Source of the DNA: Diacronema lutheri | Lineage: Eukaryota > Haptophyta > Pavlovophyceae > Pavlovales > Pavlovaceae | Length of the DNA: 64,000 nucleotides | Direction: 5' to 3' | Assembly (NCBI GenBank): GCA_019448385.1 | Contig: JAGTXO010000064.1 | Span: forward strand, 1 to 64,000 | Shown here: one piece after another, positions 1 to 64,000 of the stretch | Layout: each line of letters opens with the position of its first letter | Position numbering within the stretch: the stretch's first letter is position 1 | Translations under genes and position numbers: made by a program | The notes under the pieces: model-generated | What the model was told of the DNA's origin: nothing | The model's database searches: none | What the model saw: the letters and a program-made list of their open reading frames with translations, nothing else

Positions 1-215
1 CGACGCGCCGTGGCCGCCGGCGCAGGTGACGCGCGCCGACGAGCCGTAGCGAGCGTCCGTGATCCGCACGGCGGTTGGAGCGGGCCGGCTGGTGCGGCGC
101 GCTCGGCCACGGGTGGCGGCGTGCACGGTCGTGCCGCGCGCGGCACGCGTCGCCAGCCGCGCGCGACCTGGGCAGAGCCCGCAGAGCGTCGACCGCTGCG
201 CGGCTCGGCCGTGCG

Positions 216-2953
216 TCAACGCCGGCCGCGCTTCGGCCCGCGCGCGCTGCCGCCGCCGGCACTGGCGCTGGCAGCTCCGCGGGCGGGGGTGCGGGCGCGA
301 GAGCCGCCGCCGCCACCGCCGCCGCGCCCGCCGCCGTCGTCGCCACCGCCGTCGCCGCCGCCGCCTCCCCCGCCGTCATCGTCGTCGTCGCCGCCGCCGC
401 CTCCGTCGCCGTCGCCGTCGCCGTCGCCCTCGCCGCCGCCGCCGTCGCCGCTGCCATCGTCGTCGTCGTCGTCGTCGCCCTCGTCGTCGCCCTCGTCGTC
501 GCCGTCGCACTCGTCGTCGCAGTCGTCGCCCTCGCCGTGCACCATGCGCTCCTCACGCTCCCACACCTCGCCGCGCGCCCACCAGGCGAGCACGAGGGCA
601 AAGCGCTCAGGCGTCGACGTGGTGTCGCGCCCGGCCGCGTGCGCCGCCATGTCGTGCACGTCGTAGAAGATGTTGCGCGCGGCGTTGTAGTCGCGGTGCA
701 CGGGCTTCTTGCCGCCGTTGCACGCCGGGCAGATGACGAGCGCGTGCACCGTGCGCGTGCCGCCCTTTGCCACGGGCAGGCGCGGGTTCTGCGCGAGCTC
801 CGCGCCGCAGCGCTGCAGCCTGCCGCCCTTGGCGAGCCGCGGCATCGAGCAGTGCATCGACGTGTACGGCTCGGGCACGAAGACGGCCGCGACGCCGCGC
901 CGCCGCAGCTCGCGCAGCAGCCCCACCTGGAAGGCGGGCGGCGCGCCCTTGGGCTGCGCGCCCTTGTGGTCGCGCAGCCACTTGCCCACGCACACGAGCA
1001 GCCGGTCGCGCGTCACGCCGTCGACACAGTGCGCCGCGATGAGCGCCTCGGCGACGCGCGCCGCGTTGGACCGCCCGCCGCTGTCGCGCCGCCAGCGCTC
1101 CTTCCGGCGCGCCGGCGCGTCGTACACGTGCTCGGCGGCGCGCTCGCGCACCCGCGCGCTCTCGCGGTGGAAGGCGTGGAACTCGCCCTCGCCGAGCACC
1201 TTGGCGCTGTGCGCCTCGCCAAGCCGCGCCTCGTCCGCCTCCACGCTGAACTCCTCGCCGCGCCCGTCGGTGCGCACGCGCCGCCGCGCCGCGTTGGTCT
1301 TGGCCGTCTCGCGCGCAAAGCCCGCGGCGCGCGCGCGCGCGCGCTGCGTGAACTGCCGCCAGACGGCCGCCCGCCCGACGTGCGCAGAGTAGGTGGTGAT
1401 GTTGCCCATGTTCGGGTCGGCCGCGACGACGACCGCCGCCTCGACGTCGATCGCCCGCCGCAGCTCGGAGCCGAGCGCGACGGCGATGCGCCCGTCCGGC
1501 CGGCGCCAGCGGTGCAGGACGCCCGAGCCGCCGGCCGGCGCCTGCGCCTTCGGCACGAGGACGGTCCCGACGGCGTGCACGGCGACGCCATCTGTCACCA
1601 CCGACTTGACGGGCTGCCGGCCCGGGAGCGGCACGCGCGGCAGCGGCGCGAGGCCAACCCACGAGCGCCGCGCGTGCCACGGCAGATCGGCCGGCGGCCG
1701 CTCGCGCCCGGCGTAGTCGAAGACGCGGTTGGAGATGTCGAAGCGCGTCGCAAAGACCGCGTACCTGACGCGCACGTCCGACATCGGCGGGGTGTTGCCG
1801 TTTGTGCCTGTCCACTTGATCGGCTCGCCATCGTGGTCGCGCAGGTCCAGCGCCTTGAGCCGCGCGCGCAGCTCCTTGCGCTCGTCATCCGAAAGCGTCA
1901 CCCAGATGGCGCTCGCGGCGAGGCGCACGTTGCGCGGCACCTGCGCGCAGCGCGCGGCGCGCGAGCGCGCGGGCGCGTGACCAACCTGGCCGCGGGGCGG
2001 CGCGCACGGCGGCGGCGCGCGCGCTTGGGCGCTCGGCGGCGGCAGCGGCAGCCACGCCTCGCGCGCACATTGTGCGTGCGCAGCGGCGCCACATTGTACC
2101 GCGGCGGCCGTCCGGTCAGCTGCGTGTGGATGTGCGCGAGCCGGCAGAGCAGCGCCTGCCCCTCGGCCACGTGCTGCAGGGTGCGGATCTGCACGAGGAA
2201 GTAGCGCGTCGTGTGCCGGTCGTAGTTCCACCTTTTCGTGGGCGTGCACTTGTAGTCGATCTTGTGGAGGACCATGTCGGGCAGGTGGCGGTCGAGCGCG
2301 GCGGGGCAGCCGACGCGCGCGCCCTCCACGTCGCCGCGCAGCAGCCGCTCGCACAGCTCGCGCACGCGCGCGTTTCGCTGCATCTCGGGCAGCGCGACGA
2401 GCGCCTCGTCGCGCTCGACTGCCGCGCGGACGACGTCGCGGAGCAGCCCGTTCACGACGCGCGATGGGTGCATCAGGCACGCGGTGGACACCTGCGTCGC
2501 CTCCGCCTCGAGGATCTCCGTGAGGCCCACCGCGCAGACGGGCTGGACGCCCTCGGCCATCTCGCCGACGGCGCGCGCCGTCGCCGCCTTGGTCTGCGCG
2601 GCGGCTTGCTCGGCGGGCTTGCCTCGGGGCGCTGCACCGTACGTGCTCTCGTCCTTGTGCCAGCCGATGGCCGAGAAGATCGCACGGACGGTTCCCTTGT
2701 TTCTCGTGGTCGACGTGTGCACGCTGGTCGACGGGCCGCCCGACGCCGTGCCGGCGGCCTGCGCGCTCGCCACCGCAGCCTCGTCGCGCACCACCTTGTT
2801 GATGACGCAGTACGCCTGTGTCGTGAGCGTGTGCACGGCCGCCGCGATGCGCCGCAGCTCCTTCCGCGCACCGGGCTGCGCCGTCACCGCCTGCGGCCCC
2901 GCGTTGAGCGTCGAGCGCTTGACCACGAAGCCCGTGAGCACGCTGCCGCGCAT
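216..2953 (-). CDS. Fanzor (eukaryotic TnpB/OMEGA-like) RNA-guided nuclease
   Basis: Two exons (2953-2069 and 1940-216) joined across a 128 bp GT-AG intron give about 869 residues. The ATG at 2953 opens the frame of the conserved N-terminal half. The C-terminal half shows the RuvC layout of the TnpB/Fanzor family: RuvC-I ADPNMGN (Asp about 470), RuvC-II VPEPYTSMHCS (Glu about 652), and RuvC-III HRDYNAARNI (Asp about 712). A Cys cluster ending in CPAC lies between the last two, so the catalytic triad is complete. The first Cys pair is stretched compared with the usual CxxC. After the nuclease comes a long Asp/Gly tail with a basic PKRGRR end that could be a nuclear signal. Family members cut DNA guided by an RNA made at the 3' end of their own gene, which here would lie at about 1-500 on the minus strand; I cannot define it. 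The start overlaps the chromodomain frame upstream, so an upstream exon or a fusion is possible. Confidence 0.85.
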
Positions 2954-4950
2954 GCGCGCCGTCGCGCCACGGGCTCGTCCACGCGCGTGCTCTCGACGCC
3001 GCGCGCGCGGGGAACGCTCGGCGCGCGCGCACCCGCGGCGCCGCGCGCGCTCGCGGCGGCACCCGCCGCGGCGCGCTTGCCCGCGGCGCCCGACACGCCG
3101 TGCGCGCGAAGCGGCGCCGACGCCAATGCCGACGCCGCGCCCGCGCTGCCGCTGCCGCTGCCCGATCCGCCCGCGCGCCGCTTCTGCTCGTCGCGCGTCT
3201 TGCGAAACTGGGCGACGAGGTCGCTGCTCACGTTGGCCTCAGGCTCCCACGTGTCGGCGCTCTGGTCGTAGCCCAGCCACCTGATCCGGAACTGGAACGT
3301 CACCCTCTTGCCCGCCTTGCGGCGCTCGTCGACGACCGCCTCGACCTCGTACGTGCGCGCCTCCTCGTCGACGCTCGCGCCCGCCGCGCTCGCGCCCGCC
3401 GCGCTCGCGCCCGTGTCCGGCCACCCAGCGACCGTGTTGCCCAGCCTCTCGGCGGCCGCGCGCAGCTGCCGCTCGCGCTGGGCGGCCGCGGCGCCTCGCG
3501 CGACCAGCGCGGCCAGCATGCCCGCGCCGCCCGCGAGGCCGTGCGCGCCGACGCTGGCGGTCATCAGCGCGTCGAGGCACGCGAACATTGCGAGCGCACG
3601 CGCGCCATCGTCGCCGCCGCGCGGCTGCGAGCGCACGACGGGCGATGGCCGCGGCTCCCCCTCGGCCGCGAGAGGCGGCCAGATCGCATTGGCCAGCGCG
3701 ACGGCATGCGCGCCGACCGCGACGGCCACGTCCGCGTCGAGCGGCGCAAAGTCGTAGCGCACGAGCGCGGCCGGGCGCGAGTCGTCCGTCGGCCGGTCGG
3801 CGACGAGCAGCCCGACCGGGCGCGGCGGCTCGCCGGACGGCGCGGCGACGGGCACGCAGAGGAGCACGACGAGCAGGCGCGGCGTGCCGCCGAGCAGCGC
3901 GCGCGCGGCATCCGCCCCGTCGGCTCCGCCGCGCGCGGCCGCGGCGAGCAGCTCGGCCGCGCGCGTCGGGCCCAGCGCCGTGCGCGCGTCCTTGCGCGCG
4001 CGTGCGCGCGCCGTGTACGCGGTGCAGGCGTCGTCGAGCACCGCCGCGCTGGGCGCGGTGCCAGTCGTCGCCCACGCGCGCAGCGCGTCGCGCACCCGCG
4101 TGACGATCGCCTGGTCGACTGCCGCCTCGCCGGCAGCGTGCGCCGGCGCGCACGCCGGCGGTGCGGCGGCAGGCGCGAGCGCGGGCGCGCCGTCGGCGCC
4201 GTCAACGCCGACGGCGCCGTCGGCGCGCCGCCACGCGAGCTTCGCCTCGATCTGCTGCCGGACGGCGTGGCAGTGCCGGTCGATGCCGCGCGCGTCGTCG
4301 AGCGCGGCCAGCGCGTCCTCAGCGGTGGGACGGTAGCTCGCGTCCGCGACGGCCTGCAGGCAGAGCAGCGCGGCCGCACGCGCGTTGCACGCGCTCTGCG
4401 GCTCGGGCGCGAGCGCGAGCTCGAGCTCGAGCGGCGGCGCGCCTCGCGCCGCGGCGATCGCGCCCGTCAGCACGTCCAACCGCTGCACCAGCGCCCCGTG
4501 CGCGTCGCGCGGCGCGCCCGTCGACGGCGCGCGCGAGCGCGTCGCCACGAGCCCGAGCGCGCGCGCCGGCGCGTCCGCCGGCGTGTGCAGCACGAGCAGC
4601 GCCGCGCCCGCCAAGCTCGCGTTGCGCGTGACGAGCGCGAAGATGCGCGTCGCCTCGTGCGCGCCCACCGACGCTCAGATCGCAGCGCGATCGGCGTCCG
4701 TCTGCGCGTCGCACAGGTCGCGCACGTCGTCCGGCGCGAGCAGCGCGCCGCCGCCGGCGGAGCGCGCGACGATCGCCCGCGCCTCCGCCACGAAGACGGC
4801 CTGCGGGAGGTCGGCGTGGCGCGCGTCGACGATGGCGCGCGTCGCGTGCACGCCGAGCTCCACGCCGCGGTAGAAGGCGCGCGCGTTGGCCGCGCGCGCG
4901 TGCGCCGGCCGTCCGTCCGCGTTGCGCCTCGCGCGCGCCTGCTTGTTCGG
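2884..4950 (-). CDS. Chromodomain protein, C-terminal exon(s), interrupted by an in-frame TGA
   Basis: One reading frame runs from about 4950 to 2884 with a single TGA at 4677-4675. The text on both sides (ending DADRAAI, resuming SVGAHEATRIF) reads like one protein, so the stop looks like a nonsense mutation, a recoded codon or a sequence error. Near the C-terminus there is a chromodomain: TYEVEAVVDERR, then FRIRWLGYDQSADTWEPE, matching the aromatic-cage pattern with W-E-P. The rest is Ala-rich and I do not recognise it; a stretch around LLVVLLCVPVAAPSG looks like a folded hydrophobic core. The end overlaps the Fanzor start by 70 bp on the same strand. Chromodomains bind methylated histone tails and occur in chromatin factors and in retroelement integrases. 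No integrase or transposase motif is visible here. Confidence 0.6.
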
Positions 4951-6668
4951 TGCGCGCGAGGCCGTCGCGTGGCGGTGGCGGCAGCGTGGCGAGGAAGCGC
5001 GCGGCGGGCGGCGTCGCGCGCACGCCGCGCTGCCGCCCTTCAACGTCCGCGAGCCGCCGGCTCGCCACGCTGCTGCCCGCGCCGACGTGCTGCCGGCGGA
5101 CGGGCGCCGCCGGTGGCGTCGGTGGTGGCGGTGGCGGCGGCAGCGGCGGCAACGGCGGTGGCGCGGGCGGCGGGCGGCGGCGCGGCGGGCGTCGGCGGCG
5201 GCGTCTGCGGCGGCCGTCGCGGCCGCACGCCTGTCGCGGCGCTTCGGCGCGATCGTGACTGCCCCCGCCACGCACCGCGCCCGCGCCGGCGCAGGCGCCG
5301 CTCGGCGCACGCCCGCTGGCCGCACCAGTCAGCACGACGCGGAGGTGCTCGCCGACAGCGTGCATGTCCGCCACGCTGAACGCGCGCGGCGCGGACGCGC
5401 CGACCGCCACAGCGAGCGCGTCGTTGAGCGCGCCCACCACGGCGAGGCCGCCCGTCGCGCCACGCTGTGCCGCCTCGTCGAGTAGCTGCGCGTGGCACAC
5501 GCGCGAGATGTCGAGGCCCGCCGCGTGCAGCGTGGCGGTTCTCGCCTTGGCGCGCTCCAGCGCCTACCTACAACGCGATGCATCCCTACCTACAACGCGA
5601 TGCATCCCTATTTACAACGCGATGCATCCCTACCTACAACGCGATGCATCCCTACCTACAACGCGATGCATCCCTACCTACAACGCGATGCATCCCTACC
5701 TACACCGCGATGCATCCCTACCTACAACGCGATGCATCCCTACCTACAACGCGATGCATCCCTACCTACAACGCGATGCATCCGAGTCGACGAGCACCGC
5801 ATCGTAGCGATGCCAACCCGCGCGCGCGACGCGCACGAGGCGCAGCGCGGTGAAATGGTCGGAGGCGGGCGGCGTGCAATCGTCACTGCCCGTACCGCCG
5901 CGCCCGCCCGGCGGGCTCCACATGCCGATGACCGCACGCGTCGTCGCCTCGCTGCGCAGGCGGTGCAGCAGCGCGGCGCGCCCGACGCCGTCCTGGAGCA
6001 CCGTGGGCTGAGCGGCAAGCGGCACGTGGCAGACGCGCCCTCCGTCGGCCTGCCCGTGCACGCGCAGCACGACCTCGCAGCATGCGTCCACAGTGGAGGC
6101 GAGCATGTCGCCGCCCGCGATGCAGTCCACCTCTGCCTGCGGGATGCCGGCGCGCGCGGCGGCATCTGCCAGCCGGAGCGCAGCCGCGTCGCCCACCCAC
6201 GCGAGCAGCGCCAGGGTGGCAGATTTGCCGCCGGCTTGGCGGCGGCATGCTCGGCGGCGGCATGCTCGGCGGCGGTGGGCACGGGAGCGGCGGGCGCGGC
6301 AGCGGTGGCTAGTGGGGCGGGAAAAACACCGCCGTCCGCCGGATCAATCTTTTCCCGCCTTTTGGCGGTTCGGCGCTCGACACTTTGACGAGCTGCTGGT
6401 AGGCGACGCGGCCAACGACGAATGCGAGCTTTGGCACGGTGTCAACCGCCGCCGAGGCCGCCGGCGCGCTGCCCGCCGCCGCCGCGGTGCGCAAGATCGA
6501 CGATGGTGTCTGCGCGAGCTGGGGCGCCGAGCCCGTGCCATCGAGCACGACGACAAGATTGACGGTGAACACGCGTCGATGCCGCAGAGCCGCGCGCCCG
6601 GCCGGCGGCACGCCGGCGAGCACGGAGCCAAAGATGTCCGCGTCCTCGCGCCGCGCGAACGTCCCAGC
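4951..6668 (-). CDS. Upstream exons of the chromodomain gene, function unknown
   Basis: Several coding-like blocks lie on the minus strand in changing frames. One starts at about 6668 after a TAG acceptor (REDADIFGSVLAGVPPAG, then VFTVNLVVVLDGTGS). A second covers about 6230-5780 (GIPQAEVDCIAGGDM up to YDAVLVDSD). A third covers 5563 to about 5340 (ALERAKARTATLHAAGLDI, then AFSVADMHAVGEHL). The second and third join in frame across a 216 bp intron made of a 23-bp minisatellite. The next intron (about 5330-4950) is a GCC-rich low-complexity stretch. I recognise no domain. The blocks probably form one gene with the chromodomain exon, but the first exon, the start codon and two junctions are unresolved. 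Confidence 0.4.
5564..5782 (-). repeat. 23-bp minisatellite that makes up a whole intron
   Basis: About nine and a half copies of a 23-bp unit (minus strand: gatgcatcgcgttgtaggtaggg). Read in the gene's sense, the upstream exon ends at GAT (5782-5780), which is itself the start of a unit. The next bases are GC, and the last unit ends in TAG just before the next exon at 5563. One copy differs by a single base (caccg instead of caacg). Confidence 0.75.
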
Positions 6669-6900
6669 CTAATCGCGAGCGAGCGAGGCGAGCAGATTGA
6701 GAGCGGGTTCATGGCGAAGCTTCGCGAAGTGGTCGTGGGCGACGCCTGTAGCCACCGCGAGCGGGTGGCCGTCGCCGTAGGCAACTCACCGGGAAGACGC
6801 CCACGGCGACGCGCTCGCAGCGCTACTGGCAACAAGTTGTAAGTTGCGCTCATCGTCGCGACGATCTTCGCAACTGTCGCTCGTCACCGTCGCGCGACGC

Positions 6901-7020
6901 CGCAACGGTGATGATCGTCGTGTCACACCATCACGCGCGGCCATCGTCGCGACGCGACGCCGCAACGGTGATGATCGTCGTGTCACACCATCACGCGCGG
7001 CCATCGTCGCGACGCGACGC
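6901..7020. repeat. Exact 60-bp tandem duplication
   Basis: Positions 6901-6960 and 6961-7020 are identical base for base. They lie upstream of the fusion-gene copy 1 start and contain no convincing coding sequence. The surrounding 6670-7090 stretch holds only this duplication and a possible unresolved first exon of the minus-strand gene. Confidence 0.95.
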
Positions 7021-7093
7021 GTCACAGCGTAGGGAGAACGCAGCAAAGGGAGAAGGGAGAACCGAGAACATTGTTACGGAGCGAGAGAGGTGC

Positions 7094-7169
7094 GCGGACA
7101 TGTGGCGTTCGCCCGACACGTCTCGGCGGCTGCGGACATGTGGCGTTCGCCCGACACGTCTCGGCGGCT
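7094..7169 (+). repeat. 38-bp tandem duplication carrying the start codon
   Basis: The segment gcggacatgtggcgttcgcc and its continuation is present twice back to back (7094-7131 and 7132-7169). Each copy contains an ATG reading MWRSPDTSRRL. Only the second ATG (7138) is in frame with the nucleoside hydrolase; the first (7100) is in another frame. Confidence 0.9.
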
Positions 7170-10100
7170 GGATGTGGCGGTTGTCACCGACGCAGGCCCC
7201 GACCCGGACGACGTGAAGGCGCTGCTCGTGCTTGCGATGGCGCACCGCAGCGGCCGCATCCGCCTCGCCGCCGTGGTCGCGAATGGTGGTGGCCAGCCCG
7301 GGCTGCGCGCGCAGCTCATGCGGCTCCTCCTCAATCGTATCGGCGAGCTGGGCGTGCCGGTCGGCGTCGGCTCACTCGGCGTCGCGCTGGCCGAGCAGCC
7401 GCACGAGTGCGCGCTGCGTGGCTTCGCCGCCGTCGACCCGTCGCGCCTGCTCGACGGTCCTGCGCTCCTCTTGCGGACGCGTGTGCGCGCCGCGCCGCGC
7501 TCGGTCGCTGTGCTGCTCATCTCGGGGCTGCGCGACTTTGCGGACGTGGTGCTCGCGCAGCCGGGGCTGGTGCAGCGCAAGGTGCGCGCAGTTGCCATCC
7601 AGGGCGGCCTCGTGCCCGACGCTGCCGCGCCCTTCGGCTTCGCGCCCGACACGTCGCAGAACAATGCGTTCGATCCGGCCGCGGCCGCCGCCGTCGTCTA
7701 CAACTTTTGCTTCGCGCAGGGCATCCGGATGAGCTTCGTCAGCCGCGACGCGGTGCCGGTGCGCTGCACGCGCGCTGCACGATCTTGCGCGCGCGCACGC
7801 GGCGCGTGCCTGCCACCCTCTCATCCCGCCGCACCGCCCTGCGGGCATCCCCGCGCGCCCCTGTCGTGCGTCTACGCGTGCGCGCGCCGGTGCACGTTGG
7901 CGTGGGCGCGCAGCTGCTGCCGATGCAGCTCGCGCGCTCTTTCGCCGCGCGCACCAAGTCGGAGGTGCTGCGCTACCTCGCCACAGTTCCTCGGCCTGGC
8001 GGGCCTATGGAAGTAGCTGTGTGCCGGCCAGCTGCCCGCGCGCTGCGACAAGGCGTGGTACTTTGCGACGTTCTGCGGCATCGACGGCGCCGAGTTTGAG
8101 CGCAGGGCGCTTTGCGAGCTCGACGAGAGCGCCGATGTGCTCGGCTTTCTCAACGGCTTCGTCAAGCCGTATGACGGTGCGTTTGTTTGCAAAGGCCGAT
8201 GTGCTTGGCTTTCTCAACGGCTTCGTCAAGCCGTATGACGGTCCGTTTGTTTGCAAAGGCCCTTGCCGGCCGCGTTCGCTGCGCACCTCCGACTTGTTCA
8301 CCTTCCCGGCGCGGTGCGTTCACCATGCCGTGCGTTTGTTCAGCATGCCCGACCTTGCCGGTCTTGCGTGGCGCTTTGCATGCCGTTCACCATGCCGTGC
8401 GTTTGTTCACCGTGCCCGACCTTGCCGGTCTTGCGTGGCGCTTTGCATGCCGTTCACCATGCCCAGCCCTCTGCCCGTGGCCCACCTCCTGCCACGCAGT
8501 GATCGCGGCGATGACCGTGCTGCCGACGACGGCGGGCTGGTTCTCGCCCGCCGCCGAGGTGATGGTGAACGGCACGGCGCACCGGCTGCTGCTCCGCGCC
8601 GAGCACACGATCAACGTGCGCTCGGTGCACAACCTGCTGCGCGAGACGTACCACTCGGTCGCGATCCTCGACGCCGACCCGAGCACACCGCGCCGCGTCT
8701 CGTCGCGCTTCTGCCTGCTCGGCGCGCGCGCGCGCGCCGGCGCGGCCGTGATCCCGGGCGGCCGGGCTTCGCGCGCCGGCGCGGCCGTGATCCCGGGCGG
8801 CGCAAGCCCGGCGCGCAAAGCGCCGCGCGGTGCGGCGAGCGACTTGACGGCCGACGCGTTCCGCGTGCTGCCGCCGAACGACAGCCCACAGGTCTCGGCC
8901 ACACGCCACGCCGCGGCCACGCGCCGCCACTTCCCTCGCGCCGGCGCGCAGCGCCGCGTGCTGCCGTCCGCGCGCTCCTCCGACTTGCGCCACTCGCGGG
9001 CGATGGAGGCGGAGCAGCTGCGCTCATCCGTAACCGTCGTCCCGCGCCCCTCCGCCGTAACCGTCGTCGAGCTGCTCCACGCCGACCGGCTGCGCTCAAC
9101 CGACGGCGCGACGTCTGACGAGCTCACCGCCGAGCTGCTCGCGCAGTCCGTCGCCGCGGCGCGCGTGCGGCAGACGGTCGTGATGCTGCGCGTGCTCGCG
9201 CTCGCGGTGCCCGTGTGCGCGGCGACGCTCGTGCTCGCGCTCGCGACGAGCACGTCCGTGGCCGCCAGCGTGGCGGAGGGTGAAGGTGGTCACCAGCTCG
9301 ATTCGACGCCGATGCGCGCGTCAGTCATCGCCTTTGACTACGCGCGCATTGTGTTGATCTCGATTGGTTACGGCGTCACGGGGAACCTGATCACGCTCTG
9401 CTTCCAGCCCGTGCCCGAGCACCGCACGCGCATGATCGGCGCCATGCTTTTTGGCGACTTCGTCATCGTCGGCGCAGCCGTGCCGTTCGCCCTGGCGGTC
9501 GCGCGCCTCGCGCCCGGCCTGTGGGCGGGCTGGCTCGCCGGCGATGCGCTCAACGCGGACGCGCTCGTCGACGCGCTCGCCTCGCTGCTGCAGGTTGCGT
9601 CGAACGCCATCGTGCTCGTGTGCCGGTGCGTGTGGCTCTGGCGGTACCGGACGGACGCGCAGCGACTGTTGCCCGCAAAGTGGAGAAGCCTCGCCCTCCT
9701 GTACTCAGGCATTGCGCTCGCAAGCACGGTCACGTTCATCGGCAGTGCGTCAAGCGGCAGCCTGCGCGACACGTTCAGCGCCGAGGGCGTTGAGCTCGGC
9801 TTGCTCGCCGCCTTCTTTGTCTTCTTGTCGATCCCGGTCAACGCGCTCTTCGCCGCCTTCGCCGCGTCGCCGCGGCTGCATCGGCGCGCGCAGGCGCTGA
9901 TCGCGCGACCGGGCAGCGGGATGCAGGGCGTCGTCGCGTCGCTCCCGCCGCTCGTCGGCTACGGCTCGGCCAAGGGCGAGCGGAGCGCGACCGAGCTGCA
10001 CGCCGAGGCGCGCACGGCGCTGCGCGGCGTGGTGCTCGACGCCGCCGGGCTCGACGCGGTGGGCAAGGCGTGGGCGGCGGTCGACGCCGCGCGGCCGCAC

Positions 10101-11144
10101 GTTGGCGCCCGGCTGGCCGCGGCAAGAAACCTGGAGAGCCCAACGCAAACCGGGCTTCCTGCCGAGCCGCGCGTCGCCGCGCGTAGTCCGGAGGGCCGCC
10201 GCTCCGTGCGCTTGAGCTTGAGCGAGCTCGCGCGCACGCTTCCGCCCGCACTCTGGCGCGATCCAAGCGACACGCGCAAAGCGGCTGCCGACGACGCGTG
10301 GCACAACGGTGCGCAGGCCGCCGCCCTCGCCGACGAGCGCGACGAGCTGCTCGGTGAGCTTGCGCGCACGCACGCGGTGGCGGTGGGCACCTACGACTGC
10401 TATGTCGTGCACGGCGCGGACGAGGCGCGGCTCAAGCTCGCTGCTCTGCGCCAATTCGCGAGCGATTTTGAGCAGGCCAAGGGCAGGCCGCCCGTCGCAT
10501 TCATCGGCAGCCTCTGCGACCCGCCGCCAGCGCGGCAGCCGCAGCCGCTCGTGGCGAAAACGAGCCACGCCTTCCCACCCGCGCGCACCGGCCACGAGCG
10601 CGAAGGCGGCGGTGGCCGCAGCGGTGGCGGCGGTGGAGCAATCCGCGCCCTGTGCAGCTGCGTTCGCGAGCGCGCGTCGCGTGCGTCGGCCGCGTCCGAG
10701 CCGCGGGCTGATGCCGACAACGATGGCGCACACGGCGCCGTGCGCCGCGACGCGGCGACGCGCTCGCTCGGCCACCTGCCCGTGCGGCTGGCGCGCTCGT
10801 CGCAGCTGCTCGTCCTCGCGTCGCCATCGCTCTTCGAGCGGCTGTGGCCGACGATGGAGATCTTCATCTGGTGGTTGACGGGCGGCGGGCAGGACATGGT
10901 GCGCGTGCTGCCCGTCGTCGCCGACGAGCGCGGGCGCGGCGCGCTCCTTGCAGCCGTCGATGCGTTCCACGTCATGTACTGCCACGAGCCACGCGCTAGC
11001 AATCGGCGGCTCATTTGGCGGCTGGTCGAGATCGCGTCCGCTTCCGCGTACAACGACTCGGTGCGCGCGCTTTACCCGGCGCTTATCGACGAGCTCGCGC
11101 TGCTGGCAGAATCGGAGGGCGAGGGCGACGCAAGAGCGAGCTGA
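7138..11144 (+). pseudogene. Nucleoside hydrolase / membrane / TIR-like fusion, copy 1 (broken in the hydrolase part)
   Basis: Exon 1 (7138-7758) encodes an inosine-uridine nucleoside hydrolase-type domain with the Asp-rich metal motif DAGPDPDDVK and later NNAFDPAAAAAV. The second exon starts at 7914, and a further exon at 8500 runs to the stop. Compared with copy 2 (51.3-60.7 kb), the frame slips near 7983 (YLAT to QFLGL) and a TAG sits at 8014-8016 where copy 2 has Asn. The reading frame otherwise continues to the donor at 8177. The last exon holds about seven hydrophobic segments (9180-9890) and a C-terminal domain from TYDCYVVHGADEAR to FERLWPTMEIFIWW. That domain matches the TIR-like end of copy 2 but lacks its Cys. 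Either the gene is decaying, or two sequence errors exist; a shorter protein starting in the 8500 exon may still be made. Confidence 0.6.
8131..8460 (+). repeat. Two tandem duplications inside one intron
   Basis: A 64-bp unit covering the end of the coding exon (VLGFLNGFVKPYD) plus the splice donor is repeated at 8131-8194 and 8195-8258; in the second copy the donor gtgcg has become gtccg. A second 67-bp unit (8321-8387, 8388-8454, plus a stub) follows. The next exon starts after the cag at 8499, so both duplications are intronic apart from the first copy of the exon end. Confidence 0.85.
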
Positions 11145-12338
11145 GGCGGCCAGACACGACGCAAGAGCGAGCTGAGGCGGCCAGACACGACGCAAGAGCG
11201 AGCTGAGGGGGCCAGACACGACGCAAGAGCGAGCTGAGGCGGCCAGACACGACGCAAGAGCGAGCTGAGGCGGCCAGACACGACGCAAGAGCGAGCTGAG
11301 GGGGCCAGACACGACGCAAGAGCGAGCTGAGGCGGCCAGACACGACGCAAGAGCGAGCTGAGGCGGCCAGACACGACGCAAGAGCGAGCTGAGGGGGCCA
11401 GACACGACGCAAGAGCGAGCTGAGGCGGCCAGACACGACGCAAGAGCGAGCTGAGGCGGCCAGACACGACGCAAGAGCGAGCTGAGGGGGCCAGACACGA
11501 CGCAAGAGCGAGCTGAGGCGGCCAGACACGACGCAAGAGCGAGCTGAGGCGGCCAGACACGACGCAAGAGCGAGCTGAGGCGGCCAGACACGACGCAAGA
11601 GCGAGCTGAGGCGGCCACACACGACGCAAGAGCGAGCTGAGGCGGCCAGACACGACGCAAGAGCGAGCTGAGGCGGCCAGACACGACGCAAGAGCGAGCT
11701 GAGGGGGCCAGACACGACGCAAGAGCGAGCTGAGGCGGCCAGACACGACGCAAGAGCGAGCTGAGGCGGCCAGACACGACGCAAGAGCGAGCTGAGGGGG
11801 CCAGACACGACGCAAGAGCGAGCTGAGGCGGCCAGACACGACGCAAGAGCGAGCTGAGGCGGCCAGACACGACGCAAGAGCGAGCTGAGGGGGCCAGACA
11901 CGACGCAAGAGCGAGCTGAGGCGGCCAGACACGACGCAAGAGCGAGCTGAGGCGGCCAGACACGACGCAAGAGCGAGCTGAGGCGGCCAGACACGACGCA
12001 AGAGCGAGCTGAGGCGGCCAGACACGACGCAAGAGCGAGCTGAGGCGGCCAGACACGACGCAAGAGCGAGCTGAGGCGGCCAGACACGACGCAAGAGCGA
12101 GCTGAGGCGGCCAGACACGACGCAAGAGCGAGCTGAGGCGGCCAGACACGACGCAAGAGCGAGCTGAGGCGGCCAGACACGACGCAAGAGCGAGCTGAGG
12201 GGGCCAGACACGACGCAAGAGCGAGCTGAGGCGGCCAGACACGACGCAAGAGCGAGCTGAGGGGGCCAGACACGACGCAAGAGCGAGCTGAGGCGGCCAG
12301 ACACGACGCACGAGCGAGCTGAGGGGGCCAGACACGCT
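11131..12338. repeat. 31-bp minisatellite, about 39 copies, beginning at a stop codon
   Basis: The unit is cgacgcaagagcgagctgag plus gcggccagaca. The first unit is the last codons of fusion copy 1 (GDARAS, then TGA at 11142-11144), so the array grew out of the gene's own 3' end. Copies differ mainly at one base (gaggcgg or gaggggg), and the gagggggg form recurs about every third unit in the first half, which suggests higher-order duplication. Because 31 is not a multiple of 3 and the unit lacks stops on the minus strand, very long false frames arise there. Confidence 0.95.
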
Positions 12339-12391
12339 GAGCCGAACGGCGCCCGGACAGAGGCGCGGCATCCGGCATCGCATTGAGGGGA

Positions 12392-12393
<2 letters not shown>

Positions 12394-12435
<42 letters not shown>
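12394..12435. repeat. 42-bp poly-G tract
   Basis: An uninterrupted G run follows the minisatellite. The stretch from 12339 to the DUF262-HNH stop at 12763 has no gene I can support. It holds this run, a GC-rich part, and a purine-rich A/G segment at about 12688-12745 that on the minus strand would be the T-rich 3' flank of the DUF262 gene. Confidence 0.9.
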
Positions 12436-12762
12436 CGAGGGGTCGAGCAGGCGCCGATTGGCGATTGAGGACGCACGCGGGCGATGAAGATCGCGCGGCC
12501 TTGCGCGCATGCAGGTGCGCCAGCGCGCGCCTGCTGCAGCGAGCTGCACCGCGCGTCCCGCCACGCGGATCGCGGCCCGGACCGATGTTGCGGGTGCGCC
12601 CCTGCGCTCGGCCCTCGGGCTCAGCCGCCCAACGCCCGATCGCGTGTCCTGCCGCGATCGCTCGTAACTTAAAACGGGCAAGGAAGAGACAATAAAAAAA
12701 ATGAGAGAAAAGGAAAAAAGAAAAAGAAGAAAAGAAAGAGCCTTGCCGCCGCCGGCGTCGCC

Positions 12763-14325
12763 TCACCCACCCTTGCCCGCGCGATTGCATGCAGCGTGCG
12801 CGAGCGCCGCGTTCGCATCGTCGGTCGCACCACCGCGCGCGTGCGGCAGCACGTGGTCGACGTGCACCGCGCGCGCGTCCGCCAGATCCGCCTCGAAAAT
12901 AGGGTTGCCGCAGATCGAGCACGCGCCCTCTTGCCGCTCCCACAGCGCGCGCCGCTTCTCCGGGCCGAGCGCAAACGCGCGCTTCGCGTCCAGCGGCCGG
13001 CCGACCGCGCCAACGATGGCGCCCTCGACGAGCCGCACACTTTCAGCGATGGCCGCCTTGCCCCGCAGCCCGGGCTTGAACTCGCCGCTTTCAAAAAGGG
13101 CGCGCATGGCGTCGACGAGTTTGGGCGCGCTCGCGACGAGCTGCACCTCGCTCACGCGCTCGCCGTCGAGCAGCCCGTGCAGCACGGCGAAGACGAGCTC
13201 GGCAACGAGCGGATCAAGCGGACGATCCCAAGTCTGTTTCTCCACGAGCCATTTGCTGAAGACAGCGTCCTCGCCAAAGGCGCGCAGCGCGACGCGCATC
13301 GTGCGCGCAAACATGGCGCGCTGCGCGGCGAGGTAGCCCTCCGGCGTCTGGTCCGCCAGCTTGGCACGCTCCTCGTACCGGCGCAGCTCGTCATTTAAAA
13401 AGAGCTTGCGCGGCGACCGATATTCGCGCCAGCGCGCGCCAAAGGCGAGCAGGCGCAGCACGAGCTCGCCGTCCGTCTCCTTGTTCCGGTCGGGCTCGCT
13501 CGCGCCACGCGCGCGCAGGAAGTCGGCATTCTCGCGCAGCTCGTCGACCAGGTCCATGTACGGCCCGGCGAAGACCGCGCGGCGCAGCTGCTGCGCGTTG
13601 AGGTCGTCCGAGCCCGAGTTGATGTCCTCGTATATGGTGAAGACCTGCTCGTCCGAGTAGGACGACGGGATCGTGAGCGTGATAATGTCGCACGCGTTGA
13701 ACGCTTGCTGGTCGCCCGTGTTCAGGTCGTCGTACCGCATGCCGTTCCACCCTGCGTACTCGTCCGCGTCGAGACGAAGCAGCTCGCACGCCGCGCGCGT
13801 CGTCTCGGCCGGCAGCCCCGCGCGGCGCGCCTCCTCCGCGCCGAGGCGGAAGGCGATGAGCGATGAAAGGCGCTGCTTGCCGTCGACGACGTTGAAGACC
13901 TTCTGATCCTTGCCGTTGACGCGAACCCGCTTCTCATGCAGAAAGATGGGCGGGATCGTCCGGCCGCACAGCGCCGTCACTATCAGCCGTGACGCGCGCG
14001 CGTTGTCCCACGTGTAGCCGCGCTGAAACTTTGGAAAGAGCTCGAGCTCGCCCCTCATGAATAGCAACACCATCGCGTCCACGTCGCGATCCTTCTTCTT
14101 GATGTCAGCCGCGTCGGCGTCCAGGCGCTTGGCCGCGATGAGGCGCGAAAACTCCTCGGCGCGCTCACGCGCGCCGGGCGGCGTCGTCGGCGTCGTCGGC
14201 GGCGGCTGTGCCGCTGCGCGCGCACACGCGCGAGGGTGTGCCGCCCGCGCGCGGGCGGCGGTCGGCGCGCTGGCCGCCGCCGTGGCGGCCGCTGCCAGGA
14301 GGAAGGCGCCCGCGATCGTAATCAT
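12763..14325 (-). CDS. DUF262-HNH endonuclease-like protein with a leader peptide
   Basis: A single-exon, 520-residue frame from the ATG at 14325. Residues 1-40 are a hydrophobic leader followed by an Ala/Arg-rich stretch. The DUF262 (ParB/Srx-like, GmrS-type) domain follows with FQRGYTWDN, GRTIPPIFLHE and the signature VVDGKQRLSSLIAF. The C-terminus is an HNH nuclease: CSICGNPI, AVHVDHVLPHARGG, then a conserved Asn and HAACN. All metal-binding His and Cys positions I expect are present. In bacteria DUF262-HNH proteins are tied to modification-dependent restriction; in algae and giant viruses their role is unknown. The missing introns set it apart from most neighbours, which fits lateral acquisition, but base composition is like the rest. 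The leader suggests an organelle or the secretory route; that is inference. Confidence 0.85.
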   Translation of the reverse strand: MITIAGAFLLAAAATAAASAPTAARARAAHPRACARAAAQPPPTTPTTPPGARERAEEFSRLIAAKRLDADAADIKKKDRDVDAMVLLFMRGELELFPKFQRGYTWDNARASRLIVTALCGRTIPPIFLHEKRVRVNGKDQKVFNVVDGKQRLSSLIAFRLGAEEARRAGLPAETTRAACELLRLDADEYAGWNGMRYDDLNTGDQQAFNACDIITLTIPSSYSDEQVFTIYEDINSGSDDLNAQQLRRAVFAGPYMDLVDELRENADFLRARGASEPDRNKETDGELVLRLLAFGARWREYRSPRKLFLNDELRRYEERAKLADQTPEGYLAAQRAMFARTMRVALRAFGEDAVFSKWLVEKQTWDRPLDPLVAELVFAVLHGLLDGERVSEVQLVASAPKLVDAMRALFESGEFKPGLRGKAAIAESVRLVEGAIVGAVGRPLDAKRAFALGPEKRRALWERQEGACSICGNPIFEADLADARAVHVDHVLPHARGGATDDANAALAHAACNRAGKGG

Positions 14326-14590
14326 TATGAATTTTAAAAGCGATGTGGCCGCCTCTCCTGGCGATCCATCATTATGAGTTGTTAACTATTCATGAATATG
14401 TTTGGGGCTTAAAAGTAAGTACCGGCCGTCGCCCCGCGAGGCCGCCCGCGGCTGACAGCGCGGCGGACGTGCACGCTGAGCCGAAGCGCGAAATCGCGCC
14501 GCTTGCCCGTGCCGGGCGGCGGCCTCGTCAGCGCCGGAGCGCTCGGAGCATTAGGACGCCATTGTTCCCTCCCTACACGCGACGGCGCGC
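14326..14590. promoter_or_regulatory. Divergent intergenic region, locally AT-rich
   Basis: Between the DUF262-HNH start and the F-box pseudogene the base composition drops in GC around 14310-14420. A 10-bp word atcattatga occurs at 14321 and again at 14369, the first overlapping the DUF262 start codon. This would contain the DUF262 promoter on the minus strand. No TATA box position can be assigned with confidence. Confidence 0.35.
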
Positions 14591-15207
14591 ATGAAGGACC
14601 AAATAAGCGATACTGGTGACGGTGGCTCGCTGCACACGTTTGAGCGCGAACGCTCGCCTCCGCCCCCGCGCTGCATCGCGACGTGTGCGCTATTGGAGCG
14701 ACCGGCGCTCCTCTCGCGGCTGCCCGCTGACGTGCTCGCGCGCATCGGCTCGCTCGTTGACCGCGACTCCGCCATGTGCTGGCGTTTGGCGTGCCGCGCA
14801 CTCTCCAAAACGCTTCGCGCACCGACGCGCACGCCACGCTCGGCCATGCTACGCTCACGCGCGCTCGCCGCGTGGGCGTGGGCGCTGCCAGGCTTCCGCT
14901 CCGCCGCGTTCGCCGCGCGCGAGCAGGCGGCGCTCGCGGTGTAGCAGCACCCTCCTGGCTGCGCGAGCACGGCTGCGAGTGGGGCAGCGACACGTGCGAA
15001 GCTGCATTCAAGGGCGGCCACCTGCAGGTGCTGCAATAGGCGTGCGAGCACGGCTGCGAGTGGAACAGCAGGACGTGTTCCTCCGCAGCCAAGGGCGGCC
15101 ACCTGGAGGTGCTGCACTGGGCGCATGAGCATGGTAATTGCTTGCGTGCCGCGCTGAAATGTGGGCACCTGCGCGTGGCAATGTGGCTGTGTGCGCACCC
15201 TGAGTAG
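14591..15207 (+). pseudogene. F-box / ankyrin-type repeat protein remnant
   Basis: The frame from the ATG at 14591 contains an F-box-like stretch (RLPADVLARIGSLVDRDSA) and stops at 14944. The following bases, in another frame, read WLREHGCEWGSDTCEAAFKG, then GHLQVLQ, a TAG, ACEHGCEWNSRTCSSAAKG and GHLEVLHWAHEHG. These are the repeat units usual in algal F-box/ankyrin families, where the TAG position is normally Trp. One frameshift or deletion and one nonsense codon therefore disable it. It ends at a TAG at 15205-15207. The next 225 bp up to the coiled-coil gene hold nothing I can name. Confidence 0.7.
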
Positions 15208-15432
15208 GACGCAGACGTCGATGGGACGATGGCACACTGGGGCGAAGCCAGCGACGCACGAGCACGGCACAAAGAGGAAGGGGGGGCGATGAACGACGCA
15301 TCACACTTGCTGCTTACGGTGAGTGCCAGATTGCCAGAAGAATATGAATGACACGCTGTCGTTGTCGCTGCACAATCAGGATCGACGCCCGCCGTGGGTT
15401 CCGAGATTATGCACGCCGCATGCGTCAATGAC

Positions 15433-16532
15433 TCACAGCTTCTTCAGCCCCAAGAAGCCCTCGGCGCCCTCCTCGCCCTTGAACGACACGGCGACACGCG
15501 CGCGCGGCGGCAGCGCGAGAAAGTCGATGAGGGTCAAGCCCGTCACGTTGCCCGCCGGGTGCGGCCCGACGCTCGCCAGCCGGCCGGACGAGTGGTGCAC
15601 GGCGTACGCCGCCGAGTTGATTGCCGAGATGACGGGCTCGCCGTTGATAAGCAGCTGCACCGCCGGCTTGCGCGCGCAGTAGAATCCAAAAGTGATCTCA
15701 TATAGACCGCCCGCAACGCACGTAATGTGGCCCCTGCCCCATCGCGCGGGAGCGCGCCGTGCGCGCGCGCGTGCACGCCTGAGCGTAGCGGCCTCGCGGC
15801 GCCGCGCCGCGCCGCACCGCGCCGCGCCACACCTGTCCCGCTCCCAAACAAAGTTCTCCGGGTTGGTGTTGATGTTCTGCGCGTTCCACGGCACGAGCGA
15901 CGATGGTTGCCTCGTACGTCCGCTCTTCCAGATCCATCGGCCAAGCAAATGTTCGGAGCAGAGCGACTCGAGGATCAGCGCGTGCTCCGCTACGCCGGCC
16001 GCTCCGGATTCGACCGCTCCGGACTCGGCCGCTCCGGACTCGACGCCGAGCGCGCGGCCGTCGCGCGCCCACCCGCCGTCGCCGCGGCCGCGCGCCGCGT
16101 CGGTCGCAATGGCGGCAGCAGCTCGACCGCCATCAAAGGACGCCGTCAGTTGGGTGAGCGAACGGTTCACATCCACGATGGCCGCCTTGCCCTCCAGCAG
16201 CGCGTCGACGTGCGCGCCGTCCGCCTTGCCGTCGAGCGCGGCGCTCAGCGCGTCGACGCGCGCGCCGTCCGCCTTGCCGTCGAGCGCGCGCGCCACCTCC
16301 GCGCGCAACGCGTCCGCGAGCGCGCGCAGTCGCGCGTCGAGCTGCGCGACCAGCTCGTCGAGCGCGCGCGCGTCCGCCTTGCCGCGCAGCAGCCCGATGA
16401 CGTCGGCGCGGTCCGCCTTGCGCGCAAGCAGCTCGGCAAGAGCGCCACCGCCACCGTCCGTCCCAGCGTCAGCGCCGCCTCTCGCGCCGCCCTCACCAAG
16501 CAGCGGCTCAACCGGCCGCCGCCATGGCGCGA

Positions 16533-16575
<43 letters not shown>

Positions 16576-17903
16576 GGCCCGCGCCGCCCACCCGCCACCG
16601 CCGCCACCGCCGCCACCGCCGCCGCCGTCGCCACCGCCGCCACCGTCGCCGTCGTCGCCGTCGCCGAACAGCCGCGCCCAGCGCGCGGCGCGGCTCGCGT
16701 CGAGCTTGCCGTCGAGCGCGCGCGCCGTCGCGCCCGCGTCCGCCTTGCCGTCGAGCGCGCGCCGCACGTCGCGCACGTCGTCGCGCGTGGCGCGCAGCTC
16801 GACGGCGCGTGCGCCCGCCTCGTCGCGCAGCTGCGCGAGCGCTTCGACGAGCGCGTCGCGCTCGGACGCGTGCTGCGCGAGCGCGCGCAGCTGCGCCACG
16901 TCCGCCTTCGCGCTGAGCGCGCGCCGCAGCTCGGACGCCGTCGGCAGCGCGCCGAGCGCGTCGCGCACGGCGTCGAGCTCCGCGTCGAACGCGCCCAGTC
17001 GCTCGCGCGCGCCGGCGAGCTCGCGCTCGTGGCGCGCGCGCGCGGCGTCGGTGGCGCGGCCGTCGGCCGCGACGAGCTCGAGCGCGGCCTGCACCGCCGC
17101 CTCGAGCTCGGCGTGCGATGCCTTGGTGCCGAGCGCGGCGACGACCGCGCCCTTGTTCGCTTTTAAAAGGAGCGACTCGTTCACGTCGGCGATCGTCGCC
17201 TTCGTGTCGAGCAGCGCGTTGACGTCGGCGACGCTCGCCTTGCCCTCGAGCTCGGCTGCGACCTCGCGTATCCCCGCCTTCGCCTCGAGCGCCACGGTCA
17301 GCCGCTCCTCGAGCGCGCCCAACCTGCGCTCCGCCTCGTCCGCGACGGCCGCGAGCTCCGCGCGGCTGCACGCGCCCGCGCCGAGCGCGCGCTGCGCTTC
17401 GACGAGCGGCGCGAGGCGTGCGTCGACGTCGGCGCGCACGTCAGCGCGGCGCGCGCCCTCAGCCGCGAGCGCCTCGAGCCGCCGCTCCATCTCCGCGCGC
17501 GCCGACGCGTCGGCGCGCGCGCGCTCGGCGGCCGTGCGCGCGAGCGCGTCGACGCTCGCGGCGAGCTGCTCGGCGCTCGCCTTGCCCTCGAGCAGTGCGG
17601 CGGCCTCGGCGCGCGATACGCTCCGGTCGAGGCCTGCGCCGGCGCGCGCGCGGCCACGACGCGCGTGGGCGGCGCGCGCGCGCGCGCGCGCGGCGCGATC
17701 GCGCGGCGCGGCGCGGCGCGGCGCGCGCCTCGCTCGAGCGCCTTGATCGCCTCGCCCTGCGCGCGGATCACGTCGTGCAACGCCTTGAACGTGAGGCGAA
17801 TCACCTCGGGCGACTCGCCGCCCAGCCGCGAGACGCCGTCCAGCAGGTTGTCCACCGCGCGGACGGGACGCGCGCTGGACGCGCCCTCCGCGCCAAGCGC
17901 CAT
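15433..17903 (-). CDS. Long coiled-coil protein with C-terminal jelly-roll-like domain
   Basis: Three exons (17903-17729, 17633-15833, 15733-15433) give 758 residues. The first intron (95 bp) has a GC donor, the second (99 bp) a GT donor. The N-terminus (VDNLLDGVSRLGGESPEVI) leads into an Ala/Glu/Arg coiled coil carrying many copies of a motif like GKASVADVNALLDTK, about every 20-35 residues. A Gly-rich linker sits in the middle. The last 140 residues (LLGRWIWKSGRT, GLYEITFGFYC, VQLLINGEPVISA, VTGLTLIDFLALP, GFLGLKKL) look like a C1q/TNF-type beta-sandwich. Proteins of this layout are common in flagellated protists, so a ciliary or structural role is plausible. I do not know its name. Confidence 0.75.
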
Positions 17904-18082
17904 CGCGCGTTTTCAAACCCCCGCGGCCTCTCCGTTTTGGCGGGAGAATCGAGTTTGAGAGCACACTGATCGGTTGGATCGAAACGCGCCCCCTCTCGCG
18001 ATGGCGGGTGCGGTCGCCTGGCGCCCCCGTGCGCGGTCGCACGCACGGCGTCCACGTGCCGGCGCGATCGCCAGGCGGCGTC

Positions 18083-19390
18083 TCACTCACTGTCCGCGCG
18101 CGAGCCGCCCGTGTCGCGCTTGCCTTCCTCACCGCCGCCGCCCGCAGCAGCAGCACCGCCACCGCCGTCGCCGCCATCTCCCCGCCCTCGCGCGTCCGCT
18201 TCGAACGCGGGCCCAGCCCCGCCGCCGCCGCCGTCGCCGTCGTCGCCGCCGTCGTCGTCGTCGCGGACGCCGAGCAGCCTCCCGTACGCCACGAGGTTCG
18301 AATCGGACCAGGCGCCGCCCAAGCCGCCGCGCGCGCGCGTCTCACCCGCGTCGGCGCGGCCGCGGCGCAGCCGCGCGCGCTCGGCGCCCGCGCCGCCGCC
18401 GCCGCCGTCGGCCACGCCGCCCGGTGGCGCGCCGGCCGCGCGCGCGCCCGCGCGCGCGCCGGACGGCGGCAGGCGCTGCGCGCCAGCCGCGCCGTCGTCG
18501 TCGGCGCGCAGCGACGTGGCCCGCCGGCGCTGCGCGCCCAGCGCCGGCGGCGACGGCGCGCGCGCGGGCGTTGCCTGGCGCGCGTGCGCGCGCCGGCGCG
18601 CCGCGCCGGCCGCGCCGCCGGCCGCGCGCGCGCCGCCTCCACCGATGCCGACGAGCACGTCGTCGCCCACCCAGCGCGAGAGCGGCGCACGAATCTCGCG
18701 GAAGAAGCGCCGAAAATCAATTGTGTCCAGCCCCTCCGCCGCGAGGCCCTCCTCCGCCGCGAGCAGCTCGTCGTCGCCCAGCCCGAGCGCCGCCATCGCG
18801 TCGAGCAGCGCCGCGACGGACAGCCGCCCGGACTGCCGGACTTGGGCGTGGCCTTCAAAATGGCGGCGGAGGACGGGAAATAACGGACCCGCCGCCGCGC
18901 GCCCGCCGCCCACCGCCGCGGCGCGGTTGCCATGCACAAGCATCCAGCGTTGCAGCGCGGGCGCGCGCTCGGCCGACGCGCGGTGCGCGCCCGCGCCGCC
19001 CGCGCCGCCCGCAGCCGCGCCGCCGCCAAGCGCGCACGGCACGGACAGCGACCGCTCCTTTAAAAAGTGGGCGCGCGCCGCGCTGCTCGGCGTGCGTGGC
19101 ATTGCCACGGCCGACGCCGTGCGCGACGGGAACGGCGGCGGCGAGAGGGGCGCCCGTGGCGACCCGCCGCCCTGCGCGGCCGCGACGGCAACCGCGACCG
19201 CCGCCGCCGCCGCCGGCGCGCCGCCGCCCACCGCCGCCGCCGCGACCGCGTCGACGAGGCCGACCCGCCCGGCCGCGCGGCGCAGCGCGCTGCCGGACGA
19301 GAGGGGCGGGAGGGGCGGCCTGGGCAGGAGGCGGGTGATGTCCAAAATCGACGCGGCAAAATAGTCCGGCGTGTCCGCCGGAAAGTGCCT
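18083..19390 (-). CDS. Hypothetical protein with degenerate EF-hand-like segment
   Basis: The frame runs through FPADTPDYFAASILDITRLL and ends at 18083. An AG acceptor at about 19391 precedes it, so an upstream exon probably exists; the intron before it is a CA/GT-rich stretch at about 19400-19480. The central part (LRRHFEGHAQVRQSGRLSVA, then LLDAMAALGLGDDEL and GLDTIDFRRFFREI) has the helix-loop-helix spacing of EF-hands, but the calcium ligands are incomplete. The C-terminal half is Gly/Ala/Arg and Asp/Gly low complexity. Its stop is 180 bp from the start codon of the coiled-coil gene on the same strand. The start codon is unresolved. Confidence 0.55.
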   Translation of the reverse strand, partial: RHFPADTPDYFAASILDITRLLPRPPLPPLSSGSALRRAAGRVGLVDAVAAAAVGGGAPAAAAAVAVAVAAAQGGGSPRAPLSPPPFPSRTASAVAMPRTPSSAARAHFLKERSLSVPCALGGGAAAGGAGGAGAHRASAERAPALQRWMLVHGNRAAAVGGGRAAAGPLFPVLRRHFEGHAQVRQSGRLSVAALLDAMAALGLGDDELLAAEEGLAAEGLDTIDFRRFFREIRAPLSRWVGDDVLVGIGGGGARAAGGAAGAARRRAHARQATPARAPSPPALGAQRRRATSLRADDDGAAGAQRLPPSGARAGARAAGAPPGGVADGGGGGAGAERARLRRGRADAGETRARGGLGGAWSDSNLVAYGRLLGVRDDDDGGDDGDGGGGGAGPAFEADARGRGDGGDGGGGAAAAGGGGEEGKRDTGGSRADSE

Positions 19391-19588
19391 GCAACATGTC
19401 AGGTGGGTGGGGTGATGTTTAGTGTGTGAGTGTCTGTCAGTGTGCGTGTGTGTGCGTAAGTGTGCGTGTGTGTGTGGTCAGGTGCAACTGGCGGCGAGCG
19501 GCGTCGCATCCCGCGCACCCCACCGAATTCCCCCCCTCCCCTTCCCCTCCCCCTCCCCTCCCCCCTCCCCTCCCCTTCTCCAGCCTTC

Positions 19589-19682
19589 TCACCTCTGCTC
19601 TGCCGCCAAATGGCAGCCCGATTCGACGAGGCACGTCCGCACGCCCGCCTGCACGCCCGCTCGCACGTCCGTGTCTGCGCGG

Positions 19683-19728
<46 letters not shown>

Positions 19729-19879
19729 GGGGGGTTGAGCCGTGTCTGCGCGGGCGGAGCGCGCGGGCGGGGAAGGGGTGCAAGGAAGGGGGGCGAGGGG
19801 AGGGGGGGGGGGGGGGAGGGGGGGGGAGGGGGGGGGTCAAAGCGGCAGCGAAGGCGGAGGCGCGTGGGGCCCCAAGGAA

Positions 19880-19911
<32 letters not shown>

Positions 19912-19922
19912 GGGGAGGGGGG

Positions 19923-19970
<48 letters not shown>

Positions 19971-21632
19971 CAGCGGGTGGCAAAGGCGGAGGCGCGTGGG
20001 GCCCCAAGGAAGGGGGGGAGGGAGGGGGGGCGAGGCGGGGACCAGCGGGTGGCGAAGGCGGAGGCGCGTGGGGCCCCAAGGAAGGGGGGGGGGGGGGCGA
20101 GGCGGTGGGCGGTGGCGGCGGTCGCGAGCGCACAGCGCGCGGCGGCGTGGCCGCGCGCGCGCGCCGCCCGCCGCCGCGCGCTGTGCGCTCGCCGTAACGG
20201 TCGCCGATCATGAGAACGTTCTGCCGCTCGCCCGAGTGGCCCTGTGCTCGCAGCATGGCGAGCGCCGTGCCCATCATGAACTGGCAGCCCGCCGCGCCAC
20301 CCTTGCCTACGCAGAAGGCGCGTTCGATGCCGCGCGGGTACATCACTCTCCGCATCATTGCGGCGAACATACCCGGCCCGGGCAGGGGCCAGACCATCGC
20401 CGGGAACTCGGGGTCGACGGAGGGGTTGAAGGCGTCATCCGCCGTGTACACGAAGGTCGCGCCGTGCATCAACAAGTACGACGCCTGCGGGGGGACACCG
20501 TCGCGCGCGGGCGAGGGCGAGTTCGGCGCGTGTCCGGGCGTCCGGGCATCCGGTTAGTTGGGGGGGTGGTCCGGGGGGTGGTCCGGTGGAGAGGGAGGGG
20601 GTCCGGGTCGGGGCTGGGGCGCGGGTGGCGGTCTGTGCCCCCCCCCCAACAATTGCAGGGCGGGTGGGGGCGGGAGGCGCGCTCCTTTTTAATCATGTCG
20701 AAGCTCCAGTCCGTGTACCCCGCCTCGCCCGTCGTCGGGTCGACGGACGACGCCAAGTTGCCGTCAAGGAAGAGCGCGACGGTGACGGCGTGCTCCGCGC
20801 CGCGGCACGTCGCGCGCGTCGCCCACCCCTTCGCCTCCGCCTCGGAGAGCGACGTGCGCACCGTCCACGTCGCGACGAGCTGCGGCGCCGCCTTTAAAAG
20901 CATCGCGTGCCAAAATGGCTGCGAGGCGCCCGAGATGACAAAGACGAGCGCGTGCGGCGGCAGCCGGTCGACCATCCACGCGACCTGCGCGTCGGCGGCG
21001 GTCCAGATATGCAGCGCGGGGTCGACGGGCGGTCCGGGCAGCAGGAAGGGCGCCGCGCTCAGCTTGGCCGCCACGCCCGACCGCGCCTTGGCGCCCGTGT
21101 TCGACAAGAAGACGAACGGGATGCGCGCGCCGACCAGCCGCTCGTACAGCGACGTCGCGCCGGGCAGGAGGCCGAGCGGCGAGTAGATCGTGCCGTCGAG
21201 GTCGATGAGCAGACCCACGCGGCAGCGGCCCACCTTGGAGAGCAGCGCGCCGAGCGGCGGCGCCGGCGGTGGCGGCGGCGCGGACGCGGGCTGGGCCACG
21301 CCCACGCTCGCGCTGCCGCCGGCGCGCGTCGTCTCGGCGGCCGCGGCGTCGGCGCCGTCGCGCGACGGCTCGTTAGCTGCGCCAGCGAGCGCGCAGCCCG
21401 CGCGCAACCCCGACGTCTGCCGCCGCGGCGATGGCGCGCCGCCGAGCAGCCGCGCGATGATCGGGTGCACCGCGTCCGCGACCGCGCTCGCCGCATCGTG
21501 CGGCGCGACTGGCTGCGCGGAGCGCTCGACGTCGAGATTAGCGAGCACGGAGGCGAGCGCGTCGACGAGTCCTGCGTCGTCGAGCCGTAGCCGCCAGCGT
21601 TGCCGCGCCGCCGCGCGCTCGCCGTGCACCAT
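19589..21632 (-). CDS. HAD-superfamily phosphatase (NagD/phosphoglycolate phosphatase-like)
   Basis: Three exons (21632-20685, 20484-20193, 19674-19589) give 441 residues from the ATG at 21632. All four HAD motifs are present: DLDGTIYS (nucleophile Asp about 144), FLSNTGAKAR, VGKGGAAGCQF with the Lys, and GDRYDTDVRAG, which is completed only across the last intron. It should therefore be an active Mg-dependent phosphatase of type IIA; the substrate is unknown. The first 130 residues are Ala-rich with a helical stretch and are not part of the HAD fold. The last intron (518 bp) has a GC donor and is nearly all poly-C runs. The first intron appears to use a GA donor. A GACT microsatellite lies just upstream of the start. 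Confidence 0.85.
19675..20192 (-). repeat. HAD intron packed with homopolymer runs
   Basis: The intron carries a 44-base G run (19684-19727) and several more G-runs up to about 20095 on the plus strand (poly-C in the gene's sense). They are separated by three near-identical blocks reading aaggcggaggcgcgtggggc. The blocks sit at about 19851, 19981 and 20055, so this is a tandem expansion of a unit made of the block plus a G tract. The donor is GC at 20192-20191 and the acceptor AG at 19676-19675. Confidence 0.85.
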
Positions 21633-21750
21633 GACAGGCGGCGGGTCGCGTGTGCGCCCGCCACACACAAGTTTGGGCGCGGATTCCTTCGGTTGCACAC
21701 TTTTCCCTCTCCGGACTTTTGAGCCGTTGCCAAGTTTTCCTGTCTTTGCC

Positions 21751-21796
21751 GACTGACTGACTGACTGACTGACTGACTGACTGACTGACTGACTGA
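21751..21796. repeat. GACT microsatellite upstream of the HAD start
   Basis: About eleven copies of gact lie 120 bp upstream of the HAD start codon. The rest of 21633-22115, between the HAD start and the kinase stop, contains no gene I can support. It should hold the HAD promoter and the kinase 3' end. Confidence 0.85.
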
Positions 21797-22115
21797 CGCG
21801 CACATTCACTGATGGCTCTCGCCGAGCCGCCCCGACAGTGCGAAGCGACGGTGGCTGCGCGGCGTGCATGCTGATCCGCACATGCTGACACGGCGCGGCG
21901 CCAAGCGCGGCGCGCATTCACCTGCCTGTAAAAGCCACAATTCGCGCGTGCCTCGTGCGCCAAGCCCGCCGCCCATCCTCATCCGCCGTGCCCCGTGCCT
22001 CCGCGCGCAGCCCGCGCAGCCGCGCCGCCGCGCGGCCGTTGGGCCGTCCACGCCGGGTTGGCGGCTGCGTTGGCGGAGTAGTGCTCTCTCTGAACGACAT
22101 CGATCTCACTCACTT

Positions 22116-24235
22116 CTAGACGAAGAAAGACGCAACGGGCGGCCCGTCTACCGCGCCGGCCGGCGCCTTCGCCTTGCCGCGCAGGGCGGGCGCGGGCGCA
22201 CACGCCCAATACGTTGGCGGGTTGGGCGAGACGGCACCGAGCGCAGTGCCCGCGTCGACGGGTACGTGCGCGCCGGGCACGCGCGCGCCCGACGCGGCCT
22301 TGCGCCACCGCCCCTTGCTCCGCGTGTCCGCGTAGTCCGTCTTGAGCATGGCCGACCTGAACCCGCCGATCTCGAGAAGGCCGCGGCTCGAGCCCCGCGC
22401 GACCTGCCGCAGGACGCGCTTCGACGGATCGAAGCGCCAGTTGCCGAGCTCGGCCGTGATCGCGCCAAAGTCGGGCCGTTCGCCCGGCTGCGCGTGCCAC
22501 GCGAGCGCCACCAGCCGCTTCGCCTCCAACGGCCACACCGCAGGCAGAGCGGGCCGCAGTGGGGTGTCCGGCAGAGCCGCGCGTCGGCCAATGTCGTCGA
22601 CGGGGATGTACAGCCCGTCGTACGCCCGCCCGCGCGTGAGCAGCTCAAAGAGAAGGATCGCTGCGCGTTCCGTGCAGGCACACATCATAATGGTGCGAGT
22701 CAGCGCCAGTGGCGTGCACGCGAGGGCGGGCGCGCCAGTGACGCATGGTGCGCTGCGCGCGCCGGCGGCGGCCGCGCGGGCCCCACCGTACGAGTAGACA
22801 TCGTTGGCGGTGCCGTAGGCCTCCTGGCGATAGTTCTCGGGCGCCATGTAGCGCACCGAGCCCACCTGCCCCGTCAGCTTGACGTTGGACATGCGCCGCC
22901 CCTTGTGCTCAAAGGTGCCGAGGCCAAAGTCGCCGATCTTGGCCGTCGCGCGGTCGCCGCACAGCAGAACGTTCTCGGGCTTAAGGTCGCGGTGGACGAT
23001 GGCCGGCGTGCACGCGTGCAAATACGCCATGCCCGCGCCAATCTGGTGCGCCCACCGCAGCCCGTCCGCCGTCGTGAACGGCCGGAAGAGCCCCGACGTC
23101 GAGCAGATGAGCGGCTTGAGCGTGCCGTGCGTGGCGAGCTCCGTGATGATCGACAGCTGGTCGTCGCCGTTCTGCCGGGCGGGGCGGGCGCGGGCGCGGG
23201 CAGGGCGGCGCAACACGCGCATGGGTGGCAGCAGGGCCGCCGCGCGCCCCCATCCGCCGCGTTGGACACGCGCCGCGTCCATCGCACCTCGTCCGCGTGG
23301 AGCGTGCAGCCGATGTACCCGATCACGTGCGCGTGGTGGATCGCGCGCAGCATGAGGAGCTCGTTGCAAAAGTCGGACAGCTCGCGCGCGAATAGAGCGG
23401 GAAGTGCGCCGTTGTGCTCCGCGTCGACCTTGGCCGCCGCTGCCGCCGCCATGCCACGCGGCGTCTCGCCCTGCGCACGCGGCGTCTCTCCCGTCCGGTC
23501 CGGCGCGACGGCCAACTTGAGCCGCTTGACCGCGACCAACCCGTCGCCGCTCGCGACGAGCGACGCGACGCGCGCGTCGGCGTCGGCGGCGGCGGCAGTG
23601 GCGACGCCGGCTGGGCGCGCGGCAGGCGTCCACTTCGCCTTGTACACCACGCCAAACGCGCCCGTGCCGAGCACGGCCAGCAGGCGCAGGTCGCGCGGGT
23701 CGAGCAGCGAGTCCGAGTCGCTCGACAGGAAGCCGGACCGGATGACCTCGAGCGAGGGCGGCGCGTGGGCGGCGGCGCCGTCATCGCTGAGGCGTATCGA
23801 CATGCGCGCGGCGAGAGCGCTCAAGTCCCTGCCGCTCCCCTGCGCGCGGAACGACGAGCCCGTTCCCGCCGTGAAGAGCACGCGCCCAAACAACGCGTTG
23901 CCGTCCGACGCCGGGCGGCCCGACTCGGGCCGCCCCTGCACCTCGCGCGTCTCGGCCGGGCGGTCGAGGAAAGCGGCGCGCGCGAGCCTCGGCCGGCCCG
24001 AGCCGCTCGAGCCCGATCGCCGCGCGAGCGAGCCGGTTGGCGCCTCGGCCGCGTCGTCCGCCGCGTCGTCCGCCGCGTCCTCGATGTCGGTCGAAGACGC
24101 CGGCGCAAGCGAGGCGCGGGCGGCAGCGGCGGGCGCGATGGGAGGCGGCCTAGCGACGGCCGCGGCGGTCATCGCCGGCGCGGCGCTCGTCGCGCTCGCC
24201 CGCCCTCGCCTGTCCGTGCTGCTCCGTGCCGCCAT
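22116..24235 (-). CDS. Serine/threonine protein kinase (TKL-like)
   Basis: Three exons (24235-23288, 23171-22787, 22660-22116) give 625 residues. The kinase domain starts near residue 180 with LGTGAFGVVYKAKW. The VAVKRLKL lysine, HRDLKPENVLL (about 375), DFGLG (about 390), MAPENY and DVYSYAILLFELL follow. The last of these is restored only by removing the second intron. All catalytic residues are present. The activation segment and DVYSYAI favour a tyrosine-kinase-like serine/threonine kinase, which is common in algae. The N-terminal 170 residues are Ser/Ala-rich and probably disordered, with no membrane segment. The gene is head-to-head with the dynamin-like gene across 512 bp, and the shared 18-bp element lies about 280 bp upstream of its ATG. 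Confidence 0.9.
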
Positions 24236-24510
24236 CCCGGAATCGGGCGCGACTGACGCGGCCCTCAACGGGACAGTGCGTGCAAACTTCGCACCGTGCA
24301 AATTAGGCGCGCGCGCGCGCCCGTGCAGGACCAATGACAGCCACAATATACATGACGCGTCCTGCCACGTCCTTGCCGTCCCGGCCGTTCCCGCTGCCGG
24401 CGTGCACAGGGTCGACGCCCTGATTTCGGCCTGATGTTGCGTGCGCCCTTTCGCTCGCTCCGTTTGTCCAGCCTCGGCCCCGTGCGCGCCCCTCCTGCTG
24501 ACCCGCCTGT

Positions 24511-24528
24511 AAGCGTCGTTAGTATATA
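24511..24528 (-). promoter_or_regulatory. Shared 18-bp element, copy 1 (upstream of the kinase)
   Basis: The plus strand reads aagcgtcgttagtatata. It is identical to 62177-62194 and differs by one base from 60951-60968. On the minus strand it begins TATATACTAACG and sits 276 bp upstream of the kinase ATG. It is preceded on the plus strand by gacccg, as is the 62.2 kb copy. It is either a core promoter element or the end of a dispersed repeat. The rest of 24236-24747 is intergenic, and I see no other feature in it. Confidence 0.55.
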
Positions 24529-24747
24529 CATCCATTACTTATACTCAATCATCTCCATATCCTGGATGGGTTCAAGGGGACGGTTGTAGGTTAACCGCTC
24601 GGCGGCGTCACCACTCCATTGTTGTGACAGCCACACCCGTGACTCGCCGCCATCCTGCGGCGCCGATCCCCGGTCGATCGATCCCGCGCGCACGCTCGGC
24701 CGCGCCGCCGCCGCCGCCGAGCTCCGCGCCCGGCGCCGCCGGCGGCC

Positions 24748-25395
24748 ATGTTCAAGAACCCGTTCGACGTCTACGCCAAGTACACCAAGAAGAAGAACGA
24801 GCTCTGCGCGCTCGTCGCCGAGGCGCGCAAGCTGCTGCAGCAGCTCCACGCCGAGTCGCACCGCGCAGGCCGCGCGCCGGGCGCGGCGGCGTGGGCGTGG
24901 ACGCTCAGTGCGGACATGCCGACGGATCACCAGCTCAAGGAGCTGATGGAGCGCCTCGTCAATGACCGCATCCAGGCGCGCGCGCGCGCGCGCGCGCGCC
25001 GCGCGGGGCCGGGCGCGCGCAATGCGTCGCCCACGCGCGGCTCCGCGCGGCGCGCGGCGCCAGGTGATCGTGATGGGCGAGACGAAGAACGGCAAGTCCA
25101 CCTTCATCAACGCGCTGCTCGGTGCGGAGGTCCTCCCGTCCGCGAACATTCCATGCACTTCCATCGTCTGCTCGGTGCAGTACGCGGACACGAAGTGCGC
25201 GCGCGCCGCTTTTTGAAACGCCGCGCGCCCGCGGCCGGCGCGGCGCGCAGACGGCGCGGTCTGCGCGCGCTGCGCGCGGGGCTGCCGGCGCGCACCGTGG
25301 ACGGCACGCAGAGGCGGCGTGGCGCGCTGCCGGCGGCCCCGCGCGCAGCGGGGCCGCGCGCCACGTCGCGGCGCGCTGCTGCCGGCCGCACACCC

Positions 25396-25431
<36 letters not shown>

Positions 25432-26544
25432 ACCTTTCCTCCCCACACCCCAACCCTCTTCTGGCACACCTCACCCTCCCGGCACACACGCCCCCCTCTC
25501 CTCGCCGGGGCGACGTGGCGCGCAGGTACGCCCTCGTCACGCGCCGCGACCGGCAGGACGTTGGCGCCAAAGAGCTGATCGATTTAAAATACACGCGCAC
25601 GCGCGGCAATGGCGGCAATGGCGGCAGCGGCGGGTGGGGCTGGGGCATCGGTGGATCGGGCGCGGGCGCGGGCGGGGGCGGGGCGCCGGCGCGCGCGCCC
25701 ATTGGCGCTGGCTCGGGCTGGGCGGCGACGCCGGCGGGCAGTTACGCTGACGGGTACACCGGCGGTTACACCGGCGGTTACTCTGCCGAGGGGGGGCTCA
25801 TGATGATGGCGGCGGCCTCATCCTCCGCTGCTGCCGGAGGCGGCGGCGCGCACGCGCGCAACGGCCACGCGAACGGCGCCTGCGCGCCCGGCGCGCGCGT
25901 CGCCACGGCCGGCGGCGCGGCCGTCGGCGCCGGCGACGCGGCGGGCACGCCGGGCCCGAGCGAGCGTGCGCCGCGGCCAGGCGACGCGCTGCGCCCCTAC
26001 GTAATGACAGAGCGCGCGCTCCGCGACGTGCAGTCGCCGTACGCTGCGCCCGCACACGCCGCGCCGCGCCGCCGCGCCGCCGCGCTGGCCCGTGCCGCGC
26101 CGCGCCGCGCCGCCCCTCGCGCGCGCCCTCGCGCGGCGCCGCGCCGTGGCGCACGCCGGCACCTTCGCGGATTTTCCCTCTTTCCCCCTTACACCTCTCC
26201 GCAAATAAACGTCGCGAGCTCTCTTATCCTCCTCTTCCCCTTCACCTCTTTTCCCCCTTAGCCTCACCGATGCTTTCAACCCCGCCCCCCCCCCCCCCCC
26301 CCCCCATCCATATTCCCACCCGCCGTGTGTGCAGATACGTGGCCGTGGAGGTCTTCTGGCCGCTACCCCTGCTCAAGCACCAGGTCGTGCTCATCGATAC
26401 GCCCGGCCTCAACGAGCGCGCATCCATGGATCTGCTCGTCAAGAATTACCTGCCTAAGGCGCGTGACCATCCCCCCCCCCCCCCCCCCCCCTCCCTCCGC
26501 CCGTGCGCCCCCTTTCCCCTCCTCCCTTCCAAGTCCCTTCCAAG

Positions 26545-26577
<33 letters not shown>

Positions 26578-29500
26578 ACCCCCTCCCCGCCCCCTCTCTC
26601 TTCGACCCTCTTGCCGCCCTGCAGTGCTGGCCCATGTGCAGCCCTTTTGCTTCCAGCCCAGCCTCGGCGCAGACCCCCGTCTCCCTTCAAAACCCTGCCC
26701 CTCGTCCCCTCTCCTTTTCAAAATCGATCCTGACCCAACTTGCAAACCCCTCCCTCCTCCTTTTGAAAAAAAACGGGTGCCAGGCGGATGCGGTGATCTT
26801 TTTGCTCAACGGCACAAAGGCCATCACGGACGTCGAGGCACGCGCCATCGCCGAGGTGCGCTCCCGCCTGGGCCACGAGCACATGTTCATCGTCGTCAAC
26901 AAGACCGACCAGGCACGTGCGCTCGCCCCTCACCCTGTTCTCTGCCCTGCCCTGCCAACAAGACCGCCAGGCATGCGCTAGGCATGCGCTAGCACCACCG
27001 CCCCTACACATCCCACTGCTCTGCCCCTCCCCTGACCCTTCCCCTAGCCCTGCTCTGCCCCGCCCCGCCTGCCCATTCTGCACGCCTCTCCCTTCCCCAC
27101 CCCCCCTCCCCCCCTCCCCACCCCCCCCCCCCCCCCCCCCCCCCGTCGCTGCCTGGGTGCTCCGCTCCTGCTGTCGCTGCGCGGCCCGCCCACGCTCCGC
27201 CCTGACGGGTGCATGCACTTCTCGCGATGGGTGCATGCACTGCTCGCGATGGGTGCGTGCACTTCTCGCGACGGGTGCATGCACTGCTCGCGATGGGTGC
27301 ATGCACTGCTCGCGACGGGTGCATGCACTGCTCGCGATGGGTGCATGCACTTCTCGCGACGGGTGGATGCACTGCTCGCGATGGGTGCATGCACTGCTCG
27401 CGATGGGTGCATGCACTGCTCGCGACGGGTGCATGCACTGCTCGCGATGGGTGCATGCACTGCTCGCGATGGGTGCATGCACTTCTCGCGACGGGTGCAT
27501 GCACTGCTCGCGATGGGTGCATGCACTGCTCGCGATGGGTGGATGCACTTCTCGCGATGGGTGCATGCACTGCTCGCGACGGGTGCATGCACTGCTCGCG
27601 ATGGGTGCATGCACTTCTCGCGACGGGTGCATGCACTTCTCGCGACGGGTGGATGCACTTCTCGCGATGGGTGCATGCACTTCTCGCGACGGGTGCATGC
27701 ACTGCTCGCGACGGGTGGATGCACTGCTCGCGACGGGTGCATGCACTGCTCGCGACGGGTGCATGCACTGCTCGCGATGGGTGCATGCACTCCTCGCGAT
27801 GGGTGGATGCACTGCTCGCGACGGGTGCATGCACTCCTCGCGACGGGTGCATGCACTCCTCGCGACGGGTGGATGCACTGCTCGCGATGGGTGGATGCAC
27901 TTCTCGCGACGGGTGGATGCACTGCTCGCGATGGGTGCATGCACTGCTCGCGACGGGTGCATGCACTGCTCGCGATGGGTGCATGCACTTCTCGCGACGG
28001 GTGGATGCACTGCTCGCGACGGGTGGATGCACTTCTCGCGATGGGTGGATGCACTGCTCGCGATGGGTGCATGCACTTCTCGCGACGGGTGGATGCACTG
28101 CTCGCGATGGGTGCATGCACTGCTCGCGACGGGTGGATGCACTGCTCGCGACGGGTGGATGCACTGCTCGCGATGGGTGGATGCACTGCTCGCGACGGGT
28201 GGATGCACTTCTCGCGACGGGTGCATGCACTGCTCGCGACGGGTGCATGCACTGCTCGCGATGGGTGGATGCACTGCTCGCGACGGGTGGATGCACTGCT
28301 CGCGACGGGTGCATGCACTTCTCGCGACGGGTGCATGCACTGCTCGCGACGGGTGCATGCACTGCTCGCGATGGGTGCATGCACTTCTCGCGATGGGTGG
28401 ATGCACTCCTCGCGCGCAATGCCGTCGCCCACGACTTGAGCGCCCGTGCCGCGGCCGCTGCTGCGCCGCGTCCAACGCCCCTCCCGCGCCGCAGGTCGAG
28501 CCGTCCGAGCTTGAGGCGACGAAACGGTGGGTTTACGAAACCGCCGCCGAGATGCTGCCCGACGTCACTGCCGCAGAGGACCGTGTTTTAAAAGGGGTTC
28601 CCAACCGGCAGCTCTTCGTCCACTTCGTCTCGTCCACGGACGCGCTGCGCGCTGCCGAGCGCGGCGACGAGCCACCCAAGCCCTTCAAGGTGACGGCGGT
28701 GCTGGCCGCGTCGCGCCGCGCGATGAAACGCCGCGTGTCTCGTGTGGCGGTCGTCTCGCCCTGCGCAGCGCCGCGCACGCGTGCCGCGCCAAGAACGCGC
28801 CAAGACAGCGCCACGCCGCACCGAGCCGTCGCGCGCCTCGGCGTCCCGGCAACCCCCCCGCTCGCTGCCACGCCGCCGCATCGCCGCCATCCCAATGCCG
28901 CCCCACCCCGCCGCATCGCCGCCATCCCAATGCCGCCCCACCCCGCCGCATCGCCGCCATCCCAATGCTGCCCCACCCCGCCGCATCGCCGCCATCCCAA
29001 TGCCGCCCCACCCCGCCCCGCTGCGCGCCTGCAGGCGCTCCACGAGAACATCTCCGCCTATTTGAATGCCGAGCGCTTCAAGCCCAAGCTGCTCTCCGGC
29101 TCAGCCGCGCTGCTCCACGCGCTCCGCACCGTCGTCGCGCAGCTCGAGGCGCAGCTTGGCGCGCTGCGCGAGCTGCGCGCCCACCGCGCCGCCCACCGCG
29201 AGCGGCTGTCGCGCATGGCGGCGCTCGCAGCCGGCAAGCAGGCGAAGCTCGACGGCGCGCTGTCTGCGCTGACGAGCCAGCTGCGCGCAAGCGTACACGG
29301 CTCGCTCTCGGCCTTCTTGCACGCGCTGCTGCCGCGAGTCGAGGAGGCAAGCCGCACCTGCATGCAGCCTCCTCCCCCCCCTTCTTCCCCCCTTCCCCGT
29401 CTTCCTTGCAACCCGCAGCCTGCCATGTCTGCGTCGCCATCACGCGCCCCCGTCCCGCACGTTCGCTGTGCACTCAGCTCCTGCCGCCATCACCCGGCCG

Positions 29501-31303
29501 TCACCTTGCGCTCATGCCCCCGGCCTCACCTGCCCCCTCCCAACCCACCCTCCTATGCCCCGTGCAGATCGGCACGTCGCTCGATTCGTCCTCGTTCGCG
29601 CCGCGCCGCGCGCACGAGTTTGCGCGCGAGGTGCTCGCCGAGCTGAGCCGGCAGCTCGAGGCGGAGTTTGTCCTCTGGGCGCAGGTATGTGCTCAAACCG
29701 AGTTGTGCATGCAGGGCCCGAGTTGCAGCACCACCCATCGTGTCTTCCCTCTTTCCCCCCTTTTCCTTCCTTCCCTCTTTCCCTCCTTTTCCTCCTTTTC
29801 CTTCCTTCCTTCCTTCCCTCTTTCCCTCCTTTTCCTTCCTTCCTTGCTTCCCTCATTTCCTCCTTTTCCGTCCTTCCTTCCCTCGGCTTTCTCTCTCCTT
29901 CCTTCTTTTTCCCCGCCTTCTCTGCCGACAGGGCAGAGAACAAATCGCTGAGAGCGCGCATTCTCTCCCCAATCCCCCCTCCCCCCCCCCCCCCCCCCCC
30001 CCTCTCCTCTTCCGCAGCGCGAGTTGCTGCCCCTCGTGCAAGGCGCGTACGATGACGTCATCTCCGTCACGCGCGCGCAGCTCGCCGAGCTCGTGCGCGA
30101 GCTCAAGCTGCTCGACGGCCTCGCGTTTGGTGGGATCAATGGCATGCGGCTCGGGCAAGCAAGCGACGCGGTGCGTGTGCAGCGCGAATCAACGCGCATC
30201 TCCTTGGACCCCATCAACCCCTTTCCCCCCTTCACTCCCTTCCCGCTCGCCCCCTTCCCCGGCGGTGGCCTTGGCTCGCCTGCACCGCCATCGTTACACA
30301 AACGGAAATCCGTGCCAACCCGCCCGCCCCACCCACCGCCTCCCACTCACCGCCTTCCCACCCAACGCCTTTCCACCCACCGCCCGCGCCTCACGCGCAG
30401 GCGAAACTGATTGACAACCTCGACTTCCATCGCTCGCTCAGCAGGGCGCACACGGGCGTCGCCGTCGGCGGCTGCACCGCGATCGCCGGCGGCGGCCTGC
30501 TCGTCAAGGCGTGCGTCGTCGGCGCGGGCGGCGTCGCCGGGATCCTGTCGCTCAGCGGCGTCGGCGGGGCCCTGCTCGCATGCATGGGCGGCGCCATGGG
30601 TGCCCACCACGCGCACACGCTCGCGCACCTTCAAAATTCGGCAGCGGAGATTCAGCTGCAGGCCGCCATTGAGATGCAGGCGCGCGCGCAAGCGGCAGCC
30701 ACGCCGCGCCGCGCGACCCACGCCAGCTCGCGCTCGCCGCGTCGCGCGCAGCCCGCGCGCAACCGGCGCCCCCTCCGCCCCCCCCCCCCCCCCTCTCTCC
30801 CTCCTTTCTCCGCAGACGCGCCTGGCCTACGCGATCGACGACCCGTCCGACGAGGGCCTCGTGCCCAGCTTGACGGAGGCGGCGCTCAAACCGATCGACG
30901 ATGCCGTCCGCCACATCTACGGTAAGCAGCGGCACGGGGGGATGGGTAGGGGGGAGGAAAGGCGCGTCTGCGGAAGGAAGGGAGGGAGGGGAGGGGAGAG
31001 AAGAAGGGTTGGGGGACACCGTAGCCGACCATTGTCCGGTCCGCTGTCCGGCGAGCAGACCCCGTTGCCCCCAGGCGCGGCGCGCCAGCATGAGCCGTCA
31101 CCCTGCTCGGCCGGGCTCCCCCCGGCGCGCGCGCGGCAGGGACGCTGGCGATGCAGCTCTCGTCGGTGGAGAAGGCGGCGCGGTCGCTCGAGGCGGAGCG
31201 GCAGGTGCTCGACGACTCGGTCGGCATGCTCGAGGCGACGCTCGGCGCGTGGAATAAGATCATCGCGCGCACGCACGCGCTCCTCGACCCCGCCACACGC
31301 TGA
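24748..31303 (+). CDS. Dynamin-like large GTPase, 12 exons
   Basis: Exons that keep frame: 24748-24975, 25064-25194, 25526-26038, 26335-26458, 26784-26912, 28495 to about 28690, 29035-29346, 29568-29684, 30018-30170, 30401-30679, 30816-30921, 31140-31303. The P-loop is GETKNGKST, G3 is DTPGLNE, G4 is VNKTDQ. A Gly/Ala-rich insert lies between P-loop and G3. The C-terminal half is a helical stalk (ALHENISAYLNAERF) with a hydrophobic Gly-rich pair of segments (GGGLLVKACVVGAGGVAGIL) that could insert into membrane. This matches bacterial dynamin-like or mitofusin-type proteins that remodel membranes. Five of eleven introns have GC donors. The exon 6 donor (28.68-28.75 kb) is uncertain. Intron 5 (1582 bp) is filled by a minisatellite; other introns carry poly-C runs. 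Confidence 0.85.
27199..28414. repeat. 22-bp minisatellite in the dynamin intron, about 55 copies
   Basis: The unit is cgatgggtgcatgcactgct plus cg, with variants at four positions (gacggg/gatggg, gcatgc/ggatgc, ctgctcg/cttctcg/ctcctcg). Most units contain the perfect 10-bp palindrome gtgcatgcac. As 22 is not a multiple of 3 and the unit has no stop in most frames, several long false reading frames cross it on both strands. Confidence 0.95.
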
Positions 31304-31416
31304 AGAGTGAGCGTCACGGCCCGCGGTCGGATGCGTTACATAGAGCACATGGAAATCTCCAGAATCTGTAGATTTATTCTGCTCAACAAACGTCACCGCC
31401 AAAGGTCGAGCCAGAG

Positions 31417-32165
31417 ATGGCGCGCCCTACAAGGGCGTCGGCACGCGGGCGCGGACTGCTCGTCGGCATGGCGGCCGGCACGCGGGGCCGCATGGCGCCG
31501 GTTCGGATCGGCGCGCGTCATGCGTGGCGCGCGCCGTCGGCACGCGCGCCAGCGCGCCGCGCGGCTGCCGCGTGCGCGCTCGCGCTGTGCGCGGCGGCGC
31601 GCGGCGCGGCGGGCTTCACGCTGCTGCGCGGCCTGCGCGGAGAGCACACGACGGTCGCGGACATCCTCAACGACGCGCGCCGCTGGCCCGCTCCCGACCG
31701 CTTCGGCGACGCGCGCGGCCTCGGAGGCGGTCTCACGTACGCGATCGACGCGTCCTTCTGCGAGGCGATGCTCCCGCGCTTCCTCGAGGGCTCGCAGACC
31801 CACGACATCCTCACGCTCGACCGGCTCATCCTCGCTAAGTGCGGCGCGGCCGCGTGGCGTGCGCCGCCGCGCCACCGCGTCGCCGTCGCGCCGCTGGCCG
31901 GGCGGCGGCGAGCCCCTCCCCAACCCAAACACCGGGGCGGCGTTGCCACGCGCGGCCGCGCCGCGCCGCGCCTGCGCGCCAGCCGCGCGCGCTGCGCCGA
32001 GCCCTGCCGCACCTGCAGCGTCGTCGGGGTTGCGCGCCGCCTCGCGTGCGCGCGCGCCGCTCGTCGGCTCGCCCGCCGCCGCCCCCGCCCCCCCCCCCCC
32101 TCACCCACACACACACGGCCACACTTTTTACCAGCTAGCCCCCGACCCTTTTTAAATCGAACCCG

Positions 32166-32217
<52 letters not shown>

Positions 32218-35198
32218 CCCCCCCGCAGCTACCCGCGGTGCGAGGAGCTCGAGGCGACGATCCGCCTCGCCTTCGACTCGTGGGCCGCCAACCACCCGCA
32301 CCTCGCTTTTAAAAGCGACACCTCCGCCTGCGCCGGCGAGCGTGACTGCGACACCACCGGTGCGCGCGGCGCGTGGCGCGTGGCGCGTGGCAAGTGGCAA
32401 GTGGCAAGTGGCGATCCCGCGTCGGATCTATATTGCGCGGCCCACACCGCGGGCGAGCCGTGCCGGGATCCCAGCCCGGATCCCGGATCGGGATCCCGTC
32501 CGGATCGGGATTTCGCCCTTGCGGTGCCTTGCGGCCCGCAGCCGCTCACGAGCCCGCCGACCCCCCCCCCCCTTCTCCTTCCCGCGCCCCTTTTAGAAAT
32601 CTTCATCACGCTCTTCGACGACCGGCCCGACGACTTGGCGCCCGGCGAGCCGCGCGACAAGGCGGCGCTCGCGCAGGTCCGCGCCTATGAGACATCGCCG
32701 CCGCGCGGCACCCTCTGGCCACGCGCAGACGCCCCCGCCGCCGACAACGACAACGACGGCGGCCTTGGCGCGGACGGCGGCGGCGGCGCGGGCGGCGGAC
32801 GCGGCGTGACGTCGAACTCGACCGCCGCGCGCCCGTTCGCCCCCGGCGGCATGACGGTTCGCCGCGCCGAATTGCGCTTTAACCAAACCATGTGCTGGTG
32901 CGCGCTGCTTTCCTGCCCCTTTCCCCGAGCGGTGGCCCCTTTCCCCGAGCGGTGGCCCCTTTCCCCGAGCGGTGGCCCCTTTCCCCGAGGGGTGGCCCCT
33001 TTCCCCGAGCGGTGGCCCCTTTCCCCGAGCGGTGGCCCCTTTCCCCGAGCGGTGGCCCCTTTCCCCGAGGGGTGGCCCCTTTCCCCGAGCGGTGGCCCCT
33101 TTCCCCGAGCGGTGGCCCCTTTCCCCGAGGGGTGGCCCCTTTCCCCGAGGGGTGGCCCCTTTCCCCGAGCGGTGGCCCCTTTCCCCGAGCGGTGGCCCCT
33201 TTCCCCGAGGGGTGCCCCCTTTCCCCGAGGGGTGGCCCCTTTCCCCGAGGGGTGGCCCCTTTCCCCGAGGGGTGCCCCCTTTCCCCGAGGGGTGGCCCCT
33301 TTCCCCGAGCGGTGGCCCCTTTCCCCGAGGGGTGGCCCCTTTCCCCGAGCGGTGGCCCCTTTCCCCGAGTGGTGGCCCCTTTCCCCGAGTGGTGGCCCCG
33401 GTGCCCGATGGCACGGGGGCTGGTGACGCCGTCACACGGTGTGGTGACGCGACGACGCCGTCACGACCTCACTCCGTCACGTGGTGACGCTGTGACGCCC
33501 CTTCCCCCCCCCCCCCACCCCCCCCCACCCACCCCTTCCCGTTACCGCATGCAGGTACCAGGACTCCGCCTTCTGCTCGCTTTTAAATACGGCGCGCGAC
33601 GGCTCGCGCCTCGGCCAGCGCGCAGCGGCAGTCGTCGGCGTCGCCGTCACCGCATGGGCCGTGGCGTTGCTGTGCGCGCCTGATACCGCCCTTGCCCCCC
33701 CCCCCCCCCCCCCTCCCCCCCTCCCGTTGCGCAGCGCACGCCTTGCCCCTCCCCTTCCCCTTCCCCCCTTCCTCTTCCCCTCCCCCCCTTCCCCCCCCCC
33801 CCCCCCCCGCCTTCCCCTAGCACCCGTCCCATCCCTCAGCGCCCGCCATTTCATCGCCCGCGCCTGGCTCCGAGGCGGGCAGGCAGGGCGACAACCCCCT
33901 TCCCGCCCCGGACTTTTTTCGCTTGCCCCGGGTTCTCTTATCCCCTCGCCTCACTTCCGCAACCCCCCCTTCCCCCCGCCGCTCCGGACTCACCCCTCCC
34001 CTTCCCCCGGACTCACCCCCCCCGGATTCCCTTCCCCCGGACTCACCCCTCCCCTTCCCCCGGACTCACCCCCCCCCCCGGACCCCCTTCCCCCGGACTC
34101 ACCCCTTCCTTCCCTTGGCGCAGCTACATCGTCCGCCTCATCGCCCTCATCGCACGGCGCACCTCCGCGCGCACGGACCCGCGCAGCCGCTGGCGCTCGC
34201 TGCACGTGCCGGACGAGGCATTCAAGCGCGTGGGGCGCAGGGAGGCCGCCGTCTTTGTCGTACGCGCGGCAATACGCTGGCCGGGTTGGCGCGCGATGCG
34301 GGCTGAGTTTGCGCGCGACGCGGGCCGGGTTTGGGCGCGACGCGGGCCGCCGCTTGCTCGCCTGCCGTGTGCATCATTTCCGAAACGCTCCCTCACCTTC
34401 CCCCTCACCTGCCCTCCCCCCCCCCCCCTCTCCCCCCCCCCCCCCCTCTTCCCGTACCCTTGCTCCCATTTTTAAAAACCCTCTACGCCCCCCCTTCTCC
34501 GCACCAGGCGGCGAAGCTCCGCCCCGAGCGCCTCGCCCTCGCCCTCTCCGTGGTCGCCATCGTGCCTCTCCTCTGGCACAAGGTCGTTACGCCCTGCCTC
34601 GACTGTTACGACTTTGCCGCGTCCGCTGCGCATGAGCTCGGCCACCTGCTCGGCGTTGGCCACCCGAACGAGGCGAGCGCCGCATTCACCCCTTTTCCTC
34701 CCCCTTCCCCTCCCCCTTCCCACCCCTTCCCCTTCCCCTTCCCCTCCCCTTCCCCTTCCCCTTCCCCTTCCCCTTCCCCTTCCCCTTCCCTCTACCCCTT
34801 CCCTCCCCCTTCCCACCCCTTCCCCTTCCCCTTCCCCTCCCCTTCCCCTCCCCCTCCCCTTGCCTCTCTCCCCTTCCCCTCCCCTTTCCCTCCCCCCCTT
34901 CCCTCCCCCTCCTTCCTCGCAGCCAGCCCTGCGATATAGCCTCTCACACCCCCCCCCCCCCGCCCCCCCTCTCGTGTTTTAAAAACCGAGCAGACGCCCT
35001 CCCTCCTCCTCGTCGAGAATTCGACCGACGCGAGGCGCGCGCTCGCGTGCGGCCGCGGCGCCTCGCCCGGCGTTTTAAAAGTGAGCGGTGGCTCGCTCGG
35101 CTACGCGGGCGGTTACTCGATCATGGAGCCCGTTACGCAGTTCGTGCCAAAGGTGCGCCCACGGGCGAAGGCGGCTGGCGGCGAACGGCGCATGCGAG

Positions 35199-35229
<31 letters not shown>

Positions 35230-35270
35230 TTCCCCCCTCCCCCCCCCCCCCCCCCCCCCTCCTTCCCCCC

Positions 35271-35315
<45 letters not shown>

Positions 35316-36991
35316 CCTCTCCTTCGTACTTGCCTCCGCCCCGCGCGCGCGCGCGCGCAAATTTCGCGCGCGTGCCGCTCACACGCGCCGCGCGCCCTCC
35401 GGACGCCTCCCCACACTCCTCCCGGACCCCCCACCGCCGTCCGCCGCATTTGAAAAAAAACAATTTCATCCAACCCCCTTCCAAAAAAAATTAAAACAGG
35501 CGTGCATCGGCCAGGACGACCTCGACGCGCTCAACGCGCTCTACCCGGCGTGCGACGGCTCCGGCACGGGCGGCGCGGCGGGCACCGGCGCCGTGCTCGG
35601 CCCGCCGCTCTGCGCAAAGCCGCGGCCCAGCTCGGGCATCGCCCGCCTCCTCGCCATCATCCTCTGGCCGTCGCTCGCCATCTCCGCCGCCGTCTTCGTT
35701 GCACTGCACGTGGCGAGGCGTCGGGCGATGGGGGCGCTCGCTGCGGTCGACGATTTTCTCGACGCGTCCGGTGGGCGCCTGACCCCCCCCCCCCCCCCCC
35801 TCCAGCTTATTTCTCCTTTCCCCGTCTTTCCCTTGCGGCCCCCACCGCCCAGCCACGCGCACACGCCCCCACCCTCACCCCTGCCTGACCGACCCCCTCC
35901 TCCCCTCCCCCGGACTCCTCCCCTCCGGACTCCCTCTTGCTCCCGGACTCCCCCATCCCCTCTCTCCCCGGACGCCCACCCCCCCGCCCCCTCCCGGACT
36001 CCCGCCCAGTCGTCCTCCCGTACGCAGGGCACACCCACGTCGAAACCGCCCGGCGTCTCGCGGACCTCCTCGCCACCACCGAGCGCGAGATGCGAGAGTC
36101 CACCGGACTTTCTCCGGACGACCTCTTCGGGCCGTCCGCCATCCCCGGCGGCGACGCCGGCGAGCGCGCGCGCAGGCGCCGCGCGCGGCTGCAGCCGCCG
36201 TGGTACGTGCGCGCCGCGCGCCACGTCGCCAGCGCCGCGGCGGGCGCGGCGGGCGCGGCGGGCGCGGCGGGCGCGGCGGGCGCGGCGGCGGGCGATGGGA
36301 ACGCGCGCCGGCCGCGGCGGACGACGGCAGACGCGCGGCGCACGTCGACGACGACGATGGCGACCTCCGCCTCCGCAGCCGCCGCCGCCTCCGCCGCCGA
36401 CGCGCGCGGCGGTGACGGTGACGGTAACGGCGGTGACGGTGACGGTAACGGCTACGACGGCCGGTCGCAAATGCACCGCGCGTCCGACGCGGCGGCGGCG
36501 GCGGCGGAGGCGGCGCTGCCGCCGCCGCCGCCGCTGCGCCAGCGGCTGCGCGCGCCGCTCGCCGCCGCACGCCGGCGCGTCGGGCGGCTGCGCCGCGCGG
36601 CCGCCGCTCCGGCCGACGACGGCGGCGGCGGCGACGGCGCCGAGCGCGCGGACGGCGCAGCCGCCGAGCGGCGCGCGGAGGCGGAGGCGGAGGCGACGGC
36701 GGCGGCGCGCTCGGCGTACCTCGCCTCGTCGCTTGGCTCGCTTGCGTACATCGAGGCCGTCACGCACGCCGTCACGACGCGCTCGGCGCGCGACGTGCGC
36801 CGCGCCGCGCGCGGCGGCGGCGGCGGCGTTGGTGGCGGCGGTGGCGGCGGCGGCGTTGGTGGCGGCGGTGGCGGCGGCGGCGTTGGCGGCGGCGGTGGCG
36901 GTGGCGGCGGTGGCGGCGGTGCCGGAGGCGGCGGCGGCGGCGGCGGCGAGCGCGCGCTCTCGCGCGCGCGCCGCCGTTCGCGCGAGCTTCG

Positions 36992-37025
<34 letters not shown>

Positions 37026-37511
37026 GACGGTGGTGACGGTGACGGCGGTTACGGTGATGACCGTTCGGGCTTCGACGATGGCGGCGGTGCGGACGAGGAC
37101 GAGCAGCTCCGCCGCGCGATCGCGCTCTCGCTCGCAGAGGCGCGCGCCCATGCACCGCCCTCGCCCTTGCCTCTACCGCCGCCTTCAGCCCCGCCTTCAG
37201 CCCCGCCTTCAGCCCCGCCTCCGCCGCCACGCCGGCACGGCAGCGGCTCGGGCGGCGGCTCGGGCGGCGGCTCGGGCGGCGGCTCGGGCGCGTCGACGCG
37301 GCGGCCGCGCGAGAGCGGACCGACCGCGCCGCCGCCGCCGCCGCCACCGCCGCCGCCGCCCTACGGCGCTGGCCACGCGTGGAGCTCGACGGGCGGCGGC
37401 GACGTGGCCGCGCCGACCGCGCCGGGCTCGCCGCGCGACGGTGACGATGGCGGCGGCGGCGACGGGCCGCACGCCAGCCTGCGGTCACCTGAGGTGATCG
37501 TGCACGTCTGA
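31417..37511 (+). CDS. Membrane-anchored matrixin-type zinc metalloprotease with ubiquitin-interacting motif
   Basis: Nine exons (31417-31838, 32229-32359, 32597-32897, 33555-33671, 34124-34229, 34508-34672, 34994-35152, 35500-35770, 36028-37511) keep frame and give 1051 residues. The leader contains CALALCAAARGAAG. The zinc site is HELGHLLGVGH and the Met-turn is GGYSIMEPVTQF, split across a GC-donor intron. CIGQDDLDALNALYPAC follows, as in matrixins. A hydrophobic stretch precedes the zinc site (exons 4-6), and another (LLAIILWPSLAISAAVFVAL) follows the protease, before a basic ARRR. The remaining 450 residues are low complexity, except for one helix, DEDEQLRRAIALSLAEARAH, which fits the UIM consensus. 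Topology would put the protease outside or in the lumen and the UIM in the cytosol. Confidence 0.8.
32169..32214 (+). repeat. 46-bp poly-C tract before a 3' splice site
   Basis: An unbroken C run is followed by tccccccccc, gcag and exon 2 of the matrixin gene at 32229. It stands where a polypyrimidine tract belongs. Confidence 0.9.
32935..33399 (+). repeat. 20-bp minisatellite in a matrixin intron, about 23 copies
   Basis: The unit is cccctttccccgagcggtgg, with gagcgg/gaggggt/gagtgg variants. It lies inside the intron 32898-33554, starting about 37 bp after the GTGCGC donor. In the gene's sense it is pyrimidine-rich. Confidence 0.95.
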
Positions 37512-37622
37512 ACGAGGAACTGAGGTGATCGTGCACATCTAAACGAGGAATAGAGCCGGGCGGTCGCCTGAGACTGCCCTGCGGTTGCCTGAGGTGATCG
37601 TGTACGTCTGAACGAAGAGGTT
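37482..37622 (+). repeat. Three copies of the matrixin gene's last codons and stop
   Basis: The segment cctgaggtgatcgtgcacgt plus ctgaacgagga, which ends the protein (VIVHV, stop), recurs at about 37523 as atcgtgcacatctaa and at about 37590 as ttgcctgaggtgatcgtgta plus cgtctga. Each copy still ends in a stop codon. The 243 bp between this gene and the DUF229 gene hold nothing else that I can name. Confidence 0.8.
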
Positions 37623-37754
37623 GTCGACTGTGAGTCAGTGTGTGCGCTTGACACTCCGCTGTTCGCCTGCGCCTGACGACACGGTGACACGAGCTTTGAC
37701 TGGCCCCGTCGTGTCCGCCCCACAGTCACACGAGGGCCCCCGGTCCGGCCATCC

Positions 37755-40700
37755 ATGGCGGACGGCGGCTCGTGCGTGGCGCGCGCGGCGAGCCGCGCCA
37801 GCGCGCGGCTGGGGCCGCGCGCGCTGGTGGCGCTGGTGGCCCTCACCGCGTCGTACCAGCTCGTCGACCTCGCCATCCGCTCCACGCGCGTGACGGGCGC
37901 CGCGCGTGGCGGCTGGGCCGCCGGCCACTGGCGCGCCGACGCGGCGCGCGAGCAGCCGCGCGACGCGCGACCGGCGGGACCGGCGGGCGCGGCGGGCGCA
38001 GCGGGCGGTGATGCGCGCGCAGCTGGTGCACGCGCGTACGCGCCGAGCGCGCCGCCCGCGCACGCCGCCACAGTCCGGACTGACCGGACTGCGCACGCGC
38101 GCGGCATGGCGGCGAACGACGCGCGGCGCGCGGCGAGCGCGGACGGCCGCGCGGGCGCGCCGTCGGGCGGCGGCGGCGGTGGCGGCGACGACGGCGGTGG
38201 GTGGCGCGGCGGCGACGGCGGTGGGTGGCGCGGCGGCGACGGCGGCGGGTGGCGCGGCGGGGAGCTCGCGCCGCAGGCGACGCGGTGGGCGGCTGAGCGG
38301 CTCGACGTCGCCGACGCTGGCGCGCGCGGCGACGGCGGCGGCGACGCCGCGCCGCGCGCCGCCGAGCGGCGCCCGCCGCCGGCCGGCGCCGAAGCCGTCG
38401 CCAGCACCGACGTTGACGGCAGCGCAGTGCCGATCCCGCCGCCGCGCTCGGTCGTCTTTGCGATTGCGCCGAACGCGCTCGCCGAGCAGGTCGCGCGCCT
38501 CGCCGGCCGCGATGTGGCCATCCTGTGCGCATCGAACGGGCGGTACGTGACGGCGCCGGCGCGCTCGGCCGGCGGCGACGGCGGCGGAGGCGATGACGGC
38601 GGCGGTGACGGCGATGGCAGCAGTGGCGAGACTGGCGCGTACCTGCGCGCGGACGCCCTCTCGCCCGCCGAGCCCGCCGCCCTTTTTGAAATCGTCCCGC
38701 TGCCCGCGCCCATCGTCGAGGCGCTCATCGCGGCGCGCCGCGCCGCCGAGCGCACGGCGCGCGCCGCCGCGGACGGCGCGCGTGCGCGCGGCGCGGGGCG
38801 GCGCGCGGGCGGCGGCGCGCGCGCTGCCTACCTCGGCGGTTGGCTTGACGAGCAGCGCGCGCGTGATGACGCCGCCGGCGACGACGTCGACGGCGACATC
38901 GACGTCGACGTCGACGGCGGTGATGGTGGTGATGGCGGTGACGGCGGCGGTGACGGCGGCGGTGACCCAGGCGGTGACCCAGGCGGGGGCGGCAGTGGCG
39001 GTGACGGTGGGCGCACGGACGGCGCGCGCGCGCGCGGCGCCGGCCGAGGCGAGCGCGCGGCGCACGAGGGCGGACGGGCGGGCGGCGGCGCGCGCGGCCG
39101 GGCGGGCGGCGGGGCGGGCGGCAACGCGCGCGTCGGCGCGTGGCTGCGCGCGCTCGCGGCGGAGCTGCGCGCCGCGCCATTCAACGCCGCCGGCGCCGTC
39201 GGCGCCGCAGCCGGCGGCGGCGGCGGCGGCGGCGGTGGGGCCGACGCGCGCGGCGCGGGCGGCGCGGACGGCGCGCGGCTGGCGGCGCTGCTGCGCGCGC
39301 TGCGCGGCGGGCGCGCGGCTGAGCCGCGCGGCGGCGCGGGCGAAGGCGCGCGCAACGCCTCCGCTGCGCGGCGTGTCCGGTCCGATGCGCGGCCCGACGT
39401 GTCGGCCGACGTGTCGGATCTGTCGGATCTGTCCGACGTGTCGGATCTGTCCGACGTGTCGGACCCGTCCGACACGGCGGACCTTTCCGACATGCTGCCC
39501 GCCGTGCCGGACATTCCCGACGCGTACGCCGAGCTCACGCGCCAGCTGCCGCCCGAGGCCGTCGCGCGCACGGCGCTCGCGTCGGGGTGGGTGGCCCTGC
39601 GCGCGGTCGGCCGCGCGGGCGCGCCGACGCGGTCCGGCTTGCGGTCCGGCTTGCGGTCCGGCTTGCGGTCCGGCTTCTTGACTGCCATGGAGGCGGGCCA
39701 CGTGGCCGCGGCGGGCACGGATTGGGTGGGCGGTGGCGGCGGCGGCAGCGCCGGCGTCGAGGACGAGCGCTCGCGCGCAGCCGACGGCGAAAACGATGGC
39801 GCCGACGGCGGCGGTTACGGCGGCGGTTACGACGGCGGTTTCGGCGGCGGTTTCGGCGGCGGTGACGACGGGACCGACGCGCCGTTTGACGGTGGCGGCG
39901 GCGGCGGGCGCGGCGGCGGCGGCGAAGGCGAAGGTGAGGGCGGTGGAGGCGGAGACGGCGGCGGAGGCGGAGGCGGAGGCGGGGACGGAGCGATTGACGA
40001 ATTCACGCTGCGGCTCGAGCCAACGACGCTCAGCTGGCGCGCCCTTTTTCGAATTGTCGGCGCGCCGCCGCGCCGCGCCGAGCTCGGCGGCGCGCGACCG
40101 CGCGCGGCCGCACGCCGCGCCGGCCAGCGCGACGGCGGCGGCGACGGCGGTGCCGGCGGCGCGCGCACGACTGGCGTGGGCGGCTTCACCCCGGGGTATG
40201 GCCGGCTGGGCGGGGGGCTGTGGGCGTATGCCACCGGCTCTTACGTCAACTACCGGGGCCCCCTCGACGCCGGCGGCGTCCCGGCTGCGCTCGCGCGGCC
40301 CGCCGCGCCCGCGCGGCCCGCCGGCACGTTTGATTCCGATTCGGACGCAGTGCCGTCGCCGGTCGACGTGCGATCACATCACGCTGACTTGCGACTGCAC
40401 GGCAACGAGCGTCCGGCCGCGCCGCTCGTCGGCTGGGAGGCGACGGCGGCCTTTGCCCTCCAGCTCGCGCCGCCGCGGCGCGACAGGCTCGCCCAGTTCT
40501 GCGCCGCCGCACTCGCGGATTCGAAAAGCGCGGATTCAAAAAGGGCGGTCGTCGTGCCCCTCGGCGGCGGCGGCGGCGGCGGCGGTGCCGCGCCCGACGG
40601 GCGCCACGGCGCGCGCCGCCACGACGCGGCGGCGCGCAACGCGTCGTTGTCGTCCACCCTCGCCGAGGTGCACACGATCGCCATGTTGCCCAACTGGTCG

Positions 40701-43700
40701 TGGCGCGCGCTCGTCGCGGCGGCGCTCGCCGTGCAGTCACCGACGCCCGTGGCCGCGCGCGCGTCCGGCGCCGCGACGCGCGCGTCGCACGCCGCGGCCG
40801 CCGTGCGCGTGCGTGGCGGCGGCACGGCGGCCACGCCACCCGCGTGGCTCGCCGTCGGGAGGAGCGACGACGCCATCGGCGCCGACGGCGGCGCCGGCGG
40901 CGGTGCCGACGTTGGCGCCGACGCAGGCCTCGTCCCCGCGGGGCTGGGCGAGCCGTGGGTGTCGGAATTTGCCGGCCTCGCGCGCACATACCGCGCGGTG
41001 CTCGCGGACGCCAGCTTTGGGTTTGGCGGCGGCGCGCTTGGCGGCGATGGCGGCGATGGCGGCAATGGCGGCGATGGCGGCAATGGCGGCAATGGCGGCA
41101 ATGGCAGCAATGGCGGCGCGGCGGAGGGCAGCGCGAGAAGCGACGCGCGGGGCGCGGCTGACGAAGGCGGCGCGCTGGACGGAGCGGCGCGGGCGGGCGC
41201 GGTGGGGGGCAGCGCCGCCGCGCCGCGCGAGGCTCCCGCCGACAGCAACGGCGTGGCGCGTGGCGACGGCGGTGGCGGGGACGCAGACCACGCGTCCGAC
41301 AAGCCCACCACCGCCCGCGCCGCGAACCGCGCGATAGACCGCGCCACGAACCGCGCCGCGCACTTTGACAGGCTCAGCGCGCTCGCGCGCGCCGCCGCGC
41401 GCGACGCGCTCACGGCGCACGCTGCGGCCGAGGCCGCACGCGCAGATGCCCCCACCAGCGCCACCAGCGCCGCCAGCGCCGGCGCCGGCGCCGGCGCCAA
41501 CGGCGCGTCGGCCTCCGCGCGCGGCTTCGCATTAGAGCGCGGGCTTCGATCGGGATCCGGACCCACGTCCGGGTCCGGATCCGGGTCCGGATCGGGATCC
41601 ACACCCGGCTCCGGATCGGGATCCGAACGGGGATCCGAGGTCGGGGCCATATCGGCATCCCGATCCCTTGCTGGAGCTGACGACGCCGTCGACGCCGACT
41701 TTGGCGCCCGCTTCGCCACGGCCGCCGCGCAGCTCGACCGCGCCGCGGCCGAGGCGGAAGGGTTGCTCCTCGGCGAGCGGTGCGAAGATTCGGTGGGCTT
41801 TGGGCACGATGGCCGCCCCAGCGCAGCAGGCGACGACTGGTACGACAGGGCCGGCGGCGGCGAGCGCGGCGTCGGCGGTGCACGCGGACTCGGCGCGGGC
41901 GGCGCGGCGCGCGTCGGCGGCAACGCCGTCGACCTGCTCGGCCGCGCGCTTCCCCTGACGCGGCAGTTCGGTTGGCTGTCCGAGGACGGTGAGTCGCTGC
42001 ACGTCAATTTGACCGAGTGCCCGCGCGCCGCCATTGCGATCGTGACGGTCGCGGACGTCGTGCGCGCCCACCTCGTCCGTCGCGCCCGGGATGGGCCGGG
42101 CGCGGGCAGCTGGGAAGACATGCTTGACATTGGCTACGATGGCGGCGGTGACGATGGCGAGTGGCCTGGCGCGGAGTGGGCCGACGCGAGCTGGGCGGGG
42201 GGCGGTGGCGGCGGCGACGGCCGCAGGGACGACGGCGCGGCCGCCGATGCGGACGGCGGCGGAGGCGCCGGCGACGTCGCCGCGCCCGCGCGCGTGCCCA
42301 CCGCCGCCGAGGCGGAGGCGGTGGCCGCTCGAGCGGACGTGGCGCGGCATTGGGACGCGGACGCGGCGATGCTCGACAGCGTGCGCGCCGACGACGCGTG
42401 GGCGCTTGACGCTGGTGCCCACGCCACGCAAGCGTTGCAGTCCGGCGCGGCACAGTCCGGCGCGGCACCGTCCGGCGCGGCGCAGTCCGGCGCGGCGCAG
42501 TCCGGTGCGGGACCGCCGGCGTGGGCTGAGGACGGGCTGCGACTGCGCGAGGAGGCGTACGTCGCCGAGCCGTTCGCGCTGCTTGCCATCGAGCCCGCGC
42601 CGCCGCCGCCACGCCCGCCAGCGCCGCCGCCTCCGCCGCCACCGCCACGGCAGCGGTCGCAGAAGGGACGGCTGCGGCCCGCGCAGGGCGCCGGGTCGCA
42701 CGCGGCCTTGGCGGAGGCTGACGTGGCGGCAGCGCCTGCCGACCATCTGGCGTCCGGCGCGCAGCGCGCGCGGGCCGAGCGCCTGCCAGGCGATGGCGCG
42801 CGCAGTGCGCCGTGGCGGCAACGCCGGCGGTTGGCAAGCGCGGCCGCGCCAACCGTCCAAGGCAGCAATGGCGGCGGTGGGTCGCGCGAGGGAGGCGGCG
42901 ATGACCGCGGGCGCGGCGCGGGTGCGGGCGCTGGCGCAAACGACGGTGGCGGCGAGGGCAAGGGTGGCGTGGGCGATGGCGGCGCGGGCGAGAACGGCGC
43001 AGCCACCGGCGAGGAGGGTGACGGCGGCGGTGGCGCACGTGGAACTGGGTCGCAACCGCCCGCACACGCAGACGGCGGGGCTGCGGAGAGCGGTGACGGT
43101 GACGGTGACGGTGACGGTGACGGTGACAATGACGGCTACGATGACGGTGACGGTGACAGCGACGGTGACGAGCCACCCAGCGCACCGCTCGCCGCGACGG
43201 CGCCCGAGCTCGCCACGCGCTCCCCGCCATCCGCTGCGGATGCGGGCATCCGCGTCGTCATCGAAACCGTCTCGCCGTCCGGACCGTCCGGACCGTCCGG
43301 GCCGTCCGGGCCGGTCCGGGCCGCGCGCATCGCAGGGGGCGGCAGCGGCGACGGCACGGACGGCCGCGACGACGACGGTTCAGACCGCGGCGCGCGCGGC
43401 GCACGGCGCGTCGCCACGCTGACGCTCCCGCCGCACGCCGAGGCGATCGCGCTGCTCTGCGAACCGCCCGTGCCGTCCGAGTGGCGGCGCGACGCGCGCG
43501 CGTTCCGCGCCGCGCAGGTCGGCGACGTGCGCGCCGAGGCCGAGCGGTTGCGCGATCGCGCCAACGCCGCGCTCGAGCGCAGGCGGCGGTTGGCGCGGGC
43601 GGAGCGCGCGCTGGCGGCGGAGGCTGCGGCGGCGGCTGGCGCGCGAGGGGTGGCGGGGGCGCCTGCGGCGGCGGCTGGCGCGCGAGGGGTGGCGGGGGCG

Positions 43701-45115
43701 CCTGCGGCGGCGGCTGGCGCGCGAGGGGTGGCGGGGGCGCCTGCGGCGGCGGCTGGCGCTGCGCAGGGCGCGGCTCGCGCACGGAATGTCACGGCTCGCG
43801 CACGGAATGCGACCGCTGCCTCTCTGGGCGGAGCGGGGCGCGGCGCGGGCGAGGCGGGCGCGAGAGCGCTACCAGCAACAGCGGCAGCAGCAGCGAGCGA
43901 CGCGCGTCCTGTGGAGGCAACGCCAGTTGCCGCCGCCTCGCCCGGCCGCGTGTCTGCCTCGCCGGGCGGCGCGCTTGCCGCTGCCGGCGGCGCGCCTGCT
44001 GCGGCGAACGGCGTGCTTACCGCGGCCGGCGGCGCGCCCGTTGAGGCAGGCGGCGATGAGCGCGCTGCTGACGTCGGCTTGGACCGCGACGCGCGCGGGC
44101 GGCGACTCACGCGCCACTGGGAGCACGCGCGCCATGGCGGCGGCGGTCGTGGCGGCGAAAGTGGTGGCAACGCGCGCGTCCTTCTCACAGGCGGTGGCGA
44201 TGCCGCGCGGGACGGCCGAGGCTCCGCGCGCGAGGCCGTCGCGCCGGCGGGCGCGCGCGGCGCCGCGGCGGCGGCGGGCCCTGACTTGGCCGAAGATATG
44301 CGCCCGCCGCCCGAGCTGCGCGCGCCGAGCGCGCGATCTGACAGCGCCGAGTCGCTCGCGCCGTGGCCGCAGGCAACTCAACGCGCGTGGACCCCGTTCG
44401 CCGCGCGCCCCTCCACGCTGGTGGCGCGCGCGCTTGGCGATCAGCCGTCAGCCGCCGCAGTCCCGGCCTCCGGCATTTTAACGATGGCGGCCGTAGCCAA
44501 CGGCGGCGGCGAGCCCGTCGCGCGCCCTTCGCCCCTCAGCGCGCCGCGGCCTCAGCCGCCGGCGTTGGCGTCGGCTGCAGCCGCGGCGCGTGCCGCTTTC
44601 GCGTGGCCTGGGCTCGTGCCCGGCGTGGTGGCTGGCGCGGCCGCGGAGGCGACGGCGCGCCTGGCGGCCGCGCAGGCGAGGGGGCCGGACGATGGGCCGC
44701 CCAGGGGCGCGGGCGAGAGTGGGGCCAAGGGGACGGCGCGCCAGTCGCGGATCGACGAGGAGGCGGTCGCGGTCGCAGACGCGGGTGTGGAGGCGTTGGC
44801 TGAGGCGGGCGCGGACGCGGGCGTGGCGGAGATGGGCACGGACCCGGGCGTGGACGCGAGCGCAGAGGCGCACGCGGAGGCCGGCGCGGAGGCCTCCAAC
44901 GGGGCGGAGCAGCGGCAGCGGCGGCCATGGCAGCCGTCCCGAAGCGGCGCCGACGTGCATTACAACCTCTTCCTACGACCCGTCCGCTCGGAGCGTTTCG
45001 CCGCGCGCGCCAAGGCCGCCGCTGCCGCCGCCGCCGCCGCCGCCGCCGGTGCGCGCGCGCCCGCGCGCGCGCCATCCGCGCCGGCACGGGACGACGGCGG
45101 CGGCGGCGACGGCGG

Positions 45116-45168
<53 letters not shown>

Positions 45169-46802
45169 CAGCGGGCGGAGACACGTACCGCCCGCCGCAC
45201 GTGCTCGTGCTGATGCTCGACGCCGTCTCGGCGGCGCATTTTGAGCGCAGCTGCCCGCGCACCGCCGCGAGGCTGCGCGAGCTCGAGGGCGGCCATGGTG
45301 GCGACGACAGCGATGGCGGCGGCGCCGGCGCCGGCAGCGGCGGCGGCGGCGACGGCGGCGCCGGCAGCGGCGGTGGCGCCGGCAGCGGCGGCGGCGGCGA
45401 CGGCGGCGGCGGCGCAGGGGCGCCGCCGCCACCGCCCACGATGGCGGACGGCGCGCGCGACGAGGCCGTTGCATTCCGCTTCGACCGTTACGCCATCGTC
45501 GGGTACAACTCGTTACCAAACGTTGTGCCCCTCCTCACCGGCCACTCGACGCGCGGCTTCGAGGCGTTGCTCGGCGCGGACTGGGCCGCGCGCGAGGCGC
45601 CGGCGGGGCGCGCGTCGCTCCGTCGGCGCTGGCGCGCGCACGGCGGCGCGTGGGTGCCCGGCGCGCGCGGCGGTGGGTCGGCGGCGCGCGACGCGCTGCT
45701 GTGGGAGGCCTTCAAGGCGGGCGGGTATGTAACGGCCCTCGCTGAGGAAGTGCACGATGGCTGCGCGGACCTCGCCGCCGACGCCGAGCGCGCGGACACG
45801 AGCGCCGCCGCCGCCGCGGCGGGCGGCGGCGCGTTGGCCGCGCCGGCACCGTCCGGCGGCTCGTCCGCGTCCAAGTACTTGCTCCGCGCGCTCGTCGCCG
45901 CACACCGGCACGCGCGCGCGATCGGCGCCGACGCGTACGGCGACGGCGACGTGGCGCGCGACGGCGGCGCGGACGACGTCGCCGACGGCGGAGGCGGGGG
46001 CGGAGGCGGAGGCGGGGGCGGAGGCGGGGGCGGAGGCGGGGGCGGGGGCGGAGGCGGAGGCGCGGACGCCGCGCGCGCGCCCGTGCGACCCATCGGCGCC
46101 GCGCCGCTGCCCGCGCCGCGCGCCGGCTGGGGCTGGGCGCCGTCCGCGCGCGGCGCGGATGCGGCGCGCGCGACGGCGGCCGCGCTCGACGCCGCCGCCG
46201 CGCGCGACGACGTGGAGGCGGAGGCGGACGCGGCAGCGGCCGCGGGCGACGACGCGCGCGCGGCGGCGCGCGTGCGCGCGGCGGACGCGCGCGCCGCGCT
46301 GTGGCGCGCGCTCGACGGCTCGGACGATGCGGGCATGCCGGACCACAACGGGTGGACCCTCTTCTGCCTGCCTGAGCTCGTGCCATGTTGCTCTGAACCC
46401 GCGTCCTTGCTCTGGCCGGGTCGACGGCAGTGCGTCAATGCACCACACCGCGCCGCGCGCGCCGCCGCCACCGCCACCGCCACCACCACCGCCGCCGCCG
46501 CCGCCACCGCCGCCGCCGCCGACGGCGGTCCCGCGCGGCAGATCGCGCTCGCCGACGCGCTGATTGGCTGGGCGGAGCAACTTGTCGGAAAGTACCGAGA
46601 AGAGCGGCTCTTCGCATTTGTCAACGTGATGAGCGCGCACGAGCACCTCATGTGCGCGGAACTCCGACGCCGCGCGCTTGGCGGCGCGCACGCTTCTTTC
46701 TCTCTATATATACCCCCCCCCCCCCCCTTTCCCCTTTCCTCCCTCCTCCCCTTTGCCACATTTGGCTTGCCCAGCACCCCTCAGCCCTTATCGACCCCAG
46801 AG

Positions 46803-46848
<46 letters not shown>

Positions 46849-47375
46849 ACCCCTCTCCCGGACTGTCCCCCGGACACCGCAGGCTGCGGCTCAGCACGCT
46901 CGACGACGCGCTGCTCGCGCTCATCGACCGCCTCCGCCCGCGCCTCGCCACCGACCTCGCCCTCGTCCTCATCTCCGACCACGGCACGCACGGCACGTGG
47001 TTGAACGGCGCCGCCGTCGGCGCCGCCGAGCACCGCCGGCCCCTCCTTCGTCTCGTCCTCCCGTCGAGCCTGACGCGCGCCCTCGACGCCGCGCGCGCCC
47101 AGCCCGCCGGAGCCACCACCGCCGCGCTCCGCGCCAACGCGCGCGCTCTCACGACCCCGTTCGACGTACACGCCACCCTGCTCGAGCTCGCCCGCTGGCC
47201 GCCGCGCGGCACCGATCGCGCGCGCGCGGCGGCGCGGCGCGACGCGCGGGCGCGGCCGCTGTGGGGGCCGATTCCGCCCGCGCGTAGCTGCGCGCAGGCG
47301 CGCGTGCCGGCGCGCTGGTGCTTGTGCGACGAGCCGCGTGCGGAGACGCCGGCGCGCGCGGGAAAGCGGCCGTGA
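37755..47375 (+). CDS. Giant DUF229 (sulfatase-superfamily-like) type II membrane protein
   Basis: A continuous frame of 3206 codons from the ATG at 37755. A probable 207 bp intron (46676-46882, GC donor, poly-C) would leave 3137 residues; its length is a multiple of three without stops, so reading through is formally possible. Near the N-terminus a hydrophobic anchor (ALVALVALTASYQLVDL) fits a Golgi/ER type II protein. Residues about 240-1000 contain scattered blocks (VAILCASNGRYVTAP, AALFEIVPLP, ALFRIVGAPP) that resemble fascin-like beta-trefoil lobes. The middle is low-complexity Ala/Gly/Asp. From about residue 2480 a DUF229 domain follows: HVLVLMLDAVSAAHF, YAIVGYNSLPNVVPLLTGHS, AFKAGGYVTALAEEVHDG, FAFVNVMSAHEH and ISDHGTHGTW. 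The family has the alkaline phosphatase/sulfatase fold; the substrate is unknown. Confidence 0.8.
46803..46845 (+). repeat. 43-bp poly-C tract in the DUF229 intron
   Basis: An uninterrupted C run lies 37 bp before the cag acceptor at 46880-46882. A second run lies at about 46711-46727. Confidence 0.9.
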
Positions 47376-47557
47376 GCGGGTCGCCCTCCTTCTTCCCCTC
47401 CCGAGTCCCAGTCCCCTCCCTCACCCACCACACAGCCCTTCTCCTACCCCTCCTTCTGGGACGCAATGCCTTTCCGGGGCGTCGCCCGGACCGCGACGCC
47501 CACGCACGCGAAGACACAGACGTTTGGGTTGGGTTGGAGGGGGGAAAGGGGGGAAAG

Positions 47558-47589
<32 letters not shown>

Positions 47590-47708
47590 CTCGGCCCTGT
47601 TTAAACTCCTGCCATCTGTATGCCCTTTGCTGACTGACCCATGTAGTTCTTTGGCACTGTGGAAGCCCCCCCTCCCCCTCCCCCCTCCCCCCGCAAAAGT
47701 CCGGGGCA
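47376..47708. other. Convergent intergenic region
   Basis: This stretch lies between the stops of the DUF229 gene (plus) and the dioxygenase gene (minus). It contains pyrimidine-rich sequence at 47389-47460, a G run of about 29 bases at 47561-47589 and a small palindrome gtttaaac at 47600. I see no gene in it. Confidence 0.6.
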
Positions 47709-48264
47709 TCAGAGGTCCGGGCAAAAGTCGCGCACGCGCCACCGCCGCCAGTCCTCCTCCCGGATCGAGTTGGAGCCATGCAGGCCGTCCGGGAGCGGCC
47801 AGTCCGGCTGGCTGCTCAGCGTGAAATAAAAAAGGACGCGCCGCTTCGCCGACGTGTTCGCGCGGCCGCAGTGCAGCAACCGCGAGTCGAAGACCGCCGC
47901 GTCGCCCAAGCGCAAGTTGGACTGCACCGCCGCGTGCAGCGAGATGAACGCCTCCTTCTGCTTCTGCGGCACGTTCCACAACGCGTGCGCGTCGGCCGTG
48001 TGCGTGCGCGGCAAAAAGACCGTGTGGCCCATCCCCTCCTCCACGTCCTGCAGCGCGACGAAAAAAGTGAAAAGCGGCGCCATCTTTGCCGTTGGGAATT
48101 GGGCGCACGGCAACACGATGGTGTCGGCGTGCACGCACTGCCGCGGCGCGCCCGGGTCGGCGACGAGCGACGAAACCTGCGCGCGTGCCATCGGAGGGGG
48201 GGGGGGGGGGGGGCGCACCGCTTCTGGGGCTCGGCCGTAGCGCGTGGCACCCGGGTCGGAGAAG

Positions 48265-48295
<31 letters not shown>

Positions 48296-49125
48296 CGAGG
48301 GGAGAGACAATAAGGCGGAGGCTCGGTCCCCACCCGCCCACCCGCATCGCCCCCTGAAGCTCGGTCATGCACCTGCCGTGCACCTGCCGTGCACCTGCCG
48401 TGCACCTGCCGTGCACCTGCCGTGCACCTGCCGTGCACCTGCCGTGCACCTGCCGTGCACCTGCCGTGCACCTGCCGTGCACCTGCCGTGCACCTGCCGT
48501 GCACCTGCCGTGCACCTGCCGTGCACCTGCCGTGCACCTGCCGTGCACCTGCCGTGGCCACGGGCACCGCCGCGCGCACCTCGTGGATCGCGCCGTCGGG
48601 TCCGACCGTCGCGCGCAGCAGAGGCGCGAGCGCGCGGAATGCCTCGCCGAGCGCGGCGCGGACGGGCGGCGCGCTCGCGGGCAAGAAGAGGTCCTGCCGG
48701 AACCCGTATGTGCCGGGCCCGCGGCAGTTGACGCCACCGAAGCGCGCGCCGAACGGCACGTCGCCGCGATCGACGTCCGCCTTCGCCGTTTCGACCTCGG
48801 CGTTGATGTACGCGAGGAGCGTGTCGGCGGTGGGCTGCGAGAGCACGCGCGAGACGCCAATGCACCCTTGCCGCGCCATGTACCCGCCGAGCTCGCCCTC
48901 CGTCCTCGCGAGGCCATCGAGTGACGTGCGCACGAGCGCGCCGACGCCGCCCGTGCGCACGCCGATGAGCTCGCGCTCCTCGCGGACGGCGAGCGCCTCG
49001 GCGTTGGCGGCGGCCATCGCCTCCATCGCGCGCTGCAGCGGCCCCGCCGGCCGCACCGCCGCGCCGCGCGTGGCGACGGCCAGCGAGAGGCCGACCACGA
49101 CGCGCGCCACGCGGAATGCCGCCAT
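47709..49125 (-). CDS. 2-oxoglutarate/Fe(II)-dependent dioxygenase (phytanoyl-CoA hydroxylase-like) with leader
   Basis: Exon 1 runs from the ATG at 49125 to about 48562 and exon 2 from 48176 to 47709, about 343-346 residues. The N-terminus (FRVARVVVGLSLAVATRG) is a leader. The iron-binding facial triad is visible: QCVHADTIV gives the HxD pair, and RLLHCGRAN the distal His. The Arg that would hold 2-oxoglutarate is in SAKRRVLFYF. GMGHTVFLPRTH is typical of the PhyH family. The donor of the single intron is ambiguous: GTGGCC at 48561 or GCAGGT at 48552 both keep frame, and the second starts the 11-bp minisatellite. The start codon is 46 bp from that of the divergent aminotransferase. The substrate is unknown. 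Confidence 0.85.
48367..48555 (-). repeat. 11-bp minisatellite at the dioxygenase splice donor, 17 copies
   Basis: On the plus strand the unit is cacctgccgtg, perfectly repeated. In the gene's sense it reads ggcaggtgcac. The array abuts the last exon 1 codons (VPVAT), whose bases acggcaggtgcac are already the first unit. Two G runs (about 48197-48211 and 48268-48295) fill the rest of the intron. Confidence 0.95.
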
Positions 49126-49171
49126 CGCTGCACTCGATTCCGTTCTGGCCTTTTCCCTCGGCCCCGCCACG
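49126..49171. promoter_or_regulatory. 46-bp spacer between two divergent start codons
   Basis: The dioxygenase ATG (minus, 49125) and the aminotransferase ATG (plus, 49172) face away from each other over 46 bp containing ttctggccttttccctcg. Both promoters must lie here or inside the opposite gene, unless one true start is further in. Confidence 0.5.
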
Positions 49172-51170
49172 ATGGCGCGAGCCGGACGGCGCGCTGCGCG
49201 TGCTGCCGCGCTCGCGGCGCTGCTCTGCGGTGCGGCGGCGACGGCGCGCGCGCCGCGCGCGCGCGCGCGCATGTTGAGCACGGGTACGAGCGCCGGCCCG
49301 TGGCTCGCGGGCGGCGCGGGCTGGGAGACGAGCCGCGCGCCCGGCGAGCGCGCGCCGCGCGAGTTTCGGCTCGAGCGCTTCTTCGCGCGGTACGAGTTTT
49401 CGGCGCGCCACCTGCTCTGCTGCTCCGACGTCGAGCCGCTCCGCCTGGCCGAGCTGCTCGCGCTCGCCGAGGCGTCCGCGACGACGGGCGACGCGCTCGA
49501 GCTCTGGCACGACCTCTCGCTCGGCTACACGGAGACGAAGGGCCACCCCGCGCTCCTCGCCGAGATCGCCGAGCACTACGCGACGGGCACGAGCGCCGAG
49601 CACGTCCTCGAGTGCGCGCCGCAGGAGGGCATTGCTCTCGCCCTCGCCGCGCTCGTGCGGCCAGGCGACGCCATCGTGACCGTTTCGCCCGCCTACCAGT
49701 CGCTCGCCGAGCTCGCGCTCACGGCGGGCGCGGCGTGCTACGCGTGGCGCGCGCGCGGCGGCGGCGCGGACGGGCCGATGCACTTCCACGTCGACGACCT
49801 GCGCGCGGCGGTGCAGCGCGCGACCGCCGAAAAGGGCCGCGCGCCCATGCTGATTGTGACCAACTTTCCGCACAACCCAACCGGCGCCATGCTGAGCGCG
49901 CGCGAGTGGGCGGAGGTCGTCACGCTCGCGCGAGAATCCGGCAGTTGGCTCCTCTCGGACGAGATGTACCGCGGGCTCGAGCGCGGGGCGGGCGAAACCG
50001 TCGAAACCGTCGAAACCGTCGAAACCGTCGAAACCGTCGAAACCGTCGAAACCGTCGAAACCGTCGGCGCGGACGCGGCGGGCGGGGCGGGCGGCGCGGC
50101 AGACGCGCGGCTGCCCGCGGCGGTCGACGTGTACGAGCGCGGCATCTCGCTCTCCGGGTTGTCCAAGGCGCGCGCTTGGGCCAGCTGCGTTGTCCGCAGC
50201 CCACAGACCCCAGCTGCCTGCCCCCTCCCTCCCCCCCCCCGATCTTTCCCCTTTCCCTGCCCAGCCCCGAGCCACCTGCCTGCTACTGCCCCCCGCCCCC
50301 CCCCCCCCCCCCCCTCCTCCCCCCGATCTTTCCCCTTTCCCAGCCCAGCCCTGAGCCACCTGCCTGCTATTGCCCCCTCCCTCCACCCCCCCCACCTTCC
50401 CCTCCCCATCCCCTCTCACCCTTCCCCTCTTACACCCCCTCCCCCCCCCCCCCCCCCCCCTCAGGTGTACGGCCTGCCCGGCCTGCGCATCGGCTGGCTC
50501 GCATCACGCGACGCGCCCTTCCTGCGCCGCGTCGCCGCCCTCCGCGACTACACGACCATCTGCTCCTCCGCTCCCTCCCAAATCCTCGCCCTCGTCGCCA
50601 TGCGTAACCGACACGCGCTGCGCACGCGCGCGCGCCGTCTCGTCGACGCGGGCGAAACGGCCGCCGCCGCCTTTTTTGAAAAGCGCGCGGACCTATTCGT
50701 TTACCAGCCGCCCGCCGCGGGTCCGATCGCTTTTCCGGCGCTCCGCGCGGCGGGCGCGCGAGCGGCGGACGCGGAGAAGTTTTGCGAGGCGCTTGTCCGC
50801 GAGCACGGTGCGTAACTGCTGCGCCCCCCCCCCCCCCCCCCCCCCCCCCTGCCCCCCCCCCCCCCCCCCTGTCCCCCCCCCTCCCCTCCCCCCCTTCCCG
50901 TACCGGTTCATCCCCCCCCCCCCCCCCCCCCCCCCCCCCCGCCCCCCTCCCGGCCAGCCTCATGCCGCACGCCCGCCGTTCGCCCTGCCGCGCCCGCGCC
51001 GCGCTGCGCGGCGTCGGTCGCGGCGCGCCATCGGGTGCGGCGTGGCAGGCATCTTGCTGCTGCCCGCGATCGTGTACGGCGACGGCTTTGACGGCGCGCA
51101 CTTCCGCGTCGGGCTGGGCCGACGCGACTGCGCTGCGGTTTTCGAGCTGTGGGATCGTGCGTTGGGATGA
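49172..51170 (+). CDS. PLP-dependent aminotransferase (class I/II, fold type I)
   Basis: Three exons (49172-50167, 50465-50807, 51049-51170) give 486 residues. After a leader (RAAALAALLCGAAATARAP) the fold type I landmarks follow: ECAPQEGIALALAAL, VTVSPAYQSLAELA, VTNFPHNPTGAML, LLSDEMYRGLE, then SLSGLSK with the PLP lysine (about 332) as the last codon of exon 1, VYGLPGLRIGWLAS and, in exon 3, HFRVGLGR. The lysine-end intron has a GC donor (AAG then GCGCGC). The TTICSSAPSQILA stretch resembles kynurenine-aminotransferase-like and amino-acid-modifying branches, but the substrate is unknown. An insert of eight Glu-Thr-Val triplets lies between DEMYRGLE and the lysine, where the fold has a loop. 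The stop is 117 bp from the opposing stop of the fusion gene copy 2. Confidence 0.87.
49993..50064 (+). repeat. In-frame 9-bp repeat, eight copies (Glu-Thr-Val)
   Basis: The unit gaaaccgtc occurs eight times without a mismatch inside exon 1 of the aminotransferase. It keeps frame and adds 24 residues to a surface loop. Confidence 0.95.
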
Positions 51171-51287
51171 CTGATTTCAAAGGGGAATTCAAAGGGGAAT
51201 ATACTTCATGAATTGACGGGGCCTTTGCCGCGATAATCAACAAGACCCTCTGCAAAAATCCCAAAAATACATTCCTAGATCATGCGG

Positions 51288-54200
51288 TCATGCCGCATAG
51301 AGCGAGGGCAGCCCCGGCGACTTGCCGATGGCCGCACCTGCGCGCGCGTCGGGCGTTCCGCCGTCCGCCGCTCCCGCGCCCGCGCCCGCGCCCACGCCCA
51401 TCTGTGCGCCCGCGCCCGCGCCCTGATCACCGCGGCTCTCGCCGGCGAGCGGGTCGACCCGCGAGCCGAAGCGCAACCCCGCCTGCCGCACCGGCGGCAA
51501 GAAGTCGCGCACCTTGGCGTTAAAGTTGGCGACCGTCGCGAGCTCGACGGCCCGTTGGATCCGGTCGGTGACCGCGGGCAACGTGCCAACGGCGTTGATG
51601 ACGTGGAACGCGTCAAAGGCGGCGACGATGTCCTGGCACGAGCGCGCGTCCTTGGCCGCGATCTCCACCTCCACATCCTCCGGCCGTCCGCCCATCGCTG
51701 ACCACACGTAACACTCCATTGCACACCTGCGCGGGCGGTGACGGTGACGGTCACGGTGACGGTGACGGTCACGGTGACGGTGACGCAGTGACGGTGACGC
51801 GGTCGGTCCGAGGGCGAACGGTCAAAGGGGCCAAGTGCGCGCGCGACCGCCGCACCGCCGCCATGCCACGCCCCGCCTCGCCCTGCCACGCCCGCCATGC
51901 CCCGCCCCGCCCCGCCCCGCCCGCCATGCTACGCCCCGCCATGCCACGCCCCGCCGCGCCCCGCCGAGCGCGTGCGCGCGCACCAAAGCCTCTCGGGCAG
52001 CGTGGGCCCCGCGAGAAGGAGAAGGCGGTGGCACTTGGCCTGGTAGACCGGTAAGTGGGCGAGCAGCTGCACCGTCGAGAGCGACATGTCGGCGCACAGC
52101 TGGTTGAGCCAAACCGTCGGAGGCCGCTGGTGCCGCGCCTCAAAGGCCGCGGCCCACGTGCAGAGCGCCACCGCGCGGTCCTTGGCGTTGTCGTCGAACG
52201 AGTGGACGACGTACGCGTCGGCGTGCGTGCGCTGCGAGGCGTCGACGTCGCTCGTGTCCGGCGCGAACATCTCGAGCAGCGCGGGCGGCCGGCTCGACGA
52301 CGCCGTCATCGAAGCAAGCGACGTGCGCCCACAGCTGCCGCCATCGCCCGAGCAGAAGCTGCCATTGCCGCCATTGCCGCCATTGCCGCCATCGGCCGAG
52401 CAAAAGCTGCTCCCCGCCGACCGACTGCCACGGCGTAACGGCATGAGCGCACGTGACGCGCTCGCGAGCAGCGCGCCGCTGTAACTGCCGCTGCCGCCGC
52501 CGCTGCCGACGCCGCCGCCACCACCGCCCGCCGCCGCCGCCAACGCCGACGGCCTCGCCGACGGCGCGGCGAGCGAGCCGCCGCTCGCGCCGAGGCGCAG
52601 CTGCGTGAACGCGCCGCTCGCCTCCGCGCGCGCGCGCGAGCCGCCGCCGTCGTCGGCGTCGGCGCCGTCGCCGCCGCCGCCGGCGACGGACCCGCCGCGC
52701 GCGCCGCTGGCGTCGGCGCTCGCGATCACGATGGGGACGATGCGCCCGTTGTCGTGATTGGCCGTGCGCACGCCGCCGCACGCGCCGGCAGCCGCCGCCC
52801 CGCCGCCGACGCCGCCGCCGCCGGCGCCGCCGCCGGCGCCCGCGCCCGCGCCGCATGCGTCGCCCACGCCGCCCACGCCGCCCGCGCCGCCCGCCGCCGG
52901 CGCCTCGCCCGCTCCGTCGTAGCCCGCCGCCGAGACGCGCGGCGCGACGAAGCGCGCGTGCGTGTCGAGCAGGCCGCCGCGCACCAGCTCGCGCCTCGCG
53001 GCCGCGTCGAGGACAAAGGCGCGGAACGAGCGCGCAGCCTCGGCCGCGAGCTCGTCCGGCTCGTACACGCCGCGCCTCGAGCCGAAGCCGAGCAACGCAG
53101 CGATCGACGCGTCGGTGCCCCGCGCGACGAAGCAGCGCGCGGCGAGCGCGCCCGCCGCGTTGCGCGCGCTCTCGAGCAGGAAGAGCGCGCCGACGACGAG
53201 GAGGAGCGCGCCCGTCGTCACGCGCAGCGCGAGGAGGCGCGCGGGCCACAAGGGCAGCAGGCCCGCCCACGCCGCGCGCGCGACGAGCTGCAGCCTCTGC
53301 AGACCTGCCGCAATCCCCGTCACGCATTGAAGCCGCCACGTCCATCGAACGATGGTGGCCGGCCGTGCGCCGCCCGCGCACGATGGCGGCCAAAAGCATC
53401 GGCGGTGCGCCGGCCGCCATCGTGCGCGCCCGCCATACTCTGAAGAGGCGGGCGTCGCGATGGCGAGGACGAGCACTGCGAGCGCGAGCGGCCCGAGCGC
53501 GAGCAGCAGCAAGCTCTCAAACGCGACCGACGCGGCGCGGTGCGCGCCCGCGCCCGCGCGCGCGTCGCCGTGGCCGCACGCCGCCGCCGCGCCGACGCCG
53601 ACGCCGACGCCGACACCGATGCTCACGCCGCCGTTGCCGTGCGCGATTGTCTCGCAGCCGCTCACGAGCGTCTCGAGGGCGCCCGAGCGCGGCGCGAAGG
53701 GCAACGCGCCGCGCCACCACATGAGCACGAACTGCACGAGGCGGAACGCGGACAGCGCACCCGCCGCGCAGCGCAGCCGCCATCGTGACGCGTGCACCGT
53801 CGCGAGCAGCGCGCAGCCGCACAAGATCGCCGCGAGCGTGCACAGCGCGTACGCCCCGTCGCGCGCCGCGCCGCTCTCGTCCATGAAGGCGGCGCGCGCC
53901 GCCTCGACGCGCGCCGCGAGCGCGTCGCCGTCGGCGCCCTCCCGCGCGTACAACTCCGCCGCGACGACCGCCACCGAGTCGGCCACCTGCGCGTCGGCGT
54001 CCGCCCAGACCTGCGCGCGCGCGCGGAGGGAGGGGGAGGGGCAGTCCGAGGGGCAGTCCGGGAGGAACAGTCCGGGGGGATGCAAGACGCAAGGGGTCCG
54101 GTCCGGCTGAGCGCGGGCGTGGTGCAGGGCTCGGCGAGGAAAAAGGGCAAGGGGAGGAGGAGGGGAGGGGGGGAGCAGGGCGCGCCCGCGGCGGCCGCGC

Positions 54201-57200
54201 GGCGCGCGCGCCCGCTCGCCGGCGCGCGGGTCGCGCGGGCCGCGCGGCACGCACGGCGAACGCAACATCCGCGAGCCAGCCCGCAAACGTGGTCAGTCCG
54301 ATAGACAGTCCGAGGGCGAGCGCGACAGTCGCGGCGAAGCGCTGCCGCAGCTGCGCGGCGCTGACGGCCTCGACGAGCATCGCCTCGATCTCGGCGCCCG
54401 TCAGCACCGCCGCGTGGTACCGCGCCCCGCCGCCGCCACGCCTGCTCCCGCCACCGCCACCACCGCCACCGTCGCCGCCGCCGCCGTCGTCGCCGCCGCT
54501 GCCGCCCGCAGTGCCGCCGAGCAGAGGCGACGGCGCCGACGACGGCGGCCTGCTGCCCGCGCCGAGGCCGGCCACGTCGCCGCCTTCGTCCGCGTCGTCG
54601 AGCGCGGCGCTGAGCTCCATCGACGACGAGCGCGTGAGCCGCCGCCCGCGCACGGCAAAGGCCGCCGCCTCCGACGTGCCGACGAATTTAAAAGAGGCGC
54701 GCAGCGACGCCTTCGCCGCGCCCATGCGCGGCACCGGACGCGCGCGCGGTCCGGGCGCGCTGCGCCCGGACCGCCGCTCAGCGCCGTGGCTGGACTTGCG
54801 CGCGCGCGTCGACGCGCCGTCGGCGGCGCCGCCGTGCGACACGCCGAGCTTGCGCGCGCGCGCGATGGTGGCAAAGACGACCTCGTGGTAGCTGCGCGCG
54901 GGAAAAGCGGTTACGGGGTTTCGTCATTGTTTGACCACGTGGAAGGGGGAAGGGGTCAGGGAGAAGGGGGGAAGGGGGGAAGGGGAGGGCAGGCTGCATG
55001 CAGCGCACGTCTCGCGCAGGAGGTTGAGGACCGAGGGATGGGGAAAAGGGAAGGGGAAAGGGAGAAGGGGGGAAGGGGGGAAGGGGGGAAGGGGGGAAGG
55101 GGGGAAGGGGAGGGCAGGCTGCATGCAGCGCACGTCTCGCGCAGGAGGTTGAGGACCGAGGGATGGGGAAAAGGGAAGGGGGAAGGGAGAAGGGGGGAAG
55201 GGGGGAAGGGGGGAAGGGGGGAAGGGAAGGGCAGGCTGCATGCAGCGCACGTCTCGCGCAGGAGGTTGAGGACCGAGGGGTGGGGAAAAGGGAAAAGGGA
55301 AGGGAGAAGGGAGAAGGGAGAAGGGGGGAAGGGGGGAAGGGGAGGGCAGGCTGCATGCAGCGCACGTCTCGCGCAGGAGGTTGAGGACCGAGGGATGGGG
55401 AAAAGGGAAGGGGAAAGGGAGAAGGGGGGAAGGGGGGAAGGGGGGAAGGGGGGAAGGGGGGAAGGGGAGGGCAGGCTGCATGCAGCGCACGTCTCGCGCA
55501 GGAGGTTGAGGACCGAGGGATGGGGAAAAGGGAAGGGGGAAGGGAGAAGGGGGGAAGGGGGGAAGGGGGGAAGGGGGGAAGGGAAGGGCAGGCTGCATGC
55601 AGCGCACGTCTCGCGCAGGAGGTTGAGGACCGAGGGATGGGGAAAAGGGAAGGGAGAAGGGAGAAGGGGGAAGGGAGAAAGGGGGGAAGGGGGGAAGGGG
55701 AGGGCAGGCTGCATGCAGCGCACGTCTCGCGCAGGAGGTTGAGGACCGAGGGATGGGGAAAAGGGAAGGGAGAAGGGAGAAGGGGGGAAGGGAGAAGGGG
55801 AAGGGGGGAAGGGGAGGGCAGGCTGCATGCAGCGCACGTCTCGCGCAGGAGGTTGAGGACCGAGGGATGGGGAAAAGGGAAGGGGGAAGGGAGAAGGGGG
55901 GAAGGGGGGAAGGGGGGAAGGGGGGAAGGGGAGGGCAGGCTGCATGCAGCGCACGTCTCGCGCAGGAGGTTGAGGACCGAGGGATGGGGAAAAGGGAAGG
56001 GAGAAGGGAGAAGGGGGGAAGGGGGGAAGGGGGGAAGGGGAGGGCAGGCTGCATGCAGCGCACGTCTCGCGCAGGAGGTTGAGGACCGAGGGATGGGGAA
56101 AAGGGAAGGGAGAAGGGAGAAAGGGGGGAAGGGGGAAAGGGGGGAAGGGGAGGGCAGGCTGCATGCAGCGCACGTCTCGCGCAGGAGGTTGAGGACCGAG
56201 GGATGGGGAAAAGGGAAGGGAGAAGGGAGAAGGGGGGAAGGGGGGAAGGGGGGAAGGGGAGGGCAGGCTGCATGCAGCGCACGTCTCGCGCAGGAGGTTG
56301 AGGACCGAGGGATGGGGAAAAGGGAAGGGAGAAGGGAGAAAGGGGGGAAGGGGGAAAGGGGGGAAGGGGAGGGCAGGCTGCATGCAGCGCACGTCTCGCG
56401 CAGGAGGTTGAGGACCGAGGGGTGGGGAAAAGGGAAGGGGGAAGGGAGAAGGGAGAAGGGGGGAAGGGGGGAAGGGGGGAAGGGTAGGGCAGGCTGCATG
56501 CAGCGCACGTCTCGCGCAGGAGGTTGAGGACCGAGGGGTGGGGAAAAGGGAAGGGGGAAGGGAGAAGGGGGGAAGGGGGGAAGGGGGGAAGGGGAGGGCA
56601 GGCTGCATGCAGCGCACGTCTCGCGCAGGAGGTTGAGGACCGAGGGGTGGGGAAAAGGGAAGGGAGAAGGGAGAAGGGGGAAGGGGGGAAGGGGGGAAGG
56701 GGGGAAGGGGAGGGCAGGCTGCATGCAGCGCACGTCTCGCGCAGGAGGTTGAGGACCGAGGGGTGGGGAAAAGGGAAGGGGGAAGGGGGAAGGGAGAAGG
56801 GGGAAGGGGGGAAGGGTAGGGCAGGCTGCATGCAGCGCACGTCTCGCGCAGGAGGTTGAGGACCGAGGGATGGGGAAAAGGGAAGGGGGAAGGGAGAAGG
56901 GGGGAAGGGGGGAAGGGGGGAAGGGGGGAAGGGGAGGGCAGGCTGCATGCAGCGCACGTCTCGCGCAGGAGGTTGAGGACCGAGGGATGGGGAAAAGGGA
57001 AAAGGGAAGGGAGAAGGGAGAAGGGAGAAGGGGGGAAGGGGGGAAGGGGAGGGCAGGCTGCATGCAGCGCACGTCTCGCGCAGGAGGTTGAGGACCGAGG
57101 GATGGGGAAAAGGGAAGGGGGAAGGGAGAAGGGGGGAAGGGGGGAAGGGGGGAAGGGGGGAAGGGGGGAAGGGTAGGGCAGGCTGCATGCAGCGCACGTC

Positions 57201-59797
57201 TCGCGCAGGAGGTTGAGGACCGAGGGATGGGGAAAAGGGAAGGGAGAAGGGAGAAGGGGGAAGGGAGAAAGGGGGGAAGGGGGGAAGGGGAGGGCAGGCT
57301 GCATGCAGCGCACGTCTCGCGCAGGAGGTTGAGGACCGAGGGATGGGGAAAAGGGAAGGGAGAAGGGGGGAAGGGGGGAAGGGGGGAAGGGGAGGGCAGG
57401 CTGCATGCAGCGCACGTCTCGCGCAGGAGGTTGAGGACCGAGGGATGGGGAAAAGGGAAGGGGGAAGGGAGAAGGGAGAAGGGGGGAAGGGGGGAAGGGG
57501 GGAAGGGGAGGGCAGGCTGCATGCAGCGCACGTCTCGCGCAGGAGGTTGAGGACCGAGTTGACGTTGACCGTGTGCTCGGGGTGCAGCAGCAGCAGGTGC
57601 GTCGTGCCCAGGTGCCTGGCGCGGGGCGGAGGGTGGACGCGGGTAAGGCCGTTGGGAAGAGGGTGAGCATATTGGAAGGCGGGATTTTAAACGAGGCGTG
57701 GTGCTGCCTGCGTCACGCGGCCGCGCCCTCGCCGGACATGCGACGCGGCACCGCGCGCGGGCGCGCGGGCGCGCGGCGTGGCTGCGTGTTCGCGAGCGGC
57801 GGCGGGGGCGGGGGCGGCGGCGGCGCGCGCACGTGTGATGCGCCGTGTCCATCGCAGTGAAGAGGTGCTCCGTCTGGGGGAGCACCGTCATGAACGCGAG
57901 CACGTCGTACCTGCCGGGGGCGAGGAGGGGGGGGGGGGGGGGGGGGCGGGTGGGCGGGGGGGGGGGGGGGGGGGGGGCGGGCGGGCGGGCGGACGGCGGA
58001 CGGCGGACGGCGGGCGGCGGGCGGCGGGCGGCGGGCGGCGGGCGGCGGGCGCGAGGCGGGCACAAACGGGCGTGGGTGGCGCGTGGCGACGGCGTGGCAG
58101 GACGCGAGGGCATGGCGCAAGGCGAAATTTAGATCTTGGGGGGTTTGTTTGGTTTTGGGGTGAGAAGGGGGGCAGTCCGGGAGGGGGGTGGAGGGGGCAG
58201 TCCGGGGGGGGGGGGTAGGTTTGGGCGGCGCACGGTTTGACGAAGCCGTTGAGGTGGCGCACGATGGCGGTGTGCTGGCCGAGGAGCGCGTCGAAGCTGC
58301 GCGCGTGAAACTCGGCCGACGGCACGCCGCAGAACGTTTTAAAATACCACTGCACGTGCAGAACAGGGCAGCAGGCGCCGCGTTTTTAAAAAGGGGGGTG
58401 CGAAAGCGGACAGGATGGGAAGGGGAAGGGAAGGGGGGGGGGGGGGGGGGGGGGGGGGGGAAGCGAGGGGGCAGCAACAGGGCGCAGGGTGACGGGTGAG
58501 AGGGTGACGGGTGAGAGGGTGACGGGTGACGGGTGACGGGTGAGAGATGGGAAGGAGGCAGCGACGTCACGCACCGCCGGTGGAATATCCCCCGTCTCAC
58601 TCCCCCCTCCCCCTTTCCCCGTCTCACCTGCTCCCCCCCCCCCCCCCCCCCCCTCCCCTTTCCCCGTCTCACTCGCGTTCACCGCGCAGACGCCGGCGGC
58701 GCGGCGCGCGCTCGCCGCCCCCACCACCGCCCGCGCCGCACCGCCCCCGCGCGCGCGCGCACCTGCTTCGAGCAGCGCGGCGGCAACTTGCCCCGGCACA
58801 GGTTCTGCCACAGCCCCTCGAGGCCGAGGAACTGGGCGGTTGCGAGGTAGGACATCACCGGACACGCAGTCCGGTCGGCGAAGGAGCGGGCGAGCTGTGC
58901 GCGGCGGGCGGCGGCACAGCGGTGCGCGGAAGACGCCGGGCGGGGGTGGGGGGGAAAAGGGGGGGGGGGGGGGGGGAAGGGGGGGGGGGGGGGGGGGATA
59001 AGAATGGCGACAAGGGGGAGGAGGGAGGGGAAGGGGGGGGGGGGGGGGGGGGGGGGGGCAGACGTGACGCACCTGCATGGGCAGCATGGGCACGGCATTC
59101 CTGCTTGTAACCGTCATGCGCAGCGGCGCGCTGAAGCAAAAGTCATACACCGAGCGAGCGGCGTCGAGGTCGAACATGTTGTTCACCGACCTGCGAGGTG
59201 AGGGGGTTGGGTTTGGGGGGTCGCGTTTGGGTTCGCGTTCGGGTTGGTTGTAGGGCTTAGGGTCAGGATGAGGGTTAGGGTTAGGGTTAGGGTTCGCGTA
59301 GGGGATGGGATCGGAAGGGGTAAAGGGGTTCAGGTTCGCCAAGGTGTGGTTGCGGGCAAATAGGGTGTGGCTTGGCGATCGTGTGGCTTGGGTGGGCGAG
59401 GGCGAGGCCGCTACGCGAGGCGGAGGGACAGGCGAGGCGGTCCGGCGAAAGTCCGGTGCACGCCAGCCTCCACCGAACGAAGCGCACGCCAAAGGCCCAC
59501 CCGCCCCCGCCCGCCCCCCCCCCCCCCCCCCCCCCCCCCCCACACACAATTTCAAAAATGTCGCGGCGGTGGCGCGCGCGCGCGCGCGCGCGCCGCACGT
59601 GTCCGGCTCCCAGCCCGCGACGCCGTCCGGACTCGGCTGCAGCCCTCCCTGAATGGCGACGGTGTGCACCTGCGCCGCCGCCGCGCGCCGCGCAACGATT
59701 TGCGGAGGTCGCCTAGTTAGTGTCACGCCGCGCTCGCGTGGCGGATGGCGGCATGCATGCACGCAGTCAACAGCGCCTGCCCCTTTAACGCCCTCCA

Positions 59798-59882
<85 letters not shown>

Positions 59883-59905
59883 CAGCCGCAGCCGCGCGTG
59901 TCTCC

Positions 59906-59947
<42 letters not shown>

Positions 59948-60717
59948 ACACACATACAGCCCCACCCTCGTCCCTCACACCACCCCCCTCCCCCTCCCCT
60001 CCCCCCCCCCCCCCCCCCGACAGCACCGCCCCGCCGCACCTTCGCGACGACGAGCGCGCCATGCGCTGCGATCATGTCGGCAAAGTCGCGGAGTGACGAA
60101 ATCAGCACCACGCGGAGGCTTCGCGCCGGCACGCGCCGTAGCACGTCGGCGAAGAGGGCGGGCCCGTCGACGAGGCGGTCGGTGCCCGTCTCGTCGTACC
60201 CCGCGAGCGAGTACTCGTGCGGCATCGGCACGTACGCCTTGCCCGCCGAGCCGATGCCGACGGGCACGTCGGCGCACGACACGTGGTCGAGAAGGCCGCG
60301 CGCGAGCCGCGCGCGCTGCACCTCCTGGTGGCCGCCGTTGGCGATGACGGCGCGCAGCGTGAGCAGCCGCTGCTTGTGCAGCGTCGCCGCGATGAGCAGC
60401 GCCTTGGCATCGTCCGGGTCCGGGCCGACGTCGGTAACGATCAGCACGTTGAACGCGGGCAGCCGCCAGCCGCTGCTCGCGCCCACCGCGCGCAGGCCGG
60501 TGAGCGCCGCAGCGAGCGCGCCGGGCGCCTGCGGCGCGCGCAAGCGCTTGCGCGCCGTGCCGCTCGCGCCCGCGGCGGCGGCGTCGCCGCCGCCGCCGCC
60601 CGCGCGCGCCGCCGGCGAGTGCGGGCGCTCACCGCGCGCGAGGCCGTCGCGTGTCGCGCCGCCGTCGCGCGCGTCGCGCGTGGCGTCGGCGGGCTTGGCG
60701 GGCTGTGCGACGCACAT
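51288..60717 (-). CDS. Nucleoside hydrolase / membrane / TIR-like fusion protein, copy 2 (intact)
   Basis: Ten exons keep one frame: 60717-60040, 59669-59599, 59190-59073, 58894-58763, 58349-58234, 57910-57833, 57615-57532, 54891-54255, 54010-51984, 51726-51288; 1459 residues. Residues about 90-400 are an inosine-uridine nucleoside hydrolase-type domain: VTDVGPDPDDAKALL, VANG-like IANGGHQE, VLISSLRDFAD, VAIQGGLQP, NNMFDLDAARSVYDF, SRNAVPMLPMQ. Several hydrophobic segments follow (LGLSIGLTTFAGWLADVAF, LLLALGPLALAVLVLAIA, TTGALLLVVGALFLLES). The C-terminus (YVVHSFDDNAKDRAVALCTW, PPTVWLNQLCADM, LLLLAGPTLPERLWCAMECY) resembles TIR domains. In those, the Glu of the WCxxE motif is the NAD-cleaving residue; here it is about residue 1318 and forms only after splicing. 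A continuous C-terminal exon 9 is assumed; an extra intron near 53.4 kb is possible. Confidence 0.72.
54955..57553 (-). repeat. Minisatellite of exon-end plus splice-donor copies filling a 2.6 kb intron
   Basis: Intron 7 of fusion copy 2 (57531-54892) consists of about 22 tandem units of about 103-126 bp. Each carries a fixed 41-bp core, ctgcatgcagcgcacgtctc plus gcgcaggaggttgaggaccga on the plus strand, and a variable purine run of gggaag/ggagaag blocks. The core is a copy of the last codons of exon 7 (VLNLLRET) and the donor GTGCGCTGCATGCAG; the 23rd and terminal copy is the real exon end. The acceptor cgcgcgcag at 54892 restores LLRETYHEVV, matching LLRETYHSVA in copy 1. Confidence 0.93.
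59271..59294. repeat. Short TTAGGG run
   Basis: Four tandem ttaggg units lie inside intron 2 of fusion copy 2, next to degenerate gggtt-rich sequence at 59200-59270. It is too short and internal to be a telomere. Confidence 0.85.
59800..59880. repeat. CA microsatellite
   Basis: About 40 CA dinucleotides with one CG interruption lie in intron 1 of fusion copy 2 and are followed by C runs at about 59909-59947 and 60001-60018. In the gene's sense these are G runs, unlike most introns in the window. Confidence 0.95.
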
Positions 60718-60950
60718 CGCGACCAAGTGCGAGCCCCCCTCCCACCCTGCCCCCCCCCCCCAACCACCACCGCTCGGCAGTCCGCGCACCCGCTGGCCGT
60801 CGGCGCCGCCCGCGTGCGCGCTGAGAAGCAGCCACTGCTGTTGCCAAAAGAAACGATGGCCTCGGTGTTCAACCGTGTTCGCCTCTACGGCTTAATAGTC
60901 GCTATATAAAATGTCCCCCGCAGCTGGTGCTGACCCCGCTGTCCTGACGT

Positions 60951-60968
60951 AAGCGCCGTTAGTATATA
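60951..60968 (-). promoter_or_regulatory. Shared 18-bp element, copy 2 (upstream of fusion copy 2)
   Basis: The plus strand reads aagcgccgttagtatata, one base different from the other two copies. It lies 234-251 bp upstream of the fusion copy 2 ATG on the same strand. It is followed by aaatggaata, also found after the 62.2 kb copy. Another tatataaaatg lies at 60903-60913. Confidence 0.55.
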
Positions 60969-61110
60969 AAATGGAATACTATACTAACGGCTTTTGAACA
61001 GCTGCGAGGCACCGTGGTCCCCGTCGGCGCGGCGCGCGCCGGCGCGGCCGTGCCGGCCGGCAGCTTCGAAACGCCGGCTGCCTTGACGACGCCTGCCTTT
61101 GCCATCCAGG

Positions 61111-61806
61111 CTGCGCCCTCGCGCTCTGCTGGCCGCGCTCCGCGCGCCCCGCCGCCCCTGCCCATCGACTGCGCCGGCACCGCGAACAACGTACTTTTCG
61201 CCCCGGTCGGTGGGTTTGGGGGTGGCGGGGCGCGCGCGCACGGCCGCACGAGCGACGGCGGCGTGGCCTTCTCTACGACGAAACCTTCGCTTGCGACGGC
61301 TGCGCCCTCGCGCTCTGCTGGCCGCGCTCCGCGCGCCCCGCCGCCCCTGCCCATCGACTGCGCCGGCACCGCGAACAACGTACTTTTCGCCCCGGTCGGT
61401 GGGTTTGGGGGTGGCGGGGCGCGCGCGCACGGCCGCACGAGCGACGGCGGCGTGGCCTTCTCTACGACGAAACCTTCGCTTGCGACGGCTGCGCCCTCGC
61501 GCTCTGATGGCCGCGTTCCGCGCGCCCCGCCGCCCCTGCCCATCGACTGCGCCGGCACCGCGAACAACGTACTTTTCGCCCCGGTCGGTGGGTTTGGGGG
61601 TGGCGGGGCGCGCGCGCACGGCCGCACGAGCGACGGCGGCGTGGCCTTCTCTACGACGAAATCTTCGCTTGCGACGGCTGCGCCCTCGCGCTCTGCTGGC
61701 CGCGCTCCGCGCGCCCCGCCGCCCCTGCCCATCGACTGCGCCGGCACCGCGAACAACGTACTTTTCGCCCCGGTCGGTGGGTTTGGGGGTGGCGGGGCGC
61801 GCGTGC
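61111..61806. repeat. 189-bp tandem repeat, about 3.7 near-identical copies
   Basis: Units begin at 61111, 61300, 61489 and 61678 and differ by only a few bases. The length is 63 codons, so open frames run through on both strands. The plus frame gives APVGGFGGGGARAHGRTSDG per unit, and one minus frame gives PPTGAKSTLFAVPAQSMG. Neither resembles a known protein and neither has a clear ATG. The region 60970-62176 is bracketed by two copies of the 18-bp element in the same orientation. I call it a repeat and do not assign a protein. Confidence 0.8.
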
Positions 61807-62176
61807 GCGGCCACGCGGCCAGCATCGCGGCGCTTGCCACGCTGGCGGCGGGTGGCGGTGCGCTTCGCCGCGGCGACAGGGGGCTGCGACGCGGCGGGGA
61901 GGGCGGCGGCTCGCTGGCGGCGGGCGTCGCGCTCTGCAGCGGCGGCGGGCGGCTTGGCGACGTGGCAGGCGGCGGCTCGGGGGTGGCGGTCGTCGCCGAC
62001 GATCTTCGGGCCTCGGCGTGCGCGTGCGCGTCGGCCGGTGGTGTGATTGACGGCAGCCACCGGTGCGGCGGCGCGCGGGCGGCGGCGCGCGGTGGCTAGG
62101 CGCGTGTGGGCCTTTGGGCCTGCTCCGCCTGGCGCCTCGCTGCGCACTTCCTGACCCCATCTGTTGACCCGTCGGA

Positions 62177-62194
62177 AAGCGTCGTTAGTATATA
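62177..62194 (-). promoter_or_regulatory. Shared 18-bp element, copy 3
   Basis: The plus strand reads aagcgtcgttagtatata, identical to 24511-24528. It lies 64 bp beyond the DnaJ stop. On its minus-strand downstream side lies only the 189-bp repeat region, so its gene, if any, is unknown. Confidence 0.5.
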
Positions 62195-62257
62195 AAATGG
62201 AATAGCGACTTTCCATATTCATCCGCGGAACGACTTTCCGTGTCGTTCCAACCGTGC

Positions 62258-63550
62258 TCACCGCGGCGCCACACTGAAAAGCACGACCAGGTCGCCGCGC
62301 TCGACGCGCCCGCCAGCGCGCGCTCCGCGCGCGGCGCCGCGCCGCGGCATCCCCTCGCCGCGCAGCGCGTGCCGCGTCCCGTTGCGAACGCGCAACCGAG
62401 CCGTCTGCACCTCGAGCGCTCGTCCGTCCAGCGCGCGCAGCCGCAGCACGACGCCCTTGCGCGCGCGCGCCTGCGCGCGCGTGAGCGCACAGCGCCAGAC
62501 GAGGTCGTCGCCCTCCCACGTCAGCCACGCGTGCGGCACGAGCGCCACGCGAAAGCGCAGCGCGCCCAGCCCCGCCGCGCCGAGCGATGCCGCGCTCCCG
62601 CGCGTCGGCGCGAGCGCGCTGCCCGGCGCCGCGCCCGCCGTCACGGCCAGCGTCACCGTCACAGTCCGGCCGGCGTGCCGGACACGTAGCGTGCGCTCGC
62701 ACCCGGCGTAGAGCTGCGCGAGCGTGCAACGCACGTCGACCGTCGCTGCCGCCGCGCCGCGCGCCCCTGCGCCGCCGGCGCGCGTCGACGCGCGGTCATG
62801 CGCCCCGGCCGCGCGCGCGCGCCGCGCGCCGCGCGCCGGCGGTGGGCGCGCGCCGCCCGCGCCCGCCCACGCCGGGTGGCCGCCGCCACTGCCGCCGCCG
62901 CCGATGCCACCCGCGCCCGCACCGCCGAACAGCGCGCCGAAGATCTCGTCGAGCCCAAGACCGCCCAGCCCGCCGCCCGCCGCGCCGCCCGCCGCGCCGC
63001 CGACGCGCGCGCCGAATGGCATGCCGCCAAACGCGCCGGGCGCGCCGGCGCCAAATTGTTGAAAGGTGAAGCCGCCGCTGCCGAACGGCGCGCCCATGCC
63101 GCCGCCACCACCGCCAAACTGCACGCCAAAGCCACCGCCGCCGCCGCCAAAGAAGGGCACGCCGCCGGCCGACGCCGCCGCCGCCGCCGCCGGCGCGAAG
63201 CCGCCGCCGTGCTCGTGCGCGCGGAGGCCCTGCTCGCCGTACCGGTCGTAGGCGGCGCGCTTTGCCGGGTCGGATAGCACCTCGTACGCCGCCGCCGCCT
63301 CCTTGAACTTGGCCTCCGCCGCCGCCTTGCGCGGCGCGTCGGCGGTCGAATGACGGTCCGGATGGTAGCGCAGCGCCGCCTTCTTGTACGCGGCGCGCAC
63401 CTCCGCGTCAGTGGCCTGGCGGCCGCGCGCCGAGAGGCCGAGCGCGTCGTACGGGCTCGCCGTCCGTCCCGCCGCGCAGCCGAGCAGCAGCAGCAGCGCG
63501 AGCCGCGGTCGCGCCGAGACGCGCGTCGTCGCGACGCGTCGCGGCGCCAT
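62258..63550 (-). CDS. DnaJ/Hsp40 co-chaperone (type II, DNAJB-like) with signal peptide
   Basis: A single exon of 430 codons from the ATG at 63550. A leader ([18 protein letters not shown]) precedes the J domain, which starts [11 protein letters not shown] and contains the HPD tripeptide in LRYHPDRHS, so it can stimulate an Hsp70 ATPase. A Gly/Phe-rich region with [12 protein letters not shown] follows. The C-terminal part ([20 protein letters not shown], then [20 protein letters not shown]) corresponds to the two beta-sandwich substrate-binding domains. There is no CxxCxGxG zinc finger, which makes it a type II member. The leader points to the ER lumen or, in an alga with complex plastids, another compartment reached through the ER. 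Confidence 0.9.
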
Positions 63551-64000
63551 GCTCCTTTCGTCGTCCGGACGTGTGACTGTGGCGCTTGGCCGACTGTCCG
63601 CGCGCAGACTGAACTTGGGAATTTGAAATCGGACGACGCCGCGACGGCACGTGGCGACGCTCGCGGCCAGGAGCGCCTTTTCACGGGCGCGCACGGCGAA
63701 CTCATGCACGCGTATCATCAGGGGCCGAGGAGTCCAGGAGTCCGGGGGGTCTCCGGGAGTCCGGAGCGGGAGCACCGACGCGCGCCGGCCAGCGGCATCG
63801 GACCGCCGGCGGGCAGCGCGCGCGTGCCGACCCACCCTGCACCGCCGAGCGGCGCGCGCGCTCGGCGGGCCGTACCTCCCGAGAGTCCGGGCGAGGCCGG
63901 ACCGCCGGGAGTCTGGGAGTCCGGTTCGGGGGCACGGAAGGAATGCTGGCGAGGGACTCTGGCCATGGCGGCGACGTCGTCGGGAGAAATGCGCACCGCC
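63551..64000. other. Window end, no gene supported
   Basis: This should contain the DnaJ promoter. Imperfect ggagtccgg repeats lie at 63727-63770 and 63900-63925. A minus-strand frame enters from the right edge (about 63996, text [19 protein letters not shown]). It could be the end of an exon of a gene outside the window, but this is too little to call. Confidence 0.4.

What the first reader, a model, noticed from the sequence alone, without database searches (positions are those of the whole stretch)
51288..60717. Nucleoside hydrolase fused through membrane segments to a TIR-like domain
Seen: one reading frame over ten exons links an Asp-rich nucleoside hydrolase motif, several hydrophobic segments and a C-terminal domain with WCAME at the place of the TIR WCxxE motif. 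Known: nucleoside hydrolases cut N-ribosidic bonds, and many TIR domains cut the N-ribosidic bond of NAD. Inference: a membrane sensor or effector with two N-glycosidase activities on the ends, possibly in nucleotide signalling or defence. I do not know this architecture from described families.
Basis: partly seen in the sequence, partly recalled or inferred. Interest (0 to 1): 0.85.

Follow-up and report, generated by a model that had tools for sequence, protein, structure and literature searches.

The report
Algal effector-like hydrolase fused to TIR
A marine microalga carries dozens of copies of a membrane protein whose front end resembles a plant-pathogen effector that handles immune-signal nucleotides and whose back end resembles the TIR domain that makes such signals, so maker and handler may be joined in one molecule.

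Summary
Ten exons with GT/AG ends (51288-60717, minus strand) give one 1455-aa frame: a nucleoside-hydrolase (NH) fold, about five hydrophobic segments and a TIR-like domain with WCAME. Six of six fetched same-frame paralogs hold both end domains in one stop-free frame, 34 of 41 NH hits in the genome have the C-terminal domain downstream, and the two ends co-diverged. A second copy lies at 7.0-11.1 kb.

The interpretation needs refining. The NH domain is closest to XopQ (E 6e-24; best canonical enzyme 0.14) and carries the HopQ1-like motif DXXXDXDD. Papers read in passages report XopQ to lack nucleosidase activity yet bind ADP-ribose, or to hydrolyse 2',3'-cAMP/cGMP: all TIR-type products. TIR homology of the other end is likely (about 0.7) but rests on weak profile evidence; structure prediction failed. 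The TIR glutamate is kept in 11 of 23 aligned paralogs.

Best reading, inferred: a membrane module in which the TIR makes, and the NH binds or removes, a nucleotide signal.

The parts
60040..60717 (-). Exon 1: N terminus and first part of the NH domain (domain starts at 60453; DVGPDPDD at 60432-60409)
59599..59669 (-). Exon 2: NH domain (VHTVAIQGGLQ...WEPDT)
59073..59190 (-). Exon 3: NH domain (SVNNMFD at 59189-59169)
58763..58894 (-). Exon 4: NH domain
58234..58349 (-). Exon 5: NH domain
57833..57910 (-). Exon 6: NH domain, with the YD motif
57532..57615 (-). Exon 7: end of the NH domain
54892..57531 (-). Intron 7, filled with a minisatellite (period about 117) whose units repeat the end of exon 7 plus its splice donor (22 intronic copies plus the exon's own)
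54267..54891 (-). Exon 8: linker and first hydrophobic segment (54338-54282)
51984..54010 (-). Exon 9: further hydrophobic segments (53851-53180), AALLGFGS juxtamembrane block shared with paralogs (53101-53072), low-complexity linker, first half of the TIR-like domain (from 52225)
51288..51726 (-). Exon 10: second half of the TIR-like domain (WCAME completed at 51714) and C-terminal tail
7033..8013 (+). Second family member in the window: NH exon with DAGPDPDD (frame aa 50-255 match the NH profile, E 1e-68); exon structure not resolved
8175..11141 (+). Second family member: NH tail, hydrophobic region and TIR-like domain (10392-11081, interrupted by an insertion or in-frame intron; WPTME in place of WCxxE)

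Best explanation
The gene encodes a membrane protein of a large lineage-expanded family: a HopQ1/XopQ-like NH domain, a multi-pass membrane anchor and a TIR-like domain, both ends probably in the cytosol. Most likely mechanism: on activation the TIR-like domains gather at the membrane and make a nucleotide signal from NAD+ or nucleic acid (ADP-ribose derivatives or 2',3'-cyclic nucleotides); the NH domain of the same or a neighbouring molecule binds that product in its calcium site and degrades it (self-limiting signal) or is switched by it. Paralogs without the TIR glutamate would act as sensors or scaffolds. Shown: the one-frame architecture, the HopQ1-like identity of the NH domain, the family expansion and co-divergence of the two ends. 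Likely: TIR homology. Inferred: topology, catalysis, the coupling and any role in defence.
For: Spliced window NH against all PDB sequences: three XopQ entries at 6.3e-24 to 1.6e-22, next an ordinary hydrolase at 0.14 (entry 4kl0 being XopQ is recalled, 4p5f is so named in an abstract). Paralog profile: XopQ 6e-39, best canonical NH 2e-10. Calcium motif DXXXDXDD in both window copies and 8 of 9 aligned paralogs, the form given as typical of HopQ1-like proteins (passages). TIR-like domain: profile alignment to 10 bacterial TIRs in register from the first strand to the W..E helix, E 0.0039; 1 of 300 and, with a larger set, 2 of 400 column shuffles score as high; one member hits NCBIfam TIR-like FxsC at 0.0011. 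The yardstick profile A3 finds SARM1, Roq1, L6 and TLRs. Window copy keeps Cys and Glu of WCxxE; a review links Glu to NADase and Cys to 2',3'-cNMP synthesis in plant TIRs (passages). XopQ is reported to bind ADP-ribose (passages) and to hydrolyse 2',3'-cAMP/cGMP (passages). NH and TIR distances correlate across 8 genes (r 0.91, 1 of 5000 permutations as high; without near-duplicate L040 r 0.79, 12 of 5000).
Against: No Pfam TIR match in the window copy at E<=1. hhalign's own probability for the TIR match is low (8.6%, 3.0%, 5.7%). Among 23 members the best Pfam hit is not TIR (Neuropep_like 0.026; TIR_2 0.04 in one member), so that TIR_2 hit alone is noise level. The TIR-like profile finds no TIR in the PDB. 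The structure model failed (pLDDT 39.6). Twelve of 23 aligned members lack the glutamate and L042 has lost the catalytic motifs at both ends; L004 also lacks the calcium motif. XopQ's reaction is itself disputed. Membrane passes are uncertain (four to six rows by simple hydropathy), so same-side topology is not shown. The membrane region alone finds no other copy in the genome. No expression or biochemical data.
Confidence: 0.38

Rival explanations
1. Ligand-gated sensor: the NH domain is a catalytically idle ADP-ribose/nucleotide receptor (as ADP-ribose sits in XopQ) that controls the membrane segments or the TIR-like domain, rather than removing a signal made by it.
For: X. oryzae XopQ is reported inactive on nucleosides and to close around ADP-ribose (passages); NH is better conserved than TIR between older paralogs (49-57% against 36-48% identity for pairs without L042 and without the close pairs win1-L046 and L040-L041); the TIR glutamate is often lost.
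Against: Calcium-site aspartates and the NN..D motif are conserved in nearly all aligned members, which fits an enzyme at least as well; other papers credit XopQ with hydrolysis (passages).
Confidence: 0.25
2. The C-terminal domain is a TIR-fold protein-protein adaptor without catalysis, and the protein is a signalling receptor that works by oligomerisation; the NH domain processes an unrelated nucleoside or nucleotide.
For: WCxxE complete in only 6 of 23 aligned members and Glu in 11 of 23, as in animal adaptor TIRs without the glutamate (passage).
Against: Window copy, L045 and six aligned members keep the complete WCxxE; the TIR-like domain looks under purifying selection against the nearest paralog (dN 0.17, dS 0.73), though that paralog has YAMME.
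Confidence: 0.19
3. The C-terminal domain is not a TIR but another Rossmann-like domain; the WCAME resemblance is convergent, and the protein is a nucleotide-metabolism membrane enzyme.
For: No Pfam TIR hit in the window copy; modest profile scores with low hhalign probability; non-TIR Pfam hits of equal rank in other members.
Against: The profile alignment register matches strands A, B, C and the W..E helix; reversed profiles score 10-11 against 20-22 and 3 of 700 shuffles score as high; FxsC TIR-like hit at 0.0011.
Confidence: 0.18

Closest known systems
HopQ1/XopQ-like proteins (HLPs), a distinct clan of the nucleoside hydrolase superfamily (Piechocki et al. 2018, PMC6019455)
   Same: Best sequence match by far; calcium motif DXXXDXDD; algal members (Emiliania, Thalassiosira, Aureococcus) already reported.
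   Different: The bacterial effectors have no membrane or TIR part (general knowledge); here the domain heads a multi-pass membrane protein ending in a TIR-like domain. The words TIR, transmembrane and fusion do not occur in that paper's main text.
Plant TIR immune receptors and TIR enzymes (RPP1, Roq1, L7, RBA1, SARM1)
   Same: WCxxE helix with Cys and Glu in the window copy; TIR-like alignment register.
   Different: No NB-ARC/LRR or SAM parts (recalled for those families; no Pfam hit to such domains here); membrane segments and an NH domain instead; similarity to TIR profiles only marginal.
Canonical inosine-uridine nucleoside hydrolases (PF01156)
   Same: Same superfamily; Pfam match E 2.6e-7.
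   Different: Calcium motif altered; 31.0 bits, below the 34.2 cut-off; best canonical structure 0.14. The same genome has an NH with DTDCAIDD and no C-terminal-domain neighbour (L002).
TIR systems coupled to separate product-handling domains such as Macro or SLOG (passages of PMC9503650)
   Same: Logic of a TIR maker coupled to a domain that reads or removes ADP-ribose-type products.
   Different: There the partners are other folds; here the partner is an NH fold in the same polypeptide.

Membership tests
HopQ1-like protein (HLP) clan of nucleoside hydrolases | Calcium motif DXXXDXDD instead of DXDXXXDD | tested here: met
   DVGPDPDD in copy 1, DAGPDPDD in copy 2; 8 of 9 aligned paralogs, 11 of 15 NH loci (L005 and L040 are one gene), absent from L001, L004, L042, canonical in L002
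HopQ1-like protein (HLP) clan of nucleoside hydrolases | Sequence closer to HopQ1/XopQ than to classical enzymes | tested here: met
   6e-24 against 0.14; 6e-39 against 2e-10 with the profile
HopQ1-like protein (HLP) clan of nucleoside hydrolases | Binding of ADP-ribose or hydrolysis of 2',3'-cNMP | not testable with these tools
   needs biochemistry
Canonical IU nucleoside hydrolase | DXDXXXDD motif and Pfam cut-off | tested here: not met
   DVGPDPDD; 31.0 bits against a cut-off of 34.2
TIR domain | Significant match to TIR profiles | tested here: inconclusive
   Window copy: none in Pfam. Family: hhalign E 0.0039 but probability 8.6%; shuffles 1/300 and 2/400; FxsC 0.0011 and TIR_2 0.04 in one member each
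TIR domain | TIR fold (flavodoxin-like) | tested here: inconclusive
   AlphaFold2 on window-only sequence of copy 2 gave pLDDT 39.6, not interpretable
TIR enzyme (NADase / 2',3'-cNMP synthetase) | Catalytic Glu (and neighbouring Cys) in the alpha-C helix | tested here: met
   WCAME in the window copy; but only 11 of 23 aligned paralogs keep Glu and 6 of 23 keep WCxxE
TIR enzyme (NADase / 2',3'-cNMP synthetase) | Enzyme activity | not testable with these tools
   needs biochemistry

The most novel reading that the evidence does not exclude
A new class of algal membrane immune receptor in which a TIR signal maker and a HopQ1/XopQ-type signal binder or eraser are one molecule. The original job of the HopQ1-like fold would then be to handle TIR-made nucleotides, and plant-pathogen effectors of this fold would be stand-alone versions of an old TIR-partner domain.
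Probability: 0.28. Interest if true: 0.92.

Novelty: new variant of a known kind. Interest (0 to 1): 0.75.

Why it matters
The physiological substrate of HopQ1/XopQ-like proteins is disputed, and it is unclear why pathogens that face TIR receptors carry them. A natural fusion of that fold to a TIR-like domain, repeated in dozens of places in one alga, is independent evolutionary evidence that the fold deals with TIR products and gives a direct way to test it. It would also add a large candidate immune-receptor family in haptophytes, where my searches listed no description of such proteins.

Tried and rejected
Two separate genes split at the 2.6-kb intron: rejected at sequence level (six of six fetched same-frame paralogs hold both domains in one stop-free frame; the splice restores paralog sequence). 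Chance assembly of exons: rejected by paralog profile order and by an XopQ match that runs through six exons. Canonical nucleoside hydrolase: rejected. Relatives elsewhere: two scans of viral contigs and one of prokaryote genomes confirmed none (these depend on one or two short peptide patterns each); one TIR-like domain found nothing in plasmids and, in phages, five records at E 0.1 over 47% of the query under unrelated annotations. Structure prediction of the TIR-like domain of copy 2 failed, so no fold search was run and the second job was not used. PHROGs: nothing for three of four proteins, one hit to an unknown family at 0.037 for L045. PADLOC: 2 of 23 members hit an undescribed model, PDC-M02B, best E 1.8e-4, not followed up. 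Own-genome matches to Pfam TIR_2: not completed. Rfam was not searched. A second scan of prokaryote genomes with the NH domain was left unused because it could have pulled in injected effectors of listed plant pathogens.
Full report
What is there. On the minus strand, ten exons with GT donors and AG acceptors at all nine introns run from ATG at 60717 to the stop at 51288 and encode 1455 residues. I set the junctions by hand with paralog sequence as guide; an additional in-frame intron inside exon 9 is possible. The NH domain starts at residue 89, its calcium motif DVGPDPDD is at 96-103, the TIR-like domain spans about 1230-1393 and WCAME is at 1310-1314, put together across the last splice junction. 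Simple hydropathy gives five segments at 611-911; six paralogs give four to six rows in the corresponding region, so the number of passes is uncertain.

Source. The held genome has 43,492,796 bases in 103 contigs and contig C11 is 852,258 bases long. The haptophyte Diacronema lutheri NIVA-4/92 assembly is described as 43,502,671 bp in 103 contigs, 73.25% GC, with a table entry of 852.26 kb for the contig N50/L50 (passages of PMC8379373). The window is 74.2% GC. I infer this organism; no tool named it. A word search of that paper finds no mention of TIR, hydrolase or defence.

It is a family, not an accident. PF01156 hits 41 places in the genome, and the C-terminal domain of the window gene hits 150 scored places of 176 candidates. 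For 34 of 41 NH hits a C-terminal-domain hit lies 2.1-4.8 kb downstream on the same strand, and in 10 of these the listed open-frame lengths are identical (with 88 of 150 rows typed; the rows left out could only add pairs). With 88 hits in 43.5 Mb fewer than one such pair is expected by chance (arithmetic, not a run control). Of the 7 without a listed partner, two have the best Pfam scores of all; of these L002 has the canonical motif DTDCAIDD and L001 showed neither motif. The other five were not looked at for a downstream domain. I fetched six of the ten same-frame candidates; in six of six (L040-L045) a single stop-free frame of at least 1125-1627 residues holds both domains. In L044 and L045 the NH match is in two pieces, and in L045 the TIR match too, so those frames may contain in-frame introns; L040-L043 show no such gap. 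PF01156 independently matches L041-L045. This removes most doubt about the window's introns. The membrane region used alone finds only itself in the genome, so it diverges fast. The closest paralog, on C11 (L046/L010), is 72% identical in NH and 76% in the TIR-like domain; Nei-Gojobori dN and dS are 0.24 and 0.52, and 0.17 and 0.73, consistent with purifying selection, while the linkers align poorly. NH and TIR identities correlate across eight genes (r 0.91, 1 of 5000 permutations as high; without near-duplicate L040 r 0.79, 12 of 5000): the two ends have travelled together.

A second copy lies in the window on the plus strand: NH exon in frame 7033-8013, NH tail, membrane region and TIR-like domain in frame 8175-11141. 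It has DAGPDPDD and WPTME. Its exon structure was not resolved; a middle stretch of the NH domain was not located.

What the NH domain is. The spliced window domain matches three XopQ PDB sequences at 6.3e-24 to 1.6e-22; the next match is an ordinary hydrolase at 0.14. The nine-paralog profile gives XopQ 6e-39 and the best canonical enzyme 2e-10. Giska et al. (passages of PMC11685791) state that HopQ1-like proteins have DXXXDXDD in place of DXDXXXDD; both window copies and 8 of 9 aligned paralogs have it, L042 and L004 do not. Piechocki et al. (abstract, passages and two sections of PMC6019455) already found algal HopQ1-like proteins, in haptophytes too, but the words TIR, transmembrane and fusion do not occur in the main text. 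A 2025 paper reports HopQ1-type NH folds in secretomes of gall-forming fungi and protists, without mention of TIR (passages of PMC12503489).

What that fold does elsewhere. A review (passages of PMC8910321) reports X. oryzae XopQ inactive on common nucleosides, with an enlarged calcium site that binds ADP-ribose, and notes that ADP-ribose was found after co-crystallisation with cyclic ADP-ribose. Two papers (passages) cite Yu et al. [quoted passage not shown] euvesicatoria XopQ against signals made by plant TIR domains, and a third mentions 2',3'-cAMP hydrolysis (passages of PMC9963460); I did not read Yu et al. The reports do not agree on one reaction.

Is the C-terminal domain a TIR? For: profile comparison with ten bacterial TIRs (A3, itself finding SARM1, Roq1, L6 and TLRs) aligns 77 columns from the first strand to the W..E helix at E 0.0039; the NH profile against the same TIRs gives 0.36. 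With trimmed alignments the score is 20.1 (E 0.015) and 1 of 300 column shuffles reaches it; with 17 TIRs and two more algal rows it is 21.7 (E 0.0066) and 2 of 400 reach it; reversed profiles score 10-11, NH pieces 11-14. One of 23 members hits NCBIfam TIR-like FxsC at 0.0011. Against: hhalign's own probabilities are 8.6, 3.0 and 5.7%; Pfam gives the window copy nothing and, for the 23 members, one TIR_2 hit at 0.04 beside non-TIR hits at 0.026 to 0.16; no TIR among PDB matches of the family profile; a failed model. I put TIR homology at about 0.7. In the 23 aligned members Glu is kept in 11, replaced by Gln in 6, His in 5 and Leu in 1; WCxxE is complete in 6. The six C34 members with His or Gln are closely similar, so this overweights one lineage. 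The window copy and L045 have complete WCxxE.

Mechanism. A plant-TIR review (passages of PMC9153377) ties the Glu to NADase and cNMP synthetase activity and the neighbouring Cys to 2',3'-cNMP synthesis. The window TIR-like domain keeps both, and the NH domain belongs to the NH clade credited with binding or breaking such products. The simplest reading is a maker and a handler of a nucleotide signal in one membrane protein. In L040 and L041 the NH begins some 10-20 residues after the likely start codon without an obvious signal peptide (by eye), so I place it in the cytosol; with an even number of passes both ends would be there. The coupling, its direction (eraser or sensor) and any defence role are inferred.

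Novelty. The parts are known; no description of the combination appeared in the listings and passages I saw (searches; open-licence papers only, most listed papers not opened). I therefore call it a new variant of a known kind.

Noticed in passing
54942-57558: Intron 7 is a minisatellite (period 117, 22.8 copies) whose unit holds a perfect 33-base copy of the end of exon 7 with its splice donor: 23 exact matches, 22 in the intron and one at the exon itself. Every copy is a potential donor, while the purine-rich part between them varies.
   Followed up: partly
7033-11141: Second, diverged member of the same NH-membrane-TIR-like family on the opposite strand, with WPTME.
   Followed up: partly
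G000 contig C34, 106957-595004: Many copies of the C-terminal domain on both strands; the six aligned ones from this contig have His or Gln in place of the TIR glutamate. Whether these carry NH domains was not checked beyond the Pfam hits.
   Followed up: no
61087-62046: In-frame tandem repeats of 189 bp (about four copies by eye) coding for a Pro/Gly-rich segment on either strand, beyond the gene's 5' end.
   Followed up: no
48314-50815: Plus-strand frame that by eye resembles a PLP-dependent aminotransferase (NFPHNPTGAMLS, SLSGLSKARA), convergent with the gene.
   Followed up: no
L042:225-3599: Paralog that has lost the NH calcium motif (CPGESGDA) and the TIR glutamate (WAVAL) but keeps both domains in one frame: a double pseudo-enzyme candidate.
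   Followed up: partly
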